Source: Mesorhizobium sp.
GTDB taxonomy: Bacteria > Pseudomonadota > Alphaproteobacteria > Rhizobiales > Rhizobiaceae
DNA: 64,000 bases
NCBI RefSeq assembly: GCF_016793485.1
Contig: NZ_JAEULZ010000030.1
Span: 1 to 64,000, forward strand
Direction: 5' to 3'
Shown: in pieces, positions 1 to 64,000 of the stretch
Position numbering within the stretch: the stretch's first letter is position 1
How the letters are laid out: every line of letters starts with the position of its first letter
Notes under the pieces: model-generated
The model's database searches: none
What the model saw: only the letters and a program-made list of their open reading frames with translations
Told to the model about the DNA's origin: nothing
Translations under genes and position numbers: made by a program

Positions 1-241
<241 letters not shown>

Positions 242-263
242 GAACAAGAAAACCAGATCTGTC

Positions 264-283
264 GCGGGCGGGGTATCGCCCGC
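264..283 (+). other. hairpin in tuf-rpsJ spacer
   Basis: GCGGGCG (264-270) and CGCCCGC (277-283) form a perfect 7-bp stem with a 6-base loop between the tuf stop and the rpsJ start. No run of T follows, so this is not a simple terminator. It may be a processing or attenuation structure separating tuf from the S10 operon; that role is inference. Confidence 0.4.
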
Positions 284-309
284 GCCGCGCCAGAACAAGG
301 AACGACCAG

Positions 310-618
310 ATGAACGGGCAAAATATCCGCATCCGACTTAAAGCGTTCGATCATCGCGTGCTCGATGCATCGACTCGCGAGATCGTCTCGACGGCGAAGC
401 GCACCGGGGCCAATGTTCGTGGCCCCATCCCGCTGCCAACCCGCATCGAGAAGTTTACGGTCAACCGCTCACCGCACATCGACAAGAAGAGCCGCGAGCA
501 GTTCGAGATGCGTACCCACAAGCGCCTGCTCGATATAGTCGACCCGACCCCGCAGACCGTGGACGCGCTGATGAAGCTCGACCTCGCTGCCGGCGTGGAT
601 GTCGAGATCAAGCTCTAA
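310..618 (+). CDS. rpsJ: 30S ribosomal protein S10
   Basis: The 102-residue product begins [19 protein letters not shown] and contains the S10 signature around [20 protein letters not shown]. It is a small-subunit protein and, in other bacteria, also the NusE partner of NusB in antitermination. Length is normal. The ATG follows an AAGGAACGACC ribosome-binding region. It is the first gene of the S10 operon here, 68 bp after tuf and 95 bp before rplC. Confidence 0.98.
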
Positions 619-713
619 GGGCGAGAGTAAGGGGCGGTAGCCCCGACAGGGAAACCTGGAAAGGACATGAGCCTTAGGTTCGCCGACGGCTCCTCTGAAG
701 GAAGAACGAAAAA

Positions 714-1427
714 ATGCGTTCAGGTGTAATTGCACAGAAGGTCGGCATGACCCGCGTCTACAACGACGCCGGCGAGCATGTTCCGGTCACTGTTCTCCGC
801 GTGGAGAACCTGCAGGTCGTGGCGCAGCGCACGCAGGAGAAGAACGGCTACACGGCCGTCCAGCTCGGCGTCGGCCTCGCCAAGGTGAAGAACACGTCGA
901 AGGCCATGCGCGGTCACTTCGCGACAGCTTCCGTCGAGCCGAAGGCCAAGCTCGCCGAGTTCCGCGTGAGCCCCGAGAACCTCATCGACGTCGGCTCCGA
1001 GATTACGGCCGAGCACTTCGTCGTCGGCCAGAAGGTCGACGTGACCGGCACCACCACCGGCAAGGGCTTCCAGGGCGTTATCAAGCGGCACCACATGGGC
1101 GGTGGCCGCGCGACCCACGGTAACTCCGTGTCGCACCGTACGCATGGTTCGACAGGCCAGCGCCAGGACCCCGGCAAGGTGTTCAAGGGCAAGAAGATGG
1201 CCGGCCACATGGGCGCTACCCGCGTCACCACGCAGAACGTAGAGGTCGTCTCGACCGACGCCGACCGCGGCCTGATCCTGATCCGTGGCGCCGTTCCCGG
1301 CACCAAGGGAGCATGGATTTTTGTGCGCGACGCCGCCAAGGCCGAACTGCCGAAGGATGCGCCGAAGCCGGCCGCGATCCGTGCCAAGGCTGACGCCAAG
1401 GCCGAAACCGTCGCCGAGGGAGCATGA
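714..1427 (+). CDS. rplC: 50S ribosomal protein L3
   Basis: The 237-residue protein starts [18 protein letters not shown] and contains the conserved L3 core near [16 protein letters not shown] and [19 protein letters not shown]3 binds 23S rRNA near the peptidyl-transferase centre and is an early assembly protein. The C-terminus has an Ala/Lys-rich extension (about residues 210-237) of the kind seen in rhizobial L3. The leader of 95 bases contains GGGGC-GGTA-GCCCC, a short hairpin. The stop overlaps a possible upstream ATG of rplD. Confidence 0.98.
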
Positions 1428-1429
1428 CA

Positions 1430-2050
1430 ATGGATCTCAAGATCACAACCCTCGCCGGCAAGGACGCCGGCAAGCTTAAGCTGAACGAAGAGATCTTCGG
1501 TCTCGACCCGCGCGAGGACATCCTGCAGCGCGTCGTTCGCTGGCAGTTGGCCAAGAAGCAGCAGGGCACGCACAAGGCCAAGGGCCGTGCGGAAATCGCC
1601 CGCACCGGCGCCAAGATGTACAAGCAGAAGGGTACGGGCCGCGCCCGTCACCATTCGGCGCGCGCTCCGCAGTTCCGCGGCGGCGGCAAGGCTCACGGCC
1701 CGGTCGTGCGCAGCCACGAGCACGATCTTCCCAAGAAGGTCCGCGCGCTTGGCCTGAAGCATGCGCTGTCGGCGAAGGCGAAGTCAGAGAGCATCATCAT
1801 CGTTGATGATCTGGCTCTTGCCGAGGCCAAGACGAAGGCGCTGGTCGCGAGCTTCGAGAAGCTCGGGCTGTCCAATGCCCTGGTCATCGGCGGCGCCGAG
1901 CTCGACCAGAACTTCAAGCGGGCTGCGACCAACATCCCGAACATCGACGTGCTGCCGATCCAGGGCATCAACGTCTACGACATTCTGCGCCGCGGCACGC
2001 TGGTCCTTTCCAAGGCCGCCGTCGAGGCTCTCGAGGAGCGCTTTAAATGA
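1430..2050 (+). CDS. rplD: 50S ribosomal protein L4
   Basis: The 206-residue product carries the L4 core, including the long internal loop with [21 protein letters not shown]4 lines the exit tunnel and in E. coli represses the S10 operon. Two ATG codons are possible, at 1424 (overlapping the rplC stop) and at 1430. The GAGGG at 1416-1420 is only 3 bases from the first and 9 from the second, so 1430 ([11 protein letters not shown]) is preferred. The 3' end overlaps rplW as ATGA. Confidence 0.96.
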
Positions 2051-2340
2051 CTGACCTTCGCCACTACGACGTGATCGTCAGCCCGGCGATCACCGAAAAG
2101 TCGACCATGGCTTCCGAGCAGAACCAGGTCGTGTTCAACGTCGCCCGCAAGGCGACCAAGCCTGAGATCAAGGCTGCGATCGAGGCGCTGTTCAGCGTCA
2201 AGGTCACAGGCGTCAACACACTCGTCCGCAAGGGCAAGGTGAAGCGCTTCCGCGGTACGGTTGGCCGTCAGAGCGATGTCAAGAAGGCTGTGGTCACCCT
2301 GGCCGACGGTCATTCGATCGACGTCGCCACGGGCCTCTGA
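2047..2340 (+). CDS. rplW: 50S ribosomal protein L23
   Basis: The 97-residue protein has the L23 pattern [14 protein letters not shown] at the N-terminus and [19 protein letters not shown] further on. L23 sits at the tunnel exit and docks trigger factor and SRP. Its ATG overlaps the rplD stop (ATGA), which implies translational coupling. Length is normal for the family. Confidence 0.98.
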
Positions 2341-2362
2341 ATAAAGGGGCGAGGATAAGAAG

Positions 2363-3196
2363 ATGGCATTGAAAACCTACAACCCCGTAACGCCGAGCAC
2401 GCGCCAGCTGGTGCTGGTCGACCGTTCGGCCCTCTACAAGGGCAAGCCGGTCAAGGGCTTGACGGAAGGCCTGACCAAGTCGGGCGGCCGCAATAACTAC
2501 GGCCGCATCACGGCTCGCTTCATCGGCGGCGGTCACAAGCGTTCGTACCGCATCATCGACTTCAAGCGCCGCAAGTTTGACGTGGCCGCGACGGTCGAGC
2601 GCATTGAGTATGACCCGAACCGCACCGCGTTCATCGCGCTGATCAAGTATGACGACGGCGAGCTGAACTACATCATCGCGCCGCAGCGTCTGGCTCCCGG
2701 CGACAAGATCATTGCCGGTGAATCGGTCGACGTGAAGCCTGGCAACGCGATGCCTTTGGCTGCCATGCCGGTCGGCACGATCATCCACAACGTCGAGATG
2801 AAGCCGGGCAAGGGCGGTCAGATCGCGCGTTCGGCAGGTTCCTACGCCCAGCTGGTCGGTCGCGACCAGGGTATGGCGATCCTGCGTCTCAACTCGGGCG
2901 AGCAGCGCATCGTCTCCGGCCAGTGCATCGCCACTGTCGGCGCGGTGTCGAACCCCGACCACGGCAACATCAATCTCGGCAAGGCCGGCCGCAAGGTTTG
3001 GATGGGCAAGCGCCCGCACAACCGCGGCGTTGTCATGAACCCGGTCGACCATCCGCACGGCGGTGGTGAAGGCCGCACCTCGGGTGGCCGTCATCCGGTC
3101 ACCCCGTGGGGCAAGCCGACCAAGGGCAAGAAGACGCGTTCGAACAAGTCGACTGACAAGTTCATCATCCGCTCGCGCCATCAGCGCAAGAAGTAA
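2363..3196 (+). CDS. rplB: 50S ribosomal protein L2
   Basis: The 277-residue protein contains the L2 signature regions [19 protein letters not shown] and [20 protein letters not shown]. The latter includes the histidine known from other bacteria to be important near the peptidyl-transferase centre. Length and ends are normal ([14 protein letters not shown] to RSRHQRKK). A GGGGCGAGGA region precedes the ATG. It lies 22 bp after rplW and 16 bp before rpsS. Confidence 0.98.
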
Positions 3197-3212
3197 GAAG
3201 AGGTAGTCAGAA

Positions 3213-3491
3213 GTGACACGTTCAGTCTGGAAAGGCCCGTTCGTCGACGGCTATCTGCTCAAGAAGGCGGATAAGGTCCGTGAGGGCGGCCGCTCGGAAG
3301 TGATCAAGATGTGGAGCCGTCGCTCTACCATCCTGCCGCAGTTCGTCGGGCTCACCTTCGGCGTCTACAACGGTCAGAAGCATGTCCCGGTCTCGGTGAA
3401 CGAGGACATGGTCGGCCACAAGTTCGGTGAGTTCGCTCCGACCCGGACCTATTACGGTCACGGCGCGGATAAGAAGGCGAAGAGGAAATAA
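3213..3491 (+). CDS. rpsS: 30S ribosomal protein S19
   Basis: The 92-residue product begins [19 protein letters not shown] and has the S19 motif [20 protein letters not shown]. It binds the head of the 30S subunit with S13. The start codon is GTG at 3213, preceded by AAGAGGTAG; no in-frame ATG would preserve the conserved N-terminus. It is 16 bp downstream of rplB and 2 bp upstream of rplV. Confidence 0.97.
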
Positions 3492-3493
3492 AG

Positions 3494-3883
3494 ATGGGCA
3501 AGGCCAAAGCTCCGCGCAGGCTTGCTGACAACGAGGCACGTGCCGTTCTGCGCACGATCCGTATCAGCCCGCAGAAGCTCAACCTCGTTGCGCAGTTGAT
3601 CCGCGGCAAGAAGGTCGCGGCTGCTCTCAACGATCTCGAGTTCTCGCGCAAGCGTATCTCTGGAACCGTGAAAAAGACGCTGGAATCGGCGATCGCCAAC
3701 GCGGAAAACAACCACGACCTCGATGTCGATGCGCTGATCGTGGCCGAGGCCTATGTCGGCAAGTCGATCGTCATGAAGCGTTTCCATGCCCGTGGGCGTG
3801 GCCGCGCCAGCCGCATCGAGAAGCCGTTTTCGCACCTCACGATCGTCGTTCGTGAGGTCGAGGCCAAAGAGGAGGCCGCATAA
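3494..3883 (+). CDS. rplV: 50S ribosomal protein L22
   Basis: The 129-residue protein contains the L22 core [19 protein letters not shown] and the beta-hairpin region [20 protein letters not shown] that lines the exit tunnel. That hairpin is where macrolide-resistance changes arise in other bacteria. The start follows rpsS by 2 bases and the stop shares one base with the rpsC start (TAATG), so translation is probably coupled. Confidence 0.98.
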
Positions 3884-4593
3884 TGGGTCAGAAAATCAAT
3901 CCGATCGGCTTCCGCCTCGGCATCAACCGCACCTGGGACTCCCGCTGGTACGCAAACACCGGCGAGTACTCCAAGCTCCTGCACGAGGACATCAAGATCC
4001 GCGAGTATCTTGAGAAGGAACTCAAGCAGGCCGCGATCTCCAAGGTCGTGATCGAGCGTCCGCACAAGAAGTGCCGCGTCACGATCCACGCCGCCCGTCC
4101 GGGCCTGATCATCGGCAAGAAGGGCGCCGACATCGAGAAGCTTCGCAAGAAGCTCACCGAGATGACGAAGTCCGAGACGCACCTCAACATCGTCGAGGTT
4201 CGCAAGCCCGAGATCGACGCCACGCTGATCGCGCAGTCGATCGCGCAGCAGCTCGAGCGCCGCATCGCGTTCCGCCGTGCCATGAAGCGCGCCGTTCAGT
4301 CGGCGATGCGTCTCGGCGCAGAGGGCATCCGCATCAACTGCTCGGGCCGTCTCGGCGGCGCCGAAATCGCCCGCATGGAATGGTATCGCGAAGGTCGCGT
4401 GCCGCTGCACACCCTGCGCGCCGATGTCGATTACGGCACGGCTGAAGCCCAGACCGCCTACGGCATCTGCGGCGTCAAGGTCTGGGTGTTCAAGGGCGAG
4501 ATCCTGGAACACGACCCGATGGCGTCTGAGCGTCGTGCGACCGAGGGCGACCAGCAGCCGTCCGCGCGCCGCCGCGAACGCGAAAACGCCTGA
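3883..4593 (+). CDS. rpsC: 30S ribosomal protein S3
   Basis: The 236-residue protein shows the S3 N-terminus [20 protein letters not shown] and the KH-domain motif [14 protein letters not shown], followed by the C-terminal domain with [21 protein letters not shown]3 forms part of the mRNA entry channel. The C-terminal tail (about residues 215-236) is charged and variable. Coupled to rplV by a one-base overlap. Confidence 0.98.
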
Positions 4594-4621
4594 TCGGCGA
4601 AGGGAATTGGAGTAACGAAAG

Positions 4622-5035
4622 ATGCTGCAGCCAAAGCGCACGAAATTCCGCAAGCAGTTCAAGGGCCGTATCCACGGCGTCGCCAAGGGCGGCACCAATC
4701 TGGATTTCGGCGGCTTCGGACTGAAGGCGCTGGAGCCCAACCGCGTCACCGCGCGTGAGATTGAGGCGGCCCGCCGCGCGATCACCCGCGAGATGAAGCG
4801 CGCCGGCCGCGTCTGGATCCGCGTGTTCCCGGACGTTCCGGTGACCTCGAAGCCGACCGAAGTCCGCATGGGTAAGGGCAAGGGCGGCGTTGATTACTGG
4901 GCCTGCCGCGTCAAGCCCGGCCGCGTGATGTTCGAGATCGACGGCGTCTCGGAAGAGGTCGCCCGTGAGGCGCTGCGCCTCGGCGCTGCCAAGCTGTCGG
5001 TCAAGACGCGCTTCGTTCAGCGCATCGCAGAATAG
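4622..5035 (+). CDS. rplP: 50S ribosomal protein L16
   Basis: The 137-residue product starts [16 protein letters not shown] and contains [20 protein letters not shown], the L16 signature with the arginine that is hydroxylated in E. coli. L16 helps position A-site tRNA. A GGGAATTGGAG region precedes the ATG. Length is normal. Confidence 0.98.
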
Positions 5036-5049
5036 GAAGGGACGCCATT

Positions 5050-5250
5050 ATGAAGGCCTCCGAAGTCAGGACCAAGACCGCCGACCAGCTCAACGACGAG
5101 CTGGCAAGCCTCAAGAAGGAGCAGTTCAACCTGCGCTTCCAGAAGGCGACCGGCCAGCTCGAGAAGACCGCGCGCGTCAAGCAGGTCCGCAAGGACATCG
5201 CGCGCATCAAGACCATCGCCGCCGAAAAAGCCTCGGCCAAGAAGGCATAA
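5050..5250 (+). CDS. rpmC: 50S ribosomal protein L29
   Basis: The 66-residue, highly charged, helical protein ([19 protein letters not shown], then [19 protein letters not shown]) matches L29. It binds at the exit tunnel next to L23. A GGAAGGGACGCC ribosome-binding region precedes the ATG. It is followed 10 bp later by rpsQ, the usual order. Confidence 0.97.
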
Positions 5251-5260
5251 GGAAAAGACC

Positions 5261-5500
5261 ATGCCAAAGCGCATTCTGCAGGGCACCGTCGTCAGCGACA
5301 AGAACGAGAAGACGGTTGTCGTCAAGGTCGAGCGTCGCTTCACCCACCCGGTGATGAAGAAGACCGTGCGTTCGACCAAGAAGTACAAGGCGCATGACGA
5401 GAACAACGCCTGCAAGGTGGGCGACACCGTGTTCATCCAGGAATCGAAGCCGATCTCCAAGGACAAGCGCTGGGTCGTCGTTACCGAAGCACAGGCCTGA
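5261..5500 (+). CDS. rpsQ: 30S ribosomal protein S17
   Basis: The 79-residue protein contains S17 features [19 protein letters not shown] and the conserved end [12 protein letters not shown]. It is a primary 16S rRNA-binding protein with an OB fold. Start ATG follows AAGGAAAAGACC. It is the last gene of the S10-operon block; a 67-bp spacer with a hairpin separates it from rplN. Confidence 0.97.
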
Positions 5501-5520
5501 AGAACAATAATTGGATTGAC

Positions 5521-5543
5521 GGGGAGGGCGCGAGCCGCTCCCC
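5521..5543 (+). other. GNRA-loop hairpin between rpsQ and rplN
   Basis: GGGGAG (5521-5526) pairs with CTCCCC (5538-5543), continued by GGC/GCC around a GCGA tetraloop with one bulged G. The spacer marks the boundary that separates S10 and spc operons in E. coli. No T-run follows. A regulatory or RNA-processing role is inference from position and shape. Confidence 0.45.
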
Positions 5544-5567
5544 GGTGAAAGAAGAAGGCGGCCAGTC

Positions 5568-5936
5568 ATGATTCAGATGCAAACAAACCTCGACGTCGCG
5601 GACAACTCCGGCGCCCGTCGTGTCATGTGCATCAAGGTGCTGGGCGGCTCGAAGCGGAAGTACGCCTCGGTCGGCGACATCATCGTCGTTTCGATCAAGG
5701 AAGCCATTCCGCGCGGCCGCGTGAAGAAGGGTGATGTGATGAAGGCGGTCGTGGTTCGCACGGCCAAGGACATCCGCCGCCCGGACGGCAGCGTGATCCG
5801 TTTCGACAAGAACGCGGCTGTTCTGGTCGACAACAAGAAAGAGCCAGTCGGCACCCGTATCTTCGGGCCGGTTCCGCGCGAACTCCGCGCCAAGAACCAC
5901 ATGAAGATCATCTCGCTGGCGCCTGAAGTTTTGTAA
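5568..5936 (+). CDS. rplN: 50S ribosomal protein L14
   Basis: The 122-residue protein begins [20 protein letters not shown] and contains the L14 block [20 protein letters not shown]. It forms part of the intersubunit surface. Length is exactly that of most bacterial L14. A GAAAGAAGAAGGCGG region precedes the ATG. It opens the spc-operon block. Confidence 0.98.
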
Positions 5937-5947
5937 GGACCGGAAAA

Positions 5948-6259
5948 ATGCAGAAGATCAGAAAAGGCGACAAGGTCGTCGTCCTGGCCGGCAAGGACAA
6001 GGGCCGCACCGGCGAGGTGCTCTCGGTCCTGCCGAAGGAAGACAAGGCCGTCGTGCGTGGCGTGAACCAGGTTCGTCGCCACCAGAAGCAGAGCCAGTCT
6101 CAAGAAGGCGGCATCATCACCAAGGAAGCGCCGATCCACCTGTCGAATCTCGCGATCGCCGACCCCAAGGACGGCAAGCCGACCCGCGTCGGTTTCCGCG
6201 TTGACGGCGACAAGAAGGTGCGTATCGCCAAGCGCTCGGGAGAAGTCATCAATGGCTAA
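5948..6259 (+). CDS. rplX: 50S ribosomal protein L24
   Basis: The 103-residue product contains the KOW motif [20 protein letters not shown] and the later [21 protein letters not shown]24 initiates 50S assembly. It starts 11 bp after rplN and its 3' end overlaps rplE by 8 bp, consistent with coupled translation. Confidence 0.98.
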
Positions 6260-6845
6260 GGCAGCAGCAAAAGCCTCGTCGCAGGCACAGGCGAAGGCCG
6301 CCAACCAGCCGCGCCTCAAGAAGGTCTATGAGGAGAAGATCCGTCAGGCCCTTCAGGAGCAGTTCAACTACGGCAACGAGATGGAAGTTCCGCGTCTCGA
6401 CAAGATCGTGCTGAACATGGGCGTTGGCGAGGCCACGGCCGATTCCAAGAAGCCTTCGGTCGCGGCCGAGGATCTCGCGATGATCGCCGGCCAGAAGCCG
6501 GTCATCACTCGCGCCCGCAAGTCGATCGCCGGCTTCAAGGTTCGCGAGAACATGCCGATTGGCACCAAGGTTACGCTCCGCAAGGAGCGCATGTACGAGT
6601 TCCTGGACCGTCTGGTCACGATCGCGCTGCCGCGCGTTCGCGACTTCCGCGGCCTGAACCCGAAGAGCTTCGACGGCCGTGGTAACTACGCCATGGGCAT
6701 CAAGGAGCACATCGTGTTCCCGGAGATCAACTACGACAAGGTCGATCAGATCTGGGGCATGGACATCATCGTTTGTACGACCGCCAAGACGGACGACGAA
6801 GCCAGGGCATTGCTCAAGGGCTTCAACTTCCCCTTCCGGCAGTAA
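6252..6845 (+). CDS. rplE: 50S ribosomal protein L5
   Basis: The 197-residue product has L5 motifs [17 protein letters not shown] and [21 protein letters not shown]5 binds 5S rRNA and contacts P-site tRNA. The frame stays open upstream, but the ATG at 6252 gives [20 protein letters not shown], the Ala/Lys-rich N-terminus expected in rhizobia, and overlaps rplX by 8 bp. In E. coli the start of this gene is the S8 autoregulation site; I did not verify that structure here. Confidence 0.96.
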
Positions 6846-6870
6846 CGGCAGCGAGCAAAGGAAAACCTGA

Positions 6871-7176
6871 ATGGCAAAGACCAGCTCAGTCGAGAAGAAC
6901 AATCGTCGTCGCAAGCTGACCGCTCGCGACGCCGCCAAGCGCAAGGCGCTGAAGGCGATCGTGATGGATCAGTCGAAGCCGCTTGAGGAGCGCTTCCGCG
7001 CCCAGCTCAAGCTGTCGGCGATGCCGCGCAATGGCGCGAAGATCCGCATCCGCAACCGTTGCGAAGTGACCGGCCGTCCGCGTGCGTATTACCGCAAGCT
7101 TGGCATGTCGCGCGTCGCGCTCCGTCAACTCGGCAACTCGGGCGTCATCCCGGGCCTCGTCAAGTCCAGCTGGTAA
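6871..7176 (+). CDS. rpsN: 30S ribosomal protein S14
   Basis: The 101-residue protein has the S14 signature [20 protein letters not shown] near the C-terminus. It is the long, zinc-free form: the paired CXXC motifs of the short form are absent. S14 binds the 30S head with S3 and S10. A GCAAAGGAAAACCTGA region precedes the ATG. Confidence 0.98.
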
Positions 7177-7189
7177 GGAGGACTGACAC

Positions 7190-7588
7190 ATGTCTTTGAG
7201 TGATCCTCTCGGCGATATGCTGACCCGTATCCGCAACGCTTATGGCCGCAAGAAGTCGACCGTTTCGACCCCTGCGTCCAAGCTGCGCGCCCGCGTGCTC
7301 GACGTGCTGAAGTCGGAAGGCTACATCCGCGACTACAGCCAGACCGATTTCGACAACGGCAAGTCCGAGCTCGAGATCGAGCTGAAGTATTTCGACGGCG
7401 CTCCGGTTATCCGCGAGATCGCCCGCGTGTCGAAGCCTGGGCGCCGCGTCTACGTGTCGGCCAAGTCGATCCCGTCGGTCGCCAATGGCCTCGGCATCGC
7501 CATCCTTTCGACTCCGAAGGGTGTCATGGCCGACCACGAAGCGCGCGAGCAGAACGTCGGCGGCGAAATCCTCTGCCAGATCTTCTGA
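7190..7588 (+). CDS. rpsH: 30S ribosomal protein S8
   Basis: The 132-residue protein starts [20 protein letters not shown] and ends with the S8 pattern [21 protein letters not shown]8 is a primary 16S rRNA binder and, in E. coli, the repressor of the spc operon. A very good Shine-Dalgarno, TAAGGAGGA, precedes the ATG by about 7 bases. Confidence 0.98.
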
Positions 7589-7622
7589 TCGGCTGAACGA
7601 AAAAGAAAACGAGGAGACGACA

Positions 7623-8156
7623 ATGTCTCGTATTGGCAAGAAACCCGTATCCGTCCCCGCCGGCGTGACCGCAACGGTCAACGGCCAGACGGTTACGGCG
7701 AAAGGCCCCAAGGGCGAGCTGAAGTTCGTCGTCAACGACGAAGTTCTGGTGAAGCTGGAAGACGGCCACATCTCCGTCGATCCGCGCGACCAGTCCAAGG
7801 CTTCGCGTTCCAAGTGGGGTATGTCCCGCACCCAGATCGTCAACATCCTGACGGGCGTTAAGGACGGCTTCGAGAAGAAGCTCGAGATCAACGGCGTCGG
7901 CTATCGTGCGGCGATGCAGGGCAAGAACCTGCAGCTTGCGCTTGGCTTCAGCCACGACGTGGTCTACGAGACCCCGCAGGGCATCACGATCGCGGTCGGC
8001 AAGCCCACCGAGATCACGGTGTCGGGTATCGACAAGCAGCAGGTCGGCCAGGTTGCTGCGGAGATCCGCAAGTATCGTGGACCCGAGCCCTACAAGGGCA
8101 AGGGCGTGAAGTATGCCAACGAGCGCATCGTGCGCAAGGAAGGCAAGAAGAAGTAA
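7623..8156 (+). CDS. rplF: 50S ribosomal protein L6
   Basis: The 177-residue protein begins [20 protein letters not shown] and contains the second-repeat signature ending in [17 protein letters not shown]6 lies near the factor-binding site. The frame is open upstream, but the ATG at 7623 follows GAGGAGACGACA and gives the conserved start. A 122-bp structured spacer follows before rplR. Confidence 0.97.
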
Positions 8157-8164
8157 TTTGGCGT

Positions 8165-8250
8165 ATGGCGGTTGCCGCCATTCACCGAAATCAACGCCAC
8201 GGGGGCTCAGCCGCGGGAGGTTTCGAAACCTTCCGCACAAGGCGGCCCCC
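8165..8250 (+). other. nested hairpins in rplF-rplR spacer
   Basis: Two structures are visible. ATGGCGG-TTG-CCGCCAT (8165-8181) is a perfect 7-bp stem. A 24-base palindrome at 8213-8236, centred on TTTCGAAA and perfect apart from one G-U pair, lies inside outer arms GGGGGC (8201-8206) and GCCCCC (8245-8250). No T-run follows. The sequence directly shows RNA-structure potential; a regulatory function is inference. Confidence 0.5.
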
Positions 8251-8278
8251 GGTTAAATGAAGGCAAGGACAACAGACA

Positions 8279-8638
8279 ATGGCTTCCAAGGAAACCACCC
8301 AGCGCCGTGCGCAGCGCATTCGCCGTCAGATCAAGGCCGTGGCCAATGGCCGCCTGCGTCTCTCGGTCTACCGTTCCTCCAAGAACATCCACGCGCAGAT
8401 CATCGATGACGCCAAGGGCCACACGGTCGCCTCCGCTTCGAGCCTTGAGAAGGACCTGAAGGGTTCGCTCAAGACCGGCGCCGACACCGCCGCCGCAGCT
8501 GCAGTTGGCAAGCTCGTTGCAGAGCGCGCCGCCAAGGCTGGCGTGACGGAAGTCGTTTTCGATCGCGGCCCGTACATCTATCACGGCCGCGTCAAGGCGC
8601 TTGCCGACGCCGCCCGCGAGGCCGGACTCAGCTTCTGA
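8279..8638 (+). CDS. rplR: 50S ribosomal protein L18
   Basis: The 119-residue product contains the L18 core [20 protein letters not shown] and the terminal [21 protein letters not shown]18 anchors 5S rRNA together with L5. The ATG follows AAGGCAAGGACAACAGACA. Length is normal. Confidence 0.97.
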
Positions 8639-8646
8639 TTTTCGCC

Positions 8647-8669
8647 GCCGGCCTTCATGAAGGGCCGGC
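8647..8669 (+). other. hairpin between rplR and rpsE
   Basis: GCCGGCC (8647-8653) and GGCCGGC (8663-8669) form a 7-bp GC-only stem followed by AATTT. It resembles a weak terminator or attenuator inside the spc block. The short T-run makes full termination unlikely. Confidence 0.4.
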
Positions 8670-8709
8670 AATTTCAACCCGTGCTTCCGGAAAAGAACAA
8701 GGACAGGAT

Positions 8710-9279
8710 ATGGCACAGGAACGTAGAGAAGGCGGTCGCGAACGCGGCCGGGACCGCGAGGAGCGCGACAGCGAGTTCGTCGACAAGCTGGTCCACATCA
8801 ATCGCGTCGCCAAGGTCGTCAAGGGTGGTCGCCGTTTCGGCTTCGCCGCTCTCGTCGTCGTCGGCGACCAGAAGGGCCGCGTCGGCTTCGGTCATGGCAA
8901 GGCGCGCGAAGTGCCGGAAGCCATCCGCAAGGCGACCGAGGCTGCCAAGCGCGATCTCATTTTCGTGCCGCTGCGTTCAGGCCGCACCCTCCATCACGAC
9001 GTCGAAGGCCGTCACGGAGCCGGCAAGGTTCTGCTGCGCGCCGCCAAGCCCGGTACCGGCATCATCGCCGGTGGCCCGATGCGCGCCGTCTTCGAGACGC
9101 TCGGCATGCATGACGTGGTCGCCAAGTCTATGGGTTCCTCGAACCCGTACAACATGGTCCGCGCGACGTTCGACGCCCTCAAGAGCCAGTTGCATCCGAA
9201 GGATGTGGCTGCGCAGCGCGGCATCAAGTATTCGACCCTCCAGGCTCGCCGCGGCAGCGCGGTTGCGGCTGAAGAGTAG
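8710..9279 (+). CDS. rpsE: 30S ribosomal protein S5
   Basis: The 189-residue protein has the S5 domain signature [20 protein letters not shown] and the KH-like second half with [20 protein letters not shown]5 shapes the decoding site with S4 and S12. The N-terminus ([20 protein letters not shown]) is charged and variable, as in related bacteria. An AAGGACAGGAT region precedes the ATG. Confidence 0.98.
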
Positions 9280-9302
9280 GCCGGAGCCAGAGGACAAGCA
9301 CC

Positions 9303-9497
9303 ATGGCTAAGAACACGAAAACCGTTACCATCGAGCAGATTGGTTCGCCGATCCGCCGGCCGAAGGAGCAGCGCGCGACGCTGGTCGGTCTCGGCCTCAA
9401 CAAGATGCACCGCCGCCGCACGCTGGAGGATACCCCTTCGGTTCGCGGCATGATCGCAGCCGTTTCCCATCTCGTTCGCGTCGTCGAAGAGAAATAG
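9303..9497 (+). CDS. rpmD: 50S ribosomal protein L30
   Basis: The 64-residue protein contains the L30 motif [20 protein letters not shown] followed by [16 protein letters not shown]. It is a small 23S-binding protein. Spacing of 23 bp to rpsE and 23 bp to rplO is typical of this block. Confidence 0.97.
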
Positions 9498-9520
9498 GGC
9501 AGGGTGCGAGGAGAAAGACG

Positions 9521-9997
9521 ATGAAACTCAACGAACTGCGTGACAACGAGGGCGCGACACATTCGCGCAAGCGCCTCGGGCGCGGCATCGGTTCCGGCTC
9601 GGGCAAGACGGCCGGTCGCGGTGTGAAGGGCCAGAAGGCACGCTCTGGCGTCGCCATCAACGGTTTCGAGGGCGGCCAGATGCCGCTCTATCGCCGCCTG
9701 CCGAAGCGTGGCTTCAAGAACCCGACCGCCAAGGACTTCGTCACGGTTTCGGTTGGCCGCGTCCAGACGGCCGTCGATGCCAAGAAGCTTGATGCGAAAG
9801 AGGCTGTGACTGCCGAGGCGCTCATCAAGGCCGGCGTCATCCGCCGCGCCAAGGACGGTGTCCGCCTGCTCGCCGACGGCGAGATCAAGGCAAAGCTCTC
9901 CTTCGACATCGCTGGCGCCTCCAAGGCAGCCATCGAAAAGGTTGAGAAGGCCGGGGGATCGGTCAAGCTTCCCGCCAAGGCGGAAGCTGCCGAGTAA
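9521..9997 (+). CDS. rplO: 50S ribosomal protein L15
   Basis: The 158-residue product begins [20 protein letters not shown] and has the Gly-rich [20 protein letters not shown] expected of L15. It is a late assembly protein of the large subunit. A GAGGAGAAAGACG region precedes the ATG. A strong hairpin follows the stop before secY. Confidence 0.98.
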
Positions 9998-10010
9998 CGG
10001 GTCCTTCTGA

Positions 10011-10040
10011 CAAGCGGCGGCATGGGGATGCCGCCGCTTG
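10011..10040 (+). other. 13-bp perfect hairpin between rplO and secY
   Basis: The arm at 10011-10023 is the exact reverse complement of 10028-10040, with a GGGG loop. It lies 14 bases after the rplO stop and about 100 bases before secY. No T-run follows, so it may stabilise the upstream mRNA end or lower secY expression rather than terminate. The structure is seen; the function is inferred. Confidence 0.55.
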
Positions 10041-10139
10041 CAACTTCGTCGCCCGGAGCCTATCTCGAAGCCTCGGCGATGCGCATGCCCGGGAACGATT
10101 CCGACAGACGCAGCCCGGCGCGATCAAGCGGAGAATTTC

Positions 10140-11480
10140 ATGGCATCGGCTGCAGAACAACTTGCATCCAATCTGAATTTTGCAGCCTTTGCCAAGGCAG
10201 AGGATCTCAAGAAGCGCATCTGGTTCACCCTCGGCGCTCTCCTTGTCTACCGCCTCGGCACCTACATTCCGCTTCCAGGCATCAATCCCGACGCATTCGC
10301 CCAGGCGTTCAGCCAGCAGTCCGCCGGCGTGCTCGGCATGTTCAACATGTTTGCGGGCGGCGCGGTCGAGCGTATGGCGATTTTCGCCCTCGGCATCATG
10401 CCTTACATTTCGGCCTCCATCATCATGCAGCTCATGACGTCGGTCGTCCCGTCGCTCGAGGCTCTGAAGAAGGAAGGCGAGCAGGGCCGCAAGGTCATCA
10501 ACCAGTACACACGCTACGGCACCGTGCTGCTTGCCATTGTGCAGGCTTACGGCATCTCGATCGGGCTTGAGAGCGGCAACGGCATCGTCACCGATCCCGG
10601 CCTTTTCTTCCGCATAACCGCCGTCATCACGCTGGTCGGTGGCACCATGTTCCTGATGTGGCTCGGCGAGCAGATCACCGCGCGCGGCATCGGCAACGGC
10701 ATCTCGCTCATCATCTTCGCCGGCATCGTGGCCGGCCTGCCGGGCGCCATCTCCGGTACGCTCGAACTCGGCCGCACGGGCGCGCTGTCGACCGGCATCA
10801 TCCTCGGCGTCATCGTGCTGGCAGTCGTCGTCATCGGCGTGATCGTGTTCTTCGAGCGCGCCCAGCGCCGCTTGCTCATCCAGTATCCGAAGCGCCAGGT
10901 TGGCAACCGTATGTTCCAGGGCGACACGTCGCACCTGCCGCTGAAGCTCAACACCGCCGGCGTTATCCCGCCGATCTTCGCGTCGTCGCTGCTGCTGTTG
11001 CCGGCAACCGTGGCCGGCTTCTCCGCGACGACCGAGATGCCGGCATGGGCGTCCACGATGCTGGCTGCGCTCGGCCACGGACAGCCGCTCTACATGTTCC
11101 TTTACGCCGCGATGATTGCGTTCTTCGCTTTCTTCTATACGGCGATCGTCTTCAACCCGAAGGACACCGCCGACCAGTTGAAGAAGCATTCGGGCTTCAT
11201 TCCGGGTTATCGTCCGGGCGAGCGCACCGCAGAGTACATCGATTACGTCCTGACCCGCATCACGGTCGTCGGCGCGATCTACCTTGTGCTGGTCTGCTTG
11301 ATGCCGGAATTCCTCATTTCGGCGACTGGCGTACCTTTCTACCTTGGTGGTACTTCGCTTCTGATTGTGGTCAGTGTTACGCTCGATACGGTGGCGCAGG
11401 TTCAGGGACACCTGATCGCGCACCAGTACGAAGGGCTGATCAAGAAGTCGAAGCTGCGTGGGGGGAAGAGGGGACGATGA
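10140..11480 (+). CDS. secY: protein translocase subunit SecY
   Basis: The 446-residue inner-membrane protein forms the SecYEG channel. It shows ten hydrophobic segments and SecY motifs: [19 protein letters not shown] after the first segment, [20 protein letters not shown] in the second, and [12 protein letters not shown] near the C-terminus. The ATG at 10140 ([20 protein letters not shown]) follows GCGGAGAATTTC; upstream in-frame ATGs lack this support. Its stop overlaps adk as ATGA. No rpmJ follows, which is normal for alphaproteobacteria. Confidence 0.97.
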
Positions 11481-12055
11481 GGCTCATTCTGCTTGGTCCG
11501 CCGGGGGCGGGCAAGGGGACGCAAGCACAGCGACTGGTCGAAAAGCACGGTACGCCTCAACTCTCTACCGGAGACATGTTGCGTGCGGCCGTAGCGGCGC
11601 AGACCCCTGTCGGGCTCAAGGCCAAGGCCGTCATGGACGCCGGCGAACTGGTTTCCGACGACATCGTCAACGCGATCGTCGCTGAACGCATCGACCAGCC
11701 CGATTGCGCCAGGGGTTTCATCCTCGACGGCTATCCGCGCACCCTGGTGCAGGCCGATTCTGTCCAGAAGATGCTGTCCGATCGCGGGCTCAAGCTTGAT
11801 GTCGTGATCGAACTGATTGTCGACGACAAGGCGCTGGTTGGCCGCATCGCCAAGCGCGCCGAGGAAACGAAAGCCGCCGGCAAACCTGTCCGCAAGGACG
11901 ATGATCCGGCGGTCTTCCCCGAGCGCCTTCGCGAGTATTACAAGAAGACCGCTCCGCTTATCGGCTATTACTATGCCAAGGGCCTGCTGAAGCAGGTCGA
12001 CGGCATGGCCGACATCGACGACGTGACCGCCCAGATCGGCAAACTGCTGAAATAG
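11477..12055 (+). CDS. adk: adenylate kinase
   Basis: The 192-residue enzyme interconverts AMP, ADP and ATP. It has the P-loop [11 protein letters not shown] at residues 7-17, the AMP-binding region [10 protein letters not shown] and the [10 protein letters not shown] motif. The LID is the short, zinc-free type, which accounts for the length below that of the E. coli enzyme. Translation is coupled to secY by an ATGA overlap, the classical secY-adk arrangement. Confidence 0.97.
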
Positions 12056-12081
12056 GGCGTGAAATCGGGTGAAACTGTCGG

Positions 12082-12109
12082 TTGACTGGACTGTGCTGCT
12101 GGACTATAG
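12082..12109 (+). promoter_or_regulatory. candidate sigma-70 promoter before rpsM
   Basis: TTGACT (12082-12087) and CTATAG (12104-12109) are separated by 16 bases in the 212-bp adk-rpsM gap. This fits the alphaproteobacterial housekeeping pattern and would start the alpha-operon block (rpsM-rpsK-rpoA-rplQ), leaving a leader of about 150 bases. This is a sequence prediction only. Confidence 0.45.
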
Positions 12110-12267
12110 CGGCGCATCTTCAGATCAGGCGTGAGGCTGCTCGGTCCTTCGGACAGGGTGGCCTTGTTGAATTTGAAGATACCCGCAAGGGCCGGCCTCC
12201 ACCGGACGCGGGTCAAGAATAACCCGCCGGCCAGCAAAGCTGAACACCGGCCTACATGGAGATGAAG

Positions 12268-12636
12268 ATGGCCCGTATAGCTGGCGTCAACATACCGACC
12301 AACAAGCGCGTCGTGATCGCGCTTCAGTACATTCACGGCATCGGCAAGAAGTTCGCCCAGGAAATCGTCGATAAGGTCGGCATCCCGGCTGAGCGTCGGG
12401 TCAACCAGTTGACCGACGCCGAAGTTCTCCAGATCCGCGAGACGATCGACCGCGACTATCAGGTCGAAGGCGATCTGCGTCGCGAGACCTCGATGAACAT
12501 CAAGCGTCTGATGGACCTCGGCTCCTATCGTGGCCTTCGTCATCGTCGCAACCTGCCTGTGCGCGGGCAGCGCACGCATACCAACGCCCGCACCCGCAAG
12601 GGTCCGGCGAAGGCGATCGCAGGCAAGAAGAAGTAA
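12268..12636 (+). CDS. rpsM: 30S ribosomal protein S13
   Basis: The 122-residue protein starts [20 protein letters not shown] and ends with the S13 signature [20 protein letters not shown]13 bridges to the 50S subunit and to P-site tRNA. An upstream in-frame ATG exists at 12256, but GGAG at 12258-12261 is placed correctly for the ATG at 12268, which gives the conserved start. Confidence 0.97.
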
Positions 12637-12741
12637 GAATTCCAGGAATCTGGTCGGCGGCCGGCTTCGGCCGATTACCGTCGACCATGGTGTAGCCGCT
12701 GGCATTACGGCGGCGTTGATATCGAACGAAAGGACTACCAT

Positions 12742-13131
12742 ATGGCCAAGGAAGCCGGACGCGTCCGCCGTCGCGAACGCAAGAACATCTCGTCGGGCAC
12801 CGCCCACGTGAACTCGACCTTCAACAACACGATGATCACCATCACCGATGCGCAGGGCAACACGATCGCCTGGTCGTCGGCCGGTGCCCAGGGCTTCAAG
12901 GGTTCGCGCAAGTCGACCCCGTTCGCGGCCCAGATGGCTGCCGAGGATGTCGCCAAGAAGGCACAGGAACACGGCATGCGCATGCTCGAGGTCGAGGTTT
13001 GCGGACCCGGCTCCGGCCGTGAGTCGGCGCTTCGCGCCCTGCAGGCCGGCGGCTTCACGATCACCTCGATCCGTGACGTGACGCCGATCCCGCACAATGG
13101 CTGCCGCCCGCGCAAGAAGCGTCGCGTCTAA
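12742..13131 (+). CDS. rpsK: 30S ribosomal protein S11
   Basis: The 129-residue product contains the S11 motifs [19 protein letters not shown] and the C-terminal [16 protein letters not shown]. It lines the 30S platform near the mRNA exit site. A GAAAGGACTACC region precedes the ATG. The 105-bp gap to rpsM contains a CGGCCGGCTTCGGCCG hairpin. Confidence 0.98.
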
Positions 13132-13248
13132 GTTTTAGCACTGCCGCGCGAGCTCCGGTCACGTCTCCGACAAGACCAGCGCTCCTACACGGCTTTCCAT
13201 GGAGACCGCCACGATTGGATGGTGGCGGCACAACGGAAGGAAGACCCA

Positions 13249-14259
13249 ATGATCCAGAAAAACTGGCAGGAACTCATCAAGCCGAACAAGATCGACTTCT
13301 CGTCGAAGGGTAAGACGCTGACGACGCTCGTCGCCGAGCCCCTGGAGCGCGGATTCGGCCTCACGCTCGGCAACGCCATTCGCCGCGTTCTGCTGTCGTC
13401 GCTGCGCGGCGCAGCCGTCACCGCCGTTCAGATCGACGGCGTGCTGCACGAGTTCTCATCGATATCGGGCGTGCGCGAGGACGTGACCGACATCGTTCTC
13501 AACATCAAGGAAATCGCCATCAAGATGGAAGGCGACGGCCCCAAGCGCATGGTCGTGCGCAAGCAGGGTCCGGGCGCCGTCACGGCAGGTGACATCCAGA
13601 CCGTGGGCGATGTCGAGATTCTCAACCCCGATCATGTGATCTGCACGCTCGACGAGGGTGCCGAGATTCGCATGGAGTTCACCGTCGACACCGGCAAGGG
13701 CTACGTGCCTGCCGACCGCAACCGCGCAGAAGACGCGCCGATCGGCCTCATTCCGGTCGACAGCCTCTACTCGCCGGTGAAGAAGGTCTCCTACAAGGTC
13801 GAGAACACCCGCGAAGGCCAGGTCCTCGACTACGACAAGCTGACCATGTCCATCGAGACCAACGGCTCGGTGACTGGCGAGGACGCCGTCGCGTTCGCAG
13901 CGCGCATCCTGCAGGATCAGCTCGGCCTCTTCGTCAACTTCGACGAGCCGCAGAAGGAAGTCGCGACCGAGGCAGTCACCGAGCTCGCCTTCAACCCGGC
14001 GCTGCTCAAGAAGGTGGACGAACTCGAGCTTTCGGTCCGTTCGGCCAACTGCCTGAAGAACGACAACATCGTCTACATCGGCGATCTGATCCAGAAGACC
14101 GAAGCCGAGATGCTGCGCACTCCGAACTTCGGCCGCAAGTCGCTGAACGAGATCAAGGAAGTGCTGGCGGCTATGGGCCTGCACCTCGGCATGGAAGTGC
14201 CGGATTGGCCGCCGGAGAACATCGAGGACCTCGCAAAGCGTTACGAGGACCAGTACTAA
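13249..14259 (+). CDS. rpoA: RNA polymerase alpha subunit
   Basis: The 336-residue protein carries the alpha N-terminal dimerisation domain ([20 protein letters not shown]) and the C-terminal helix-hairpin-helix domain ([20 protein letters not shown], then [14 protein letters not shown]), which contacts UP elements and activators. The ATG at 13249 follows GGAAGGAAGACCCA and gives [14 protein letters not shown]; the frame is open upstream without a better start. Length is typical. Confidence 0.98.
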
Positions 14260-14266
14260 GAGAAAA

Positions 14267-14378
14267 CATTCCCAGCAAAAGTTCGGGAATGCGACATAGA
14301 AGAAAGTCGAGCATGGTTCCTAGGACCGGATGTCCGGTCCGACGGCCATGCGGAAAACCATCAGGGGCCGTGGCCCCT
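14267..14378 (+). other. three hairpins in rpoA-rplQ spacer
   Basis: The 145-bp gap contains CATTCCC/GGGAATG (14267-14273 with 14285-14291), GGACCGGA-TG-TCCGGTCC (14323-14340) and AGGGGCC-GT-GGCCCCT (14363-14378). All have perfect stems of 7-8 bp. None is followed by a T-run. They may protect or modulate the rplQ message; that is inference. Confidence 0.5.
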
Positions 14379-14404
14379 TGAACAACTGAAGAAGGAAGAC
14401 AGCC

Positions 14405-14836
14405 ATGCGCCACGGTTTTAGAGGCCGTCGCTTCGCTCGCAGCGTAAGCCACCGCAAGTCCATGTTCGCCAACCTCTCGGTGTCGCTGATCGAGCACGAG
14501 CAGATCACCACGACGCTCGAAAAGGCGAAGGACCTGCGTCCGATCGTCGAGAAGCTGGTGACGCTCGGCAAGCGTGGCGACCTGCACGCCCGCCGCCAGG
14601 TGATCGCCCAGATCGGCAACGACGACGTCGTGAAGCGTCTTTTCGACGTCATCGCCCCGCGTTACGCCACCCGCAACGGCGGCTACCTGCGCATCATGAA
14701 GGCCGGGTTCCGCCAGGGCGACAACGCCGCCATGGCCGTGATCGAGTTCGTCGATCGCGACATGTCGGCGAAGGGCGCCGGCGACCGCGCCCGCGCAGAG
14801 GCCGAGGATGCCGACAACGAGTCCGCTGCGGCCTGA
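14405..14836 (+). CDS. rplQ: 50S ribosomal protein L17
   Basis: The 143-residue protein begins [20 protein letters not shown] and has the L17 block [20 protein letters not shown]. It ends in an acidic/Ala tail typical of rhizobial L17. The ATG follows GAAGAAGGAAGACAGCC. It is the last gene of the ribosomal cluster and is followed 26 bp later by a strong terminator. Confidence 0.98.
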
Positions 14837-14861
14837 TCCCGGTCTCCGGATCGAGAGTTTT

Positions 14862-14888
14862 AAGGGGCCTTCGGGCCCCTTTTGTTTT
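14862..14888 (+). terminator. Rho-independent terminator of ribosomal cluster
   Basis: AAGGGGCC-TTC-GGGCCCCTT followed by TTGTTTTG forms a GC-rich stem with a T-rich tail directly after rplQ. It is the clear end of the alpha-operon transcript. Confidence 0.88.
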
Positions 14889-14902
14889 GCCCCCTTCGGG
14901 CC

Positions 14903-16063
14903 TCAGCAGCCGATGATGTAGCGGCTGTATCTGCCAAGCAGCCGTTTTCCGATCTCGATTATCGTCAGGCTGATGGCAAACACGACGCTGGTGTAGAGCA
15001 GGAAATCCGTTATCGGTTCGCCGACATGCGGAGAGAGCGCCATGGGCATGCGCATCAGCGCTGCGATGACGATCGCGTGCACGAAGTAGATCCCGAAGCT
15101 ATTGCGGGCGATATAGCGAAGCGGCTTGGCCGCGTATCCACCCCATAGCGCGAAGAAGCCGCAGAAGAGGAAAAAGCCGACATACTTCTGGATCAGCATC
15201 AGGTCGAAACCGAGCGGCATCACGCCGTCGCCGGGCGCGCGTTCTATGTTGCTTGTGTCGTTGAGGATGAGGGCCTGCACGGCAGCGATTGCTAAGATCA
15301 GGCAGGCGAGCAGCGCGACAGGAAGAGGGCGGGCGACAAAGGCCATGATCCGCTCGCGGTACTCGCAGAATAGCATTCCGAACATGTATATGTTGGCGAA
15401 GTAGAGGAAGCTGTGGAACGGGTTGAGGTTTGCGATCGGCCGGTGGACCCACATGGCGACAACGAAGGCTGCCGCCACGATGCCGTATCGCAGTTGCGCC
15501 GGCAGCCGGATGAAGCGGTCGAACAGCGGTGATGCCAGGAAAACAAGGAAGATGAAGGGCATGTACCAGTAGGCATTCACCATCCTGCCTGTCGCCATCA
15601 GAACCACCAGCTCGACGAAACCGTTCCGTGGATAGGCCATGCCATCCTTCACCATCGTGACGTAAAAGGTTCCCGAGGCGATCTCTGCCAGCGCTACGGG
15701 CAGGCCGATGAAGAGATAGGGCAGGCCGATATAGAGGGCCTTTCGGCGCATGAACTCGCCGAACGCCATGCGTTCGAAGAACACCTGTCTGTAAAGGAAG
15801 CCGGAGATGAAGACGAAATAGGCCGTACCGCTGTTGATGAGCGACGGAACGATGTTGAGTAGCGAAATGCCTGCGGCGGTTGGGTCTTCGTCCGCGAAAT
15901 GGGTCCACGCGAGTGCGAACGTGTGACCGGATACGATCATCACGATAGCCAGTGCACGGAAATACTCGATGTAGGCGATGTGTTCGCGGGACGATGATTT
16001 CTGGGGAACCGCCTGTGGGTCACCCGTTGCGCGGCCCGCGTTTAACGATGCGATCTGGCTCAT
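14903..16063 (-). CDS. membrane acyltransferase, type 3 family
   Basis: The protein of about 386 residues has roughly ten hydrophobic segments and the acyltransferase-3 opening HIAYIEYFRALAIVMIVSGH. Such enzymes O-acylate surface polysaccharides or lipids at the inner membrane. The substrate cannot be told. No strong Shine-Dalgarno marks the start: ATGs at 16063 (MSQIASLNAG) and 16102 (MIKTEGPACL) are both possible, and 16063 is chosen because it lies nearer the first membrane segment. The gene converges on the ribosomal terminator and is divergent from the Deg protease. Confidence 0.85.
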   Translation of the reverse strand: MSQIASLNAGRATGDPQAVPQKSSSREHIAYIEYFRALAIVMIVSGHTFALAWTHFADEDPTAAGISLLNIVPSLINSGTAYFVFISGFLYRQVFFERMAFGEFMRRKALYIGLPYLFIGLPVALAEIASGTFYVTMVKDGMAYPRNGFVELVVLMATGRMVNAYWYMPFIFLVFLASPLFDRFIRLPAQLRYGIVAAAFVVAMWVHRPIANLNPFHSFLYFANIYMFGMLFCEYRERIMAFVARPLPVALLACLILAIAAVQALILNDTSNIERAPGDGVMPLGFDLMLIQKYVGFFLFCGFFALWGGYAAKPLRYIARNSFGIYFVHAIVIAALMRMPMALSPHVGEPITDFLLYTSVVFAISLTIIEIGKRLLGRYSRYIIGC

Positions 16064-16279
16064 GGGAGACTCAAGGCATGCCGGACCTTCAGTTTTTATC
16101 ATGCGCTGCACGAAACAGTGTAAAATCAATCGCAGCGGTTAATGTCATCGCGCAGCTGCGCGATGACGCCGGGGCCATCCCAGACGTATTCATGCCCCTG
16201 GCAAGTATTGCAGCCATTTATTTTGCACATTCGTCAGGAAAATGGCATCCGTTCTGCCCGAATGGCTTGAGGGAATCGA

Positions 16280-17755
16280 ATGCGCGCGACGCAGATTTTT
16301 GTTTTGGTGCTTGGCCTTTGCGTTGCCGGCGTGGCAGCCATGTCACATGTTGCGTCCGCGCAGGAAAGTGAAGGCCTTAGCGACGTTTTGACTGACCTGT
16401 TGCGCGGATCGGACGGCGCACCTGCGGGCCCCGACCGGCGCGTGCCATTCGGTCGCGAGGAAATGCAGCTTTCGTTCGCCCCGCTGGTCAAGGAAACGGC
16501 CCCGGCCGTCGTTAACGTCTACGCATCGAAGAAGCCCCGCGAAGTCCGCTCGCCCTTCGAAGGAGATCCTTTCTTCGAGCAGTTTTTCGGCCGGCAGATG
16601 CGCCCCCGCGAACAGAATTCGCTGGGCTCCGGCGTAATCGTCGACGCCAGCGGCCTGGTCGTCACCAACCATCACGTCATCCGCGGCGCGGACGAAGTGA
16701 AGGTTGCCATGTCGGATGGTCGCGAGTTCACCAGCAAGGTGCTGCTGCAGGACGAGTCCCTCGATCTGGCTGTCCTGAAGATCGACTCGCCCGACCCGTT
16801 CCCGGTCGTTCCGATCGGCGATTCCGACGCACTCCAGGTCGGCGATCTCGTGCTTGCCGTGGGCAATCCGTTCGGCGTCGGACAGACGACGACCAGCGGA
16901 ATCGTTTCGGCGCTCGCTCGCAGCCACGTGGGCATTTCTGATTTCGGCTTCTTCATCCAGACCGATGCCGCCATCAATCCCGGCAATTCCGGCGGCGCCC
17001 TCATCAACATGGGCGGCCAGCTCGTCGGCATCAACACTGCCATCTTCAGCCGAAGCGGCGGCTCAATCGGCATCGGCTTCGCCATTCCATCGAACATGGT
17101 GCGCGCGGTCACGCAAGCAGCCGCGAATGGCAGCGACTTCTTCGAACGGCCTTATATCGGCGCCGATTTTGAGGTGGTATCGGCTCAGATCGCGGAAGCG
17201 CTTGCAATGCCGCGCCCGGCCGGTGCGCTGGTTTCGTCCGTCGAACCAAATGGGCCGGCGGCCAAAGCCGGACTGCGGCCAGGCGATGTCATCCTTTCCA
17301 TGAATGGTGGAACCATCGAGCATCCGGATGCGCTCGCCTACCGATTGGCAACGCAGAACATCGACACCACGGTGGAACTCACCGTGCTCAGCCAGAGCGA
17401 GGAAAAGACCCTTACCGTGCAACTGATCCGCGCTCCGGAGGGCACCGCGGCCGAACCGGTCACCATTCGGGGCCGCACGCCCTTTGCCGGCGCCAAGATT
17501 GCGGAATTGTCTCCGCGTCTCGCCCAGCGCCTCGGCCTCGACGCCGACATAAAGGGCGTCGCGGTGGTCGACATTGACGGCGGCTCACCTGCCGCCCGGT
17601 TTGGCTTCCTGCCGCGAGACATCGTACGCGAGATAAATGGCGAAGAAATCGACACGGCGGCAAAATTCCGGGAGCTCGCCGAGTCACAGTCGCGCTGGTG
17701 GCGGTTCACGGTCGAGCGCGACGGCAAGCTGCTGCGCCAGACGCTGCGGTTCTGA
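16280..17755 (+). CDS. Deg/HtrA-type periplasmic serine protease
   Basis: The 491-residue protein begins with a signal peptide (residues 1-28, cleavage near SAQES). The trypsin-like domain shows the catalytic triad His132 (TNHHVI), Asp162 (SLDLAVLK) and Ser237 (NPGNSGGAL). Two PDZ domains follow, around residues 285-370 and 390-485. The family degrades or refolds misfolded envelope proteins. It is transcribed divergently from the acyltransferase with about 200 bp between, and is followed 12 bp later by rarA. It could be called DegP-like or DegQ-like; I cannot decide between them. Confidence 0.93.
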   Translation: MRATQIFVLVLGLCVAGVAAMSHVASAQESEGLSDVLTDLLRGSDGAPAGPDRRVPFGREEMQLSFAPLVKETAPAVVNVYASKKPREVRSPFEGDPFFEQFFGRQMRPREQNSLGSGVIVDASGLVVTNHHVIRGADEVKVAMSDGREFTSKVLLQDESLDLAVLKIDSPDPFPVVPIGDSDALQVGDLVLAVGNPFGVGQTTTSGIVSALARSHVGISDFGFFIQTDAAINPGNSGGALINMGGQLVGINTAIFSRSGGSIGIGFAIPSNMVRAVTQAAANGSDFFERPYIGADFEVVSAQIAEALAMPRPAGALVSSVEPNGPAAKAGLRPGDVILSMNGGTIEHPDALAYRLATQNIDTTVELTVLSQSEEKTLTVQLIRAPEGTAAEPVTIRGRTPFAGAKIAELSPRLAQRLGLDADIKGVAVVDIDGGSPAARFGFLPRDIVREINGEEIDTAAKFRELAESQSRWWRFTVERDGKLLRQTLRF

Positions 17756-17767
17756 TGGCGAGGTGCG

Positions 17768-19081
17768 ATGGCCGATCTCTTCGGCGCTGACGACCAGAAG
17801 CCCGTCAGGATCACTACGGCGCCGCTCGCCGAGCGCCTGCGTCCGAAAACGCTCGGTGAGGTGGTGGGCCAGGAACACCTCACCGGAGAGGACGGCGCCC
17901 TCACGCGCCTGATCCAGTCCGGCTCCCTCGGGTCGATGATCTTCTGGGGGCCGCCCGGCACGGGCAAGACGACAGTTGCGCGCCTGCTGGCCGGCGAGAC
18001 CAATCTGGCGTTCGAGCAGATTTCGGCGATCTTCTCAGGCGTCGCAGACCTGAAGAAGGTGTTTGAGGCCGCGCGCCTGCGCCGTCAGAATGGCCGCCAG
18101 ACCCTTCTGTTCGTCGACGAAATCCATCGCTTCAACCGTGCCCAGCAGGACAGTTTCCTACCCGTCATGGAGGATGGCACCGTCGTGCTTGTCGGCGCGA
18201 CGACCGAAAACCCGTCCTTCGAGCTGAACGCCGCGCTTTTGTCCCGCGCCCGCGTGCTGGTCTTCCACACGCTCGGCGAGGAAAGCCTGCACACGTTGCT
18301 CGCCCATGCAGAGGAAGTAGAGGGCAGGCCGCTTCCGCTCGATGACGAGGCGAGGGCGGTCCTGATCAGGATGGCCGACGGCGACGGCCGCGCCTCGCTG
18401 ACCCTCGCGGAGGAAGTATGGCGCGCCGCCCGGCCCGGAGAGATATTCGATGCCGACGCTCTGCAGCGGGTCGTCCAACGCCGCGCGCCGGTCTACGACA
18501 AGGGGCAGGACGGTCACTACAATCTGATTTCGGCCCTGCACAAGTCGGTGCGCGGCTCCGATCCAGATGCGGCGCTCTACTATCTTGCGCGCATGCTGGA
18601 TGCCGGCGAGAACCCGCTCTATCTCGGCCGCCGGCTGGTGCGCATGGCAACCGAGGACATCGGCCTCGCCGACCCGCAGGCGCTGGTCGTCGCGCTCGCG
18701 GCCAAGGACGCCTACGACTATCTCGGCTCGCCCGAGGGCGAACTGGCGCTCGCCGAAGCGACCGTCTATCTCGCGACCGCGCCAAAATCGAACGCCGTCT
18801 ACACCGCCTACAAGGCTGCAACGCGCGCCGCTAAGGAGTTCGGTTCCCTCCTACCGCCAAAGCACATCCTCAACGCGCCGACCAAGCTGATGAAGGAAGA
18901 GGACTACGGCGCGGGCTACCAATACGACCACGACCAGCCCGACGCCTTTTCCGGTCAGGATTATTTCCCCGAAAAGATGGGCCGCCAGACCTTCTACGAC
19001 CCGCCTGAGCGCGGTTTCGAGCGCGAAATCCGCAAGCGCCTAGAATACTGGTCGAAGATCAGGCGCGAGCGGGAAAGATAG
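17768..19081 (+). CDS. rarA: replication-associated recombination protein RarA (MgsA)
   Basis: The 437-residue AAA+ ATPase has Walker A GPPGTGKTT at residues 61-69, Walker B LLFVDEIH near 113-120 and sensor-1 GATTENPSFELNAALLSR. A C-terminal tetramerisation region follows (LLPPKHILNAPTKLMKEEDY). RarA acts at stalled replication forks. It starts 12 bp after the protease gene, so the two are probably cotranscribed, a common alphaproteobacterial pair. Confidence 0.95.
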   Translation: MADLFGADDQKPVRITTAPLAERLRPKTLGEVVGQEHLTGEDGALTRLIQSGSLGSMIFWGPPGTGKTTVARLLAGETNLAFEQISAIFSGVADLKKVFEAARLRRQNGRQTLLFVDEIHRFNRAQQDSFLPVMEDGTVVLVGATTENPSFELNAALLSRARVLVFHTLGEESLHTLLAHAEEVEGRPLPLDDEARAVLIRMADGDGRASLTLAEEVWRAARPGEIFDADALQRVVQRRAPVYDKGQDGHYNLISALHKSVRGSDPDAALYYLARMLDAGENPLYLGRRLVRMATEDIGLADPQALVVALAAKDAYDYLGSPEGELALAEATVYLATAPKSNAVYTAYKAATRAAKEFGSLLPPKHILNAPTKLMKEEDYGAGYQYDHDQPDAFSGQDYFPEKMGRQTFYDPPERGFEREIRKRLEYWSKIRRERER

Positions 19082-19100
19082 AAGTACCAATTTTACCGGA

Positions 19101-19128
19101 CGGCAATAAATTAAAGAAATTTTTGCCG
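19101..19128 (+). repeat. AT-rich inverted repeat after rarA
   Basis: CGGCAA (19101-19106) and TTGCCG (19123-19128) flank an AT-only interior that also pairs partly. The segment is markedly AT-rich against its surroundings and lies between rarA and the HNH gene. It may act as a terminator for rarA or mark the edge of an inserted segment. Confidence 0.4.
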
Positions 19129-19215
19129 CTCTGATTTTCCTCTACTTAAATCTGCATATGCTTACTGAACATTGAGAGCGATCTTGCCTTGGTATGCCAG
19201 TGCGGAGCACAGGCT

Positions 19216-19638
19216 ATGGCTGAAAGCTGGTGGACCGATGGCTGTCGTGGCTGGTGCGCCTATTGTGGTCGGAAGATGAGGACTCGCAAGGGGCCCTCAA
19301 ATGCAAAGACATGTTCTACAAAAGATCATCTCATCCCCAAGGCGGAGGGAGGTGTCGTCACGATTCCCTGCTGCCGGGAATGCAATTTAGCCAAGGGCAG
19401 GCTTTCGATCGCCGAATTTATTGAATCCAGTTATTTTTTAGCAGTCCGAGTTGTCACCAGGCCACAACAATGGTCCATGACCAAACTGTTTAACGCGCTG
19501 GAACTGGCCGTCGTTAAAAGGCGACATCCCAAAGCAACTAGCGGAATGAACCGTCCAGCAGATATTCCGGTTTTAAGACTGCCCGAAAAGCCGATTCCTT
19601 CTCCGCCCCGCTTCAGAAGAGACCTTTTTCACACCTAG
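19216..19638 (+). CDS. HNH-type endonuclease-like protein
   Basis: The 140-residue protein has a zinc-binding HNH pattern: WCAYCG, then TKDHLIPKAEGG, then CCRECNLAKG, which gives the CxxC...DH...CxxCN arrangement. Such domains are metal-dependent nucleases in restriction, homing or phage proteins. The start ATG at 19216 has GGAG eight bases upstream; the frame extends to TTG at 19189. The gene uses visibly more A/T than its neighbours and sits alone between rarA and crcB, suggesting a recently acquired single gene. Its biological target is unknown. Confidence 0.7.
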   Translation: MAESWWTDGCRGWCAYCGRKMRTRKGPSNAKTCSTKDHLIPKAEGGVVTIPCCRECNLAKGRLSIAEFIESSYFLAVRVVTRPQQWSMTKLFNALELAVVKRRHPKATSGMNRPADIPVLRLPEKPIPSPPRFRRDLFHT

Positions 19639-19681
19639 TTGATGCGTTGACGAATAGGTGCAGCAAGGCGATACAAGTTCG

Positions 19682-20059
19682 ATGCTCCACCTCATCCTCG
19701 TCGCTGTCGGCGGCGCCATAGGCGCTACGCTCCGCCATCTGGTGAATCTGGCCAGCCTGCGGCTGTTCGGCCCGAATTTTCCCTGGGGCACCGTGGCGAT
19801 CAACATCGCCGGGTCATTCGCGATGGGCGTGTTCATCGAACTGCTTGCGCGTCGCTTCAACGCCTCAAGCGAACTGCGCCTGTTCGTGGCGACGGGAATT
19901 CTCGGCGGCTTCACGACCTTCTCGGCCTTCTCGCTCGATTTCGCGACCCTGTGGGAGCGCGGCGAAGCGATGCCTGCCGTTGGTTATGCTGTCGCCAGCG
20001 TCGTCGGCGCCATCGCGGCGATCTTCCTTGGAATGTGGCTCGCAAGAACGGTCGGCTGA
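19682..20059 (+). CDS. crcB: fluoride ion exporter CrcB/Fluc
   Basis: The 125-residue membrane protein has four hydrophobic segments and CrcB motifs GGAIGATLRHL and GTVAINIAGSFAMG, then GFLGGFTTFS-like GILGGFTTFSAFSLD. Dimers form dual-topology fluoride channels. ATG at 19682 gives the conserved MLHLILVAVGGA start; an in-frame GTG lies at 19658. I saw no fluoride riboswitch in the short upstream gap. It is followed 30 bp later by the pseudouridine synthase gene. Confidence 0.93.
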   Translation: MLHLILVAVGGAIGATLRHLVNLASLRLFGPNFPWGTVAINIAGSFAMGVFIELLARRFNASSELRLFVATGILGGFTTFSAFSLDFATLWERGEAMPAVGYAVASVVGAIAAIFLGMWLARTVG

Positions 20060-20089
20060 TGCTATTGCGCGGCCTTGAAGGTTTGAGCG

Positions 20090-21073
20090 ATGGCAGGCGT
20101 AGAGCAGATCAAGATCGATGACGGCGAGGCGGGCATGCGTCTCGACCGCTGGTTCAAGGTCCATTATCCCGGATTGGGCTTCGGCCATCTCCAGAAACTT
20201 TTGCGTTCCGGCCAGATCCGTATCGACGGCGGCCGCGCGAAGGCGGATTCTCGCGTCGAGCCCGGCCAGACCGTCCGCGTCCCGCCGCTCCCCGTGGACA
20301 AGGCAGGTGACGGCCCGCTGACCGCGAAGACCATCCGCGGGCAGGACGATGGCGACGTTCTTCGCAAGATGCTCCTGCACGAAGATCCAAAGGTGTTGGT
20401 CTTCAACAAGCCGTCGGGTCTGGCTGTGCAAGGCGGTTCCGGCGTCACGCGCAGCGTGGATTCCATGTTGGAAGCCTGGCGCAACAAGAAGGGCGAGAAG
20501 CCGCGACTGGTCCACCGTCTGGACCGTGATACCTCGGGCGTTCTGGTCGTGGCGCGCACGCGGCTCGCCGCCATGAAACTTGCCGAGGCCTTTCGTGAGC
20601 GCGAGACGAAGAAGACATATTGGGCGCTGGTGAAAGGCGTGCCGCCAAAGCGCGAGGACAAGATTTCGACCTGGCTGATCAAGGAGCAGACGGACGATGG
20701 CGACCGCATGCGCGTCGCCAGGCACGGAGAGAAAGGGGCTGACCACGCCGTTTCCTACTATCGCGTCCTTGAGCAGGCCGGCCAGACGCTGTCCTGGCTG
20801 GAGATGGAGCCCTACACGGGCCGCACTCATCAGTTGCGCGTCCACGCCGCCTATATCGGCTGCCCGATCATAGGTGATCCCAAATATTTCGAGGCCGACA
20901 CCAACTGGGATTTCCCGGGCGGCATCCAGAATAGGCTTCACCTTCACGCCCGTCGCATCATCATCCCGCATCCCGACAAGGGCGTGATCGACGTTACCGC
21001 GCCGATGCCGCCGCACATGCGCCAGAGCTGGAACCTGCTTGGATTCGACGAGGCGAACGGAAGCGACGAATAA
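20090..21073 (+). CDS. RluC/RluD-family pseudouridine synthase
   Basis: The 327-residue protein has an N-terminal S4 RNA-binding domain (RLDRWFKVHYPGLGFGHLQK) and the catalytic motif PRLVHRLDRDTSGVLVVAR with the active-site aspartate, followed by GRTHQLRVHAAYIGCPIIGD. It converts specific uridines of 23S rRNA to pseudouridine. Length and domain order match RluC; the exact target site is not certain. It lies between crcB and the Atp12-type chaperone. Confidence 0.93.
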   Translation: MAGVEQIKIDDGEAGMRLDRWFKVHYPGLGFGHLQKLLRSGQIRIDGGRAKADSRVEPGQTVRVPPLPVDKAGDGPLTAKTIRGQDDGDVLRKMLLHEDPKVLVFNKPSGLAVQGGSGVTRSVDSMLEAWRNKKGEKPRLVHRLDRDTSGVLVVARTRLAAMKLAEAFRERETKKTYWALVKGVPPKREDKISTWLIKEQTDDGDRMRVARHGEKGADHAVSYYRVLEQAGQTLSWLEMEPYTGRTHQLRVHAAYIGCPIIGDPKYFEADTNWDFPGGIQNRLHLHARRIIIPHPDKGVIDVTAPMPPHMRQSWNLLGFDEANGSDE

Positions 21074-21117
21074 CCGTATCCTGCGCCGGTCTTTGGTGAG
21101 GCTTCGGTCGCCACTAT

Positions 21118-21954
21118 ATGTCCGGTGTTGGAACTGAAGACGACCGGGAAACCATGCGCGAAATCCTGAACGACCTCGAAGCCGGAGACTATCTGTCGGA
21201 CCCGGACCCCGTAAGGCGGGCGCAATCGCAGATGCGCACGCCGATGCCGAAGCGTTTCTACAAGGACGTTGCGGTGGAGGCAGGAGAGGGCGGTTACGTC
21301 GTTAAGCTCGACGGCCGGTCGGTCAAGACCCCCGGAAAGGCCGTGCTTGTGCTTCCGACCGAAGCCGCGGCGAAACTCGTCGCCGACGAGTTTGCAGCGC
21401 AGGGTGAAAACCTGGATCTCGCCACGATGGCTGTCTACCGACTGGTCAACACCGCTATCGATGGCGTCGCGGCCGATCCCCAGGCCGTTCTGGAAGACAT
21501 ATTGCGGTTCTCGTCCTCCGACCTGCTTTGTTATCGGGCCGATGGACCCGACACGCTGGTCCGCCGTCAGAATGAAGCCTGGGATCCGGTCATCGACTGG
21601 GCGAGGTCCGCACTCGGCGTGCGGTTCAACCTTGCGGAAGGTATCATCCATGTAGATCAACCCCGCGAGAGCGTGGCCGTTCTGGGTGTCCATCTGAACC
21701 AGCGCGCCGATCCATTGCGACTGGCGGCACTTCACGTGATGACCACGCTGACCGGCTCGGCATTGCTGGCGCTCGCCGTGGACTTCGGTGAACTCGATGC
21801 CGAAGAGGCGTGGAAGGCTGCGCATGTCGACGAGGACTTCCAGGGTGAGCAATGGGGCCAGGATTCCGAGGCCGTCGCGCGCCGGACCAACCGCAGGCGC
21901 GACATGATGGCAGCCGCCGGACTTTTGCAGGCAATCGCGCCGGAACGTGCTTGA
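21118..21954 (+). CDS. Atp12-family F1-ATPase assembly chaperone
   Basis: The 278-residue product contains the Atp12 pattern RFYKDVAVEAGEGGYVVKLD, GRSVKTPGKAVLVLPTEA and WDPVIDWARSALGVRFNL. In mitochondria Atp12 chaperones the F1 alpha subunit; alphaproteobacteria carry homologues. The frame begins at ATG 21118, but ATG 21154 (MREILNDLEAGDYL) is an equally plausible start. Neither has a strong Shine-Dalgarno. Related genomes often place an HAD hydrolase gene between the pseudouridine synthase and this gene; none is present here. Confidence 0.9.
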   Translation: MSGVGTEDDRETMREILNDLEAGDYLSDPDPVRRAQSQMRTPMPKRFYKDVAVEAGEGGYVVKLDGRSVKTPGKAVLVLPTEAAAKLVADEFAAQGENLDLATMAVYRLVNTAIDGVAADPQAVLEDILRFSSSDLLCYRADGPDTLVRRQNEAWDPVIDWARSALGVRFNLAEGIIHVDQPRESVAVLGVHLNQRADPLRLAALHVMTTLTGSALLALAVDFGELDAEEAWKAAHVDEDFQGEQWGQDSEAVARRTNRRRDMMAAAGLLQAIAPERA

Positions 21955-22030
21955 CCTTCCCCTTGCTGGAACCTCTACGCGTTTGATCTGACCCGCTCGG
22001 CGCGGGTCCATCCCGGATGAGGAGTAGACT

Positions 22031-22423
22031 ATGAAAAGCACGAAATTCGCAATTCCGGCGGTGGCGCTGCTGGTTGCCGGCATGTCCGTAGCCTTCGCCG
22101 CTTCGGAGCTTTCGCCCGGCTCAAAGGCCATAGAGGAAGCGAACGCCAACATGCACGCTGCGATGTCGGTAGAGATGACGGGCGACGTCGATGTGGACTT
22201 CGTCAGGTCCATGATCCCGCACCATCAGGGCGCAGTCGAAATGGCCAAGATCGCACTCGAATACGGCAAGGACCCCGAAATCCGAAAACTTGCCCAAGAA
22301 ATTGTCAGGGCGCAGGAAACGGAAATCTCCTTTATGGAAGCCTGGTTGCAGAAGAATGCCCTGCCAAGCAGCGGATCAGGCGGCATGGACGGCATGGAGG
22401 GTATGGATCACGGCGCTCAGTAA
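22031..22423 (+). CDS. DUF305 exported protein
   Basis: The 130-residue protein has a signal peptide (residues 1-23, ending FAAS) and one DUF305 domain with the hallmark DFVRSMIPHHQGAVEMAKIA, followed by QEIVRAQETEISFMEAWL. A Met/Asp/Gly-rich tail (GGMDGMEGMDHG) could bind metal. Family members are often found with copper-handling genes, but no such genes are adjacent. A GAGGAGTAGACT Shine-Dalgarno precedes the ATG and a strong terminator follows. Confidence 0.88.
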   Translation: MKSTKFAIPAVALLVAGMSVAFAASELSPGSKAIEEANANMHAAMSVEMTGDVDVDFVRSMIPHHQGAVEMAKIALEYGKDPEIRKLAQEIVRAQETEISFMEAWLQKNALPSSGSGGMDGMEGMDHGAQ

Positions 22424-22440
22424 GGTCACGTCAGCAAAGC

Positions 22441-22470
22441 AAAACGCCCCGCTTTCGCGGGGCGTTTTTT
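22441..22470. terminator. bidirectional terminator between DUF305 gene and gstI
   Basis: AACGCCCCGC-TTTC-GCGGGGCGTT has a T-run on the right and an A-run on the left. It can therefore end both the plus-strand DUF305 transcript and the minus-strand gstI transcript. Confidence 0.88.
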
Positions 22471-22490
22471 CATTTCGCAAAGGGCTGTCT

Positions 22491-22688
22491 TCAGTTCTTT
22501 TGCGTTACAGCGGTGCCGTCGATCGCATCTTGATGGTACCAACCGGTTTCTGGGGCAATCGTCAGCTTCCTTATCGCGCGTACTTCTGCCGCGAATTTAG
22601 CCTGCGCGCTTAAAATTGATGCAGCTTTCCGGCCGCCGGCTGGAAAGGCAAGAATTGCAGCCGACGGGCGATGGGAATTCGCTTCCAT
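22491..22688 (-). CDS. gstI: GstI-like inhibitor of glutamine synthetase II expression (DUF2735)
   Basis: The 65-residue protein (MEANSHRPSAAILAFPAGGR, then GWYHQDAIDG) fits short DUF2735/GstI proteins of rhizobia in size and in the N-terminal pattern T/S-HRP-A-I-x-x-F-P. In Rhizobium leguminosarum GstI is about 63 residues, is encoded divergently from glnII, and represses glnII translation. Here the gene has AAGGA 7-8 bases before the ATG and is divergent from glnII, the same arrangement. Assignment rests on context, size and family pattern, not on an alignment. Confidence 0.75.
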   Translation of the reverse strand: MEANSHRPSAAILAFPAGGRKAASILSAQAKFAAEVRAIRKLTIAPETGWYHQDAIDGTAVTQKN

Positions 22689-22722
22689 GTCGGAGTCCTT
22701 ATGTCCTGTTTTCTTGCATCAT

Positions 22723-22750
22723 GAGATAGACGGAATCGCTCCGAATGCAA
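22723..22750 (-). promoter_or_regulatory. candidate promoter for gstI
   Basis: Read on the minus strand, TTGCAT (22750-22745) and TATCTC (22728-22723) are 16 bases apart and point to gstI. The palindrome at 22755-22773 lies directly upstream of the -35 box. Prediction only. Confidence 0.4.
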
Positions 22751-22754
22751 GAGT

Positions 22755-22794
22755 CTTAGGCAAAATGCCTAAGAAAAAATCACATATTGCCTAA
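22755..22794. promoter_or_regulatory. CTTAGGCA palindrome with extra half-site in gstI-glnII intergenic region
   Basis: CTTAGGCA-AAA-TGCCTAAG (22755-22773) is a perfect inverted repeat with 8-base arms. A further half-site TTGCCTAA is at 22787-22794. The AT-rich surroundings and position between divergent promoters make this a likely operator. The binding protein is unknown; it does not match the usual NtrC site. Confidence 0.5.
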
Positions 22795-22853
22795 AGTATG
22801 TGCATTCTTGCTTGTTGCCGGACAGCTTGGCAAATCTTGCCGGCATGTCCGAT

Positions 22854-22879
22854 GGTGCGGTGCGATATCCCGCCGCACC
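22854..22879. promoter_or_regulatory. GGTGCGG/CCGCACC inverted repeat upstream of glnII promoter
   Basis: GGTGCGG (22854-22860) and CCGCACC (22873-22879) are perfect inverted arms separated by 12 bases, about 20 bp upstream of the sigma-54 -24 box. GCAC/GTGC cores resemble NtrC enhancer half-sites, but the spacing is unlike the usual one and the distance to the promoter is short. Tentative. Confidence 0.3.
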
Positions 22880-22898
22880 CCGCCGTATCGCGGCGAGG

Positions 22899-22914
22899 TG
22901 GCACGCCCCTTGCT
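22899..22914 (+). promoter_or_regulatory. sigma-54 promoter of glnII
   Basis: TGGCACG-CCCC-TTGCT matches the -24/-12 consensus TGGCAYG-N4-TTGCW at every defined position. The GG is at 22900-22901 and the GC at 22912-22913, placing the start of transcription near 22925 and leaving a leader of about 70 bases before glnII. This indicates RpoN/NtrC control under nitrogen limitation, as known for rhizobial glnII. Confidence 0.88.
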
Positions 22915-22997
22915 TAACGTTGTGTGACTGCGGCCGTTCCAAGGCCGGAGACGCCCGCAAGGGCACTGGTTGCACTCATCACTAACGTGAGGACAGA

Positions 22998-24038
22998 ATG
23001 ACGAAATATAAACTCGAGTATATTTGGCTCGACGGCTACACGCCGGTGCCGAACCTGCGCGGCAAGACACAGATCAAGGAATTCGACACGTTCCCGTCGC
23101 TGGCCGAATTGCCGCTGTGGGGCTTCGACGGTTCCTCGACCATGCAGGCCGAAGGCCATTCGTCTGACTGCGTGCTGAAGCCGGTTGCCGTTTACCCCGA
23201 CCCGGCCCGCAAGAACGGCGCGCTTGTTATGTGTGAAGTCATGATGCCCGATGGCGTCACGCCGCACGCGACCAACTCGCGCGCCACCATCCTGGACGAT
23301 CCGGGCGCTTGGTTCGGCTTCGAGCAGGAATACTTCTTCTACAAGGACGGCCGTCCGCTCGGCTTCCCGGAGCATGGTTATCCGGCGCCGCAGGGCCCGT
23401 ACTACACCGGCGTCGGCTTCAAGAACGTCGGCGACGTCGCGCGCCAGATCGTCGAGGAGCATCTCGAACTCTGCCTCGAGGCCGGCATCAACCACGAGGG
23501 CATCAACGCGGAAGTCGCGAAGGGCCAGTGGGAATTCCAGATCTTCGGCAAAGGATCCAAGCGCGCTGCCGATGAGGTGTGGATCGCCCGTTATCTGCTG
23601 CTCCGCCTGACGGAAAAGTACGGCGTCGACATCGAGTTCCACTGCAAGCCGCTCGGCGATACCGACTGGAACGGCTCGGGCATGCACTGCAACTTCTCGA
23701 CCGAATACATGCGCACCATCGGCGGCAAGGAGTATTTCGAAGCCCTGATGGCAGCCTTCGACAAGAACCTGATGGACCACATCGCAGTCTACGGCCCGGA
23801 CAACGACAAGCGTCTGACCGGCAAGCACGAGACGGCTCCGTGGAACAAGTTCAGCTACGGCATCGCAGACCGTGGCGCGTCGATCCGCGTCCCGCACTCG
23901 TTCATCAAGAACGATTACAAGGGCTACCTCGAGGATCGTCGTCCGAACTCGCAGGGCGACCCCTACGCGATCGCTTCTCAGGTGCTGAAGACCATCTCGG
24001 AAGTCCCGACCGGCGCTTCCAAGAAGGCTGCCGCCTGA
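22998..24038 (+). CDS. glnII: glutamine synthetase II (GSII, eukaryote-like)
   Basis: The 346-residue enzyme joins ammonia to glutamate using ATP. It is the short type: MTKYKLEYIWLDGYTPVPNL, LPLWGFDGSSTMQAEGHSSD, then GFEQEYFFYKDGRPLGFPEH and NGSGMHCNFSTEYMR. The GSI adenylylation tyrosine motif is absent, as expected for an octameric GSII. It is preceded by a sigma-54 promoter and divergent from gstI. Together with glnB-glnA 3 kb away it makes this a nitrogen-assimilation locus. Start ATG follows GTGAGGACAGA. Confidence 0.97.
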   Translation: MTKYKLEYIWLDGYTPVPNLRGKTQIKEFDTFPSLAELPLWGFDGSSTMQAEGHSSDCVLKPVAVYPDPARKNGALVMCEVMMPDGVTPHATNSRATILDDPGAWFGFEQEYFFYKDGRPLGFPEHGYPAPQGPYYTGVGFKNVGDVARQIVEEHLELCLEAGINHEGINAEVAKGQWEFQIFGKGSKRAADEVWIARYLLLRLTEKYGVDIEFHCKPLGDTDWNGSGMHCNFSTEYMRTIGGKEYFEALMAAFDKNLMDHIAVYGPDNDKRLTGKHETAPWNKFSYGIADRGASIRVPHSFIKNDYKGYLEDRRPNSQGDPYAIASQVLKTISEVPTGASKKAAA

Positions 24039-24056
24039 GCCTCCCAGCGTTGAAAC

Positions 24057-24087
24057 CAAAAAGCCCCGGTTTGCGCCGGGGCTTTTT
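24057..24087. terminator. bidirectional terminator after glnII
   Basis: AAAAAGCCCCGG-TTTGCG-CCGGGGCTTTTTT has an A-run on one side and a T-run on the other. It can serve glnII on the plus strand and the converging small membrane-protein gene on the minus strand. Confidence 0.88.
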
Positions 24088-24102
24088 TGTTGCCGCGGAA
24101 AG

Positions 24103-24396
24103 TTACTTGTTGGCGGATGCCAGCGCGCGCATCAGCACGGTCCGTGCTGCCAGAATGATGGCAATGATCACGACATTGACGGCCAGGCCGGTGAGGATAG
24201 CCATGGTCAACGTGACCCCCTCGGGCGCTTGCATCGTGACTGGAATCAGCACGGCGACAAAGACGGCGCCGAGAGCAAGCGGAACGGCGAGCCCGACATT
24301 GGCGGCGGTGTTGTAGGCGGTCACCACCAGCGCGACCAGCAAGCCGATCCTGAACAGGTCCGTGATCTGGGACATGACAAGCTCTGTCAGCGGCAT
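24103..24396 (-). CDS. small membrane protein of unknown function
   Basis: The 97-residue product has about three hydrophobic stretches (LFRIGLLVALVVTAYNTA, LAVPLALGAVFVAVLIPVTM, and a C-terminal LAVNVVIIAIILAARTVLM). A GGAGGAGG Shine-Dalgarno lies about 7 bases before the ATG, so it is probably translated. I recognise no family. It converges on glnII through a shared terminator and is divergent from the MHS transporter, so it may belong functionally to that side. Confidence 0.7.
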   Translation of the reverse strand: MPLTELVMSQITDLFRIGLLVALVVTAYNTAANVGLAVPLALGAVFVAVLIPVTMQAPEGVTLTMAILTGLAVNVVIIAIILAARTVLMRALASANK

Positions 24397-24599
24397 CGTT
24401 TAGCTCCTCCTCCGTTGCCCAAGAAACAGATCGCATCAGGCACGGCCAGTAAAAATCGCCTTATTAGACGAAAGTCATAATCCCAAAGCATCGGTGTCCG
24501 GCCTGGGGCTTTTCTGCCATTTCTGATCCAGCGTGGCTGCTGCGAGTCCGTGCTCGTGGGCTTGTGGCTGGTTACGCGGAAGGGATAAGGGAGGACAAA

Positions 24600-26300
24600 A
24601 TGACAGTTGCATCCGCAGCCGGCGGACGTTCCCGCGGCATGACGCGAGAGGAGAAGAAGGTCATCTTCGCCTCGTCGCTCGGTACCGTCTTCGAATGGTA
24701 CGATTTCTACCTGTACGGCTCATTGGCAGCCTTTATCGGCGCTGCATTCTTCAGCGAGTACCCGGAAGCGACGCGCAACATCTTCGCGCTTCTCGCCTTC
24801 GCCGCAGGCTTCCTCGTTCGCCCGTTCGGCGCGCTCGTCTTCGGCCGTCTCGGTGACATCGTCGGCCGCAAATACACCTTCCTCGTGACCATCGTCATCA
24901 TGGGCGCATCGACCTTCCTCGTCGGCCTGCTGCCCGGTTCGGCGACGATCGGCATCCTCGCTCCCATCATCCTGATTGTCCTGCGTATGCTCCAGGGCCT
25001 CGCGCTCGGCGGCGAGTATGGCGGTGCCGCGACTTATGTCGCCGAGCATGCGCCGGACGACCGTCGCGGCTACTACACTTCCTGGATTCAGACCACCGCG
25101 ACCCTCGGCCTCTTCATGTCGCTGCTGGTCATTCTTGCGATCCAGACGTTGATGGGGCCAGATGCCTTCAAGGCATGGGGTTGGCGCCTTCCGTTCCTGC
25201 TGTCGATCTTCCTGCTCGGCATCTCGGTCTGGATTCGTCTGACCCTGAACGAGTCTCCGACCTTCCAGCGCATGAAGGAAGAGGGCAAGGGTTCGAAGGC
25301 TCCGCTGTCGGAAGCGTTCGGCCAGTGGAAGAACGCCAAGATCGCACTTCTGGCACTGCTCGGTCTGACCGCCGGCCAGGCTGTCGTGTGGTACTCCGGC
25401 CAGTTCTACGCCCTGTTCTTCCTGCAGAACGTGCTGAAGGTCGATGCGGTGTCGGTCAACATCATGATTGCGATCGCGCTGGCTCTCGGCACGCCGTTCT
25501 TTGTTCTGTTCGGCTGGCTGTCCGACAAGATCGGGCGCAAGGTCATCATCATGGCTGGCCTCGCGCTTGCCATCGTGACTTACTTCCCGCTGTTCAAGGC
25601 ACTGACCTGGGCTGCCAATCCGGCGCTCGCGACAGCGCAGCAGAACGTTCGTGCCACGGTTACGGCTGCGCCCGGGGACTGCCGGTTCCAGTTCAACCCG
25701 ACCGGCACGGCAAAGTTCACGACGTCGTGCGACATTGCCACGGCGTTCCTGACCAGAAACTCCGTGCCTTATGACGTCGTGGCGACAGCAGCGCCCGGCA
25801 CGGCGGCGACCGTTGCGATCGGCAGCACCACGATCGAGTCCTACGACTCGATTGCGGCCGGCGCCGACGCAGCCGCAAAGGGCACCGAGTTCAACAATGC
25901 GGTGTTCGCGGCCTTGCAGGAAGCAGGCTATCCGCTGAAGCAGAACGACGCGGGAGCCTACGCCATGGTCGCCGATCCGGCGGCCGTCAACTGGACGATG
26001 GTCGTCGGTATCCTTTTCATCCTCGTGCTGTACGTCACGATGGTGTACGGGCCGATCGCCGCAATCCTGGTCGAGATGTTCCCGACCCGCATCCGCTACA
26101 CCGGCATGTCGCTGCCATACCATATCGGCAACGGCTGGTTCGGCGGCCTGCTCCCGGCGACCGTGTTCGCCATGAGCGCGGCCCGCGGCGACATCTACTT
26201 CGGGCTCTGGTACCCGATCGCCATCGCCGCGATGTCGCTGGTGATCGGCACGATCTTCGTCAAGGACACGTTGGGCACCGACCTCAACGCCAAGGACTAG
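24600..26300 (+). CDS. MFS transporter, metabolite:H+ symporter (MHS) family
   Basis: The 566-residue inner-membrane protein has MHS hallmarks near the start: SSLGTVFEWYDFYLYGSLAA, RPFGALVFGRLGDIVGRKYT and LQGLALGGEYGGAATYVAEH. Twelve membrane segments are split by an extra soluble insert of about 115 residues (roughly 355-470), which holds two cysteines (DCRFQ, TSCDI). Relatives carry organic acids, betaine or alpha-ketoglutarate; the substrate is unknown. The ATG at 24600 follows GGGAGGACAAA. Length is about 120 residues above typical MHS proteins because of the insert. Confidence 0.9.
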   Translation: MTVASAAGGRSRGMTREEKKVIFASSLGTVFEWYDFYLYGSLAAFIGAAFFSEYPEATRNIFALLAFAAGFLVRPFGALVFGRLGDIVGRKYTFLVTIVIMGASTFLVGLLPGSATIGILAPIILIVLRMLQGLALGGEYGGAATYVAEHAPDDRRGYYTSWIQTTATLGLFMSLLVILAIQTLMGPDAFKAWGWRLPFLLSIFLLGISVWIRLTLNESPTFQRMKEEGKGSKAPLSEAFGQWKNAKIALLALLGLTAGQAVVWYSGQFYALFFLQNVLKVDAVSVNIMIAIALALGTPFFVLFGWLSDKIGRKVIIMAGLALAIVTYFPLFKALTWAANPALATAQQNVRATVTAAPGDCRFQFNPTGTAKFTTSCDIATAFLTRNSVPYDVVATAAPGTAATVAIGSTTIESYDSIAAGADAAAKGTEFNNAVFAALQEAGYPLKQNDAGAYAMVADPAAVNWTMVVGILFILVLYVTMVYGPIAAILVEMFPTRIRYTGMSLPYHIGNGWFGGLLPATVFAMSAARGDIYFGLWYPIAIAAMSLVIGTIFVKDTLGTDLNAKD

Positions 26301-26316
26301 GATTGGCAGCACTCGG

Positions 26317-26345
26317 AAGGGCCCGGCGTTCGCGCTGGGCCCTTT
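26317..26345 (+). terminator. terminator after MHS transporter gene
   Basis: AAGGGCCCGGCG-TTCG-CGCTGGGCCCTTT, with one G-U pair, followed by CTT, forms a strong stem 17 bp after the stop. It resembles an intrinsic terminator with a short T-run. Confidence 0.75.
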
Positions 26346-26376
26346 CTTGTATCGAGTGCCGACTGGGCATGGGCAT

Positions 26377-26829
26377 TCATGGCCAAGCAAAATCGGGGCC
26401 CGTCCGGAAGAACGATGCGTTGTTCGTGAAGATGCTTGATGGAGCCAACCGGATCATCCGGTTTGTGGGATCGTCTATCTGCGCGATGTTCTCGATGAAC
26501 CAGCGGTTCCACAACTCCTCCTGGCCAAGGTATTTTCGGAGCAGGCGACGGAAGCGTGCCGACGAGGGAGGTTCGACGGATGCCTCACCTCGAAGGCCGC
26601 AATGCAGGAGAATTCCGGCTTCGTTGTCAAAATCGACGATCTCGACGGCACATCGCGGATCACGTTGCAGGCGACCGACTGCGCCGCCTCCCTCCTCGCC
26701 AAGCATCCAGAGGACATCGTCCTCCCAGATGAACCACACTGGCGAATTGCGCGGACCATCCTTATGCAACGTGGCGAGATTTGCCATCAAAGGGCGGTAG
26801 AGCAAGGCTTCAGGGTCGAAAGGCTGCAC
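26377..26829 (-). CDS. pyridoxamine 5'-phosphate oxidase-like FMN split-barrel protein
   Basis: The 150-residue protein fits small flavin-binding split-barrel proteins: LMANLATLHKDGPRNSPVWF, then LWMLGEEGGGAVGRLQRDPR and CAVEIVDFDNEAGILLHCGL. Members bind FMN, F420 or heme and the exact activity cannot be read from sequence. The start is GTG at 26829; an in-frame ATG at 26787 would cut into the first strand. It is on the same strand as glnA-glnB, about 100 bp downstream of glnA, with a hairpin between, so it is probably a separate unit. Confidence 0.78.
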   Translation of the reverse strand: MQPFDPEALLYRPLMANLATLHKDGPRNSPVWFIWEDDVLWMLGEEGGGAVGRLQRDPRCAVEIVDFDNEAGILLHCGLRGEASVEPPSSARFRRLLRKYLGQEELWNRWFIENIAQIDDPTNRMIRLAPSSIFTNNASFFRTGPDFAWP

Positions 26830-26878
26830 TCGTTGAGTCCCCGTTGAGAGGAAATGCCACCGAGTGAGAGTATCACAG

Positions 26879-26910
26879 CACTGGACCCCGTGGATTAAGA
26901 GGGTCCAGTG
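26879..26910. terminator. hairpin between glnA and the split-barrel gene
   Basis: CACTGGACCC (26879-26888) and GGGTCCAGTG (26901-26910) form a perfect 10-bp stem just beyond the glnA stop. On the minus strand there is no T-run; on the plus strand TTTCT follows. It probably acts as a barrier or end-stabilising hairpin for the glnBA transcript. Confidence 0.5.
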
Positions 26911-26926
26911 TTTCTGCGGTCGGGCC

Positions 26927-28336
26927 TTAAACCGAATAGTACATGTCGAATTCGACCGGGTGAGGCGTCATCTCGAAGCGCATCACTTCGGCCATCTTGA
27001 GCTCGATATAGGCATCGATCTGGTCGTCGTCGAAGACGCCGCCCGCCTTGAGGAACCCGCGATCCTTGTCGAGGTTCTGGAGGGCTTCCCGCAGCGAGCC
27101 TGACACGGTCGGGATCTTTTTCAGTTCCTTCGGCGGCAGGTCGTAGAGATCCTTGTCCATGGGCTGGCCGGGGTGGATCTTGTTCTTGATGCCGTCAAGA
27201 CCGGCCATCAGCAGGGCCGCGAATCCGAGATAAGGGTTCGCGCCGGGATCGGGGAAGCGGACCTCGACGCGCTTCGACTTCGGCGAAGAACCGAAAGGAA
27301 TGCGGCAGGAAGCCGAGCGGTTGCGTGCCGAATAGGCGAGCAGCACCGGCGCCTCGTATCCCGGCACCAGACGCTTGTAGGAGTTGGTCAGCGGGTTGGT
27401 GAAGGCGTTGATCGCCTTGGCGTGCTTGATGACGCCGCCGATGAAGTACAGGCAGTTTTCCGACAGACCGGCATATTCGTTGCCGGCGAAAGTCGGCTTG
27501 CCGCCCTTCCAGATCGACATGTGGACGTGCATGCCCGAGCCGTTGTCGCCGAAGATTGGCTTCGGCATGAAGGTTGCGGTCTTGCCGTAGGCATTGGCGA
27601 CCTGATGCACGACGTACTTGTAGATCAGCATCTTGTCGGCGTTGCGAACGAGGGTGTCGAACTTGATGCCGAGCTCGTGCTGGGCGGCCGCTACCTCGTG
27701 GTGGTGCTTTTCGACGCGCACGCCCATCTCGGACAGCACCGTCAGCATCTCGGAGCGCATGTCCTGTGCCGAATCGATCGGCGGGACGGGGAAGTATCCA
27801 CCCTTGACGCGCGGGCGGTGACCGAGGTTGCCCGTCTCGTAGTCGGTATCGTCGTTGGACGGCAGTTCGGTGGAGTCGAGCATGAAGCCGGTGTTGTATG
27901 GGTCGGCCTTGTACTTCACGTCGTCGAAGACGAAGAACTCGGCCTCGGGGCCGACATAGATCGTGTCGCCGACGCCTTCGGACTTCATGTAGGCCTCGGC
28001 CTTCTTCGCCGTGCCGCGCGGGTCGCGGTTGTAGGCCTCGCCCGAAACCGGGTCGAGAATGTCGCACAGGATAACCATGGTGGACTGCGCGAAGAACGGG
28101 TCCATATGGACCGTGTCGGTGTCCGGCATCAGCACCATGTCGGACTCGTTGATGGCCTTCCATCCGGCGATTGAGGAACCGTCGAACATCACGCCGTCGG
28201 CGAACATGTCCTCTTCGACCTCGACAACGTCCATGGTCACATGCTGGAGCTTGCCCTTGGGGTCGGTGAACCGCAGATCAACGAACTTTACGTCGTTGTC
28301 CTTGATCTGCTTCATGATGTCCTTGGCTGTGGTCAT
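26927..28336 (-). CDS. glnA: glutamine synthetase I
   Basis: The 469-residue dodecameric enzyme has GSI motifs [39 protein letters not shown] and the adenylylation-site region [15 protein letters not shown], whose tyrosine is modified by GlnE in relatives. It makes glutamine from glutamate, ammonia and ATP. It lies 52 bp downstream of glnB on the same strand, the standard glnBA operon. The C-terminus ends VEFDMYYSV as in other GSI. Confidence 0.98.
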
Positions 28337-28388
28337 ATCCCTATCCCTAGATGATTTTGTGGATTCGAGCGTTTGAATATCGCTTCGT

Positions 28389-28784
<396 letters not shown>

Positions 28785-28786
28785 CT

Positions 28787-28802
28787 AGCACGAAGTATGC
28801 CA
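28787..28802 (-). promoter_or_regulatory. sigma-54-like promoter of glnB
   Basis: On the minus strand TGGCATACTTCGTGCT matches TGGCAYG-N4-TTGCW at all but two positions (A for G, G for T). It would start transcription near 28776, about 50 bases before glnB. Rhizobial glnB is known to have an NtrC-dependent promoter, which supports the reading. Confidence 0.6.
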
Positions 28803-29050
28803 ATCCGCTTGCTTTGCATCAAAGTTGCGCCGGAAGCCTTGGCTACATCCATGTTTGTTCTCGGACGACGAATTCCAGATGAAAAGCGCCGGTTCCTTGC
28901 GCAGCGTCTGAAATTGCCGCCTATTCGGGCAGCATAATTATTGATCATATTGATTATTTTGTATGCATATTTCACGCGAAAGGCCGCGCCGCTTCCGCTT
29001 CGTTCCGCGTACGCTCCGTGGTACGAGCGGGTTAGACAGGCGACGTTTTG
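28803..29050. other. intergenic region between glnB and nnrE-nnrD
   Basis: These 248 bp hold no supported gene. The middle part (about 28925-28975) is AT-rich, containing TTATTGATCATATTGATTA, and is the probable core of the divergent promoters. I could not assign a clear -35/-10 pair for the plus-strand gene. Confidence 0.4.
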
Positions 29051-30577
29051 ATGGCTGATGAACTCCTCACACCGGCTGAGATGGCGCAGGCCGACAAATT
29101 GACGATCGATGCCGGTCCTTTTGACGGTATGGACCTGATGCGCCGCGCCGGCGCGGCCGTGGCGACGCGGGTGCTGGAACGATACCCTGATGCGACCTCG
29201 GTCGATGTGCTGTGCGGCCCGGGAAACAACGGCGGCGACGGCTATGTCGTGGCCAAGCTGCTCGCCGAGGCTGGCGCCACGGTGCGCGTCTGGGCGCTTG
29301 GCCATCCCAAGCCGGGCACGGATGCCGCGATAGCCGCGAAGGAATGCCCAGTAGAAGCCACCCAGCTTTCGAGTTTCGCGCCCGTAGAGGGCGCGGTGGT
29401 CATCGATGCTCTGTTCGGCGCAGGACTGTCCAAGGCAATCGACGGCGAGGCGGCAACCGCGATCGAGAAGTGCACCGAGGCATCGCTGCCTATTGTCGCC
29501 GTCGATCTGCCGTCGGGCGTTTCGGGTGACAGCGGCAAGATCCTCGGCTCGGCGTTCCGGGCCGACCTGACCGTGACCTTTTTTCGCAAGAAGCCGGGTC
29601 ACCTGCTTTATCCCGGTCGTGAACTCTGCGGCCGCACGATTGTGGCCGACATCGGCATCAGGTCCGATGTATTGGATACGATAAAGCCGACCTGCTGGGA
29701 AAACACACCCGACCTCTGGCTCGGGACGTTTCCGCATCTCCCTGCCAACACCCATAAGTATGCGCGGGGCCATGTTGGTGTCTTTTCAGGCGGCCTTGCC
29801 TCGACAGGGGCCGCGCGGCTTTCGGCAAGGGCCGCGGCGCGGGCTGGGGCAGGGGCCGTCACGCTGCTGTCGCCGGGCAGCGCGCTGCAGGTCAACGCAG
29901 TGCACCTGACCTCCATCATCCTGCGGAAGTCGGATGGCATCCAAGATGTCGAAGAGTGGCTGGAAAAACGCAAGCCTGCTGCCCTGGTCTTCGGGCCGGC
30001 CGCCGGCTTGCAGGACAGCGTTGGCGACTTCGCGCTGGCATTGATCGAAGCTGCAACCAACAAGGTTCGCCACCTCGTCCTGGACGCCGATGCGCTGACC
30101 CATATCTCCCGCAGGCGTGGAGAATTCCTGGCCTTGTTCAGGCAAGCCGGAGCGCCCCACATCGTGCTGACGCCCCACGAGGGTGAGTTTGCGCGAGTCT
30201 TCCAGGAACTTGCCCATGACGAAGGTTTGTCGAAGCTGGATCGTGCCCGCGGCGCCGCCGAGCTCGCCGGCACAACGGTGATCCTCAAGGGACCCGACAC
30301 CGTGATCGCATCACCCGACGGCCAAACGGCGATCAACACGAACGCGCCGCCTTGGCTTGCGACGGCGGGCTCGGGCGACGTGCTGGCCGGCATTACGGCC
30401 GGATTTCTGTCGCAGGGCATGACGGCTTTTGAGGCGGCATGCGCCGCGGTCTGGCTGCACGGCGCCGCCGGATCGCTTTTCGGACCGGGACTGATTGCGG
30501 AGGATTTGCCCGACCTGCTGCCCCAAGTCTTGCGCGACTTGCTTGCAACACACCCTGGCAAGGAGGCCAGCCGATGA
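29051..30577 (+). CDS. nnrE-nnrD: bifunctional NAD(P)HX epimerase / ADP-dependent dehydratase
   Basis: The 508-residue fusion repairs hydrated NADH and NADPH. The N-terminal YjeF_N half has the epimerase loop VLCGPGNNGGDGYVVAKLL (residues 52-70). The C-terminal ribokinase-like half begins near NTHKYARGHVGVFSGG and has the dehydratase motif ATAGSGDVLAGITAGFLSQG. A TTG directly precedes the ATG; ATG 29051 (MADELLTPAEMAQADK) is taken as start. The stop overlaps the next gene as ATGA, so translation is coupled. Confidence 0.95.
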   Translation: MADELLTPAEMAQADKLTIDAGPFDGMDLMRRAGAAVATRVLERYPDATSVDVLCGPGNNGGDGYVVAKLLAEAGATVRVWALGHPKPGTDAAIAAKECPVEATQLSSFAPVEGAVVIDALFGAGLSKAIDGEAATAIEKCTEASLPIVAVDLPSGVSGDSGKILGSAFRADLTVTFFRKKPGHLLYPGRELCGRTIVADIGIRSDVLDTIKPTCWENTPDLWLGTFPHLPANTHKYARGHVGVFSGGLASTGAARLSARAAARAGAGAVTLLSPGSALQVNAVHLTSIILRKSDGIQDVEEWLEKRKPAALVFGPAAGLQDSVGDFALALIEAATNKVRHLVLDADALTHISRRRGEFLALFRQAGAPHIVLTPHEGEFARVFQELAHDEGLSKLDRARGAAELAGTTVILKGPDTVIASPDGQTAINTNAPPWLATAGSGDVLAGITAGFLSQGMTAFEAACAAVWLHGAAGSLFGPGLIAEDLPDLLPQVLRDLLATHPGKEASR

Positions 30578-32616
30578 CGCGCCTCATCGCAGCCGTCATA
30601 GCTTGCCTCTGCATGGCCGGTGCAAGCCGGGCGGCTGAGCCCGTGCTGTATGTCGAAGACCCCGTCCTGCTCAGCCAACTGGAGAAGATGGGCTACGCGT
30701 TCACGGACATCTTCGGTAACGGCGGCGACGGCAATCTGCAGGCGCTTTATGCCGAAGCGCCCGCCTACCGGGCGCTGGCGGACACCATCACCGGCGATGT
30801 GCGTGAGTTGCGCGGCGAGATCGAGGCGGGCGGGCGGCCTTTGCGCGAGTTTACCGCCGCCGAGACCGGCCGCGTCATGGACATGCGCTGGCTGAAAACC
30901 AATGTAGCGCGGTTCCGCCTGGTCGGGGTGGTGAACAGGCTCGATCGCAGGGACTTCCATCAACTGCTCGGCGAAGGCGGGTGCGGCGAGGTGCGGCTGG
31001 TCTACCGGCTGGCCTACGCCTTTAGGAAGGGCGGAAAGGGCAAACTGCTCTCGTCCCGCATGCCCTTCAATTTCAATGCGGTCTTCGATGTGAAGCCTGA
31101 CGCGGATGGCGGCTGCGTAGGTGTCGCGGGACGCTGGTCGCCGGCCATCGACGAGAACGTCGATGCCGGCTGGCTGGCCGGAGGGCCGCTCGACCCCGAA
31201 GCGCTGTCGTTCCGGCAGCTTGAGTTGAACGCGCAGGTGGTGCGCTTCCCATCCGGACAGGAGCCGGAGTTCGGCGGACAGGCTGTCTACCTGATGCGCA
31301 TCTTCGGCATCGATGGCGACACGGTCACCGAACGCACGCTGGAGAACACGCCGGACACCGCGCGCATCGCGGCCGACTCCGAACTGAAGGCGAGGCTTGC
31401 GGCTTACGTTGCTGGGAATGCCGCGGCGATCGACATGGGCGTCTATCAGGTGCCGCAGGAATTTCTGGCACGCAAGGTCGTCTCGTGGTCGACCTTCGGC
31501 AACGCGCGGGCGGCAAACCATCCGTTCGGCGCGATCCTGTCGCCGGGCGATCTGGCAGGGGTCGATTTCTCGAAAGGCCAACTGGTGCGCTCGCCGAAGG
31601 CACTGCTGGAGCGGTTGGACAACGGCGCCTGCCAGGGCTGCCATCAGGCGGGCGGGACGGCAGGCTTCCATGTCATTGGACTGGACGACGCCTACACGTC
31701 GCCGCTGAACCGCGTGCAGGTCGGCATCTCGCCGCACCTCCACGCGGAACTGCCGCGCCGGGCTGCCTGGGTAAACGCCGTGCGCGAGGAGCGCGAGCCG
31801 AACCGTTTTCGCCCGCTCTCTTTTGCGCCGAAGGCTGAATGGCTTGAGGATGGTACGTTCTCCTATGAACCGGCCGATGCCGCCGCTGCCTGCATTGCCG
31901 GCGAGGATGCTTCGTCCTTCGGCGAGGCCTGGTCCTGCGGGCAAGGCACTCAGTGTAGAACGCTCGCGGCGGGTGGGGAGAAAACTATCGCGCTGGCGCA
32001 GTGCCTGCTGGAGCCGGAGTCGCCCGAAATGTTCTCCGGCCACCCATGCCTTGCCGGAGACGTGACGACCGCGACGGCACTGCCGTTCAAGGACCGGTTC
32101 AGCCTGACCCAGTTCACGGCGTTCGCCGAGAAGGCTTCGCCCTCGACATATACATGCCGGCCACCACGGATCGGCGTGCCGGGGGGCATGGCGTACCGGC
32201 AGTGCAACGAGAAGGATCGCGCCTTCGCCAGCTTCAAATCCGGCAAGCCCATGCCCCGCGAAATCTGCGGGCTGACGGGCGGCAAGGCGTTCGACCTCTG
32301 CGTCTCGACCGGCGACTTCGACAAGTGCCTGGCGGGGGCGGTCATGCGGGGCAACCGGGCCGCGTGTTCGGCCGATCACTTCTGTCGCGACGACTATATC
32401 TGCCAGGCGTTTCCGGATGACACGCCGAACATGAAGAAGGTGAAGGGCGTCGGCTTCTGCTCGCCGACCTATTTCGTCTTCCAGATGCGCATCGACAACC
32501 ACGCGACGCCCTGGAGCAAGGGACCGGGCCGGGCTGCGGCTGATGGCCGGGGAGGCGGCGAGGAGCCTACCTATCGCTCGGTGGAGGTCGACGGCGACCC
32601 GGATGATCTGTGGTGA
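30574..32616 (+). CDS. large exported Cys-rich protein with a CXXCH motif, unknown function
   Basis: The 680-residue protein begins with a signal peptide (MTRLIAAVIACLCMAGASRA). A single CQGCHQAGG motif near residue 353 matches the c-type heme attachment pattern. The C-terminal third has many cysteines (for example CGLTGGKAFDLC, KCLAGAV, CSADHFC, YICQAF), probably disulfide-bonded in the periplasm. I recognise no family. It overlaps nnrE-nnrD by 4 bp after AGGAGGCCAGCC and converges on the DUF72 gene 10 bp away. A redox or surface role is possible, but only the motif is seen. Confidence 0.75.
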   Translation: MTRLIAAVIACLCMAGASRAAEPVLYVEDPVLLSQLEKMGYAFTDIFGNGGDGNLQALYAEAPAYRALADTITGDVRELRGEIEAGGRPLREFTAAETGRVMDMRWLKTNVARFRLVGVVNRLDRRDFHQLLGEGGCGEVRLVYRLAYAFRKGGKGKLLSSRMPFNFNAVFDVKPDADGGCVGVAGRWSPAIDENVDAGWLAGGPLDPEALSFRQLELNAQVVRFPSGQEPEFGGQAVYLMRIFGIDGDTVTERTLENTPDTARIAADSELKARLAAYVAGNAAAIDMGVYQVPQEFLARKVVSWSTFGNARAANHPFGAILSPGDLAGVDFSKGQLVRSPKALLERLDNGACQGCHQAGGTAGFHVIGLDDAYTSPLNRVQVGISPHLHAELPRRAAWVNAVREEREPNRFRPLSFAPKAEWLEDGTFSYEPADAAAACIAGEDASSFGEAWSCGQGTQCRTLAAGGEKTIALAQCLLEPESPEMFSGHPCLAGDVTTATALPFKDRFSLTQFTAFAEKASPSTYTCRPPRIGVPGGMAYRQCNEKDRAFASFKSGKPMPREICGLTGGKAFDLCVSTGDFDKCLAGAVMRGNRAACSADHFCRDDYICQAFPDDTPNMKKVKGVGFCSPTYFVFQMRIDNHATPWSKGPGRAAADGRGGGEEPTYRSVEVDGDPDDLW

Positions 32617-32625
32617 CGTATCTCC

Positions 32626-33444
32626 CTATTGCTTGCCGACCTTCTCCATGAAGGCCATCGCGCCGTGCGGCGCGCGGACCTTGCCTGAGGTGATGAAGTA
32701 GACGAAGACGTCGCGCGGCTTGACCGGCGCTTCGCTGTCGGGATCGGCGCGACGAAGGTCGTCCGGGGCCTTGCCTTCCGCCCAGAGCTTTGCGCGCTTG
32801 ACCCAGGCGTTCATGTCTTTTGGCGCGTAGCAGGTCGGCTCGTCGTCGGAGCCGGTCTGTAGGCGGGCATAGACGAAGTCGCCGGTGACGTCGGAGATGT
32901 CAGGGTATTTTTCGTGGTCGGCATAGACGATCGCGACGTTGGCCTTGCGGCAGAGCGCGACGAATTCCGGAACGATGAAACTGTCGGTGCGCACCTCGAC
33001 GGCATGGCGAAGTTTTACGCCGTCCTGCTTTTCCGGCAGCAGTTTCAGGAACGCGCCGAAATCGTCGGGATCGAACTTCTTGGTCGGCGCGAACTGCCAG
33101 AGGATCGGCCCCAGTTTTTCGCCGAGTTCGGACACGCCGGAGCCCAGAAAGCGCTGCACGGACTCTCCGGCCTCGGCCAGCACGCGGCGGTTGGTGGCGA
33201 ACCGGATCGCCTTCAGCGAGAAGACGAAACCGTCGGGCGCATCGGCTGCCCATTTGGCGAAGGTCGGCGGCTTGAAGGTGGAGTAGTAGGTGCCGTTGAC
33301 CTCGATGGTCGGAACCTGCCGGCTGGCGAAATTGAGCTGCTTCGCCTTGGAGAGTTTCTCGGGGTAGAAGGACGTATCCCAAGGCTCGAAGGTCCAGCCG
33401 CCCATGCCGGCGCGGATCTGGCCGGCGGTCTTTGTTGAGGACAT
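32626..33444 (-). CDS. DUF72 family protein
   Basis: The 272-residue product shows DUF72 features: IRAGMGGWTFEPWDTSFYPE, VPTIEVNGTYYSTFKPPTFA, PDGFVFSLKAIRFATNRRVL, PILWQFAPTKKF and VFVYFITSGKVRAPHGA. The fold is a TIM barrel and the biochemical role is not established. ATG 33444 follows GGAGAATAAG, with the glycosyltransferase stop TAA sitting inside that spacer, so the two genes are tightly coupled. The first ATG of MENK (33456) is less well placed. Confidence 0.88.
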   Translation of the reverse strand: MSSTKTAGQIRAGMGGWTFEPWDTSFYPEKLSKAKQLNFASRQVPTIEVNGTYYSTFKPPTFAKWAADAPDGFVFSLKAIRFATNRRVLAEAGESVQRFLGSGVSELGEKLGPILWQFAPTKKFDPDDFGAFLKLLPEKQDGVKLRHAVEVRTDSFIVPEFVALCRKANVAIVYADHEKYPDISDVTGDFVYARLQTGSDDEPTCYAPKDMNAWVKRAKLWAEGKAPDDLRRADPDSEAPVKPRDVFVYFITSGKVRAPHGAMAFMEKVGKQ

Positions 33445-33445
33445 C

Positions 33446-34348
33446 TTATTCTCCATCCTGGCCGCGTGGCGAAGAAAATGCGTTTGGCTCGTGCGCTTGT
33501 CCACCCGCAGCGCCGTCGCTCCTGACAGCCGGCAGCATGTACCCACGCGCCTCGATAAACGGTCGCCAGAAATCGAGATTGCGATGCCAGGCGTGGCAGC
33601 CGAAGGGCAGGCGGCCGTTCGTCAGGCGCATCGATTGGTCGAGCGAATACTCGAAGGAGAAGGACAGGGCTTCGAGGTAATGTGGGCGCCTGAGGTGCCG
33701 GACTCGCCGGTTGACCTCGATGCTCCAAAAGAGATCTTCGTTGAAATTGTTATCGCTGACGTTGTCCGAGCGCTCAGCCTGCTTGCGGAACTGGTGGGCG
33801 AGTGTGGCGAACTTCCGAACGCGTCGCAGCGAGAAACCGCCATTGCCGACGACGTTCTCGCCTTGCCGGTAGGATGGCCTGCCACGCTTCCGGATGTCAA
33901 AATAGCGGTGGAGCCAAGCCCTGAACTCGTGCCTCTTCGTCGTCAGGCGGCCGATGCTCGGGACGACTTTCAGCCAGGGCGCGCCGATGTAGTCGTAGCC
34001 GCGACCGCACCAGAAGGAGAGTTCGTCGCGAAACACGAAGACGTCGAGCTGATGGATCAGCATGAACTCGTAGTCGAGGAAGCGCTCGTAGAATTCCGGC
34101 GACTTCATGAGGCGATTGTAGCCAGGTATGCCGGAAAAGTAGCTGTCGTCGAACGCTTCGATGGCGGCAAACCGGTCGATCATGGGAAACGCCGCAAGGT
34201 CCAGATGGTGCGGCTTTATGATGGCGAGCGGATGATCGGAGAGCGTGCGCAGGCACTGGATGAACGAAATCTGTTCCAACAGGTTTATGTCGGTCCGATA
34301 GATCGGCACGATCACAACGACTTGTTTCTTGTCTGCAGGATCACGCAT
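33446..34348 (-). CDS. DUF5672 glycosyltransferase-like protein
   Basis: The core of about 300 residues begins DKKQVVVIVPIYRTD and contains RFLDYEFMLIHQLDVFVFRD, YDYIGAPWLK and GENVVGNGGFSLRRV, the pattern of DUF5672 proteins thought to be GT-A-type glycosyltransferases. An acidic DNNFNEDLFWS motif follows. ATG 34348 gives the conserved start; the frame extends 50 residues to GTG 34498, which overlaps the upstream stop (GTGA). It is directly followed by the DUF72 gene. Substrate unknown; surface glycans are plausible. Confidence 0.8.
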   Translation of the reverse strand: MRDPADKKQVVVIVPIYRTDINLLEQISFIQCLRTLSDHPLAIIKPHHLDLAAFPMIDRFAAIEAFDDSYFSGIPGYNRLMKSPEFYERFLDYEFMLIHQLDVFVFRDELSFWCGRGYDYIGAPWLKVVPSIGRLTTKRHEFRAWLHRYFDIRKRGRPSYRQGENVVGNGGFSLRRVRKFATLAHQFRKQAERSDNVSDNNFNEDLFWSIEVNRRVRHLRRPHYLEALSFSFEYSLDQSMRLTNGRLPFGCHAWHRNLDFWRPFIEARGYMLPAVRSDGAAGGQAHEPNAFSSPRGQDGE

Positions 34349-34494
34349 CTTGAATACCGCCCCCTGCGCTCCTTCATTCCAGAACGAGATGAGCGGGGCA
34401 ATGGGATGCTGCACGACGAGGCATCCCGGCAGCAACGTTTTCGGCGCGCCGGGCGCGGTTTGACTGTGGTGAAGGCAGCGGTCCCCGCGTCGCG

Positions 34495-35367
34495 TCACGA
34501 CGTGTCGGGATATTGCAGCGCATGGAGCGCAAGCGCATGGGCGTGCGCGAGGACCTCGTCGACATCGCGGATGTTTCTGCGACGCAAGGCGGCCGGATCG
34601 AAGCGCGACAGCCGTCCGCCCGGTGGGCGACCGGGACGCAGGGGCGAGACGCGGCGGGAACGGCCGGGAGCAATCCTGCTGCTGCGGGCCTTCCAGCGCG
34701 CGAAACGCCGGGCCTGTGCCGGCAAGCTGTCCAAAGCCGCTGCCAGCGCGGCGATGCGCAAGCCGATGCGGGTGGCGTCCACGGCGTCGTCGGGGGAAGG
34801 CGGCGACGGGAGGACATGCGGCTCGGCAAGACCCGGAGACAGGATGCGCGGCGCGGCGTGTGGAGGCACGGTGCGGCTGCTCTGGCGACGCAAACGGCGG
34901 GGCGGGTCAAACAGTGGAAGCGTGATCCTCTTGGGCACGCCCTTGGCTCGCACATCAGGATGAGGAGCGTTGGTGCGCATCAACGCGATATCCTCCTGCG
35001 ACAGGACGACGGCGATGCCGAACCGGCGCAGGAACGGCGATGGATCGACAGACTTGGGCGCAGTTTGGCGGGCGGGCGACGGCGCCACGACCAGTCCGCG
35101 CGCGGCGGCGATAATGAGCCGACGGGCAGCGGATTCGGCGGGACGCAGCAGCCGCAGGATGGCGAGGCGCAGATGGCGGGGGAGGGTGAAGCGTCGGCCG
35201 CCCCCCTCACCAGGTTCGGCCGGCGGCTCGGCTTTGCCTCGCCGCGCCGAACCATCCTCTCCCGCAAGGGGCGAGGAAAGGCGGGCGAGCCCGGCCATGA
35301 CGAATATGCCAGCCAGGATGCGCTTGAGCGCTTCAACGTTGTCGGAAATCGCTGTGCGTCCGTCCAT
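34495..35367 (-). CDS. Arg/Pro-rich hypothetical protein with an in-frame repeat insertion
   Basis: The 290-residue product starts MDGRTAISDNVEALKRILAG after a strong AAGGAGG six bases upstream, so it is probably translated. I recognise no family; the C-terminal half is Arg/Pro/Ala-rich. Residues about 30-56 (LSSPLAGEDGSARRGKAEP and following) are encoded by a copy of an intergenic repeat at 35201-35280 that also occurs at 44791-44871. The repeat keeps the frame. The gene ends overlapping the possible GTG start of the glycosyltransferase. Confidence 0.6.
   Translation of the reverse strand: MDGRTAISDNVEALKRILAGIFVMAGLARLSSPLAGEDGSARRGKAEPPAEPGEGGGRRFTLPRHLRLAILRLLRPAESAARRLIIAAARGLVVAPSPARQTAPKSVDPSPFLRRFGIAVVLSQEDIALMRTNAPHPDVRAKGVPKRITLPLFDPPRRLRRQSSRTVPPHAAPRILSPGLAEPHVLPSPPSPDDAVDATRIGLRIAALAAALDSLPAQARRFARWKARSSRIAPGRSRRVSPLRPGRPPGGRLSRFDPAALRRRNIRDVDEVLAHAHALALHALQYPDTS
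35201..35280. repeat. intergenic-type repeat copy A, inside a coding frame
   Basis: This copy shares CCCCTCACC at one end and CCATCCTCTCCCGCAAGGGG plus GAGGAAAG at the other with the copy at 44791-44871. The segment CTCTCCCGCAAGGGGCGAG is a hairpin. It lies within the 290-residue hypothetical gene without shifting its frame. Confidence 0.65.
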
Positions 35368-35471
35368 CCCTGCCTCCTTGCCTGGCGGCGGGATTATCGC
35401 CCGGTTTCGGGAGGTGTGGATAAAAGCGGCGCGGAATTCGGCATGGGCCCCGAGCTCAGGCCGCCATCAGC

Positions 35472-37106
35472 CTACAGCGGGATGCGCAATCCGCCGTTGA
35501 CGTCGAGGGTGAAGGCGTTGCCGCTGTCGTAGCCGGCTTCCGCACCGAGGAAGAAGTTCATGCCGCCTTCGGCGCGGTAGTTCAGGTCGATGCCGGCAAA
35601 ACCGCGTACGGTGTCGTCGCCGCTGACGTCGAAATTGAGCGCGGTGCCGAGCAGATTGGCGTCGACATTGGCGTTGTCGGCGAAGGTGGCGTCGGCACCG
35701 ATGCGGAAGGTCGCGTGAACGGCGCCGTTGCCCGACGGCAGCGCGGCCAGTGCGTAGGCAAGCTGGGCGCGCAGGTCAAAAATATTCACGTCGCGATCGT
35801 CGACGGAGAGGTTGGCGGCCGATCCGCTCTCGTCGTAGCCGTCGAGGAAGAGGCCAGCATAGCGGGCGCGAAAGCTCGGGATGAAGGTGCTGCCGTTTGC
35901 CATCGCGAAGGTCGTGCCGATGGTGGCGGACGGGCTGATGAAGACGCCGTCGTAATCAGCCGTGGCATGCTCGATGCCGCCGAGGACAAGATTGTTGGCG
36001 ACGGTGCGGTCGCTGGATTGCTGGGACACGCCGCCGGTCAGCGATGCGTCGAGGAAATAGTTCTGGCCGGCATAGCTGCCGTAGACACCGCCGAAATAGC
36101 TGTCGGCGTCGATCTCCTGCGAGTTGGGATCGGTCTCGAAGCGGGAGGTCGACGCGCCGAGGAAACCGCCGAGCCTCATGCCGTTCGCCAGTTCGCCGTC
36201 TAGGCCGACGAGCAGGCCGCCGAGGCTTGTGTCGAAGCCGGTATCGGCGCCGTCGGCATCCTGGTCGCGCCAGGCGCCGATGCCTGACGCCCAGAAGCCG
36301 TAGCCCGATGATGTTGCGCCGGTGCTGCCCATCGGATAGCCGAACGCCGCGGGCTGCGTGTCCGCCCCGCTGCCGGCCGCGGCATAGGAGAGAACAGGCG
36401 CGGCGGGCGCATAGCCGAAGCGGCCTGAGTTGATGCGTCCGTCGACGGCATTGGCGATCGCCCGCGTCAGGTCGGTCAGCATCTCGTCCTGCGCCGAAAA
36501 GCCGGTCGGATCGACCACCGCTACCACCAAACCCTGAACCGCCATGGGCGCGCCGAAGCTGTTGATGGCCGGCAGCGAGCCGGTGAGGGTCAGCGCCATG
36601 TTCTGGCCGTGGCCGAGGTTCAGAGTCGAACCAGGAAAACTGAAGTCGATGCCTCCATGAATTACACTGCCGGCGAGCAGGTTCAGGGTTCCCGGGACAA
36701 ACACGTGCGCCCCACCAAGGCTGCCGCTGTTGGTGATCGTGCCGAAGCCGGTTTGCCGGGCAATACCGACGATGGTTCCGGTGTTGGTGATCGTGCCGCC
36801 TTCGATCACGACATCGCCACCGATGGTTCCGCTGTTGGTGACCGTGTGGCCCTCAAGCACAAAGTCGTCGTTCAGAATGAGGACACCACCGCCGATGGTT
36901 CCGGTGTTGGTGACCGTGCCATCGTCAGATATGAAGACATCACCCAGTACGGTTCCGTTGTTGGTGACCGTGCCGTCGCCGGGGATGTTAACATTTCCGA
37001 GGACTTCATCGCGCCCAACCGTAACGACGGTCTGCGCCAAGGCTCCGTCGGCCGCCAGGAACGCACCAAGCGCCACGCCACAAGACAGCCCCGCCCGAAA
37101 CTGCAT
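35472..37106 (-). CDS. autotransporter with degenerate TNTGTIGG-type repeats
   Basis: The 544-residue protein has a signal peptide (MQFRAGLSCGVALGAFLAAD), a short passenger of beta-helix-like repeats (VTNNGTVLGDV, VTNTGTIGGGV, VTNSGTIGGDV, ITNTGTIVG) and a C-terminal barrel of about 270 residues ending NGGLRIPL. Such proteins are displayed on the outer membrane. The last residue is Leu rather than the usual aromatic. The barrel is almost identical to that of the adjacent gene at 37260-39065. GGAGAGGGGTCA precedes the ATG. Confidence 0.88.
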   Translation of the reverse strand: MQFRAGLSCGVALGAFLAADGALAQTVVTVGRDEVLGNVNIPGDGTVTNNGTVLGDVFISDDGTVTNTGTIGGGVLILNDDFVLEGHTVTNSGTIGGDVVIEGGTITNTGTIVGIARQTGFGTITNSGSLGGAHVFVPGTLNLLAGSVIHGGIDFSFPGSTLNLGHGQNMALTLTGSLPAINSFGAPMAVQGLVVAVVDPTGFSAQDEMLTDLTRAIANAVDGRINSGRFGYAPAAPVLSYAAAGSGADTQPAAFGYPMGSTGATSSGYGFWASGIGAWRDQDADGADTGFDTSLGGLLVGLDGELANGMRLGGFLGASTSRFETDPNSQEIDADSYFGGVYGSYAGQNYFLDASLTGGVSQQSSDRTVANNLVLGGIEHATADYDGVFISPSATIGTTFAMANGSTFIPSFRARYAGLFLDGYDESGSAANLSVDDRDVNIFDLRAQLAYALAALPSGNGAVHATFRIGADATFADNANVDANLLGTALNFDVSGDDTVRGFAGIDLNYRAEGGMNFFLGAEAGYDSGNAFTLDVNGGLRIPL

Positions 37107-37149
37107 TGACCCCTCTCCAAATCAGCTCTGCCGATTTGTATGGCGGAAT

Positions 37150-37190
37150 ATTCTGGGTAACGCAACGAAATGCAACGCAACGTTGTGAGG
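37150..37190. promoter_or_regulatory. CGTTGCG direct repeats upstream of autotransporter
   Basis: Read on the minus strand, CGTTGCGTT occurs twice within about 25 bases, roughly 60-80 bases before the autotransporter ATG at 37106. A similar CGTTGC...CGTTGCG pair precedes the paralogue near 39125-39145. A shared regulator-binding site is possible. Confidence 0.35.
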
Positions 37191-37259
37191 ATCCAGCCTC
37201 ATCGCCACCGTGTGCAGAAATCGACCTGTTCCATCGCCGTGCCGTCGAAGTGGCGTATG

Positions 37260-39065
37260 CTACAGCGGGATGCGCAATCCGCCCTGCACGTCGAGGGTGA
37301 AGGCGTCGCCGGTGTCGTAGCCGGCTTCCGCGCCGAGGAAGAAGCTCGAGCCTCCATCGGTGCGGTAGTTCAGGTCGACGCCGGCGAAGCCGCGCAGGGT
37401 GTCGTCGCCGCTGACGTCGAAATTGAGCGCGGTGCCGAGCAGGGCGGCATCGACGTTGGCGTTGTCGGCGAAGGTGGCGTCGGCACCGATGCGGAAGGTC
37501 GCGTGAACGGCGCCGTTGCCCGACGGCAGCGCGGCCAGTGCGTAGGCAAGCTGGGCGCGCAGGTCAAAAATATTCACGTCGCGATCGTCGACAGAGAGGT
37601 TGGCGGCCGATCCGCTCTCGTCGTAGCCGTCGAGGAAGAGGCCGGCATAGCGGGCGCGGAAGGTTGGGATGAAGGTGCTTCCGTTTGCCATCGCTAAAGT
37701 CGTGCCGATGGTGGCGGACGGGCTGATGAACACGCCGTCATAGTCGGCCGTGGCGTGCTCGATACCGCCGAGGACGAGATTGTTGGCGACCGTGCGGTCG
37801 CTCGACTGCTGGGACACGCCGCCGGTGAGGGCGACATCGAGGAAATAGTTCTGGCCGGTGAAGCCTGCGTAGAGGCCGCCGAAATAGCTGTCGGCGTCGA
37901 TCTCCTGCGAGTTGGCGTCGGTCTCGAAGCGGGAGGTCGATGCGCCGAGGAAGCCGCCGACCCGCGTGCCGCCGGACACGACGGTATCGTAGCCGACCAT
38001 GAGGCCGCCAAGGCTGGTGTCGAAGCCGACATCTGCGCCGTCGGCATCCTGGTTGCGCCAGGAGCCGATGCCGGCCGCCCAGAAGCCGCCCTCGATGCTG
38101 CTTGCTGCGCCGGCGCCGGTGGCGTAGCCGAACGCCGTGGGCTGCGTATCGGCCTCGGCATAGGCCGTGACGGAGCCTGCCATCGGCACATAGCCGAAGC
38201 GGGCGGCATTCAGCCGTCCGTCGACCGCGCCAGATACCGCGCGGGTAAGGTCGGTCAGCATCTCGTCCTGCGCGGAAAAGCCGGTGGGGTCGACGACGGC
38301 GACAAGCGAGCCTTGCGTTACGCTGGGACCGTAGGTGTTGATGGTTTCGGGCGTGCCGATAAACGTCAGGGCAGTATTCAGGCCGGGGCCGACGTCCAGT
38401 GTTGCCGTGTCCGGGTTATTGATACGAATGGCCCCCTGTATGACGCTTCCCGCTAGCAACTTCAGTGTAGCGCCGCTGCCGTTGAGCAAGAATGCGCTCG
38501 ACTCTGCGCTAATGATCCTGCCGGAGTTGATCACCAATGTATTGGAGCCGACCGACAGAATTGCCCAGCCCGTTATACCCTCTGCGTAGATGTAGCCGGT
38601 ATTGGTGATCACGGCGTCGTCGCCGTTGATCCGTATTCCCGGCACTGGATCATAATCGCCCATGTCGCCCGTGTTGACGATCGATCCACGGTTCTCGATG
38701 CGGGCTCCATGCCCATCGACCAGGATGCCAGGCGACGCAGTAGCGCCTATGTTGATCTGGCCATTGTTGATGATGAGTGCATCCACGCCCCGGGCCAGGA
38801 TGCCGGGAGAAAAAGGCCCCATTGTCTCGACGAGACCGTTGTTGATGACGGTCTGGTTGTTGTTCCCCATGTCGACGCCAGGCGAGACAGTTGCTATTCT
38901 ACCTCCGGCCTCGATAACGCCAACGTCGCCCTGGTCGGACAGAGCCTGCGTTACATTTACCGTCTGGCCGTTCACGATGGTGAAATCCGCCGCCAGCGCG
39001 GCACCGCCTCCCGCCATGACCGCAGCCAACGCAACGCCGCACGAAAGCCCCACCCGAAACGTCAT
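37260..39065 (-). CDS. autotransporter, tandem paralogue with different passenger
   Basis: The 601-residue protein has a signal peptide (MTFRVGLSCGVALAAVMAGG), a passenger of about 270 residues rich in INNG, ITNTG and INSG units, and the same C-terminal barrel as the neighbouring gene, ending QGGLRIPL. From about GFSAQDEMLTDLTRA onward the two proteins are nearly identical, while the passengers differ. It lies 153 bp upstream of its paralogue on the same strand. GCGAGGTCAA precedes the ATG. A role in adhesion is inferred from the architecture. Confidence 0.88.
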   Translation of the reverse strand: MTFRVGLSCGVALAAVMAGGGAALAADFTIVNGQTVNVTQALSDQGDVGVIEAGGRIATVSPGVDMGNNNQTVINNGLVETMGPFSPGILARGVDALIINNGQINIGATASPGILVDGHGARIENRGSIVNTGDMGDYDPVPGIRINGDDAVITNTGYIYAEGITGWAILSVGSNTLVINSGRIISAESSAFLLNGSGATLKLLAGSVIQGAIRINNPDTATLDVGPGLNTALTFIGTPETINTYGPSVTQGSLVAVVDPTGFSAQDEMLTDLTRAVSGAVDGRLNAARFGYVPMAGSVTAYAEADTQPTAFGYATGAGAASSIEGGFWAAGIGSWRNQDADGADVGFDTSLGGLMVGYDTVVSGGTRVGGFLGASTSRFETDANSQEIDADSYFGGLYAGFTGQNYFLDVALTGGVSQQSSDRTVANNLVLGGIEHATADYDGVFISPSATIGTTLAMANGSTFIPTFRARYAGLFLDGYDESGSAANLSVDDRDVNIFDLRAQLAYALAALPSGNGAVHATFRIGADATFADNANVDAALLGTALNFDVSGDDTLRGFAGVDLNYRTDGGSSFFLGAEAGYDTGDAFTLDVQGGLRIPL

Positions 39066-39286
39066 TTGACCTCGCCCCGATCAGAATCCGCCAATACTTT
39101 ATCCTCGAAATGCGTAGGCGCCGCAACGCAGGGCAACGAGCGATTTTGCTCACAATCCTGCAACAATTGGGCGGCCGGAGATCGCCTGTTCGATGGCCTT
39201 GGTCTTCTTCCGTTCCGGCCGCTCGCAAATAATCCTGCAACATTCCTTCCCTAACGGCAGCTTGCGTTCAAAGGCGAGGGGCCGAC

Positions 39287-40057
39287 ATGAACTGGTTTCG
39301 AGATCGCGCGAGTCTTTCCGGCCTGACGAAAACGCTCTGCGGTTCGTCGATGGCGTTGCTTCTGACGGGCGCTGGCGCGGCGGCCGAGCCGAGAGGGTGC
39401 TACGGCACCGCGCTGGTCTTCGCGATCGACGCGTCCGGCAGCGTCGACGATGGCGAATATGTCCTGCAGATGGGCGGCCTGTCGCAGGCGCTGCGCGACC
39501 CCGCCGTCGCAGACGCGGTGCAGGCGGCGGGCGGCGTCGCGCTCGCGGCCGTGGTGTGGTCGGATACGGCGGTGGCGACCAGCACGGTCGGCTGGCAATC
39601 CGTGCGCGGCGCAGACGACATCGAACGCTTCGCGCGCACGATGGAAAGCCTGCCGAGGGTGGGCGGCGGCGGCACCGACATGGGGCAGGGCGTGTCGGAT
39701 GCGCTCGACCTGCTCGACGACCCCGCACTCTGCGCCATGCGCCGCGTGATCGACGTCTCGGGCGACGGCAAGGAAACGGTCTACGCCCGCAGACGGTTTG
39801 GCATCTCGATCTTCTCGGCGAAGAGACGCGCCGAAGAGGCCGGCGTCATCATCAACGGCCTCGCCATCATCGACGAGGAGAAGGACATCGAGGAGTACTA
39901 CCTGGGCAAGGTGATTTCGGGCGCGACATCCTTCGTGATCGTCGCCGACGGCTTCGCCGACTTTGCCAGGGCGATGCGCACAAAACTGCTGCGCGAAATC
40001 ACGCCGCTGAACCAGGCGCAGTTGCAACTTATGCCGGCCGGCGAACGGACGAACTAG
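39287..40057 (+). CDS. DUF1194 exported von Willebrand A-like protein
   Basis: The 256-residue protein has a signal sequence (SSMALLLTGAGAAAEP) and a vWA-like domain with the MIDAS motif FAIDASGSVDDGEY near residue 46, then GGGTDMGQGVSDAL and RVIDVSGDGKE. It probably binds a divalent metal and a protein partner in the periplasm; function is unknown. Its TAG stop overlaps, in CTAG, the stop of the converging regulator gene. Confidence 0.85.
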   Translation: MNWFRDRASLSGLTKTLCGSSMALLLTGAGAAAEPRGCYGTALVFAIDASGSVDDGEYVLQMGGLSQALRDPAVADAVQAAGGVALAAVVWSDTAVATSTVGWQSVRGADDIERFARTMESLPRVGGGGTDMGQGVSDALDLLDDPALCAMRRVIDVSGDGKETVYARRRFGISIFSAKRRAEEAGVIINGLAIIDEEKDIEEYYLGKVISGATSFVIVADGFADFARAMRTKLLREITPLNQAQLQLMPAGERTN

Positions 40058-41700
40058 AGCGACGCGTAGGCCCGGGCTGGCCCAGGCGCGGACCGCGCGA
40101 TGCCGCGCATCGTGGCGGGGATCGCAACCGCGACCTCGTCGGGGATGATGTCGTCGCCGAAGCGGCGGCGCAAGTGGCCGGCCAGGCCGACGATCAGGTT
40201 TTCCTGCGCCTCGCGGGTCCGGTAGAGCCGCGCGCAGATGTAGTAGCTCCACAGCACCGCGGCGCGGGCGTATTTCTTCGGGCTGAGCGCAAGGTGGATG
40301 CGCACGGGAAGCGACGGTTTCTCTTCGCCGGGGTTGGCATAGATGAGCCTGTACGGTCCCTTGGCTATCGCGCTGCGGGTCAGCGTGTCGAGCTCGCGGT
40401 CTTTCTCTGAAAAATTGCCTGCCGCGAGCAACACCTGGCAGATGCAGGACGTGACGTAGCGGTCGAAGATCGAGCCGGGCTTGCACAGTGGCCGGGCGCG
40501 GTAAAGCAGGTCGAGCGCGCCGTCGAAATCGCCTGCGAAGCCGCGCAGGCGGCCGAGCGTCGACAGCCCGTCGGCCAGCGCCGTCGAGCGGGCGAACGCT
40601 TCCTCCGCGATGTCGAGCGCGAGCAGCTGGTGGGCCGGGGCCATGAAGCTCAGCACGAGTGCCGCCGACAGCGCATTCTGGGGGTCGTCGAGCAACTCCG
40701 GCAGGACGTCGAGGATGAGGCTTTCAAGCTCGGCCTGGTCGCGTTCGCGCGGGTCGTCGTTGGCGAGGAAGCGCCAGCCGTCGATGACGTAGCGGGTATT
40801 GATGTTCACCGCCAGCATCAGCCGCGTGGTGGCGGTCGCCTTGCCGTCGTGCAGCAGGCGGCGCAGCTGCGCCTCGTTCTTGCGCCAGACCGCTGCGGAC
40901 GGAAAGGCTTCGCCCTTCAGCCTGGCGACTTCGCCCGGCAGGCCGGCGGGAGCGTCGCCGCCGAACAGGGCGCCGGCCTCGAGCATCCTGACGGCCAGCG
41001 GGGCAGCGTCGGTCGCGCCCGAACCCGTGCGGTCGACCTGGGACTGCCAGAGCGCGGCGAGGTGGCTGCCGGCCAGCGCGTCGATGTCGATGTCGTGGGT
41101 GGCGTCGCGCCGCGCGAACAGGACCTTCGTGCTTTCCTCGCTGTGGAGCGAGGAGACGCATTCGTTGCGCCCGCCCGACAGGATGGAGGTCAGGCTTATG
41201 CGGAAAGGCGCGTCGGCAACGGGTTCGTCCGGGCTGACGGCGACGACACGGTCGGCCGGCAGTTGCTTCCTGAGGGCGACGGCCAGCTCTTCGGCGAAGA
41301 GCAGGGGGCCGGTTTCCGCGCTGTCCTGGCCGATGGCGAGGACAGGCCCGATTGTGACAAAACATTGAGCCGGCAAAGCTGTCGCCACGCTGCGCGGGCC
41401 AACCCAGACATAACCCTCGCCATAGCGGGTGGCGATGAATGTCGGGTTTTTGGCGGAACAGCCGAGCTTGCCGCGCAGCCGCGTGATGAAGAAGTCGACG
41501 TTGCGGTCGGATGAATCCGAGCCGACCTCGGACACCGCGTCGAGCAGCTGTTCGCGGCTGCGCAGCAGGCCGGCATGCGCGATCAGGTCGGTCAGCAGCA
41601 GGCGTTCGGCGCGGGTGAATTTTATGGTTTTGCCGTCGCCGCGATGGGCCTGCGAACAGTCGGGCGCAAAGGTGAGGTTCTGGTCAGGAATGCCTACCAT
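40054..41700 (-). CDS. OmpR/ToxR-type winged-helix regulator with helical-repeat-like C-terminal region
   Basis: The 548-residue protein has an N-terminal winged-helix domain (about residues 20-102: KFTRAERLLLTDLIAHAG, DRNVDFFITRLRGKLG, then IATRYGEGYVWVGP). No receiver domain and no membrane segment are visible. The long C-terminal part is Ala/Leu-rich helical and may form TPR-like repeats, as in soluble CadC-like regulators. ATG 41700 is chosen because the upstream 50 residues look non-coding. The promoter side faces the toxin-antitoxin operon. Targets are unknown. Confidence 0.72.
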   Translation of the reverse strand: MVGIPDQNLTFAPDCSQAHRGDGKTIKFTRAERLLLTDLIAHAGLLRSREQLLDAVSEVGSDSSDRNVDFFITRLRGKLGCSAKNPTFIATRYGEGYVWVGPRSVATALPAQCFVTIGPVLAIGQDSAETGPLLFAEELAVALRKQLPADRVVAVSPDEPVADAPFRISLTSILSGGRNECVSSLHSEESTKVLFARRDATHDIDIDALAGSHLAALWQSQVDRTGSGATDAAPLAVRMLEAGALFGGDAPAGLPGEVARLKGEAFPSAAVWRKNEAQLRRLLHDGKATATTRLMLAVNINTRYVIDGWRFLANDDPRERDQAELESLILDVLPELLDDPQNALSAALVLSFMAPAHQLLALDIAEEAFARSTALADGLSTLGRLRGFAGDFDGALDLLYRARPLCKPGSIFDRYVTSCICQVLLAAGNFSEKDRELDTLTRSAIAKGPYRLIYANPGEEKPSLPVRIHLALSPKKYARAAVLWSYYICARLYRTREAQENLIVGLAGHLRRRFGDDIIPDEVAVAIPATMRGIARSAPGPARAYASL

Positions 41701-41797
41701 GTGTCGCCGCCGAATTCTGCCCCGGCGGGCTTTTACAGCAAAATGATCGGGGAAGCGAGGAGGTTGACGTTTGGGCAGGCGCGGCTGAGCGAGCTTG

Positions 41798-41818
41798 TAT
41801 CTAGCTAGATAACTAGCT
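41798..41818. promoter_or_regulatory. CTAG-rich operator palindrome of the toxin-antitoxin operon
   Basis: TATCTAGCTAGATA (41798-41811) is a perfect 14-base palindrome, and AGCTAG-ATAA-CTAGCT (41803-41818) overlaps it as a second inverted repeat. It ends 12 bases before the antitoxin ATG. Three CTAG tetramers in 16 bases are very unusual in this GC-rich DNA. This is the expected place for antitoxin autorepression. Confidence 0.7.
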
Positions 41819-41829
41819 ATGTTTTTTGC

Positions 41830-42216
41830 ATGGCCACGATCAACATGCACGACGCCAAGACGCAGCTTTCCGATCTCGTCGCGCGCGCCGAGGCTGGCGA
41901 GGAGATCGTCATCGCGCGCCGCAACAAGCCGGCTGTGCGGCTGGTGCCTGTCGAGAGCGCCAAGGGTTTTGGCGAGGAGCCGCAGGCGGCTTATGACACC
42001 GACGGGATGAGCGAGGCCGTTCGGGCCGGGCGGGAGTTCACGATCATGCTGGGGGGCAAGGCTGTGGCGAAGGTGGTGCCCGTCGCGGCAAGGAAGCCAC
42101 GCGTGCCGGGGGCGCTCAAGGGCCTGGTGACGCTGCCGGACAGCGTTTTCGACCCGTTGCCCGACGATGACCTTGATGCGTGGGAAGGCAAATATTCGAA
42201 CGACGGCCAGTCGTGA
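41830..42216 (+). CDS. Phd/YefM-type antitoxin with partial internal duplication
   Basis: The 128-residue protein opens with a Phd DNA-binding fold (MATINMHDAKTQLSDLVARA, then EEIVIARRNKPAVRLVPVES). Residues 66-85 (AGREFTIMLGGKAVAKVVPV) look like a second, diverged copy of residues 22-41. The C-terminal region (FDPLPDDDLDAWEGKYSND) resembles toxin-binding tails. Ordinary members are about 80 residues, so the extra copy is notable. No clear Shine-Dalgarno precedes the ATG, so the mRNA may be nearly leaderless. It overlaps the PIN toxin gene as GTGA. Confidence 0.85.
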   Translation: MATINMHDAKTQLSDLVARAEAGEEIVIARRNKPAVRLVPVESAKGFGEEPQAAYDTDGMSEAVRAGREFTIMLGGKAVAKVVPVAARKPRVPGALKGLVTLPDSVFDPLPDDDLDAWEGKYSNDGQS

Positions 42217-42608
42217 GGCTGCTTCTCGATACCCATGCGCTGGTCTGGTGGCTCGAGGATAGTCCCCGTCTCGCGCCGCGCGTCGCCAAGATGGTGAAGG
42301 AGCCGGATAACCAGATTTTCGTCAGCGCCGTCTCGGCCTACGAAGCGGCTTACAAGCATCACCGCGGGAGGTGGCCGGAAGTCGGTCCGCTGGTCGTGGG
42401 GTTCGAGGCAGTTGTCACGGCGCAAGGGTTCGACCTGCTGCCGCTTTCGGCCGCTCATGCGATCCGGGCGGGAGCGTTCCCAAGGGAGCATCGCGATCCG
42501 TTCGACCGGATGCTGGTGGCACAGGCTATGGTGGAGGGGCTGGTGCTGGTGTCGATGGATGAGGGGATGAAGGGGATGGGGGCGGAGGTGGTGTGGGGTA
42601 GGGAGTGA
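42213..42608 (+). CDS. PIN-domain toxin (VapC-like ribonuclease)
   Basis: The 131-residue protein has the four acidic PIN positions: Asp6 (LLLDTHALVWW), Glu44 (SAVSAYEAAYK), Asp95 (HRDPFDRMLVAQA) and Asp116 (LVSMDEG). Such toxins cleave RNA when free of the antitoxin. Translation starts at GTG 42213, overlapping the antitoxin stop by 4 bp, which ties toxin to antitoxin synthesis. Length is normal for this subgroup. Confidence 0.88.
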   Translation: MRLLLDTHALVWWLEDSPRLAPRVAKMVKEPDNQIFVSAVSAYEAAYKHHRGRWPEVGPLVVGFEAVVTAQGFDLLPLSAAHAIRAGAFPREHRDPFDRMLVAQAMVEGLVLVSMDEGMKGMGAEVVWGRE

Positions 42609-42729
42609 CTTCGTCACACCGGCACTACGTGGAAGCGTAGAGGCATGACGGTGCGTGCCAACGGCTCAGAACATATCCAGAACCAGTGTAGTCGCGTAAG
42701 ATATGAAGTGATTCGGTGGAGTAGCTCGT

Positions 42730-43890
42730 ATGGCAACGCTCCTTCTTCAGTCGGAATTTCCCAAACTAGCTTACGGAATCGACGATGTCCGTGCGGTTGG
42801 CAAAAGGCTTGCACAACCGATCACGGACTTTGAATCCATGACTTCTGCCGATAGGCAGCAGGTCTACGACGTCTTCGCGGTCGCCAACAGTTGGCGCAAC
42901 TCCCACGTCTACCCCATGCGGAGCGTGCACCAATCGGTTTCCCACCGGATGCGGACTCTTGGCTCCAGCGGATTTACCGCGGCGCGACCGAAACGCATGG
43001 CTTCCATCCGCCGCAAGCTGGCGACCACGACGCTGCACCTTGACCAGATTCAAGATATTGCCGGCTGTCGAGCGGTGCTGGACAACATTGACGGCGCACA
43101 CAAGCTTGTCGCCAATATCCGCGAAGAGTTTCCGCACCATGTTCGCCGTGAGTTTCCTTACATTGAAAAGCCCAAGGAGGATGGCTACCGGAGCCATCAT
43201 TTCGCGCTCGACTTCACGCCGAACGGCAAGACCGACGGTCGGAGGGTCGAGTTGCAAATCCGCACTCGCCTGCAGCACTCTTGGGCGACGGCGGTAGAGG
43301 CTGTCGGTCTGTTCCTCGGACAGGATCTGAAACACCACAGGGCCGACGCTGACTGGCTACGCCTTTTCCAGCTGATGTCGGCGGAGTTCGCGCGGGTGGA
43401 AAACTGCCCTGTGCCGCCGAACATGCCAGACAGGCACGACTGCATAGTGGAGTTGCGTGACCTAAACAAGAAAATCGGCGCCGCCAGCTTGCTGGAAGAC
43501 ATCAAGACGCTGACGCACTACGCAGAAAACTACATCTTCGCCAAGGGCCGATACTACGTCATCCGTTATCACAGTGACCACACGGTTCAGGTGGAGTCGT
43601 TCGACAACCCCATGCAGGCGTCAAGCCTGCTAGGCGGCATCGAGGGACAGATCGAGTACGGAAAGGACGACTCTAAGGTCGTGCTGGTTGAAGTGGACAA
43701 GGTCGATAAGCTGGTGGAGGCCTATCCGAGCTACTTCGGTGACGTCTCATTGTTCGTCCGGAATCTAAACCAACTTTGTTTGGGGAAGGACGCGATCGAA
43801 TACAGCATGGCGCCGCAGAAACTTGTGGCACCGCGTCAGCAAGAGAAGCCGGACATGTCGGCCATCCGCCGCCGCTACACTAAGTGGTAG
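42730..43890 (+). CDS. RelA/SpoT-domain nucleotide synthetase-like protein
   Basis: The 386-residue protein contains a RelA/SpoT synthetase fold at about residues 85-195: KRMASIRRKL, QIQDIAGCRAV (Asp109), DGYRSHHFAL, and VELQIRTRLQHSWATAVE (Glu174). There is no HD hydrolase domain and no TGS or ACT domain. The C-terminal 180 residues are unassigned. It could make (p)ppGpp or act like a toxic small alarmone synthetase; no adjacent antitoxin is obvious. GGAG lies about 9 bases before the ATG. It sits in an accessory stretch with a toxin-antitoxin pair and a nuclease-like gene. Confidence 0.8.
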   Translation: MATLLLQSEFPKLAYGIDDVRAVGKRLAQPITDFESMTSADRQQVYDVFAVANSWRNSHVYPMRSVHQSVSHRMRTLGSSGFTAARPKRMASIRRKLATTTLHLDQIQDIAGCRAVLDNIDGAHKLVANIREEFPHHVRREFPYIEKPKEDGYRSHHFALDFTPNGKTDGRRVELQIRTRLQHSWATAVEAVGLFLGQDLKHHRADADWLRLFQLMSAEFARVENCPVPPNMPDRHDCIVELRDLNKKIGAASLLEDIKTLTHYAENYIFAKGRYYVIRYHSDHTVQVESFDNPMQASSLLGGIEGQIEYGKDDSKVVLVEVDKVDKLVEAYPSYFGDVSLFVRNLNQLCLGKDAIEYSMAPQKLVAPRQQEKPDMSAIRRRYTKW

Positions 43891-44069
43891 GGCCGGCCAT
43901 AGCCTTTACCTGTGGCCCAAACTGAGTGGCGATTTTTTGCTGCGTTACTAAAGATGACATTGCATAGCGCATTACCCAGCGTCGGGCTGTTATATTAGGC
44001 GCGATTATCGCCCGATCAACTAATGAAACGGTCCACTAAGGTTACTGCGTCTTCTGTGAGGGGTAGGCA

Positions 44070-44702
44070 ATGGGGTTCGACGAAGCGATGTACAAGGTTG
44101 CGCGCCGCCTTGCGGACGTAACCGACCGCATGATGAAAAAGCACCACAACCGTGTGAAACACGAAGATGATCTCACCGGCTATCTATTCGGTGCCATCGA
44201 TGAGCGAATGACAGACATGGTAGCTGATGGGATTCGCTGGGATGCATCGGTCCTAACTCATCGAACCGGTGGAGAAGAGGGCAAGTACGGTGCCGATATC
44301 TTGCTGCACGTGTCGTTGGATACCCCTCAGCAGACCTATTCGAAAGGCGTTCTCATCCAAGCCAAACGCATAGGGCCGAACAAGAACATGCGGACGAAGG
44401 ATCACGATGACCTGATCGACCAATGTGAAAAGATGCTACAAGTGAGCAGCGCTTCGTGGGTGTTTGCATATGACGGTAAAGGCATGCGGGCTGCACCGGC
44501 AACCAAGATTTCGGGAGCGGCCGAGCGCAACCTATACGACCAATGCGATTGGACAGGTTACCGCTTTTACCGTGAACTTTTCAGGTGTCCCGTTGGAGAT
44601 CCCAAGATAACTACCGCGGACGTAGCGGCGCTAGACGTTCGTTTTTCAGTCGATATTCGCGGAAAGGGATCGCTGGAGAAGACCGGTGTCATCAAGGGGT
44701 AA
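44070..44702 (+). CDS. PD-(D/E)XK nuclease-like protein
   Basis: The 210-residue protein fits a restriction-endonuclease-like core: Glu32 (KHEDDLTGYLFGAI), Asp76 in KYGADILLHV, and the Q97-A98-K99 motif in KGVLIQAKR. The QXK variant is known from Mrr-type enzymes. A following HDDLIDQCEKML helix is common in such folds. I recognise no named family. Base composition is lower in GC than neighbouring core genes. It follows the RelA/SpoT-domain gene by 179 bp on the same strand, so a functional link is possible but not shown. Confidence 0.6.
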   Translation: MGFDEAMYKVARRLADVTDRMMKKHHNRVKHEDDLTGYLFGAIDERMTDMVADGIRWDASVLTHRTGGEEGKYGADILLHVSLDTPQQTYSKGVLIQAKRIGPNKNMRTKDHDDLIDQCEKMLQVSSASWVFAYDGKGMRAAPATKISGAAERNLYDQCDWTGYRFYRELFRCPVGDPKITTADVAALDVRFSVDIRGKGSLEKTGVIKG

Positions 44703-44790
44703 GCGCGAGGATGACGACCGTCGAATGGCGGCGCGGATGACGAAGGTGGAGGGAGCGAAGGGGATCACGACGGCGGAGCGTAGCGCCGCC

Positions 44791-44871
44791 TCACCCCTCA
44801 CCAAGCGCGGCCAACGCCTTCGCTGCGCGTCGGCGGGCCTTGCCATCCTCTCCCGCAAGGGGAGAGGAAAG
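44791..44871. repeat. intergenic repeat copy B
   Basis: This copy shares both ends with 35201-35280 (CCCCTCACC and CCATCCTCTCCCGCAAGGGG plus GAGGAAAG). The CTCTCCCGCAAGGGGAGAG part is a perfect hairpin with a GCAA loop. It lies immediately beyond the uvrA stop and may also help end that transcript. Confidence 0.65.
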
Positions 44872-47793
<2,922 letters not shown>

Positions 47794-47946
47794 GGCCGGT
47801 CCGCCGCCTCGTATCGAAATCGAATGTCGGGATGGCAGGTGTGTCCGGCCAGCCCCTTATCTAGGTGTTTTTATCGCCCAGTCGAGAGGCGTTTCTTCCC
47901 AATGGGCAACGTCTAGCTTTCCGGCAGGGCACAGGGCAAGCAAAAA

Positions 47947-47961
47947 GAACAAAGATCGAAC
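47947..47961. promoter_or_regulatory. LexA (SOS) box upstream of uvrA
   Basis: GAAC-AAAGATC-GAAC matches the GAAC-N7-GAAC direct repeat recognised by alphaproteobacterial LexA (GTTC-N7-GTTC on the other strand). It lies 154 bp before the uvrA start and fits damage-inducible expression. Confidence 0.8.
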
Positions 47962-48059
47962 GGCCTCCTGACATCCATGTGGACAAGTGGCCGACGAGGG
48001 GAACGGCGCGCGATCACATTTCTTTGCAGGCGGGCTTTCGCGGTTGACGCTGGGGGCTT

Positions 48060-48456
48060 GGAGGTCCAGATTCAATCATGCTTCACGGCACCCGATGTCC
48101 AAGGATATCATCTGTTGCCGACTGGCGGTTTGCGAGACGCCGCAGACCAGCGGAAAGGTGGCCGGAGAAGCGACAAGGAAACTGACGTAGGAGGAAGGAA
48201 TGACTCCACCGGACAGTAGCAACGGGTTCCGCTGAACCGGAGCCCTGGCAAGTAGGCCGAATACAGACTGACCCGAGGGCCGGTTTCGTCGGCTGAACCA
48301 GCCAAAATCCAACCCACAATCAGAGACCACAAGTCGGATCGTCGGCCGCGCGCCGCATTGCATCCGAAAGAACGCCGGTTATGGAATCCCGGCATATGTG
48401 GCAGATGCCATACCAACCAGGCCCCGTTCTCCCGCTAGGGAGCGGGGCCGTTTTCA
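48060..48456 (+). ncRNA. candidate noncoding transcript between uvrA and ssb
   Basis: No convincing coding frame exists from 47794 to 48453. A plus-strand intrinsic terminator at 48418-48455 has no gene upstream to serve, and TTGACG (48044-48049) could be the -35 of a weak promoter. The interior has GGA-rich segments and several short stems. I saw none of the landmark sequences of tmRNA, RNase P RNA, SRP RNA or 6S RNA. Both the existence and the start of this RNA are inference. Confidence 0.3.
48418..48455 (+). terminator. strong terminator with no plus-strand gene upstream
   Basis: GGCCCCG-TTCTCCC-GCTA-GGGAG-CGGGGCC followed by GTTTTC forms a stem of about 12 bp with a T-run on the plus strand. 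The left side lacks an A-run, so it is oriented for plus-strand transcription. It also lies at the end of the small minus-strand gene. Confidence 0.7.
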
Positions 48457-48696
48457 TGGCGAACGCGAACGGGGTATGCGGGCCGATCCGACGCCTATAT
48501 CGACGGTGACGCTGCCTGAGACCTTCACGTCCCAGTCGCCGACACGGATCGCGTCCCTGGCCGTTTCTGCCTGTTGGTCTTCAGGTTCGGGCACGGGTTG
48601 GACGATCGGTTTCGGCTTGGTGACGCCCGGCAGGTCTTCCGCCAGGGCGGGCGCGACGACGACGGTCGCGAGCAGGATCAGGACGATGCGCTTCAT
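48454..48696 (-). CDS. small exported protein of unknown function
   Basis: The 80-residue frame begins with a clear signal peptide (MKRIVLILLATVVVAPALAE), followed by a Pro/Glu-rich linker and GDWDVKVSGSVTVDIGVG. No good Shine-Dalgarno is seen, so translation is uncertain. It is divergent from ssb and shares the uvrA-ssb intergenic region. No family recognised. Confidence 0.45.
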   Translation of the reverse strand: MKRIVLILLATVVVAPALAEDLPGVTKPKPIVQPVPEPEDQQAETARDAIRVGDWDVKVSGSVTVDIGVGSARIPRSRSP

Positions 48697-48778
48697 GACG
48701 GCGCAATAGCGCGGCCGGCACGCGCGAACCAGTCACGATTGGTTGCAAGCGAATTGACTCCGCCGCTCAGGCCCATTA

Positions 48779-48793
48779 GAACAAACACAGAAC
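48779..48793. promoter_or_regulatory. LexA (SOS) box upstream of ssb
   Basis: GAAC-AAACACA-GAAC is a second perfect GAAC-N7-GAAC site, 104 bp before the ssb start and just upstream of a possible TTGACA (48818-48823) -35 box. It indicates LexA control of ssb. Confidence 0.8.
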
Positions 48794-48896
48794 ATATTTG
48801 GTTGTGGATAGCGGGCGTTGACATCACCATATCCCGCCAACGCCTTTTAATTGGTGTAGAGCAAGGCTGGTTTCGGACAAGCGAAGGAGACAGGTG

Positions 48897-49418
48897 ATGG
48901 CCGGCAGCGTCAACAAGGTTATTCTGGTCGGCAATCTCGGGGCGGACCCTGAAAGCCGCCGGCTGAACTCCGGCGACCTAGTCGTCAACCTGCGCATCGC
49001 CACCTCGGAATCCTGGCGCGACAAGAACAGTGGTGAGCGCAAGGAGCGTACCGAGTGGCATCAGGTCGTCATCTTCAACGACCAGCTCGCCAAGGTGGCC
49101 GAGCAGTACCTGAAGAAGGGCATGAAGGTTTACCTCGAGGGCGCGCTGCAGACCCGCAAATGGCAGGACCAGCAGGGTCAGGATCGCTACTCGACCGAGG
49201 TCGTGCTGCAGAAATTCCGTGGCGAACTGCAGATGCTCGACGCACGCGGGCAGGGCGGCGAAGGCGGCCAGGTCGGCTATTCCGGAGGTGGCGGACGCGG
49301 TTCCGATTTCGGCCAGTCCAGCCCGAGCGAGGGCTACGGCAACCGTGGCGGCGGTGGCGGCAACCGGGGGGGCGGCGGCGGAGCGTCGCGCGAGCTGGAC
49401 GACGAGATCCCGTTCTGA
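48897..49418 (+). CDS. ssb: single-stranded DNA-binding protein
   Basis: The 173-residue protein has the OB fold ([20 protein letters not shown], then [20 protein letters not shown] and [20 protein letters not shown]), a Gly-rich disordered linker and the conserved acidic tail DDEIPF that binds partner proteins. AAGGAGA lies about 6-8 bases before the ATG at 48897; a GTG directly precedes it. The gene has its own LexA box and is divergent from uvrA, the usual pairing. Confidence 0.97.
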
Positions 49419-49459
49419 TCCGGATCGGATTCAATATCTGAGGATCGGAGCCGAACCAT

Positions 49460-49888
49460 TTGAAAGCGCACGTTAAATGGGTTGAGGACCGGACATTCGT
49501 CGGCGCGACGGAGTCCGGCCACAAGGTGGTTTTCGGCACGGCGTCGGGTCCTGACGGGTCGAAGCCGAAACCCGGCCCCAGCCCGATGGAACTGGTGCTG
49601 ATCGGCGCTGGCGGCTGTTCCGCCTATGACGTCGTGCACATCCTCGAGAAGGGTCGCGAGGCGATCGAGGACTGCGTGGTGGAGATGGACGCCGATCGGG
49701 CGGAGACCGATCCGAAGGTGTTCACGCGCATCCATATGCATTTCATCGTGAAGGGCCGTGCGCTCGCCGACGCCAAGGTGAAGCGGGCCGTCGACCTGTC
49801 GATCGAGAAATATTGCTCGGCGACCGCGATGCTCGCGAAGACCGCGACAGTGACCCACGACTACGAGGTGGTGGACACAGCGCGATAA
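49460..49888 (+). CDS. OsmC-family protein
   Basis: The 142-residue protein fits the OsmC/YhfA group: GPSPMELVLIGAGGCSAYDV contains the conserved cysteine, and EKYCSATAMLAKTATVTHDY the second. Members reduce organic hydroperoxides or serve unknown roles (YhfA type). The start is TTG at 49460, preceded by GGAG; no ATG is near. It lies 41 bp after ssb and converges on marC with 3 bp between stops. Confidence 0.88.
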   Translation: MKAHVKWVEDRTFVGATESGHKVVFGTASGPDGSKPKPGPSPMELVLIGAGGCSAYDVVHILEKGREAIEDCVVEMDADRAETDPKVFTRIHMHFIVKGRALADAKVKRAVDLSIEKYCSATAMLAKTATVTHDYEVVDTAR

Positions 49889-49891
49889 TCT

Positions 49892-50521
49892 TCAAGCCGC
49901 GATCAGCGCCTTGATGCCGTCGGCGACGAATTGCACCGCCAGGGCTGCGAGCAGGACGCCGAGCAGGCGGGTCAGAATCGAGCGGCCGGTTTCACCAAGG
50001 AAGTGGTCGACGCGGTCTGACAGGACGAGCACGATGTAGGTCAGCACGAGGCAGATGGCGATGATGCCGACGAGCGCTGCCTTGCCGACCGGTTCGCGGA
50101 AGCTGCCAGAAAGCAGGACCGTGGCCGAGATCGCGCCCGGGCCGGCGATCAGCGGGATAGCCAGCGGGAAGGCGGCGATGTTGTGGATCATATCCCGCGT
50201 GATGGCGACATCGGCCGTCTTTTCCTTCCGGTCCTGCCGCTTCCCGAAAATCATCTCGAAGGCGATGTAGAACAGCAAAAGACCGCCAGCGACGCGGAAG
50301 GCCGGCAGGGTGATCCCGAACAGGGACAGGACATCGGCGCCGACGATGGCGAACAGGGCGAGGATAAAGAAGGCGATCAGAGAGGCCCGGATCGAGACCT
50401 GGTAGCGCTGGGCGCGGGTCATCCCAACGGTCAGCGCCAGGAACAGCGGCGCCAGCCGCGGTGGGTCGATCGTCACCAGAATGGTCAGGAAAGCATTGAA
50501 AAGGCTGTCATAATTCGGCAT
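49892..50521 (-). CDS. MarC family integral membrane protein
   Basis: The 209-residue product has six hydrophobic segments and MarC motifs TILVTIDPPRLAPLFLALTV, FRVAGGLLLFYIAFEMIFGK and FPLAIPLIAGPGAISATVLL. Function is not established (the early link to antibiotic resistance was not confirmed). ATG 50521 has GGGGAG five bases upstream, which decides it over the longer frame. The stop is adjacent to that of the OsmC gene. Confidence 0.93.
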   Translation of the reverse strand: MPNYDSLFNAFLTILVTIDPPRLAPLFLALTVGMTRAQRYQVSIRASLIAFFILALFAIVGADVLSLFGITLPAFRVAGGLLLFYIAFEMIFGKRQDRKEKTADVAITRDMIHNIAAFPLAIPLIAGPGAISATVLLSGSFREPVGKAALVGIIAICLVLTYIVLVLSDRVDHFLGETGRSILTRLLGVLLAALAVQFVADGIKALIAA

Positions 50522-50882
50522 GGCCGCTCCCCTGTCGGGCAAGCTAGCCTGTTGATGCGTGCAAAGCCAGAGGATGACCCGAAACCGAGGCAATTGGCCC
50601 GCTCGAAAGCGCCGATCGGCCTAGCGTGCGGGACTTGCTGACGCGGGGTCACGTCCCGACTTGGTATCTATTTGAAATATATACATAAAATCAGGACTGA
50701 AAAACCCCTGGCGTGGTTGGAGAATTGGCCGCGCTTCCTATATAAGGAAGACCTGATTCCTGAAGCGCGCCGCAAATCTCCTGGATTCGCTCCGCACGCT
50801 TTAGCCGATTGTTTTGCGCATGTCTTCGTTCCGAAGCCGGTACCCGCCTTCGGGAGGCATGCGCCAGATAGCGTGAACGATT
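50522..50882. promoter_or_regulatory. marC-gyrA intergenic region with candidate gyrA promoter
   Basis: Within 361 bp, TTGGAG (50717-50722) and CTATAT (50738-50743, 15 bases apart) or TATATA (16 apart) form a candidate gyrA promoter. The -10 lies inside the perfect inverted repeat CTTCCT-ATATA-AGGAAG (50734-50750). A second AT-rich stretch (TTGAAATATATACATAAAA near 50671) is upstream. No gene is supported here. Confidence 0.45.
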
Positions 50883-53639
<2,757 letters not shown>

Positions 53640-53657
53640 GCAGTGCGCTGGGTCTCC

Positions 53658-53792
53658 TCAGCGCAGGCCGAAACCGCTGATCTTGACGCGACGTTCATTG
53701 AAACGCTGACGCTCCGTCTCCTGGTGAAGGGCAAAAGCGGTTGCTATCAGCATCGCGACGGTCATCGCGGTGGCGAGCATGACGATCATCAT
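53658..53792 (-). CDS. 44-residue small membrane protein
   Basis: A short frame on the minus strand reads MMIVMLATAMTVAMLIATAF then ALHQETERQRFNERRVKISG and ends FGLR. It has one hydrophobic segment (residues 1-22) followed by a basic tail. AGGAG lies eight bases before the ATG at 53792, so translation is likely. It converges on gyrA with 18 bp between stops and is divergent from coaD. Function unknown. Confidence 0.6.
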   Translation of the reverse strand: MMIVMLATAMTVAMLIATAFALHQETERQRFNERRVKISGFGLR

Positions 53793-53961
53793 GGCGGCAT
53801 CTCCTGCGAAATCTGTTGCTAGGCAACGTCGATCGGACCAATTGGGTTCCGTAATTGTTCGCAGCTATAGGCGCGGCACCTTTAATCGTGGCTGAGGCGG
53901 CCGTTCATCTTGCGTTCATGTCCATTTGCGTTTGGCCCGCCGCATCGCTAGAAGCACGCGC

Positions 53962-54471
53962 ATGACAACCCGGCACGCCATCTATGCAGGCTCGTTCGAC
54001 CCGCTGACCAACGGGCACCTCGACGTGCTCAAGGCGTCGCTGACGGTGGCCGACACGATTTACGCCGCGATCGGCATTCATCCCGGCAAGACACCGCTGT
54101 TCAGCTTCGAGGAGCGCGTGATCCTGATCGAGAAGGTCGCCGCACAGGAATTCGGCAAGGATGCCGGGCGCATCAAGGTGGTGTCCTTCGACGGGCTGGT
54201 GATCGAGGCGGCGCGCACGCTTGGCGCATCGATCATCATTCGCGGGCTGCGCGACGGCACCGACCTCGACTACGAGATGCAGATGGCCGGCATGAACGAG
54301 ACGATGGCGCCGGAACTGCAGACCGTGTTTCTGCCGGCCAGCCCGTCCGTCCGCACCATTACCGCCACACTCGTGCGCCAGATTGCATCGATGGGCGGCG
54401 ACATCCGGCCTTTCGTTCCGAAAGCGGTCGTTTCGCCGCTGAAATCCAAGTTCAAACCCAAATCCAGATAG
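53962..54471 (+). CDS. coaD: phosphopantetheine adenylyltransferase
   Basis: The 169-residue enzyme makes dephospho-CoA from 4'-phosphopantetheine and ATP. It has the nucleotidyltransferase motif [19 protein letters not shown] and the later [23 protein letters not shown] 53962 ([12 protein letters not shown]) is chosen; the frame continues 12 codons upstream without conserved sequence. It precedes the exported cyclophilin gene by 15 bp. Confidence 0.96.
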
Positions 54472-54486
54472 GTTCAGGAGACTCCA

Positions 54487-55071
54487 ATGCTGAAAATGCT
54501 CGCTTCGGCGTGCGTCGTGGTCGCGACCATGCTGATGTCGCAGTTCGCGTCGGCGCAGACCGCCGACCCCGAGAACACGCTCATCATCGCGCTGAAGGAT
54601 GGCGACGTGACGATCGCGCTCAGGCCAGACCTCGCGCCGCAGCATGTCGCCCGCATCAAGGAACTGGCGCGCGAAGGCGCATACGACAACGTCGCGTTCC
54701 ATCGCGTCATCGACGGCTTCATGGCACAGACCGGCGACGTGCAGTATGGCGACCTCAACGACGGCTATGATGCCAGCGCAGCCGGCATGGGCTCCTCCAG
54801 CAAGCCGGACCTGCCGGCCGAGTTCACCGCCGAGCCGTTTGTGCGCGGCACCGTCGGCATGGCGCGCGCGCAGAACCCGAATTCGGCCAACTCGCAGTTC
54901 TTCATCACCTTCGGCGATGCGAGCTTCCTCAACAACCAGTACACGGTGGTCGGGCAGGTCGCGAGCGGAATGGATCTCGTCGACAACATCAAGAAGGGCG
55001 ACGAAGCCAACAACGGCTCCGTGGCCGACCCCGACCGCATGATCAAGGTGCGCGTAGCGGCGGACAACTGA
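54487..55071 (+). CDS. exported cyclophilin-type peptidyl-prolyl isomerase
   Basis: The 194-residue protein has a signal peptide (MLKMLASACVVVATMLMSQF, then ASAQT) and a cyclophilin domain with [40 protein letters not shown] and the Phe/Gln active-site residues. It catalyses proline isomerisation in the periplasm. It lies 15 bp after coaD and is followed by a cytoplasmic paralogue, the standard rhizobial arrangement. Confidence 0.93.
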   Translation: MLKMLASACVVVATMLMSQFASAQTADPENTLIIALKDGDVTIALRPDLAPQHVARIKELAREGAYDNVAFHRVIDGFMAQTGDVQYGDLNDGYDASAAGMGSSSKPDLPAEFTAEPFVRGTVGMARAQNPNSANSQFFITFGDASFLNNQYTVVGQVASGMDLVDNIKKGDEANNGSVADPDRMIKVRVAADN

Positions 55072-55174
55072 GGGATTAGGTGATTAGGGGAAGTAGGGGA
55101 GTAGGGGGTGGCAAAATCGCCCTTCTCCCTCTTTCCCTACTCACTTACTCCCATACTTCCCCTACTCCCCTGCC
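55072..55174. repeat. imperfect inverted repeat of GGGGAGTAGGGG units, no gene inside
   Basis: The left half (55072-55112) is built of AGGGGAAGTAGGGGAGTAGG-like units, and the right half (55121-55174) is their imperfect reverse complement (CTACTCACTTACTCCC, ACTTCCCCTACTCCCC). It fills the gap between the two cyclophilin genes. The motif resembles the repeats flanking the S23 gene at 60771-61231, but with little between the arms. Confidence 0.6.
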
Positions 55175-55216
55175 ACTGATTGCCTTACCCGATGAACAAC
55201 TGAAAGGAATCCACAC

Positions 55217-55729
55217 ATGGCCGAGATCAAGGATCGCGAGAACGCGCTGATCGTCGAAACTACCAAGGGCAACGTCGTCATCGAGATGTTCCCCGACCTG
55301 GCTCCGGGCCATGTCGCCCGCATCAAGGAACTCGCCCGCGAAGGCGCATATGACGGCGTGGTGTTCCACCGCGTGATCGACGGCTTCATGGCGCAGACCG
55401 GCGACGTGAAGTTCGGCAAGAGCGGCGGCAAGGACTTCAATCCTGGCCGCGCCGGCATGGGCGGCTCCGACAAGCCGGACCTGAAGGCCGAATTCTCCAA
55501 CATGAACCACGGTCGCGGCACCTGCTCTATGGCGCGTGCCCAGAACCCGAATTCGGCGAACTCGCAGTTCTTCATCTGCTTCGACGACGCCGGCTTCCTG
55601 AACCGCCAGTACTCGGTCTGGGGGCAGGTGATCGAGGGCATGGAGAATGTCGACAAGATCAAGCGCGGCGAACCGGTGCAGGATCCCGACAAGATCGTGT
55701 CGATGAAGGTCGCGGCCGACGTCAAGTAA
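55217..55729 (+). CDS. ppiB: cytoplasmic cyclophilin-type peptidyl-prolyl isomerase
   Basis: The 170-residue protein lacks a signal peptide and has the cyclophilin core [40 protein letters not shown] and [20 protein letters not shown]. It assists protein folding in the cytoplasm. AAAGGAATCCACAC precedes the ATG. It is similar to the preceding exported isomerase, so the two arose by duplication. Confidence 0.94.
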
Positions 55730-55753
55730 GGCTCGGCTCGAGGGCGGAACGCG

Positions 55754-56203
55754 ATGATCGGAGCTTTCTGGTCGCTGCTGGGCATGCTTGCCGGTGCGTT
55801 CCTCGCCGTCCAGGCGCCGATCAATGCGCAACTGGCGCGCGGCCTTGGTTTGCCGATCGCCGCGGCCGCGTTCTCGTTCCTGTCGGGCGCTATCGTGCTT
55901 GCCGTCGTGACGTTTGTCGTGATGCGCAGCCAGGGGATATCACTCGACCTGAGGGCTCCGCCCGCCTGGCTTTTTGTGGCAGGCGGCGTTCTCGGCGGCT
56001 CCTATGTCACGATAGCGACCATCCTGATTCCGCGCCTCGGTGCGGCAGCGGTCATGGCTTTTCTTGTGGCTGGACAGTTGCTGGCCGGCATATTGCTCGA
56101 CCGCATCGGCTTCCTCGGAATGGCGGTGCGCGAAATTTCACTTGGCCGCATCGCCGGCGCGCTGTTGCTGGTGACTGGCGCCTTGCTCATACGCCTGACC
56201 TGA
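55754..56203 (+). CDS. DMT-superfamily membrane protein, YdcZ/DUF606 type
   Basis: The 149-residue protein has about five hydrophobic segments and the DUF606 pattern [31 protein letters not shown], and [20 protein letters not shown] followed by [20 protein letters not shown]. It is a half-size transporter that may work as a dimer; the substrate is unknown. Its TGA shares a base with the queA ATG (TGATG), so translation is coupled. Confidence 0.88.
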
Positions 56204-57282
56204 TGCGCGTCGACCTCTTCGATTTCGACCTGCCAGACGAAAGCATTGCGCTGCGTCCGGCAAACCCGCGCGATGCTGCGAAACTGCTGGTGGTGCGCCC
56301 TCAAGGCTCGTTCGAGGATCGCATCGTGCGCGACCTGCCGTCTCTGCTCGATCCCGGCGACGTGCTGGTCTTCAACGATACCAAGGTGATCCCTGCGCAA
56401 TTGTCGGGCGTGCGGGTGCGCGGCGAGGCGTCCGCGCATGTGGACGCGACGCTGCACATGCGGGTTGCCGCCGACCGGTGGCTGGCCTTCGTGCGGCCGG
56501 GTAAACGCGTGGCGGCGGGCGACCGCATCCATTTCGGCCATGAAGGCAATTCCTGCTTTCTGGGCGCGCTCGACGCCACGGTTGTCGAGAAGCGCGACGG
56601 CGGCGAGGTGCTGTTGGCCTTCGACCTGTCGGGGCCGATGCTGGACGAGGCGCTGCACGCCGTCGGCCATGTACCGCTGCCGCCCTACATCGCCTCGAAG
56701 CGCGCCGAGGACGAACGCGACCGGGCCGATTACCAGACGATCTATGCCCGCGAGGAAGGTGCTGTCGCAGCACCTACCGCCGGCCTGCATTTCACGCCGG
56801 AGCTGTTCGCGGCGCTGGATGCGCGCGGGGTGGAGCGACGCTTCGTGACGCTGCATGTCGGGGCGGGGACGTTCCTGCCGGTGAAGGCCGACGACACGGC
56901 CGACCACAGGATGCATGCGGAAACGGGGTATGTGTCGGCTGAGGTGGCCCAAGCGATCAATGCGGCGAAGGCGCGGGGCAATCGCGTCGTCTGCGTCGGC
57001 ACGACGTCGCTGCGCCTGCTGGAAAGTGCGGCTGCCGAAGACGGGACGCTGGCTGCGTGGTCGGGGTCGACAGAAATCTTCATCACGCCGGGTTATCGTT
57101 TCCGCGTGGTCGACGCGCTGATGACCAATTTCCACCTGCCGCGATCGACGCTCTTCATGCTGGTATCGGCCTTCGCAGGGCTGGAGCGCATGCGCGCCGC
57201 CTATGCGCATGCCATAGAGAGCGGGTATCGGTTTTATTCGTATGGGGACGGTAGCTTGTTGTTTCGGGCGGAAGGTCCATGA
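56203..57282 (+). CDS. queA: S-adenosylmethionine:tRNA ribosyltransferase-isomerase
   Basis: The 359-residue enzyme adds the cyclopentene-forming ribosyl part of SAM to preQ1-tRNA in queuosine synthesis. Signatures are [58 protein letters not shown] and [20 protein letters not shown]. It lies before tgt, the next enzyme of the pathway, separated by an inverted-repeat element. Confidence 0.97.
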
Positions 57283-57307
57283 CTTTGCAGGTTTGTGCCC
57301 TGTCGCG

Positions 57308-57461
57308 CCCCCCTCTGTCCTGCCGGACATCTCCCCCACAAGGGGGGAGATCAGCCTTCACGGGCGTGTTTGCCAATGTCGAACGTCGGCGATTGGCGAA
57401 AGCCGGACTGCAGTCCGATCTCCCCACCTGTGGGGGAGATGTCCGGCAGGACAGAGGGGGG
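57308..57461. repeat. 154-bp palindromic element with perfect 33-bp arms
   Basis: The arm 57308-57340 is the exact reverse complement of 57429-57461; it contains CCTCTGTCCTGCCGGACATC. Inside it a second pair, GGGGAGATC (57344-57352) and GATCTCCCC, is also inverted. The central 70 bp have no frame or known motif. It lies between queA and tgt and resembles the palindromic mosaic elements common between rhizobial genes. Confidence 0.85.
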
Positions 57462-57517
57462 CAACATAGGGCGCCGAACTGGAACAGTTTGCGCGCGTCT
57501 GTTTCTGCGGTGCTGCC

Positions 57518-58648
57518 ATGAACTCCGAATTCACCTTCCGCCTCATCGCCACGGACGGCAACGCCAGGCGCGGCGAGGTTTCGATGCCGCGCGGGGTGGT
57601 GCGGACGCCGGCGTTCATGCCGGTTGGAACCGCGGGCACCGTCAAGGCGATGTATCTCGACCAGGTGCGCGACCTCGGCTCGGACATCATCCTCGGCAAC
57701 ACCTATCACCTGATGCTGCGGCCGGGGGCCGAACGCGTCGCGCGGCTGGGCGGCCTGCATGAGTTCGCGCGCTGGCCGCACCCGATCCTGACCGACAGCG
57801 GCGGCTTCCAGGTCATGTCGCTGTCGCAGTTGCGCAAGCTGACCGAGAACGGCGTGACGTTCCGCTCGCATATCGACGGCGCGGCCTATGAGATGACGCC
57901 GGAACGCTCGATCGAGATACAGGGGCTGCTCGATTCCGACATTCAGATGCAGCTCGACGAATGCGTCGCGCTGCCTTCGGAGCCGAAGGACATCGAACGC
58001 GCGATGGAGTTGTCGCTGCGCTGGGCCGAGCGCTGCAAGACTGCCTTCGGCGACCAGCCGGGCAAGGCGATGTTCGGCATCGTGCAGGGCGGCGACGTGG
58101 CGGCGCTGCGGGTGCGTTCGGCGCAGGCGCTGAAGGCGATGGACCTCAAGGGATATTCGATTGGCGGGCTGGCGGTCGGCGAACCGCAGGCGGTGATGCT
58201 GGAGATGCTCGATATCACCTTGCCCGAGCTTCCGACAGAAAAGCCGCGCTACCTGATGGGCGTGGGCACGCCCGACGACATCCTGAAGTCGGTGGCGCGC
58301 GGCATCGACATGTTCGACTGCGTGATGCCGACAAGGGCAGGGCGGCACGGCCTCGCCTACACGCGGCGCGGCAAGATCAATCTGCGCAACGCCCGCCACG
58401 CCGACGACCCGCGCCCTCTGGACGAGGAAAGCGACTGCCCCGCCGCGCGCGACTATTCGCGCGCCTACCTGCATCATCTGGTGCGGTCGCAGGAGGCGCT
58501 GGGCGCGATGCTGCTGACCTGGAACAACCTCTCGTACTACCAGCACCTGATGCAGGACATCCGCGCGGCGATCGAAGCCGGCAGGTTCGTAGACCGCGCT
58601 GCCGAGATCACCGAAGGTTGGAAGAAGGGCGATCTGCCGGCGCTATAG
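57518..58648 (+). CDS. tgt: queuine tRNA-guanine transglycosylase
   Basis: The 376-residue enzyme exchanges guanine-34 for preQ1 in tRNAs. It has [20 protein letters not shown], the catalytic region [35 protein letters not shown] and [20 protein letters not shown]. The zinc-ligand loop is altered: where most TGTs have three Cys, this one reads [19 protein letters not shown], with Ser305 and Ala310 in place of two of them. Only Cys307 and the His remain. Start ATG follows GCGGTGCTGCC. Confidence 0.96.
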
Positions 58649-58649
58649 T

Positions 58650-59069
58650 TCACGCGCCGACGGCGGTCGACTTCTTCAGCTTCACGCTCGTAATGCGGTA
58701 GACGCCGTCGGGCTGTAGCTCCAGCGTATACTCCGCTTCATAGTCCACCCCGTCCGGACCGGTGAGCAGGACGTCCTGCTGGACCCTTCCAGCACCGAGT
58801 TCCTTCGCCGCGCCAAAAGCAAAATTGCGCGGGTTGCGAACGGGTTGGTAGGCGCTGCCAACCATGCCCATGAAGATATCGACCGTCGGGAAGATCCGTT
58901 GGATGCTGGGGGCCGCGAAGGAATACGCGAGCTCACCGTCGTTGGACTGGAAGGCTTTCAACTGGGATTCAACGGTGGCCTGCGCGCCCCGAATGTCGGC
59001 ATCACCGGCGAATGCGCCAACGGGGAGAAAGGCGAACGCTGCCAGCAAAGCCGCACGAATGATCTGCAT
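58650..59069 (-). CDS. DUF4864 exported protein
   Basis: The 139-residue protein has a signal peptide (MQIIRAALLAAFAFLPVGAF) and the DUF4864 pattern TVESQLKAFQSNDGELAYSF, AAPSIQRIFPTVDIFMGMV and YRITSVKLKKS. The fold is probably NTF2-like; function unknown. It converges on tgt with 1 bp between stops. GGAGAGCAACA precedes the ATG. Confidence 0.85.
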   Translation of the reverse strand: MQIIRAALLAAFAFLPVGAFAGDADIRGAQATVESQLKAFQSNDGELAYSFAAPSIQRIFPTVDIFMGMVGSAYQPVRNPRNFAFGAAKELGAGRVQQDVLLTGPDGVDYEAEYTLELQPDGVYRITSVKLKKSTAVGA

Positions 59070-59336
59070 TGTTGCTCTCCAACGCTGCTTAAGGTCGTTG
59101 TCTTAGTACGCAGTCTGTCGGGTTTTGGTTCACTACACCAGCCACCGCCCCGCCGATGCGATTCTGGTTTGCAGCACCGGATGTACGGCGCTCTCGATCC
59201 GATTGCCCTTCAACTGTGCAGTCCCGGATTTCGTCTCGAAAGCGATGCCTCTGTTTTCGGCAGCTTTTCGTCAATGACCAAAGTCTAGGCCATTTTTGGC
59301 GATTGCACTTGCTTTTCGGCCGCGACGCATTTTGAA

Positions 59337-60773
59337 ATGGCGTTACAGGGGAGTATGCGCTTGGTTGCGTTCGACGAAATGCAGCCGGAAAAATCCGGCA
59401 TAAGGCACTCATATTCGGCCTACGACCGCTGGTGGCAGCAGCAGGATCCGGCGAGACTAAGCGAAAAGATGCGCGACGCAGAGCGCGTCTTTCGCAAGAC
59501 GGGCATCACCTTCGCCGTCTATGGCGAGGAAGAGGCGGCCGAACGGCTCATTCCCTTCGACATCGTCCCTCGCATTCTTTCCGGGGCCGAATGGCGTCGC
59601 CTGACGCAGGGCATCGAACAGCGCGTGCAGGCGCTGAACGCGTTTCTGGACGACATCTATCACCGCCAGGAAATCCTGCGCGCCGGCCGCATCCCGAAGA
59701 GGCTGATCGCCGACAACGACGCCTTTCTCCCCGAAATGATCGGCGTGCGACCGCCGGCAGGCGTCTATACCCACATCATCGGCACCGATATTGTGCGCAC
59801 CGGCGAGAACGAGTTCTTCGTGCTGGAAGACAATGCGCGCACGCCTTCCGGCGTCTCCTACATGCTGGAAAACCGCGAGACGATGATGCAGCTCTTTCCC
59901 GAGCTGTTTCAGAAGATCAGGGTGCGGCCGGTCGAGAACTATCCGCAGCTGCTGCGCCAGTCGCTCGCCGCCGTGCGTCCTGAGAATTTGCGCGGGACGC
60001 CGACGATCGCGGTGCTGACGCCCGGCAGCTACAACTCGGCCTATTTCGAGCATGCCTTCCTCGCCGACCAGATGGGCGTGGAACTGGTCGAGGGACACGA
60101 TCTGCGCGTGGTCGACGGGCATGTCGCGATGCGCACGACCGAGGGCTACAAGCAGATCGACGTGCTCTACCGCCGCGTCGACGACTCTTTTCTCGACCCG
60201 CTGACGTTCCGGCCTGACTCGGCGCTCGGCGTGCCCGGCATCATGGACGTCTATCGCGCCGGCAACATCACGATCGCCAATGCGCCGGGCACCGGCATCG
60301 CCGACGACAAGGCGATCTATTCCTACATGCCCGACATCATCGAGTTCTACACCGGCCGCAAGGCGATCCTGCAGAACATCCAGACCTTCCGGTGCTCGGA
60401 GCCGGACACGCTGAAATATGTCCAGGAGAATTTGAAGGATCTGGTCGTGAAGGAGGTGCACGGCTCCGGCGGCTACGGCATGCTGGTTGGACCGACCGCC
60501 ACCAAGAAGGAGCGCGAGACCTTCTCCAAGAAGCTCGCCGCCAACCCGTCCAACTACATCGCCCAGCCGACGCTTTCGCTGTCGACCTGCCCGATCATGA
60601 CGGAAGCAGGCCTCTCGCCGCGCCATGTCGATCTCAGGCCTTTCGTGCTGGTGTCCGACAAGATTCAGATCGTGCCGGGGGGATTGACGCGGGTCGCGCT
60701 CAAAGAAGGCTCCCTGGTTGTGAATTCGTCACAGGGCGGCGGAACGAAGGATACGTGGGTTCTGGATGACTAG
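59337..60773 (+). CDS. circularly permuted ATP-grasp protein of the Anbu operon
   Basis: The 478-residue protein matches the DUF404/DUF407 circularly permuted ATP-grasp group: IFPRILSG-like PFDIVPRILSGAEWRRLTQG, GTDIVRTGENEFFVLEDNAR, TPSGVSYMLENRETMMQLFP, VDVLYRRVDDSFLDP-like IDVLYRRVDDSFLDPLTFRP and KEVHGSGGYGMLVGPTATKK. Such enzymes are predicted amide-bond ligases. It begins the Anbu operon with alpha-E, transglutaminase and Anbu genes. ATG 59337 is used; ATG 59355 is also possible. Its TAG stop is the first triplet of a repeat flanking the inserted S23 gene. Confidence 0.9.
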   Translation: MALQGSMRLVAFDEMQPEKSGIRHSYSAYDRWWQQQDPARLSEKMRDAERVFRKTGITFAVYGEEEAAERLIPFDIVPRILSGAEWRRLTQGIEQRVQALNAFLDDIYHRQEILRAGRIPKRLIADNDAFLPEMIGVRPPAGVYTHIIGTDIVRTGENEFFVLEDNARTPSGVSYMLENRETMMQLFPELFQKIRVRPVENYPQLLRQSLAAVRPENLRGTPTIAVLTPGSYNSAYFEHAFLADQMGVELVEGHDLRVVDGHVAMRTTEGYKQIDVLYRRVDDSFLDPLTFRPDSALGVPGIMDVYRAGNITIANAPGTGIADDKAIYSYMPDIIEFYTGRKAILQNIQTFRCSEPDTLKYVQENLKDLVVKEVHGSGGYGMLVGPTATKKERETFSKKLAANPSNYIAQPTLSLSTCPIMTEAGLSPRHVDLRPFVLVSDKIQIVPGGLTRVALKEGSLVVNSSQGGGTKDTWVLDD

Positions 60774-60806
60774 GGAGTAGGGAATAGGCAGTAGGGAGTA
60801 GTGGGG
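60771..60806 (+). repeat. left inverted repeat of S23 cassette
   Basis: The segment is built of GGGAGTAG and GGGAATAGG units. GGGAGTAGGGAATAGG at 60773-60788 is the exact reverse complement of 61210-61225 on the other side of the S23 gene. Confidence 0.75.
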
Positions 60807-60823
60807 TGGGGGTGCAAGCGGCG

Positions 60824-61183
60824 GTGAATTCCTACAGGGACCTGCTGGTTTGGCAGGCCTCAATGGATTTGGCAGTAATTTGCTATGCATCCACGAAGGA
60901 CTTTCCAAAGGCGGAGGTCTACGGGATGACATCTCAGATACGGCGGGCTTCCACCTCGGTGGCTGCAAATATCGCCGAGGGATATGGGCGCGAGAACACT
61001 GGGTCATACAGCCAGTTTCTCCGTATTGCCCAAGGGTCACTGAAGGAATTGGAGACGCTTGTGATTTTGTCTCAAAGGGTAGGGTTGATGACTGACGGCG
61101 CAACGTCGCGGTTGCTAGTTCAGTCCGATGAGGTGGGCAAAATGCTTCGCTCTCTAATCAGGCGCTTGCAGGTCAAGTCATGA
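60824..61183 (+). CDS. four-helix-bundle protein, S23/intervening-sequence-protein family
   Basis: The protein of about 119 residues has the S23 pattern VNSYRDLLVWQASMDLAVIC, YGMTSQIRRASTSVAANIAE, GYGRENTGSYSQFLRIAQGS and LKELETLVILSQRVGL. The family was first found in 23S rRNA intervening sequences and forms pentameric helical bundles; its role is unclear. Possible starts are GTG at 60806, 60812 and 60824; the last best fits the family N-terminus. It is embedded between the ATP-grasp and alpha-E genes and flanked by inverted repeats, which suggests insertion as a unit. Confidence 0.85.
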   Translation: MNSYRDLLVWQASMDLAVICYASTKDFPKAEVYGMTSQIRRASTSVAANIAEGYGRENTGSYSQFLRIAQGSLKELETLVILSQRVGLMTDGATSRLLVQSDEVGKMLRSLIRRLQVKS

Positions 61184-61191
61184 CATTGGCC

Positions 61192-61231
61192 ATTCCCTAT
61201 TCCCTATTCCCTATTCCCTACTCCCTTACTC
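61192..61231 (-). repeat. right inverted repeat of S23 cassette
   Basis: Four tandem CCCTATT-type heptamers followed by CCCTACTCCCTTACTC begin 8 bases after the S23 stop. The part at 61210-61225 pairs exactly with 60773-60788. Confidence 0.75.
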
Positions 61232-61244
61232 TCGAGGCCGCCTG

Positions 61245-62186
61245 ATGCTTCTCGGACGCGTCGCAAACGGCCTCTACTGGATGAACCGCTACATCGAGCG
61301 GGCGGAGAACATGGCGCGGCTGGTGGATGCCGGGCTGCGCATGGCGCTGACCCGCACTCAGAGCGCCGAGGAGGAATGGAAATCCGTCGTGCTGTCGGCT
61401 GGCGTCGATTCCGCCTTTGCCGCGAAGTACGGCGAGTACACGCCTGCCAACGTGTCGGATTTCCTGATCCGCGATACGACCAACCCGTCAAGCGCCATGG
61501 CGTCCATGGAAACCGCTCGCTTCAACGCCCGAATGGTACGCACGGCGCTGACGCGCGAGACGTGGGAGGCAATCAACGAAGCCTGGATGTCGCTGAAACG
61601 CGTGCTCGCCAATCCGATCGACGAGCGCGACCTGCCGAGCGTGCTCGACGCCATCAAGCGCGAGACGGCGCTCATACGCGGCTGCTTCTACGGCACGATG
61701 CTGCGCAACGAGATCTTCGATTTCGCCCAGATCGGCACCTATGTCGAGCGCGCCGACAACACCGCGCGCATCCTCGACGTCAAATATTACGTGCTGCTGC
61801 CGTCGGTCTCGTGGGTCGGGTCGACGCTGGACAACTCGCAATGGGAGTCGATCCTGCGCTCGGTTTCGGCGCATCGGTCCTATCGCTGGGTCTATGACGC
61901 CGAATACAAGCCGACCAACATCGCCGACTATCTGATCCTGAACGGCCGCATGCCGCGCTCTCTGACCTTCTGCTACCGCTTCCTCGCCGAGCACCTGCGA
62001 TTCCGCGAGGAGGATTACGGCTTGCGGCTGCCGTGCCACAAACTCGTCGAGGACACGCTGGCGAAACTGCGTTCGAGTTCGGTGAAACAGATATTCGATG
62101 AAGGCTTGCACGAGTTCCTGACCGACTTCATCCGCGACAACAACCGGCTCGGCGACGAGGTCGCGGCCAACTATCGTTTCCACTGA
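61245..62186 (+). CDS. alpha-E domain protein (DUF403)
   Basis: The 313-residue, mostly helical protein fits the alpha-E family: LLGRVANGLYWMNRYIERAE, NMARLVDAGLRMAL, then FDFAQIGTYVERADNTARIL and SYRWVYDAEYKPTNIADYLI. It co-occurs with circularly permuted ATP-grasp and transglutaminase genes and is predicted to take part in peptide synthesis or modification; no reaction has been shown. GAGG lies about 9 bases before the ATG. It is 10 bp upstream of the transglutaminase gene. Confidence 0.92.
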   Translation: MLLGRVANGLYWMNRYIERAENMARLVDAGLRMALTRTQSAEEEWKSVVLSAGVDSAFAAKYGEYTPANVSDFLIRDTTNPSSAMASMETARFNARMVRTALTRETWEAINEAWMSLKRVLANPIDERDLPSVLDAIKRETALIRGCFYGTMLRNEIFDFAQIGTYVERADNTARILDVKYYVLLPSVSWVGSTLDNSQWESILRSVSAHRSYRWVYDAEYKPTNIADYLILNGRMPRSLTFCYRFLAEHLRFREEDYGLRLPCHKLVEDTLAKLRSSSVKQIFDEGLHEFLTDFIRDNNRLGDEVAANYRFH

Positions 62187-62196
62187 CGGGACCGCC

Positions 62197-62991
62197 ATGA
62201 GGCTGAAGATCTCGCACCGGACCGAATACAGCTACGACGCGCCGCTGCAGTATGCGTTGCAGCGGCTGCGGCTGGTTCCGCGCGGCGGCAAGACACAGAC
62301 CGTCCATAGCTGGTCGCTGAAGGTCGAGGGCGCCACCGAGGAGGCGCGCTTCGTCGACCATTTCGAGAATGACACCCGGCTCGTCAGCATGGCCGATGAC
62401 TCGACCAGGATCAGCATCGACGCGTGGGGAGAAGTCGAGACCTTCGACACGGCCGGCGTTTTCGGCGAGCATCGCGGTTTCGCACCGCTCTGGTTGTTCG
62501 AGCACGAGACCGACCTGACGACGCCGGGTGAGGGCATCCGCGAGCTGGCCCATTCGGTCGGGCAGGGGTCTGAGCTGGATCGGCTGCACCAGCTGATGCA
62601 CATCATCGGGGTCAGGGTGGCCTACACGATCGGCGCGACGCATGCCGGCACCACTGCCGAGCAGGCGCTGACGCAAGGGTCTGGCGTGTGCCAGGATCAC
62701 GCGCATGTCTTTGCCGCCGCGGCGCGCGTTCTCGGATTTCCGGCGCGTTATGTCAGCGGCTACCTCATGCTGAACGACACGGTCGACCAGGCAGCCAGCC
62801 ATGCCTGGGCCGAGGCGCATGTCCCGGGTCTCGGCTGGGTGGCGTTCGACCCCTCGAACGGCATCTCGCCGGACGAGCGCTATGTGCGGATGGCCGTCGG
62901 TCGCGACTATCGCGACGCCATGCCGGTCTCGGGAATCCGCCTTGGATGGGCGGAAGAACAGCTTGCCGTCGCCATCACGGTAGAGCAGTAA
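62197..62991 (+). CDS. transglutaminase-like cysteine protease family protein
   Basis: The 264-residue protein has an N-terminal bacterial transglutaminase-like region (MRLKISHRTEYSYDAPLQYA) and the catalytic core with Cys in TQGSGVCQDHAHVFAAAARV, His in SHAWAEAHVPGLGWVAFDPS and the following Asp. It is probably a peptidase or amide-transfer enzyme. It belongs to the Anbu operon, 10 bp after alpha-E and 31 bp before Anbu. Confidence 0.93.
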   Translation: MRLKISHRTEYSYDAPLQYALQRLRLVPRGGKTQTVHSWSLKVEGATEEARFVDHFENDTRLVSMADDSTRISIDAWGEVETFDTAGVFGEHRGFAPLWLFEHETDLTTPGEGIRELAHSVGQGSELDRLHQLMHIIGVRVAYTIGATHAGTTAEQALTQGSGVCQDHAHVFAAAARVLGFPARYVSGYLMLNDTVDQAASHAWAEAHVPGLGWVAFDPSNGISPDERYVRMAVGRDYRDAMPVSGIRLGWAEEQLAVAITVEQ

Positions 62992-63022
62992 TCGCCGCGT
63001 AACTGCGGCCAGAAGCGATTCC

Positions 63023-63757
63023 ATGACCTATTGCGTTGGACTGAAGATCGACCGGGGACTCGTGTTCATGTCGGACACGCGCACCAATGCCGGCATCGAT
63101 TCCATCTCGACCTTCCGCAAGATGCACGTCTGGGAGAAGCCAGGAGACCGGGTCATCGTGCTGATGTCGGCGGGCAACCTCGCCACGACGCAGTCGGTGG
63201 TGAGCATGCTGGAGGAGCGGACGAAAGCGGCGAGCGAGCGCAATCCGAGCCTTCTGGAAGCGCCGTCTATGTTCCAGACGGCGCGGCTCGTGGGCAATAC
63301 GGTGAAGGAGGTAATCGCCAATTCTTCGCCTGATGGCGAGCGGGCGGACAGCTATTTCAACGCATCCTTCATTTTGGGCGGCCAGATCAAGGGCAGCGCG
63401 CCCCGTCTCTTCATGATCTATCCGGAAGGCAACTTCATCGAATCCAGCGACGACACGCCGTTCTTCCAGGTCGGCGAGACGAAGTACGGCAAGCCGATCA
63501 TCGTGCGCGCCTACGACAAGGCGATAAGCCTCGCGGAGACGGTGAAACTGCTGCTGGTTTCCTTCGATTCGACGCTCAAGTCCAACCTGTCGGTCGGCCT
63601 GCCGCTCGACCTGTTGTTCTATGAAAAGGACAGCTTCAAGGTGGGGCTGAGGAAGAGGATCGGCCAGGACGATCCCTATTACCGGACCGTGTCTGACGGC
63701 TGGTCGAACGCGCTGAAGAACGCTTTCAAGGCGCTTCCGGATTTTCCCGAAGACTGA
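63023..63757 (+). CDS. Anbu, proteasome-type peptidase
   Basis: The 244-residue protein begins MTYCVGLKIDRGLVFMSDTR. Removal of Met would expose Thr as N-terminal nucleophile, with Asp18 and Lys33 (counted with Met) in catalytic positions of the proteasome fold. GGQIKGSAPRLFMIYPEGNF and SDDTPFFQVGETKYGKPI are typical of Anbu (ancestral beta subunit). Relatives self-assemble into ring-like or helical complexes; the substrate is unknown. It ends the operon ATP-grasp, alpha-E, transglutaminase, Anbu. Confidence 0.93.
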   Translation: MTYCVGLKIDRGLVFMSDTRTNAGIDSISTFRKMHVWEKPGDRVIVLMSAGNLATTQSVVSMLEERTKAASERNPSLLEAPSMFQTARLVGNTVKEVIANSSPDGERADSYFNASFILGGQIKGSAPRLFMIYPEGNFIESSDDTPFFQVGETKYGKPIIVRAYDKAISLAETVKLLLVSFDSTLKSNLSVGLPLDLLFYEKDSFKVGLRKRIGQDDPYYRTVSDGWSNALKNAFKALPDFPED

Positions 63758-63819
63758 TTTTTGGCGTTTCGGGTCTCGCTTCCCTTCGGTAGGGTCGTTT
63801 GCGCGCGCCGGGAGGAATG

Positions 63820-64000
63820 ATGGACAACGACGATTTTCGCAAATGGTCGCACCGGGCGGCGGACTGGGGCGCGGATTACCGCGCCACCCTTCGCGACAGG
63901 CCCGTACGGGCGCAGACCCAACCCGGCGAGATCGCTGCGCGGATCGGCTTGTCGGCTCCCGAGGAGCCGGAGGCCATGGAGGCGATCTTCGCCGATTTCG
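63820..64000 (+). CDS. PLP-dependent decarboxylase-like protein, N-terminal part
   Basis: Sixty residues are visible before the window ends: MDNDDFRKWSHRAADWGADY, then DRPVRAQTQPGEIAARIG and AMEAIFADF. This pattern (WAD-Y, then a P-V-x-x-x-x-P-G-E block) fits the N-terminal region of group II aromatic-amino-acid decarboxylases. The PLP-lysine part lies outside. GGAGGA precedes tandem ATGs at 63817 and 63820; the second is better spaced. The gene is truncated only by the window edge. Confidence 0.75.
   Translation, partial: MDNDDFRKWSHRAADWGADYRATLRDRPVRAQTQPGEIAARIGLSAPEEPEAMEAIFADF

Follow-up and report, generated by a model that had tools for sequence, protein, structure and literature searches.

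The S23 family is large, and its members, annotated just as "four helix bundle protein," still lack a settled function. The intervening sequence (IVS) of the Coxiella 23S rRNA gene contains an S23 ORF and a 28-bp stem and is excised by RNase III; direct GACAGAT heptamers lie upstream of the S23 ORF, and the accessible part of the source calls both the function and the origin of IVSs unclear (PMC4990558). In the RAYT/REPIN system, as far as the available text describes it, the RAYT is a Y1 tyrosine transposase (PMC3116915). G-rich heptamer repeats, in turn, are abundant as GGGAATC in Xanthomonas and GGGGAYT in Nostoc, where they lie near stop codons and between aligned ORFs and are mostly transcribed (Rehm et al., 2015, PMC4692102). 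The same article, in the portion available, counts 70 and 75 convergent (inverted) close array pairs in two Xanthomonas genomes, finds inverted pairs to be few in Nostoc and generally does not tie the repeats to mobile elements; its main text draws no link to S23, the terms "s23" and "xcc0516" being absent from it. For the TAACTGA heptamers of Beggiatoaceae, a role in translational regulation has been proposed, according to the part of the report at hand (PMC4679880). The likeness of PF05635 (2GSC) to Avd has already been published (PMC10053308, in the text available). Within the accessible text of the open-licence PMC literature, we found neither S23 genes outside rRNA linked to heptamer arms nor a description of the broader association between S23 and heptamer arrays.

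In the window, i.e., the whole 64,000-nucleotide stretch of Mesorhizobium sp. DNA that was analyzed, an S23 gene is located between two protein genes and not inside a 23S rRNA gene, and complementary ends enclose its ORF, as in the 23S rRNA IVS. The cassette is about 450-500 bp in size and consists of a left 7-nt array, the S23 gene and an inverted right array (Table 1). The sequence-only reading had placed the gene between those for ATP-grasp and alpha-E on the same strand, and this is confirmed; an in-frame GTG at 60824 is a possible true start. According to TRF, the left array has a period of 7 with 4.4 copies (83%) and the right one a period of 7 with 5 copies (96%), and the inverted-repeat search aligned 60772-60801 with 61197-61226 over 30 nt at 90% complementarity. 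The stop codon of the ATP-grasp gene (TAG, 60771-60773) overlaps the start of the left array, which therefore begins within it, as had been proposed. The 16-mer on which that reading was built, GGGAGTAGGGAATAGG, does occur at 60773-60788, with its exact reverse complement at 61210-61225, both within the longer 7-nt arrays; what stays constant is the period of 7 nt and the agreement of a locus's two arms, the exact 16-mer being incidental.

Table 1. Features of the cassette, its host genes and the gene-less array pair in the window.
Feature	Position	Strand	Basis
Upstream host gene, circularly permuted ATP-grasp	59337..60773	+	PF14403
Left arm, 7-nt array, units GGGAGTA/GGGAATA/GGCAGTA	60771..60801	+	TRF, inverted-repeat search
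S23 gene (23S rRNA IVP, four-helix bundle), 125 aa, GTG start	60806..61183	+	ORF, PF05635, TIGR02436
Right arm, 7-nt array, ATTCCCT units, inverse of left arm	61192..61226	+	TRF, inverted-repeat search
Downstream host gene, alpha-E	61245..62186	+	PF04168
Gene-less inverted arrays, 8-nt type GGGAGTAG / CCCTACTC, behind stop codon	55072..55171	.	TRF

The operon comprises five genes: ATP-grasp (PF14403), S23, alpha-E (PF04168), transglutaminase (PF01841) and a proteasome-family gene (PF00227). We take the last of these to be Anbu, and the gene set fits the Anbu operon that had been named as the context. S23 is the sole family-matched gene inside the cassette, and none of the ORFs listed there fits a transposase, in line with the earlier remark that none is present. 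The S23 protein scored well above the cut-offs of PF05635 (117.8 bits vs. 33.8, E 3.2e-34) and TIGR02436 (115.9 bits vs. 24, E 9.5e-34). Its structure model has four helices (mean pLDDT 90.9); the best PDB matches in Foldseek were 2gsc and 2rld, followed by Avd of diversity-generating retroelements (8ub7 and 4dwl, TM 0.74-0.78 by query length), and the Avd models stayed below their cut-offs (25.6 of 40 bits and 22.4 of 80 bits). The protein lacks histidine and hence has no HUH nuclease, and no catalytic domain was recognized in S23. The window gene is the only S23 match in its own genome. Other genomes have several copies, namely four in G142 and four loci, one of them broken into two matches, in G073; no match to the protein was found in 50,697 phage records.

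The comparison of related genomes shows that the S23 cassette at the ATP-grasp/alpha-E junction is an insertion. In one genome of the same genus (G151, alpha-E 95% identical), the ATP-grasp stop and the alpha-E start are one base apart (TAG A ATG), and in another (G067) a plain 18-nt gap separates the two genes; both represent the empty site that the sequence-only reading had suggested looking for. A third member of the genus (G152, an 87% complete assembly) has inverted GTGAATG arrays at this junction with no room for a gene between them. Within the family, the junction was array-free in 20 of the 21 S23-less genomes (score 7 or less in those 20), and the remaining one, G008, had an array there without a gene. 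The nuoC/nuoD junction had a score of 7 or less and no array in all 28 genomes without S23 at that place, 27 of which are S23-less by genome search and the other of which is G151, whose S23 status refers to this junction only. The genomes G151 and G152 were joined through a genus search and left out of the S23-less count, and the weak alpha-E matches L230 and L231 were left out of the junction set. The empty sites put the insertion at the stop codon, where the array repeats would hide any target-site duplication.

S23 is present in 47 of the 151 genomes of the family, with 62 match rows that represent 59 loci. As many as 53 of these loci occupy three operon junctions (27 at nuoC/nuoD, 14 at ATP-grasp/alpha-E and 12 at glutamine synthetase/FAD oxidoreductase), and the other six lie elsewhere; in all 53, S23 has the strand of both neighbors. 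The junction names nuoC/nuoD and glutamine synthetase/FAD oxidoreductase, like sufD/sufS, ybaB/recR, aroC/ribB and HlyD/ABC, are our own assignments from the translations. On a tree of 53 S23 rows (L060, L061, L062, L014, L063 and the short L051 were left out), the site changed 8 times against a mean of 24.4 in shuffled data. The clustering is imperfect, with L007, L042 and L054, found in other places, nested within the glutamine-synthetase clade. Such clustering by site indicates that most copies were inherited at, or confined to, one site, and, since most of them keep to three junctions, that movement is rare or site-directed. Judging from the tree, the copies appear to be mostly faithful to a site and to move sometimes. 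As a separate observation, in seven S23-less relatives (L182, L184, L189, L191, L193, L195 and L196) the nuoC/nuoD gap of 427-469 nt holds an unrelated small gene, by its looks presumably a GFA-family enzyme, so this junction accepts more than one gene kind.

By sequence alignment, homology between S23 copies at different sites appears to end near the arms. For the pairs L036/L054 and L022/L034, which occupy different sites, DNA identity in 50-nt steps was 62-86% between -50 and roughly +450 relative to the gene start, compared with 44-66% beyond that span. BLAST alignments of L036/L054, L050/L054, L032/L054, L022/L034 and L007/L040 began 46-62 bp ahead of the matched gene and stopped 54-118 bp past it. 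The 50-nt profiles of four pairs, namely these two together with L145/L147 and L162/L175, showed 54-92% identity from -50 to +350 and mostly lower values outside, with identity climbing again to 74-86% between +500 and +650 in L145/L147. Of the 1887 S23-overlapping DNA alignments, 357 ended within 160 bp of the gene, many of them being short pieces inside the gene, and the boundary inference was restricted to pairs whose alignment reaches the arms. The earlier proposal of a small mobile unit whose only gene is S23 is supported by this element-limited homology together with the empty and filled sites. On Calothrix brevissima plasmids 1 and 2 (L299 and L300), which belong to one strain, S23 lies directly behind a gene of the phage-integrase family in a larger common segment; we rejected this pair for the definition of exact boundaries, on which it is silent because the larger neighborhood is common to both plasmids. 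Plasmid records with S23 numbered 29, of which 27 were cyanobacterial.

The repeat unit varies by locus. We found GCGAATA, GTGAATG, GGCAGTC, GGCAGTA, GTGAGTA, GGGAATA and the 8-mers GGGCAGTA and GGGGAGTA, and, in other loci, GGGTGTA, GGTGTTA, GGGATCA, GGCTTAT and others. Despite this variety, when joint periods from 4 to 12 were compared, 7 or 8 came out best in 179 of the 185 distinct loci (7 in 154 of them), and coding sequences gave no period 7/8 peak. The two arms of one locus match each other: over 130 loci, own arms had a mean score of 45.3 vs. 24.2 for the arms of other loci, and the maximum of 2000 permutations was 27.1, so the match is not due to chance. The same was seen within sites, with own-arm and between-locus scores of 43.3 vs. 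25.4 at the nuo site, 49.4 vs. 28.1 at the ATP-grasp site and 49.2 vs. 41.4 at the glutamine-synthetase site, where the permutation maximum of 49.1 was barely exceeded. A locus's own right arm was the single best partner in 19 of the 130 rows and among the top three in 43, since many loci have one unit in common. Arm lengths were weakly correlated (rho 0.30 overall; not significant within three sites), and copying of the arms as whole units was rejected on the grounds that, within a site, left and right arrays vary in length without following one another.

The arms scored better than all 100 shuffles in 51 of the 58 family loci. The sequence-only reading had expected other S23 genes to have the same flanking heptamers; such repeats are indeed present, but the unit is not common to all loci and differs by lineage. 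Neither outcome named beforehand as speaking against that reading, S23 at this site with unrelated flanks in all relatives or other S23 genes without repeats, arose. In the named set, 58 of 72 loci from several phyla beat all shuffles; this rate is not a census, because the set consists of the best 80 of 566 confirmed stretches by query similarity. Going by the titles of the records, the named loci that passed include Alphaproteobacteria, Cyanobacteria, a member of Chloroflexota (L153), Planctomycetes (L132, L167 and L173), Acidobacteria (L109, L161 and L179), Fibrobacteres (L146), a gammaproteobacterium (L164) and an archaeal MAG (L177), the last possibly a contamination. In the Pseudomonadota sample, S23 occurred in 62 of 398 genomes, about a third of the match rows were left out (mainly fragments, weak matches and further copies from the own family), and 34 of the 55 distinct loci beat all shuffles; outside the own family 28 of 49 distinct loci passed the arm test and 21 failed. 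Seven duplicates between or within the family and named sets were left out, as were L169 for its short flank (its arms scored z 8.4) and, from the Pseudomonadota set, L298, L253 and three duplicates. L063 (G025:C99), a family match to the S23 model with no matched arms, was also left out of the arm statistics; it stands beside what by its looks we take to be a reverse transcriptase and is presumably the Avd of a diversity-generating retroelement.

Among the 58 named loci with arms (again from the best 80 of 566 stretches), a same-strand ORF of at least 100 aa ends at the arm start in 51; the median distance of the ORF end from the arm start was +2 nt and the range -41 to +35 within a search span of -150 to +35, with no shuffled control. 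A constant role of the left arm in supplying stop codons in all frames was rejected, as 71 of 109 arms have all three and 11 have none. In Mesorhizobium and related genomes there is a further common upstream neighbor (L039, L114, L115, L121, L168, L241, L244, L247 and L252), which we take to be acyl-CoA dehydrogenase-like; the arms beside it are GGCAGTA arrays of 12 to 89 nt.

At all three sites, arm similarity was correlated with that of the S23 protein when the host was controlled for (partial Mantel r 0.62, p 0.0002, 23 loci at nuo; 0.69, p 0.0002, 12 loci at ATP-grasp; 0.44, p 0.002, 11 loci at glutamine synthetase), whereas arms against host given S23 yielded 0.08, -0.15 and 0.05, respectively. 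With coding bases removed, each arm alone gave 0.37 and 0.59 at nuo and 0.52 and 0.72 at ATP-grasp; at glutamine synthetase the values were weak (0.22, p 0.08, and 0.26, p 0.04). To judge from these correlations, the unit varies along with the S23 protein, not with the host.

Arrays of this kind also occur as inverted pairs with no gene between them. A degenerate pattern gave 29 matches in the own genome and none when reversed: 6 fall in the cassette, 21 in four gene-less inverted array pairs and 2 are stray. Each of the four pairs has co-directional genes on its two sides and is placed either behind the upstream gene's stop codon or within it. Together with the pair that TRF detected in the window (Table 1), the genome has five gene-less pairs. 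The window pair, whose flanking genes we take to be two adjacent peptidyl-prolyl isomerase-like genes, is probably a miniature of the cassette kind; the octamer pattern gave nothing beyond chance in this genome (2 matches vs. 4 for the reversed control).

Three unit-specific patterns were counted in 80 family genomes after subtraction of the S23 cassette's own matches. Further arrays of the own S23 unit were found in 5 of 5 genomes whose S23 has that unit and in 9 of 42 other S23 genomes (p 0.0013); the corresponding figures were 7 of 9 and 6 of 38 for the second unit (p 0.0007) and 8 of 14 and 8 of 33 for the third (p 0.045). Arrays of any of the three units occurred in 29 of 47 S23 genomes and 7 of 31 S23-less ones (p 0.001); all these genome counts ignore kinship. 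The reversed-pattern controls gave no match for GTGAATG in any of the 80 genomes, a total of 3 for GCGAATA and between 0 and 2 in each genome for GGCAGTC. Some genomes have arrays of a unit other than that of their S23 arms: G105 (G105:C1) and G127 have GCGAATA arms, yet 21 GGCAGTC and 46 GTGAATG matches, respectively, perhaps as relics of a different S23 type that has since been lost. The S23-less G008 has 46 GTGAATG matches, and G095 has 18 GGCAGTC matches, some of them at contig ends.

Based on these results, we favor, with somewhat better than even confidence, the explanation that S23 and its heptamer arrays form a small, selfish mobile element, similar to RAYT/REPIN in its way of working but with no known transposase. 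In the proposed mechanism, the S23 protein, judged by the fold common to Avd to be probably a nucleic-acid-binding ring, would recognize the arrays. Along with host enzymes, it would act in trans to spread not only its own cassette but also the gene-less pairs, by analogy to what RAYTs are thought to do for REPINs. Insertion behind a stop codon and in the direction of the operon would allow a promoterless S23 to be transcribed from the host operon and leave the host genes intact. Several results speak against this explanation: the lack of a recognized catalytic domain and of a readable target duplication, the clustering of S23 by site, the small share of rows in which the own right arm is the best partner, the marginal arm match and weak per-arm link to S23 at glutamine synthetase, the arrays in S23-less genomes or of units foreign to the resident S23, the Pseudomonadota loci that failed the arm test and the absence of phage matches.

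Alternatively, the cassette could act as an intervening sequence of mRNA, in which the arms would be an RNA stem cut by RNase III. The cut would release S23 from the message of the operon and render the insert harmless, and the protein would either ride along or bind the stem. In the sense RNA of the cassette the arms do pair as one long closing stem (-202.3 kcal/mol; mean of 100 shuffles -170.6, SD 6.6, z -4.8), and both the RNase III-excised Coxiella IVS, in the description available (PMC4990558), and the heptamer-armed S23 copies within two 23S genes of G367 fit such a view. A bias among arm mismatches would be expected if the sense stem were kept, but isolated mismatches showed none (73 G-U vs. 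63 A-C, p 0.44), and upkeep of the stem at the RNA level was rejected on this count, which a mutational strand bias could mask or mimic. As the arm lengths are also so weakly correlated, and an mRNA intervening sequence alone leaves the gene-less pairs elsewhere unexplained, we regard this alternative as unlikely. The unbiased mismatches and the existence of gene-less pairs are the reasons why an element acting at the DNA level is preferred to a purely RNA-level one; a route through RNA with a trans-acting reverse transcriptase is conceivable, since S23 has its fold in common with Avd, a partner of reverse transcriptase.

Less probable still is a regulator useful to the host, in which S23 and the arrays would be kept because they tune how the genes of the operons (nuo, glutamine synthetase, ATP-grasp/alpha-E) are translated, or their stability. 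The strong purifying selection under which S23 stands (26 pairs, of which the 18 that are unsaturated have a median dN/dS of 0.08), which also counts in favor of the selfish element, the use of the same three junctions across many genera with clustering by site, and the translational role proposed for the Beggiatoaceae heptamers in the available text (PMC4679880) would agree with it. However, S23 is patchy within the family, the junctions of S23-less genomes are mostly array-free, the neighbor genes have no obvious common trait, and the tie between S23 and host similarity is weak at nuo (0.21) and ATP-grasp (0.34), though stronger at glutamine synthetase (0.60). That the arrays are ordinary simple repeats grown by slippage, serving as insertion hot spots where S23 sits by chance or as the cargo of an unseen transposase, agrees with the largely independent copy numbers of the two arms and with the abundance of heptamers in Xanthomonas and Nostoc (PMC4692102, in the part available), but it is already disfavored and very improbable, given that the arms of a locus have one unit in inverted order, that the units follow the S23 protein and that S23-less sites are mostly array-free at both nuo and alpha-E.

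The selfish mobile element may also extend to rRNA. A location scan found S23 inside 23S rRNA genes in none of the 20 named loci scanned (out of 80) and in 2 of the 20 scanned loci of the Pseudomonadota set (out of 60); both belong to G367 and are identical copies with arms of TCAGGAA-like heptamers. Taken together with the heptamers and stem of Coxiella, these copies make the rRNA IVSs and the operon cassettes look like one element kind, and the S23 intervening sequences in 23S rRNA may be the same kind of element at an rRNA site. More tentatively, and with rather less confidence than we give the element itself, S23 might found a class of transposition systems for which no catalytic domain is known. 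In such a system, a protein of four helices arranged as a ring would read a lineage-specific seven-base word, the same in both arms, and would place copies of S23 cassettes and of empty array pairs behind stop codons throughout bacteria, with the 23S rRNA IVSs and the Xanthomonas and Nostoc heptamers included.

We know of no maker of heptamer repeats so far. Tying S23 to them through a unit that varies along with the protein renders the function of S23 and the origin of the heptamers testable and suggests a common origin of the rRNA and operon inserts. The 7-nt period is constant over units that are otherwise little alike, and any mechanism must explain it. That cassettes of this kind, every one with a word of its own, occur in several bacterial phyla together with short gene-less copies suggests an overlooked family of mobile elements.

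Among the known systems, the heptamer repeats of Xanthomonas and Nostoc resemble the S23 arms in their 7-nt arrays, inverted pairs and proximity to stop codons, as far as the available text describes them (PMC4692102). Avd of diversity-generating retroelements has its fold in common with the window S23, but Avd has an adjacent reverse transcriptase, whereas the window S23 has ATP-grasp and alpha-E as neighbors and misses the Avd cut-offs. The IVSs of the Coxiella and Leptospira type, like the window cassette, have the S23 gene between complementary ends. They are located in rRNA and excised by RNase III, whereas the window cassette directly follows a protein gene's stop codon, has matched 7-nt arrays as both ends and has gene-less relatives dispersed elsewhere. 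REP units, to our knowledge, are not 7-nt tandem arrays. RAYTs are HUH-type Y1 transposases, in contrast to the four-helix bundle without histidine in the window, and since the HUH transposase is absent, the S23 element is not a member of RAYT/REPIN. The likeness lies in a gene flanked by a type of inverted repeat that is also dispersed as gene-less extragenic hairpins, and in a repeat type linked to the gene lineage as the S23 units are (PMC3116915, in the part available). The S23 element is probably best described as an S23 IVS-like element that is RAYT/REPIN-like in the way it works.
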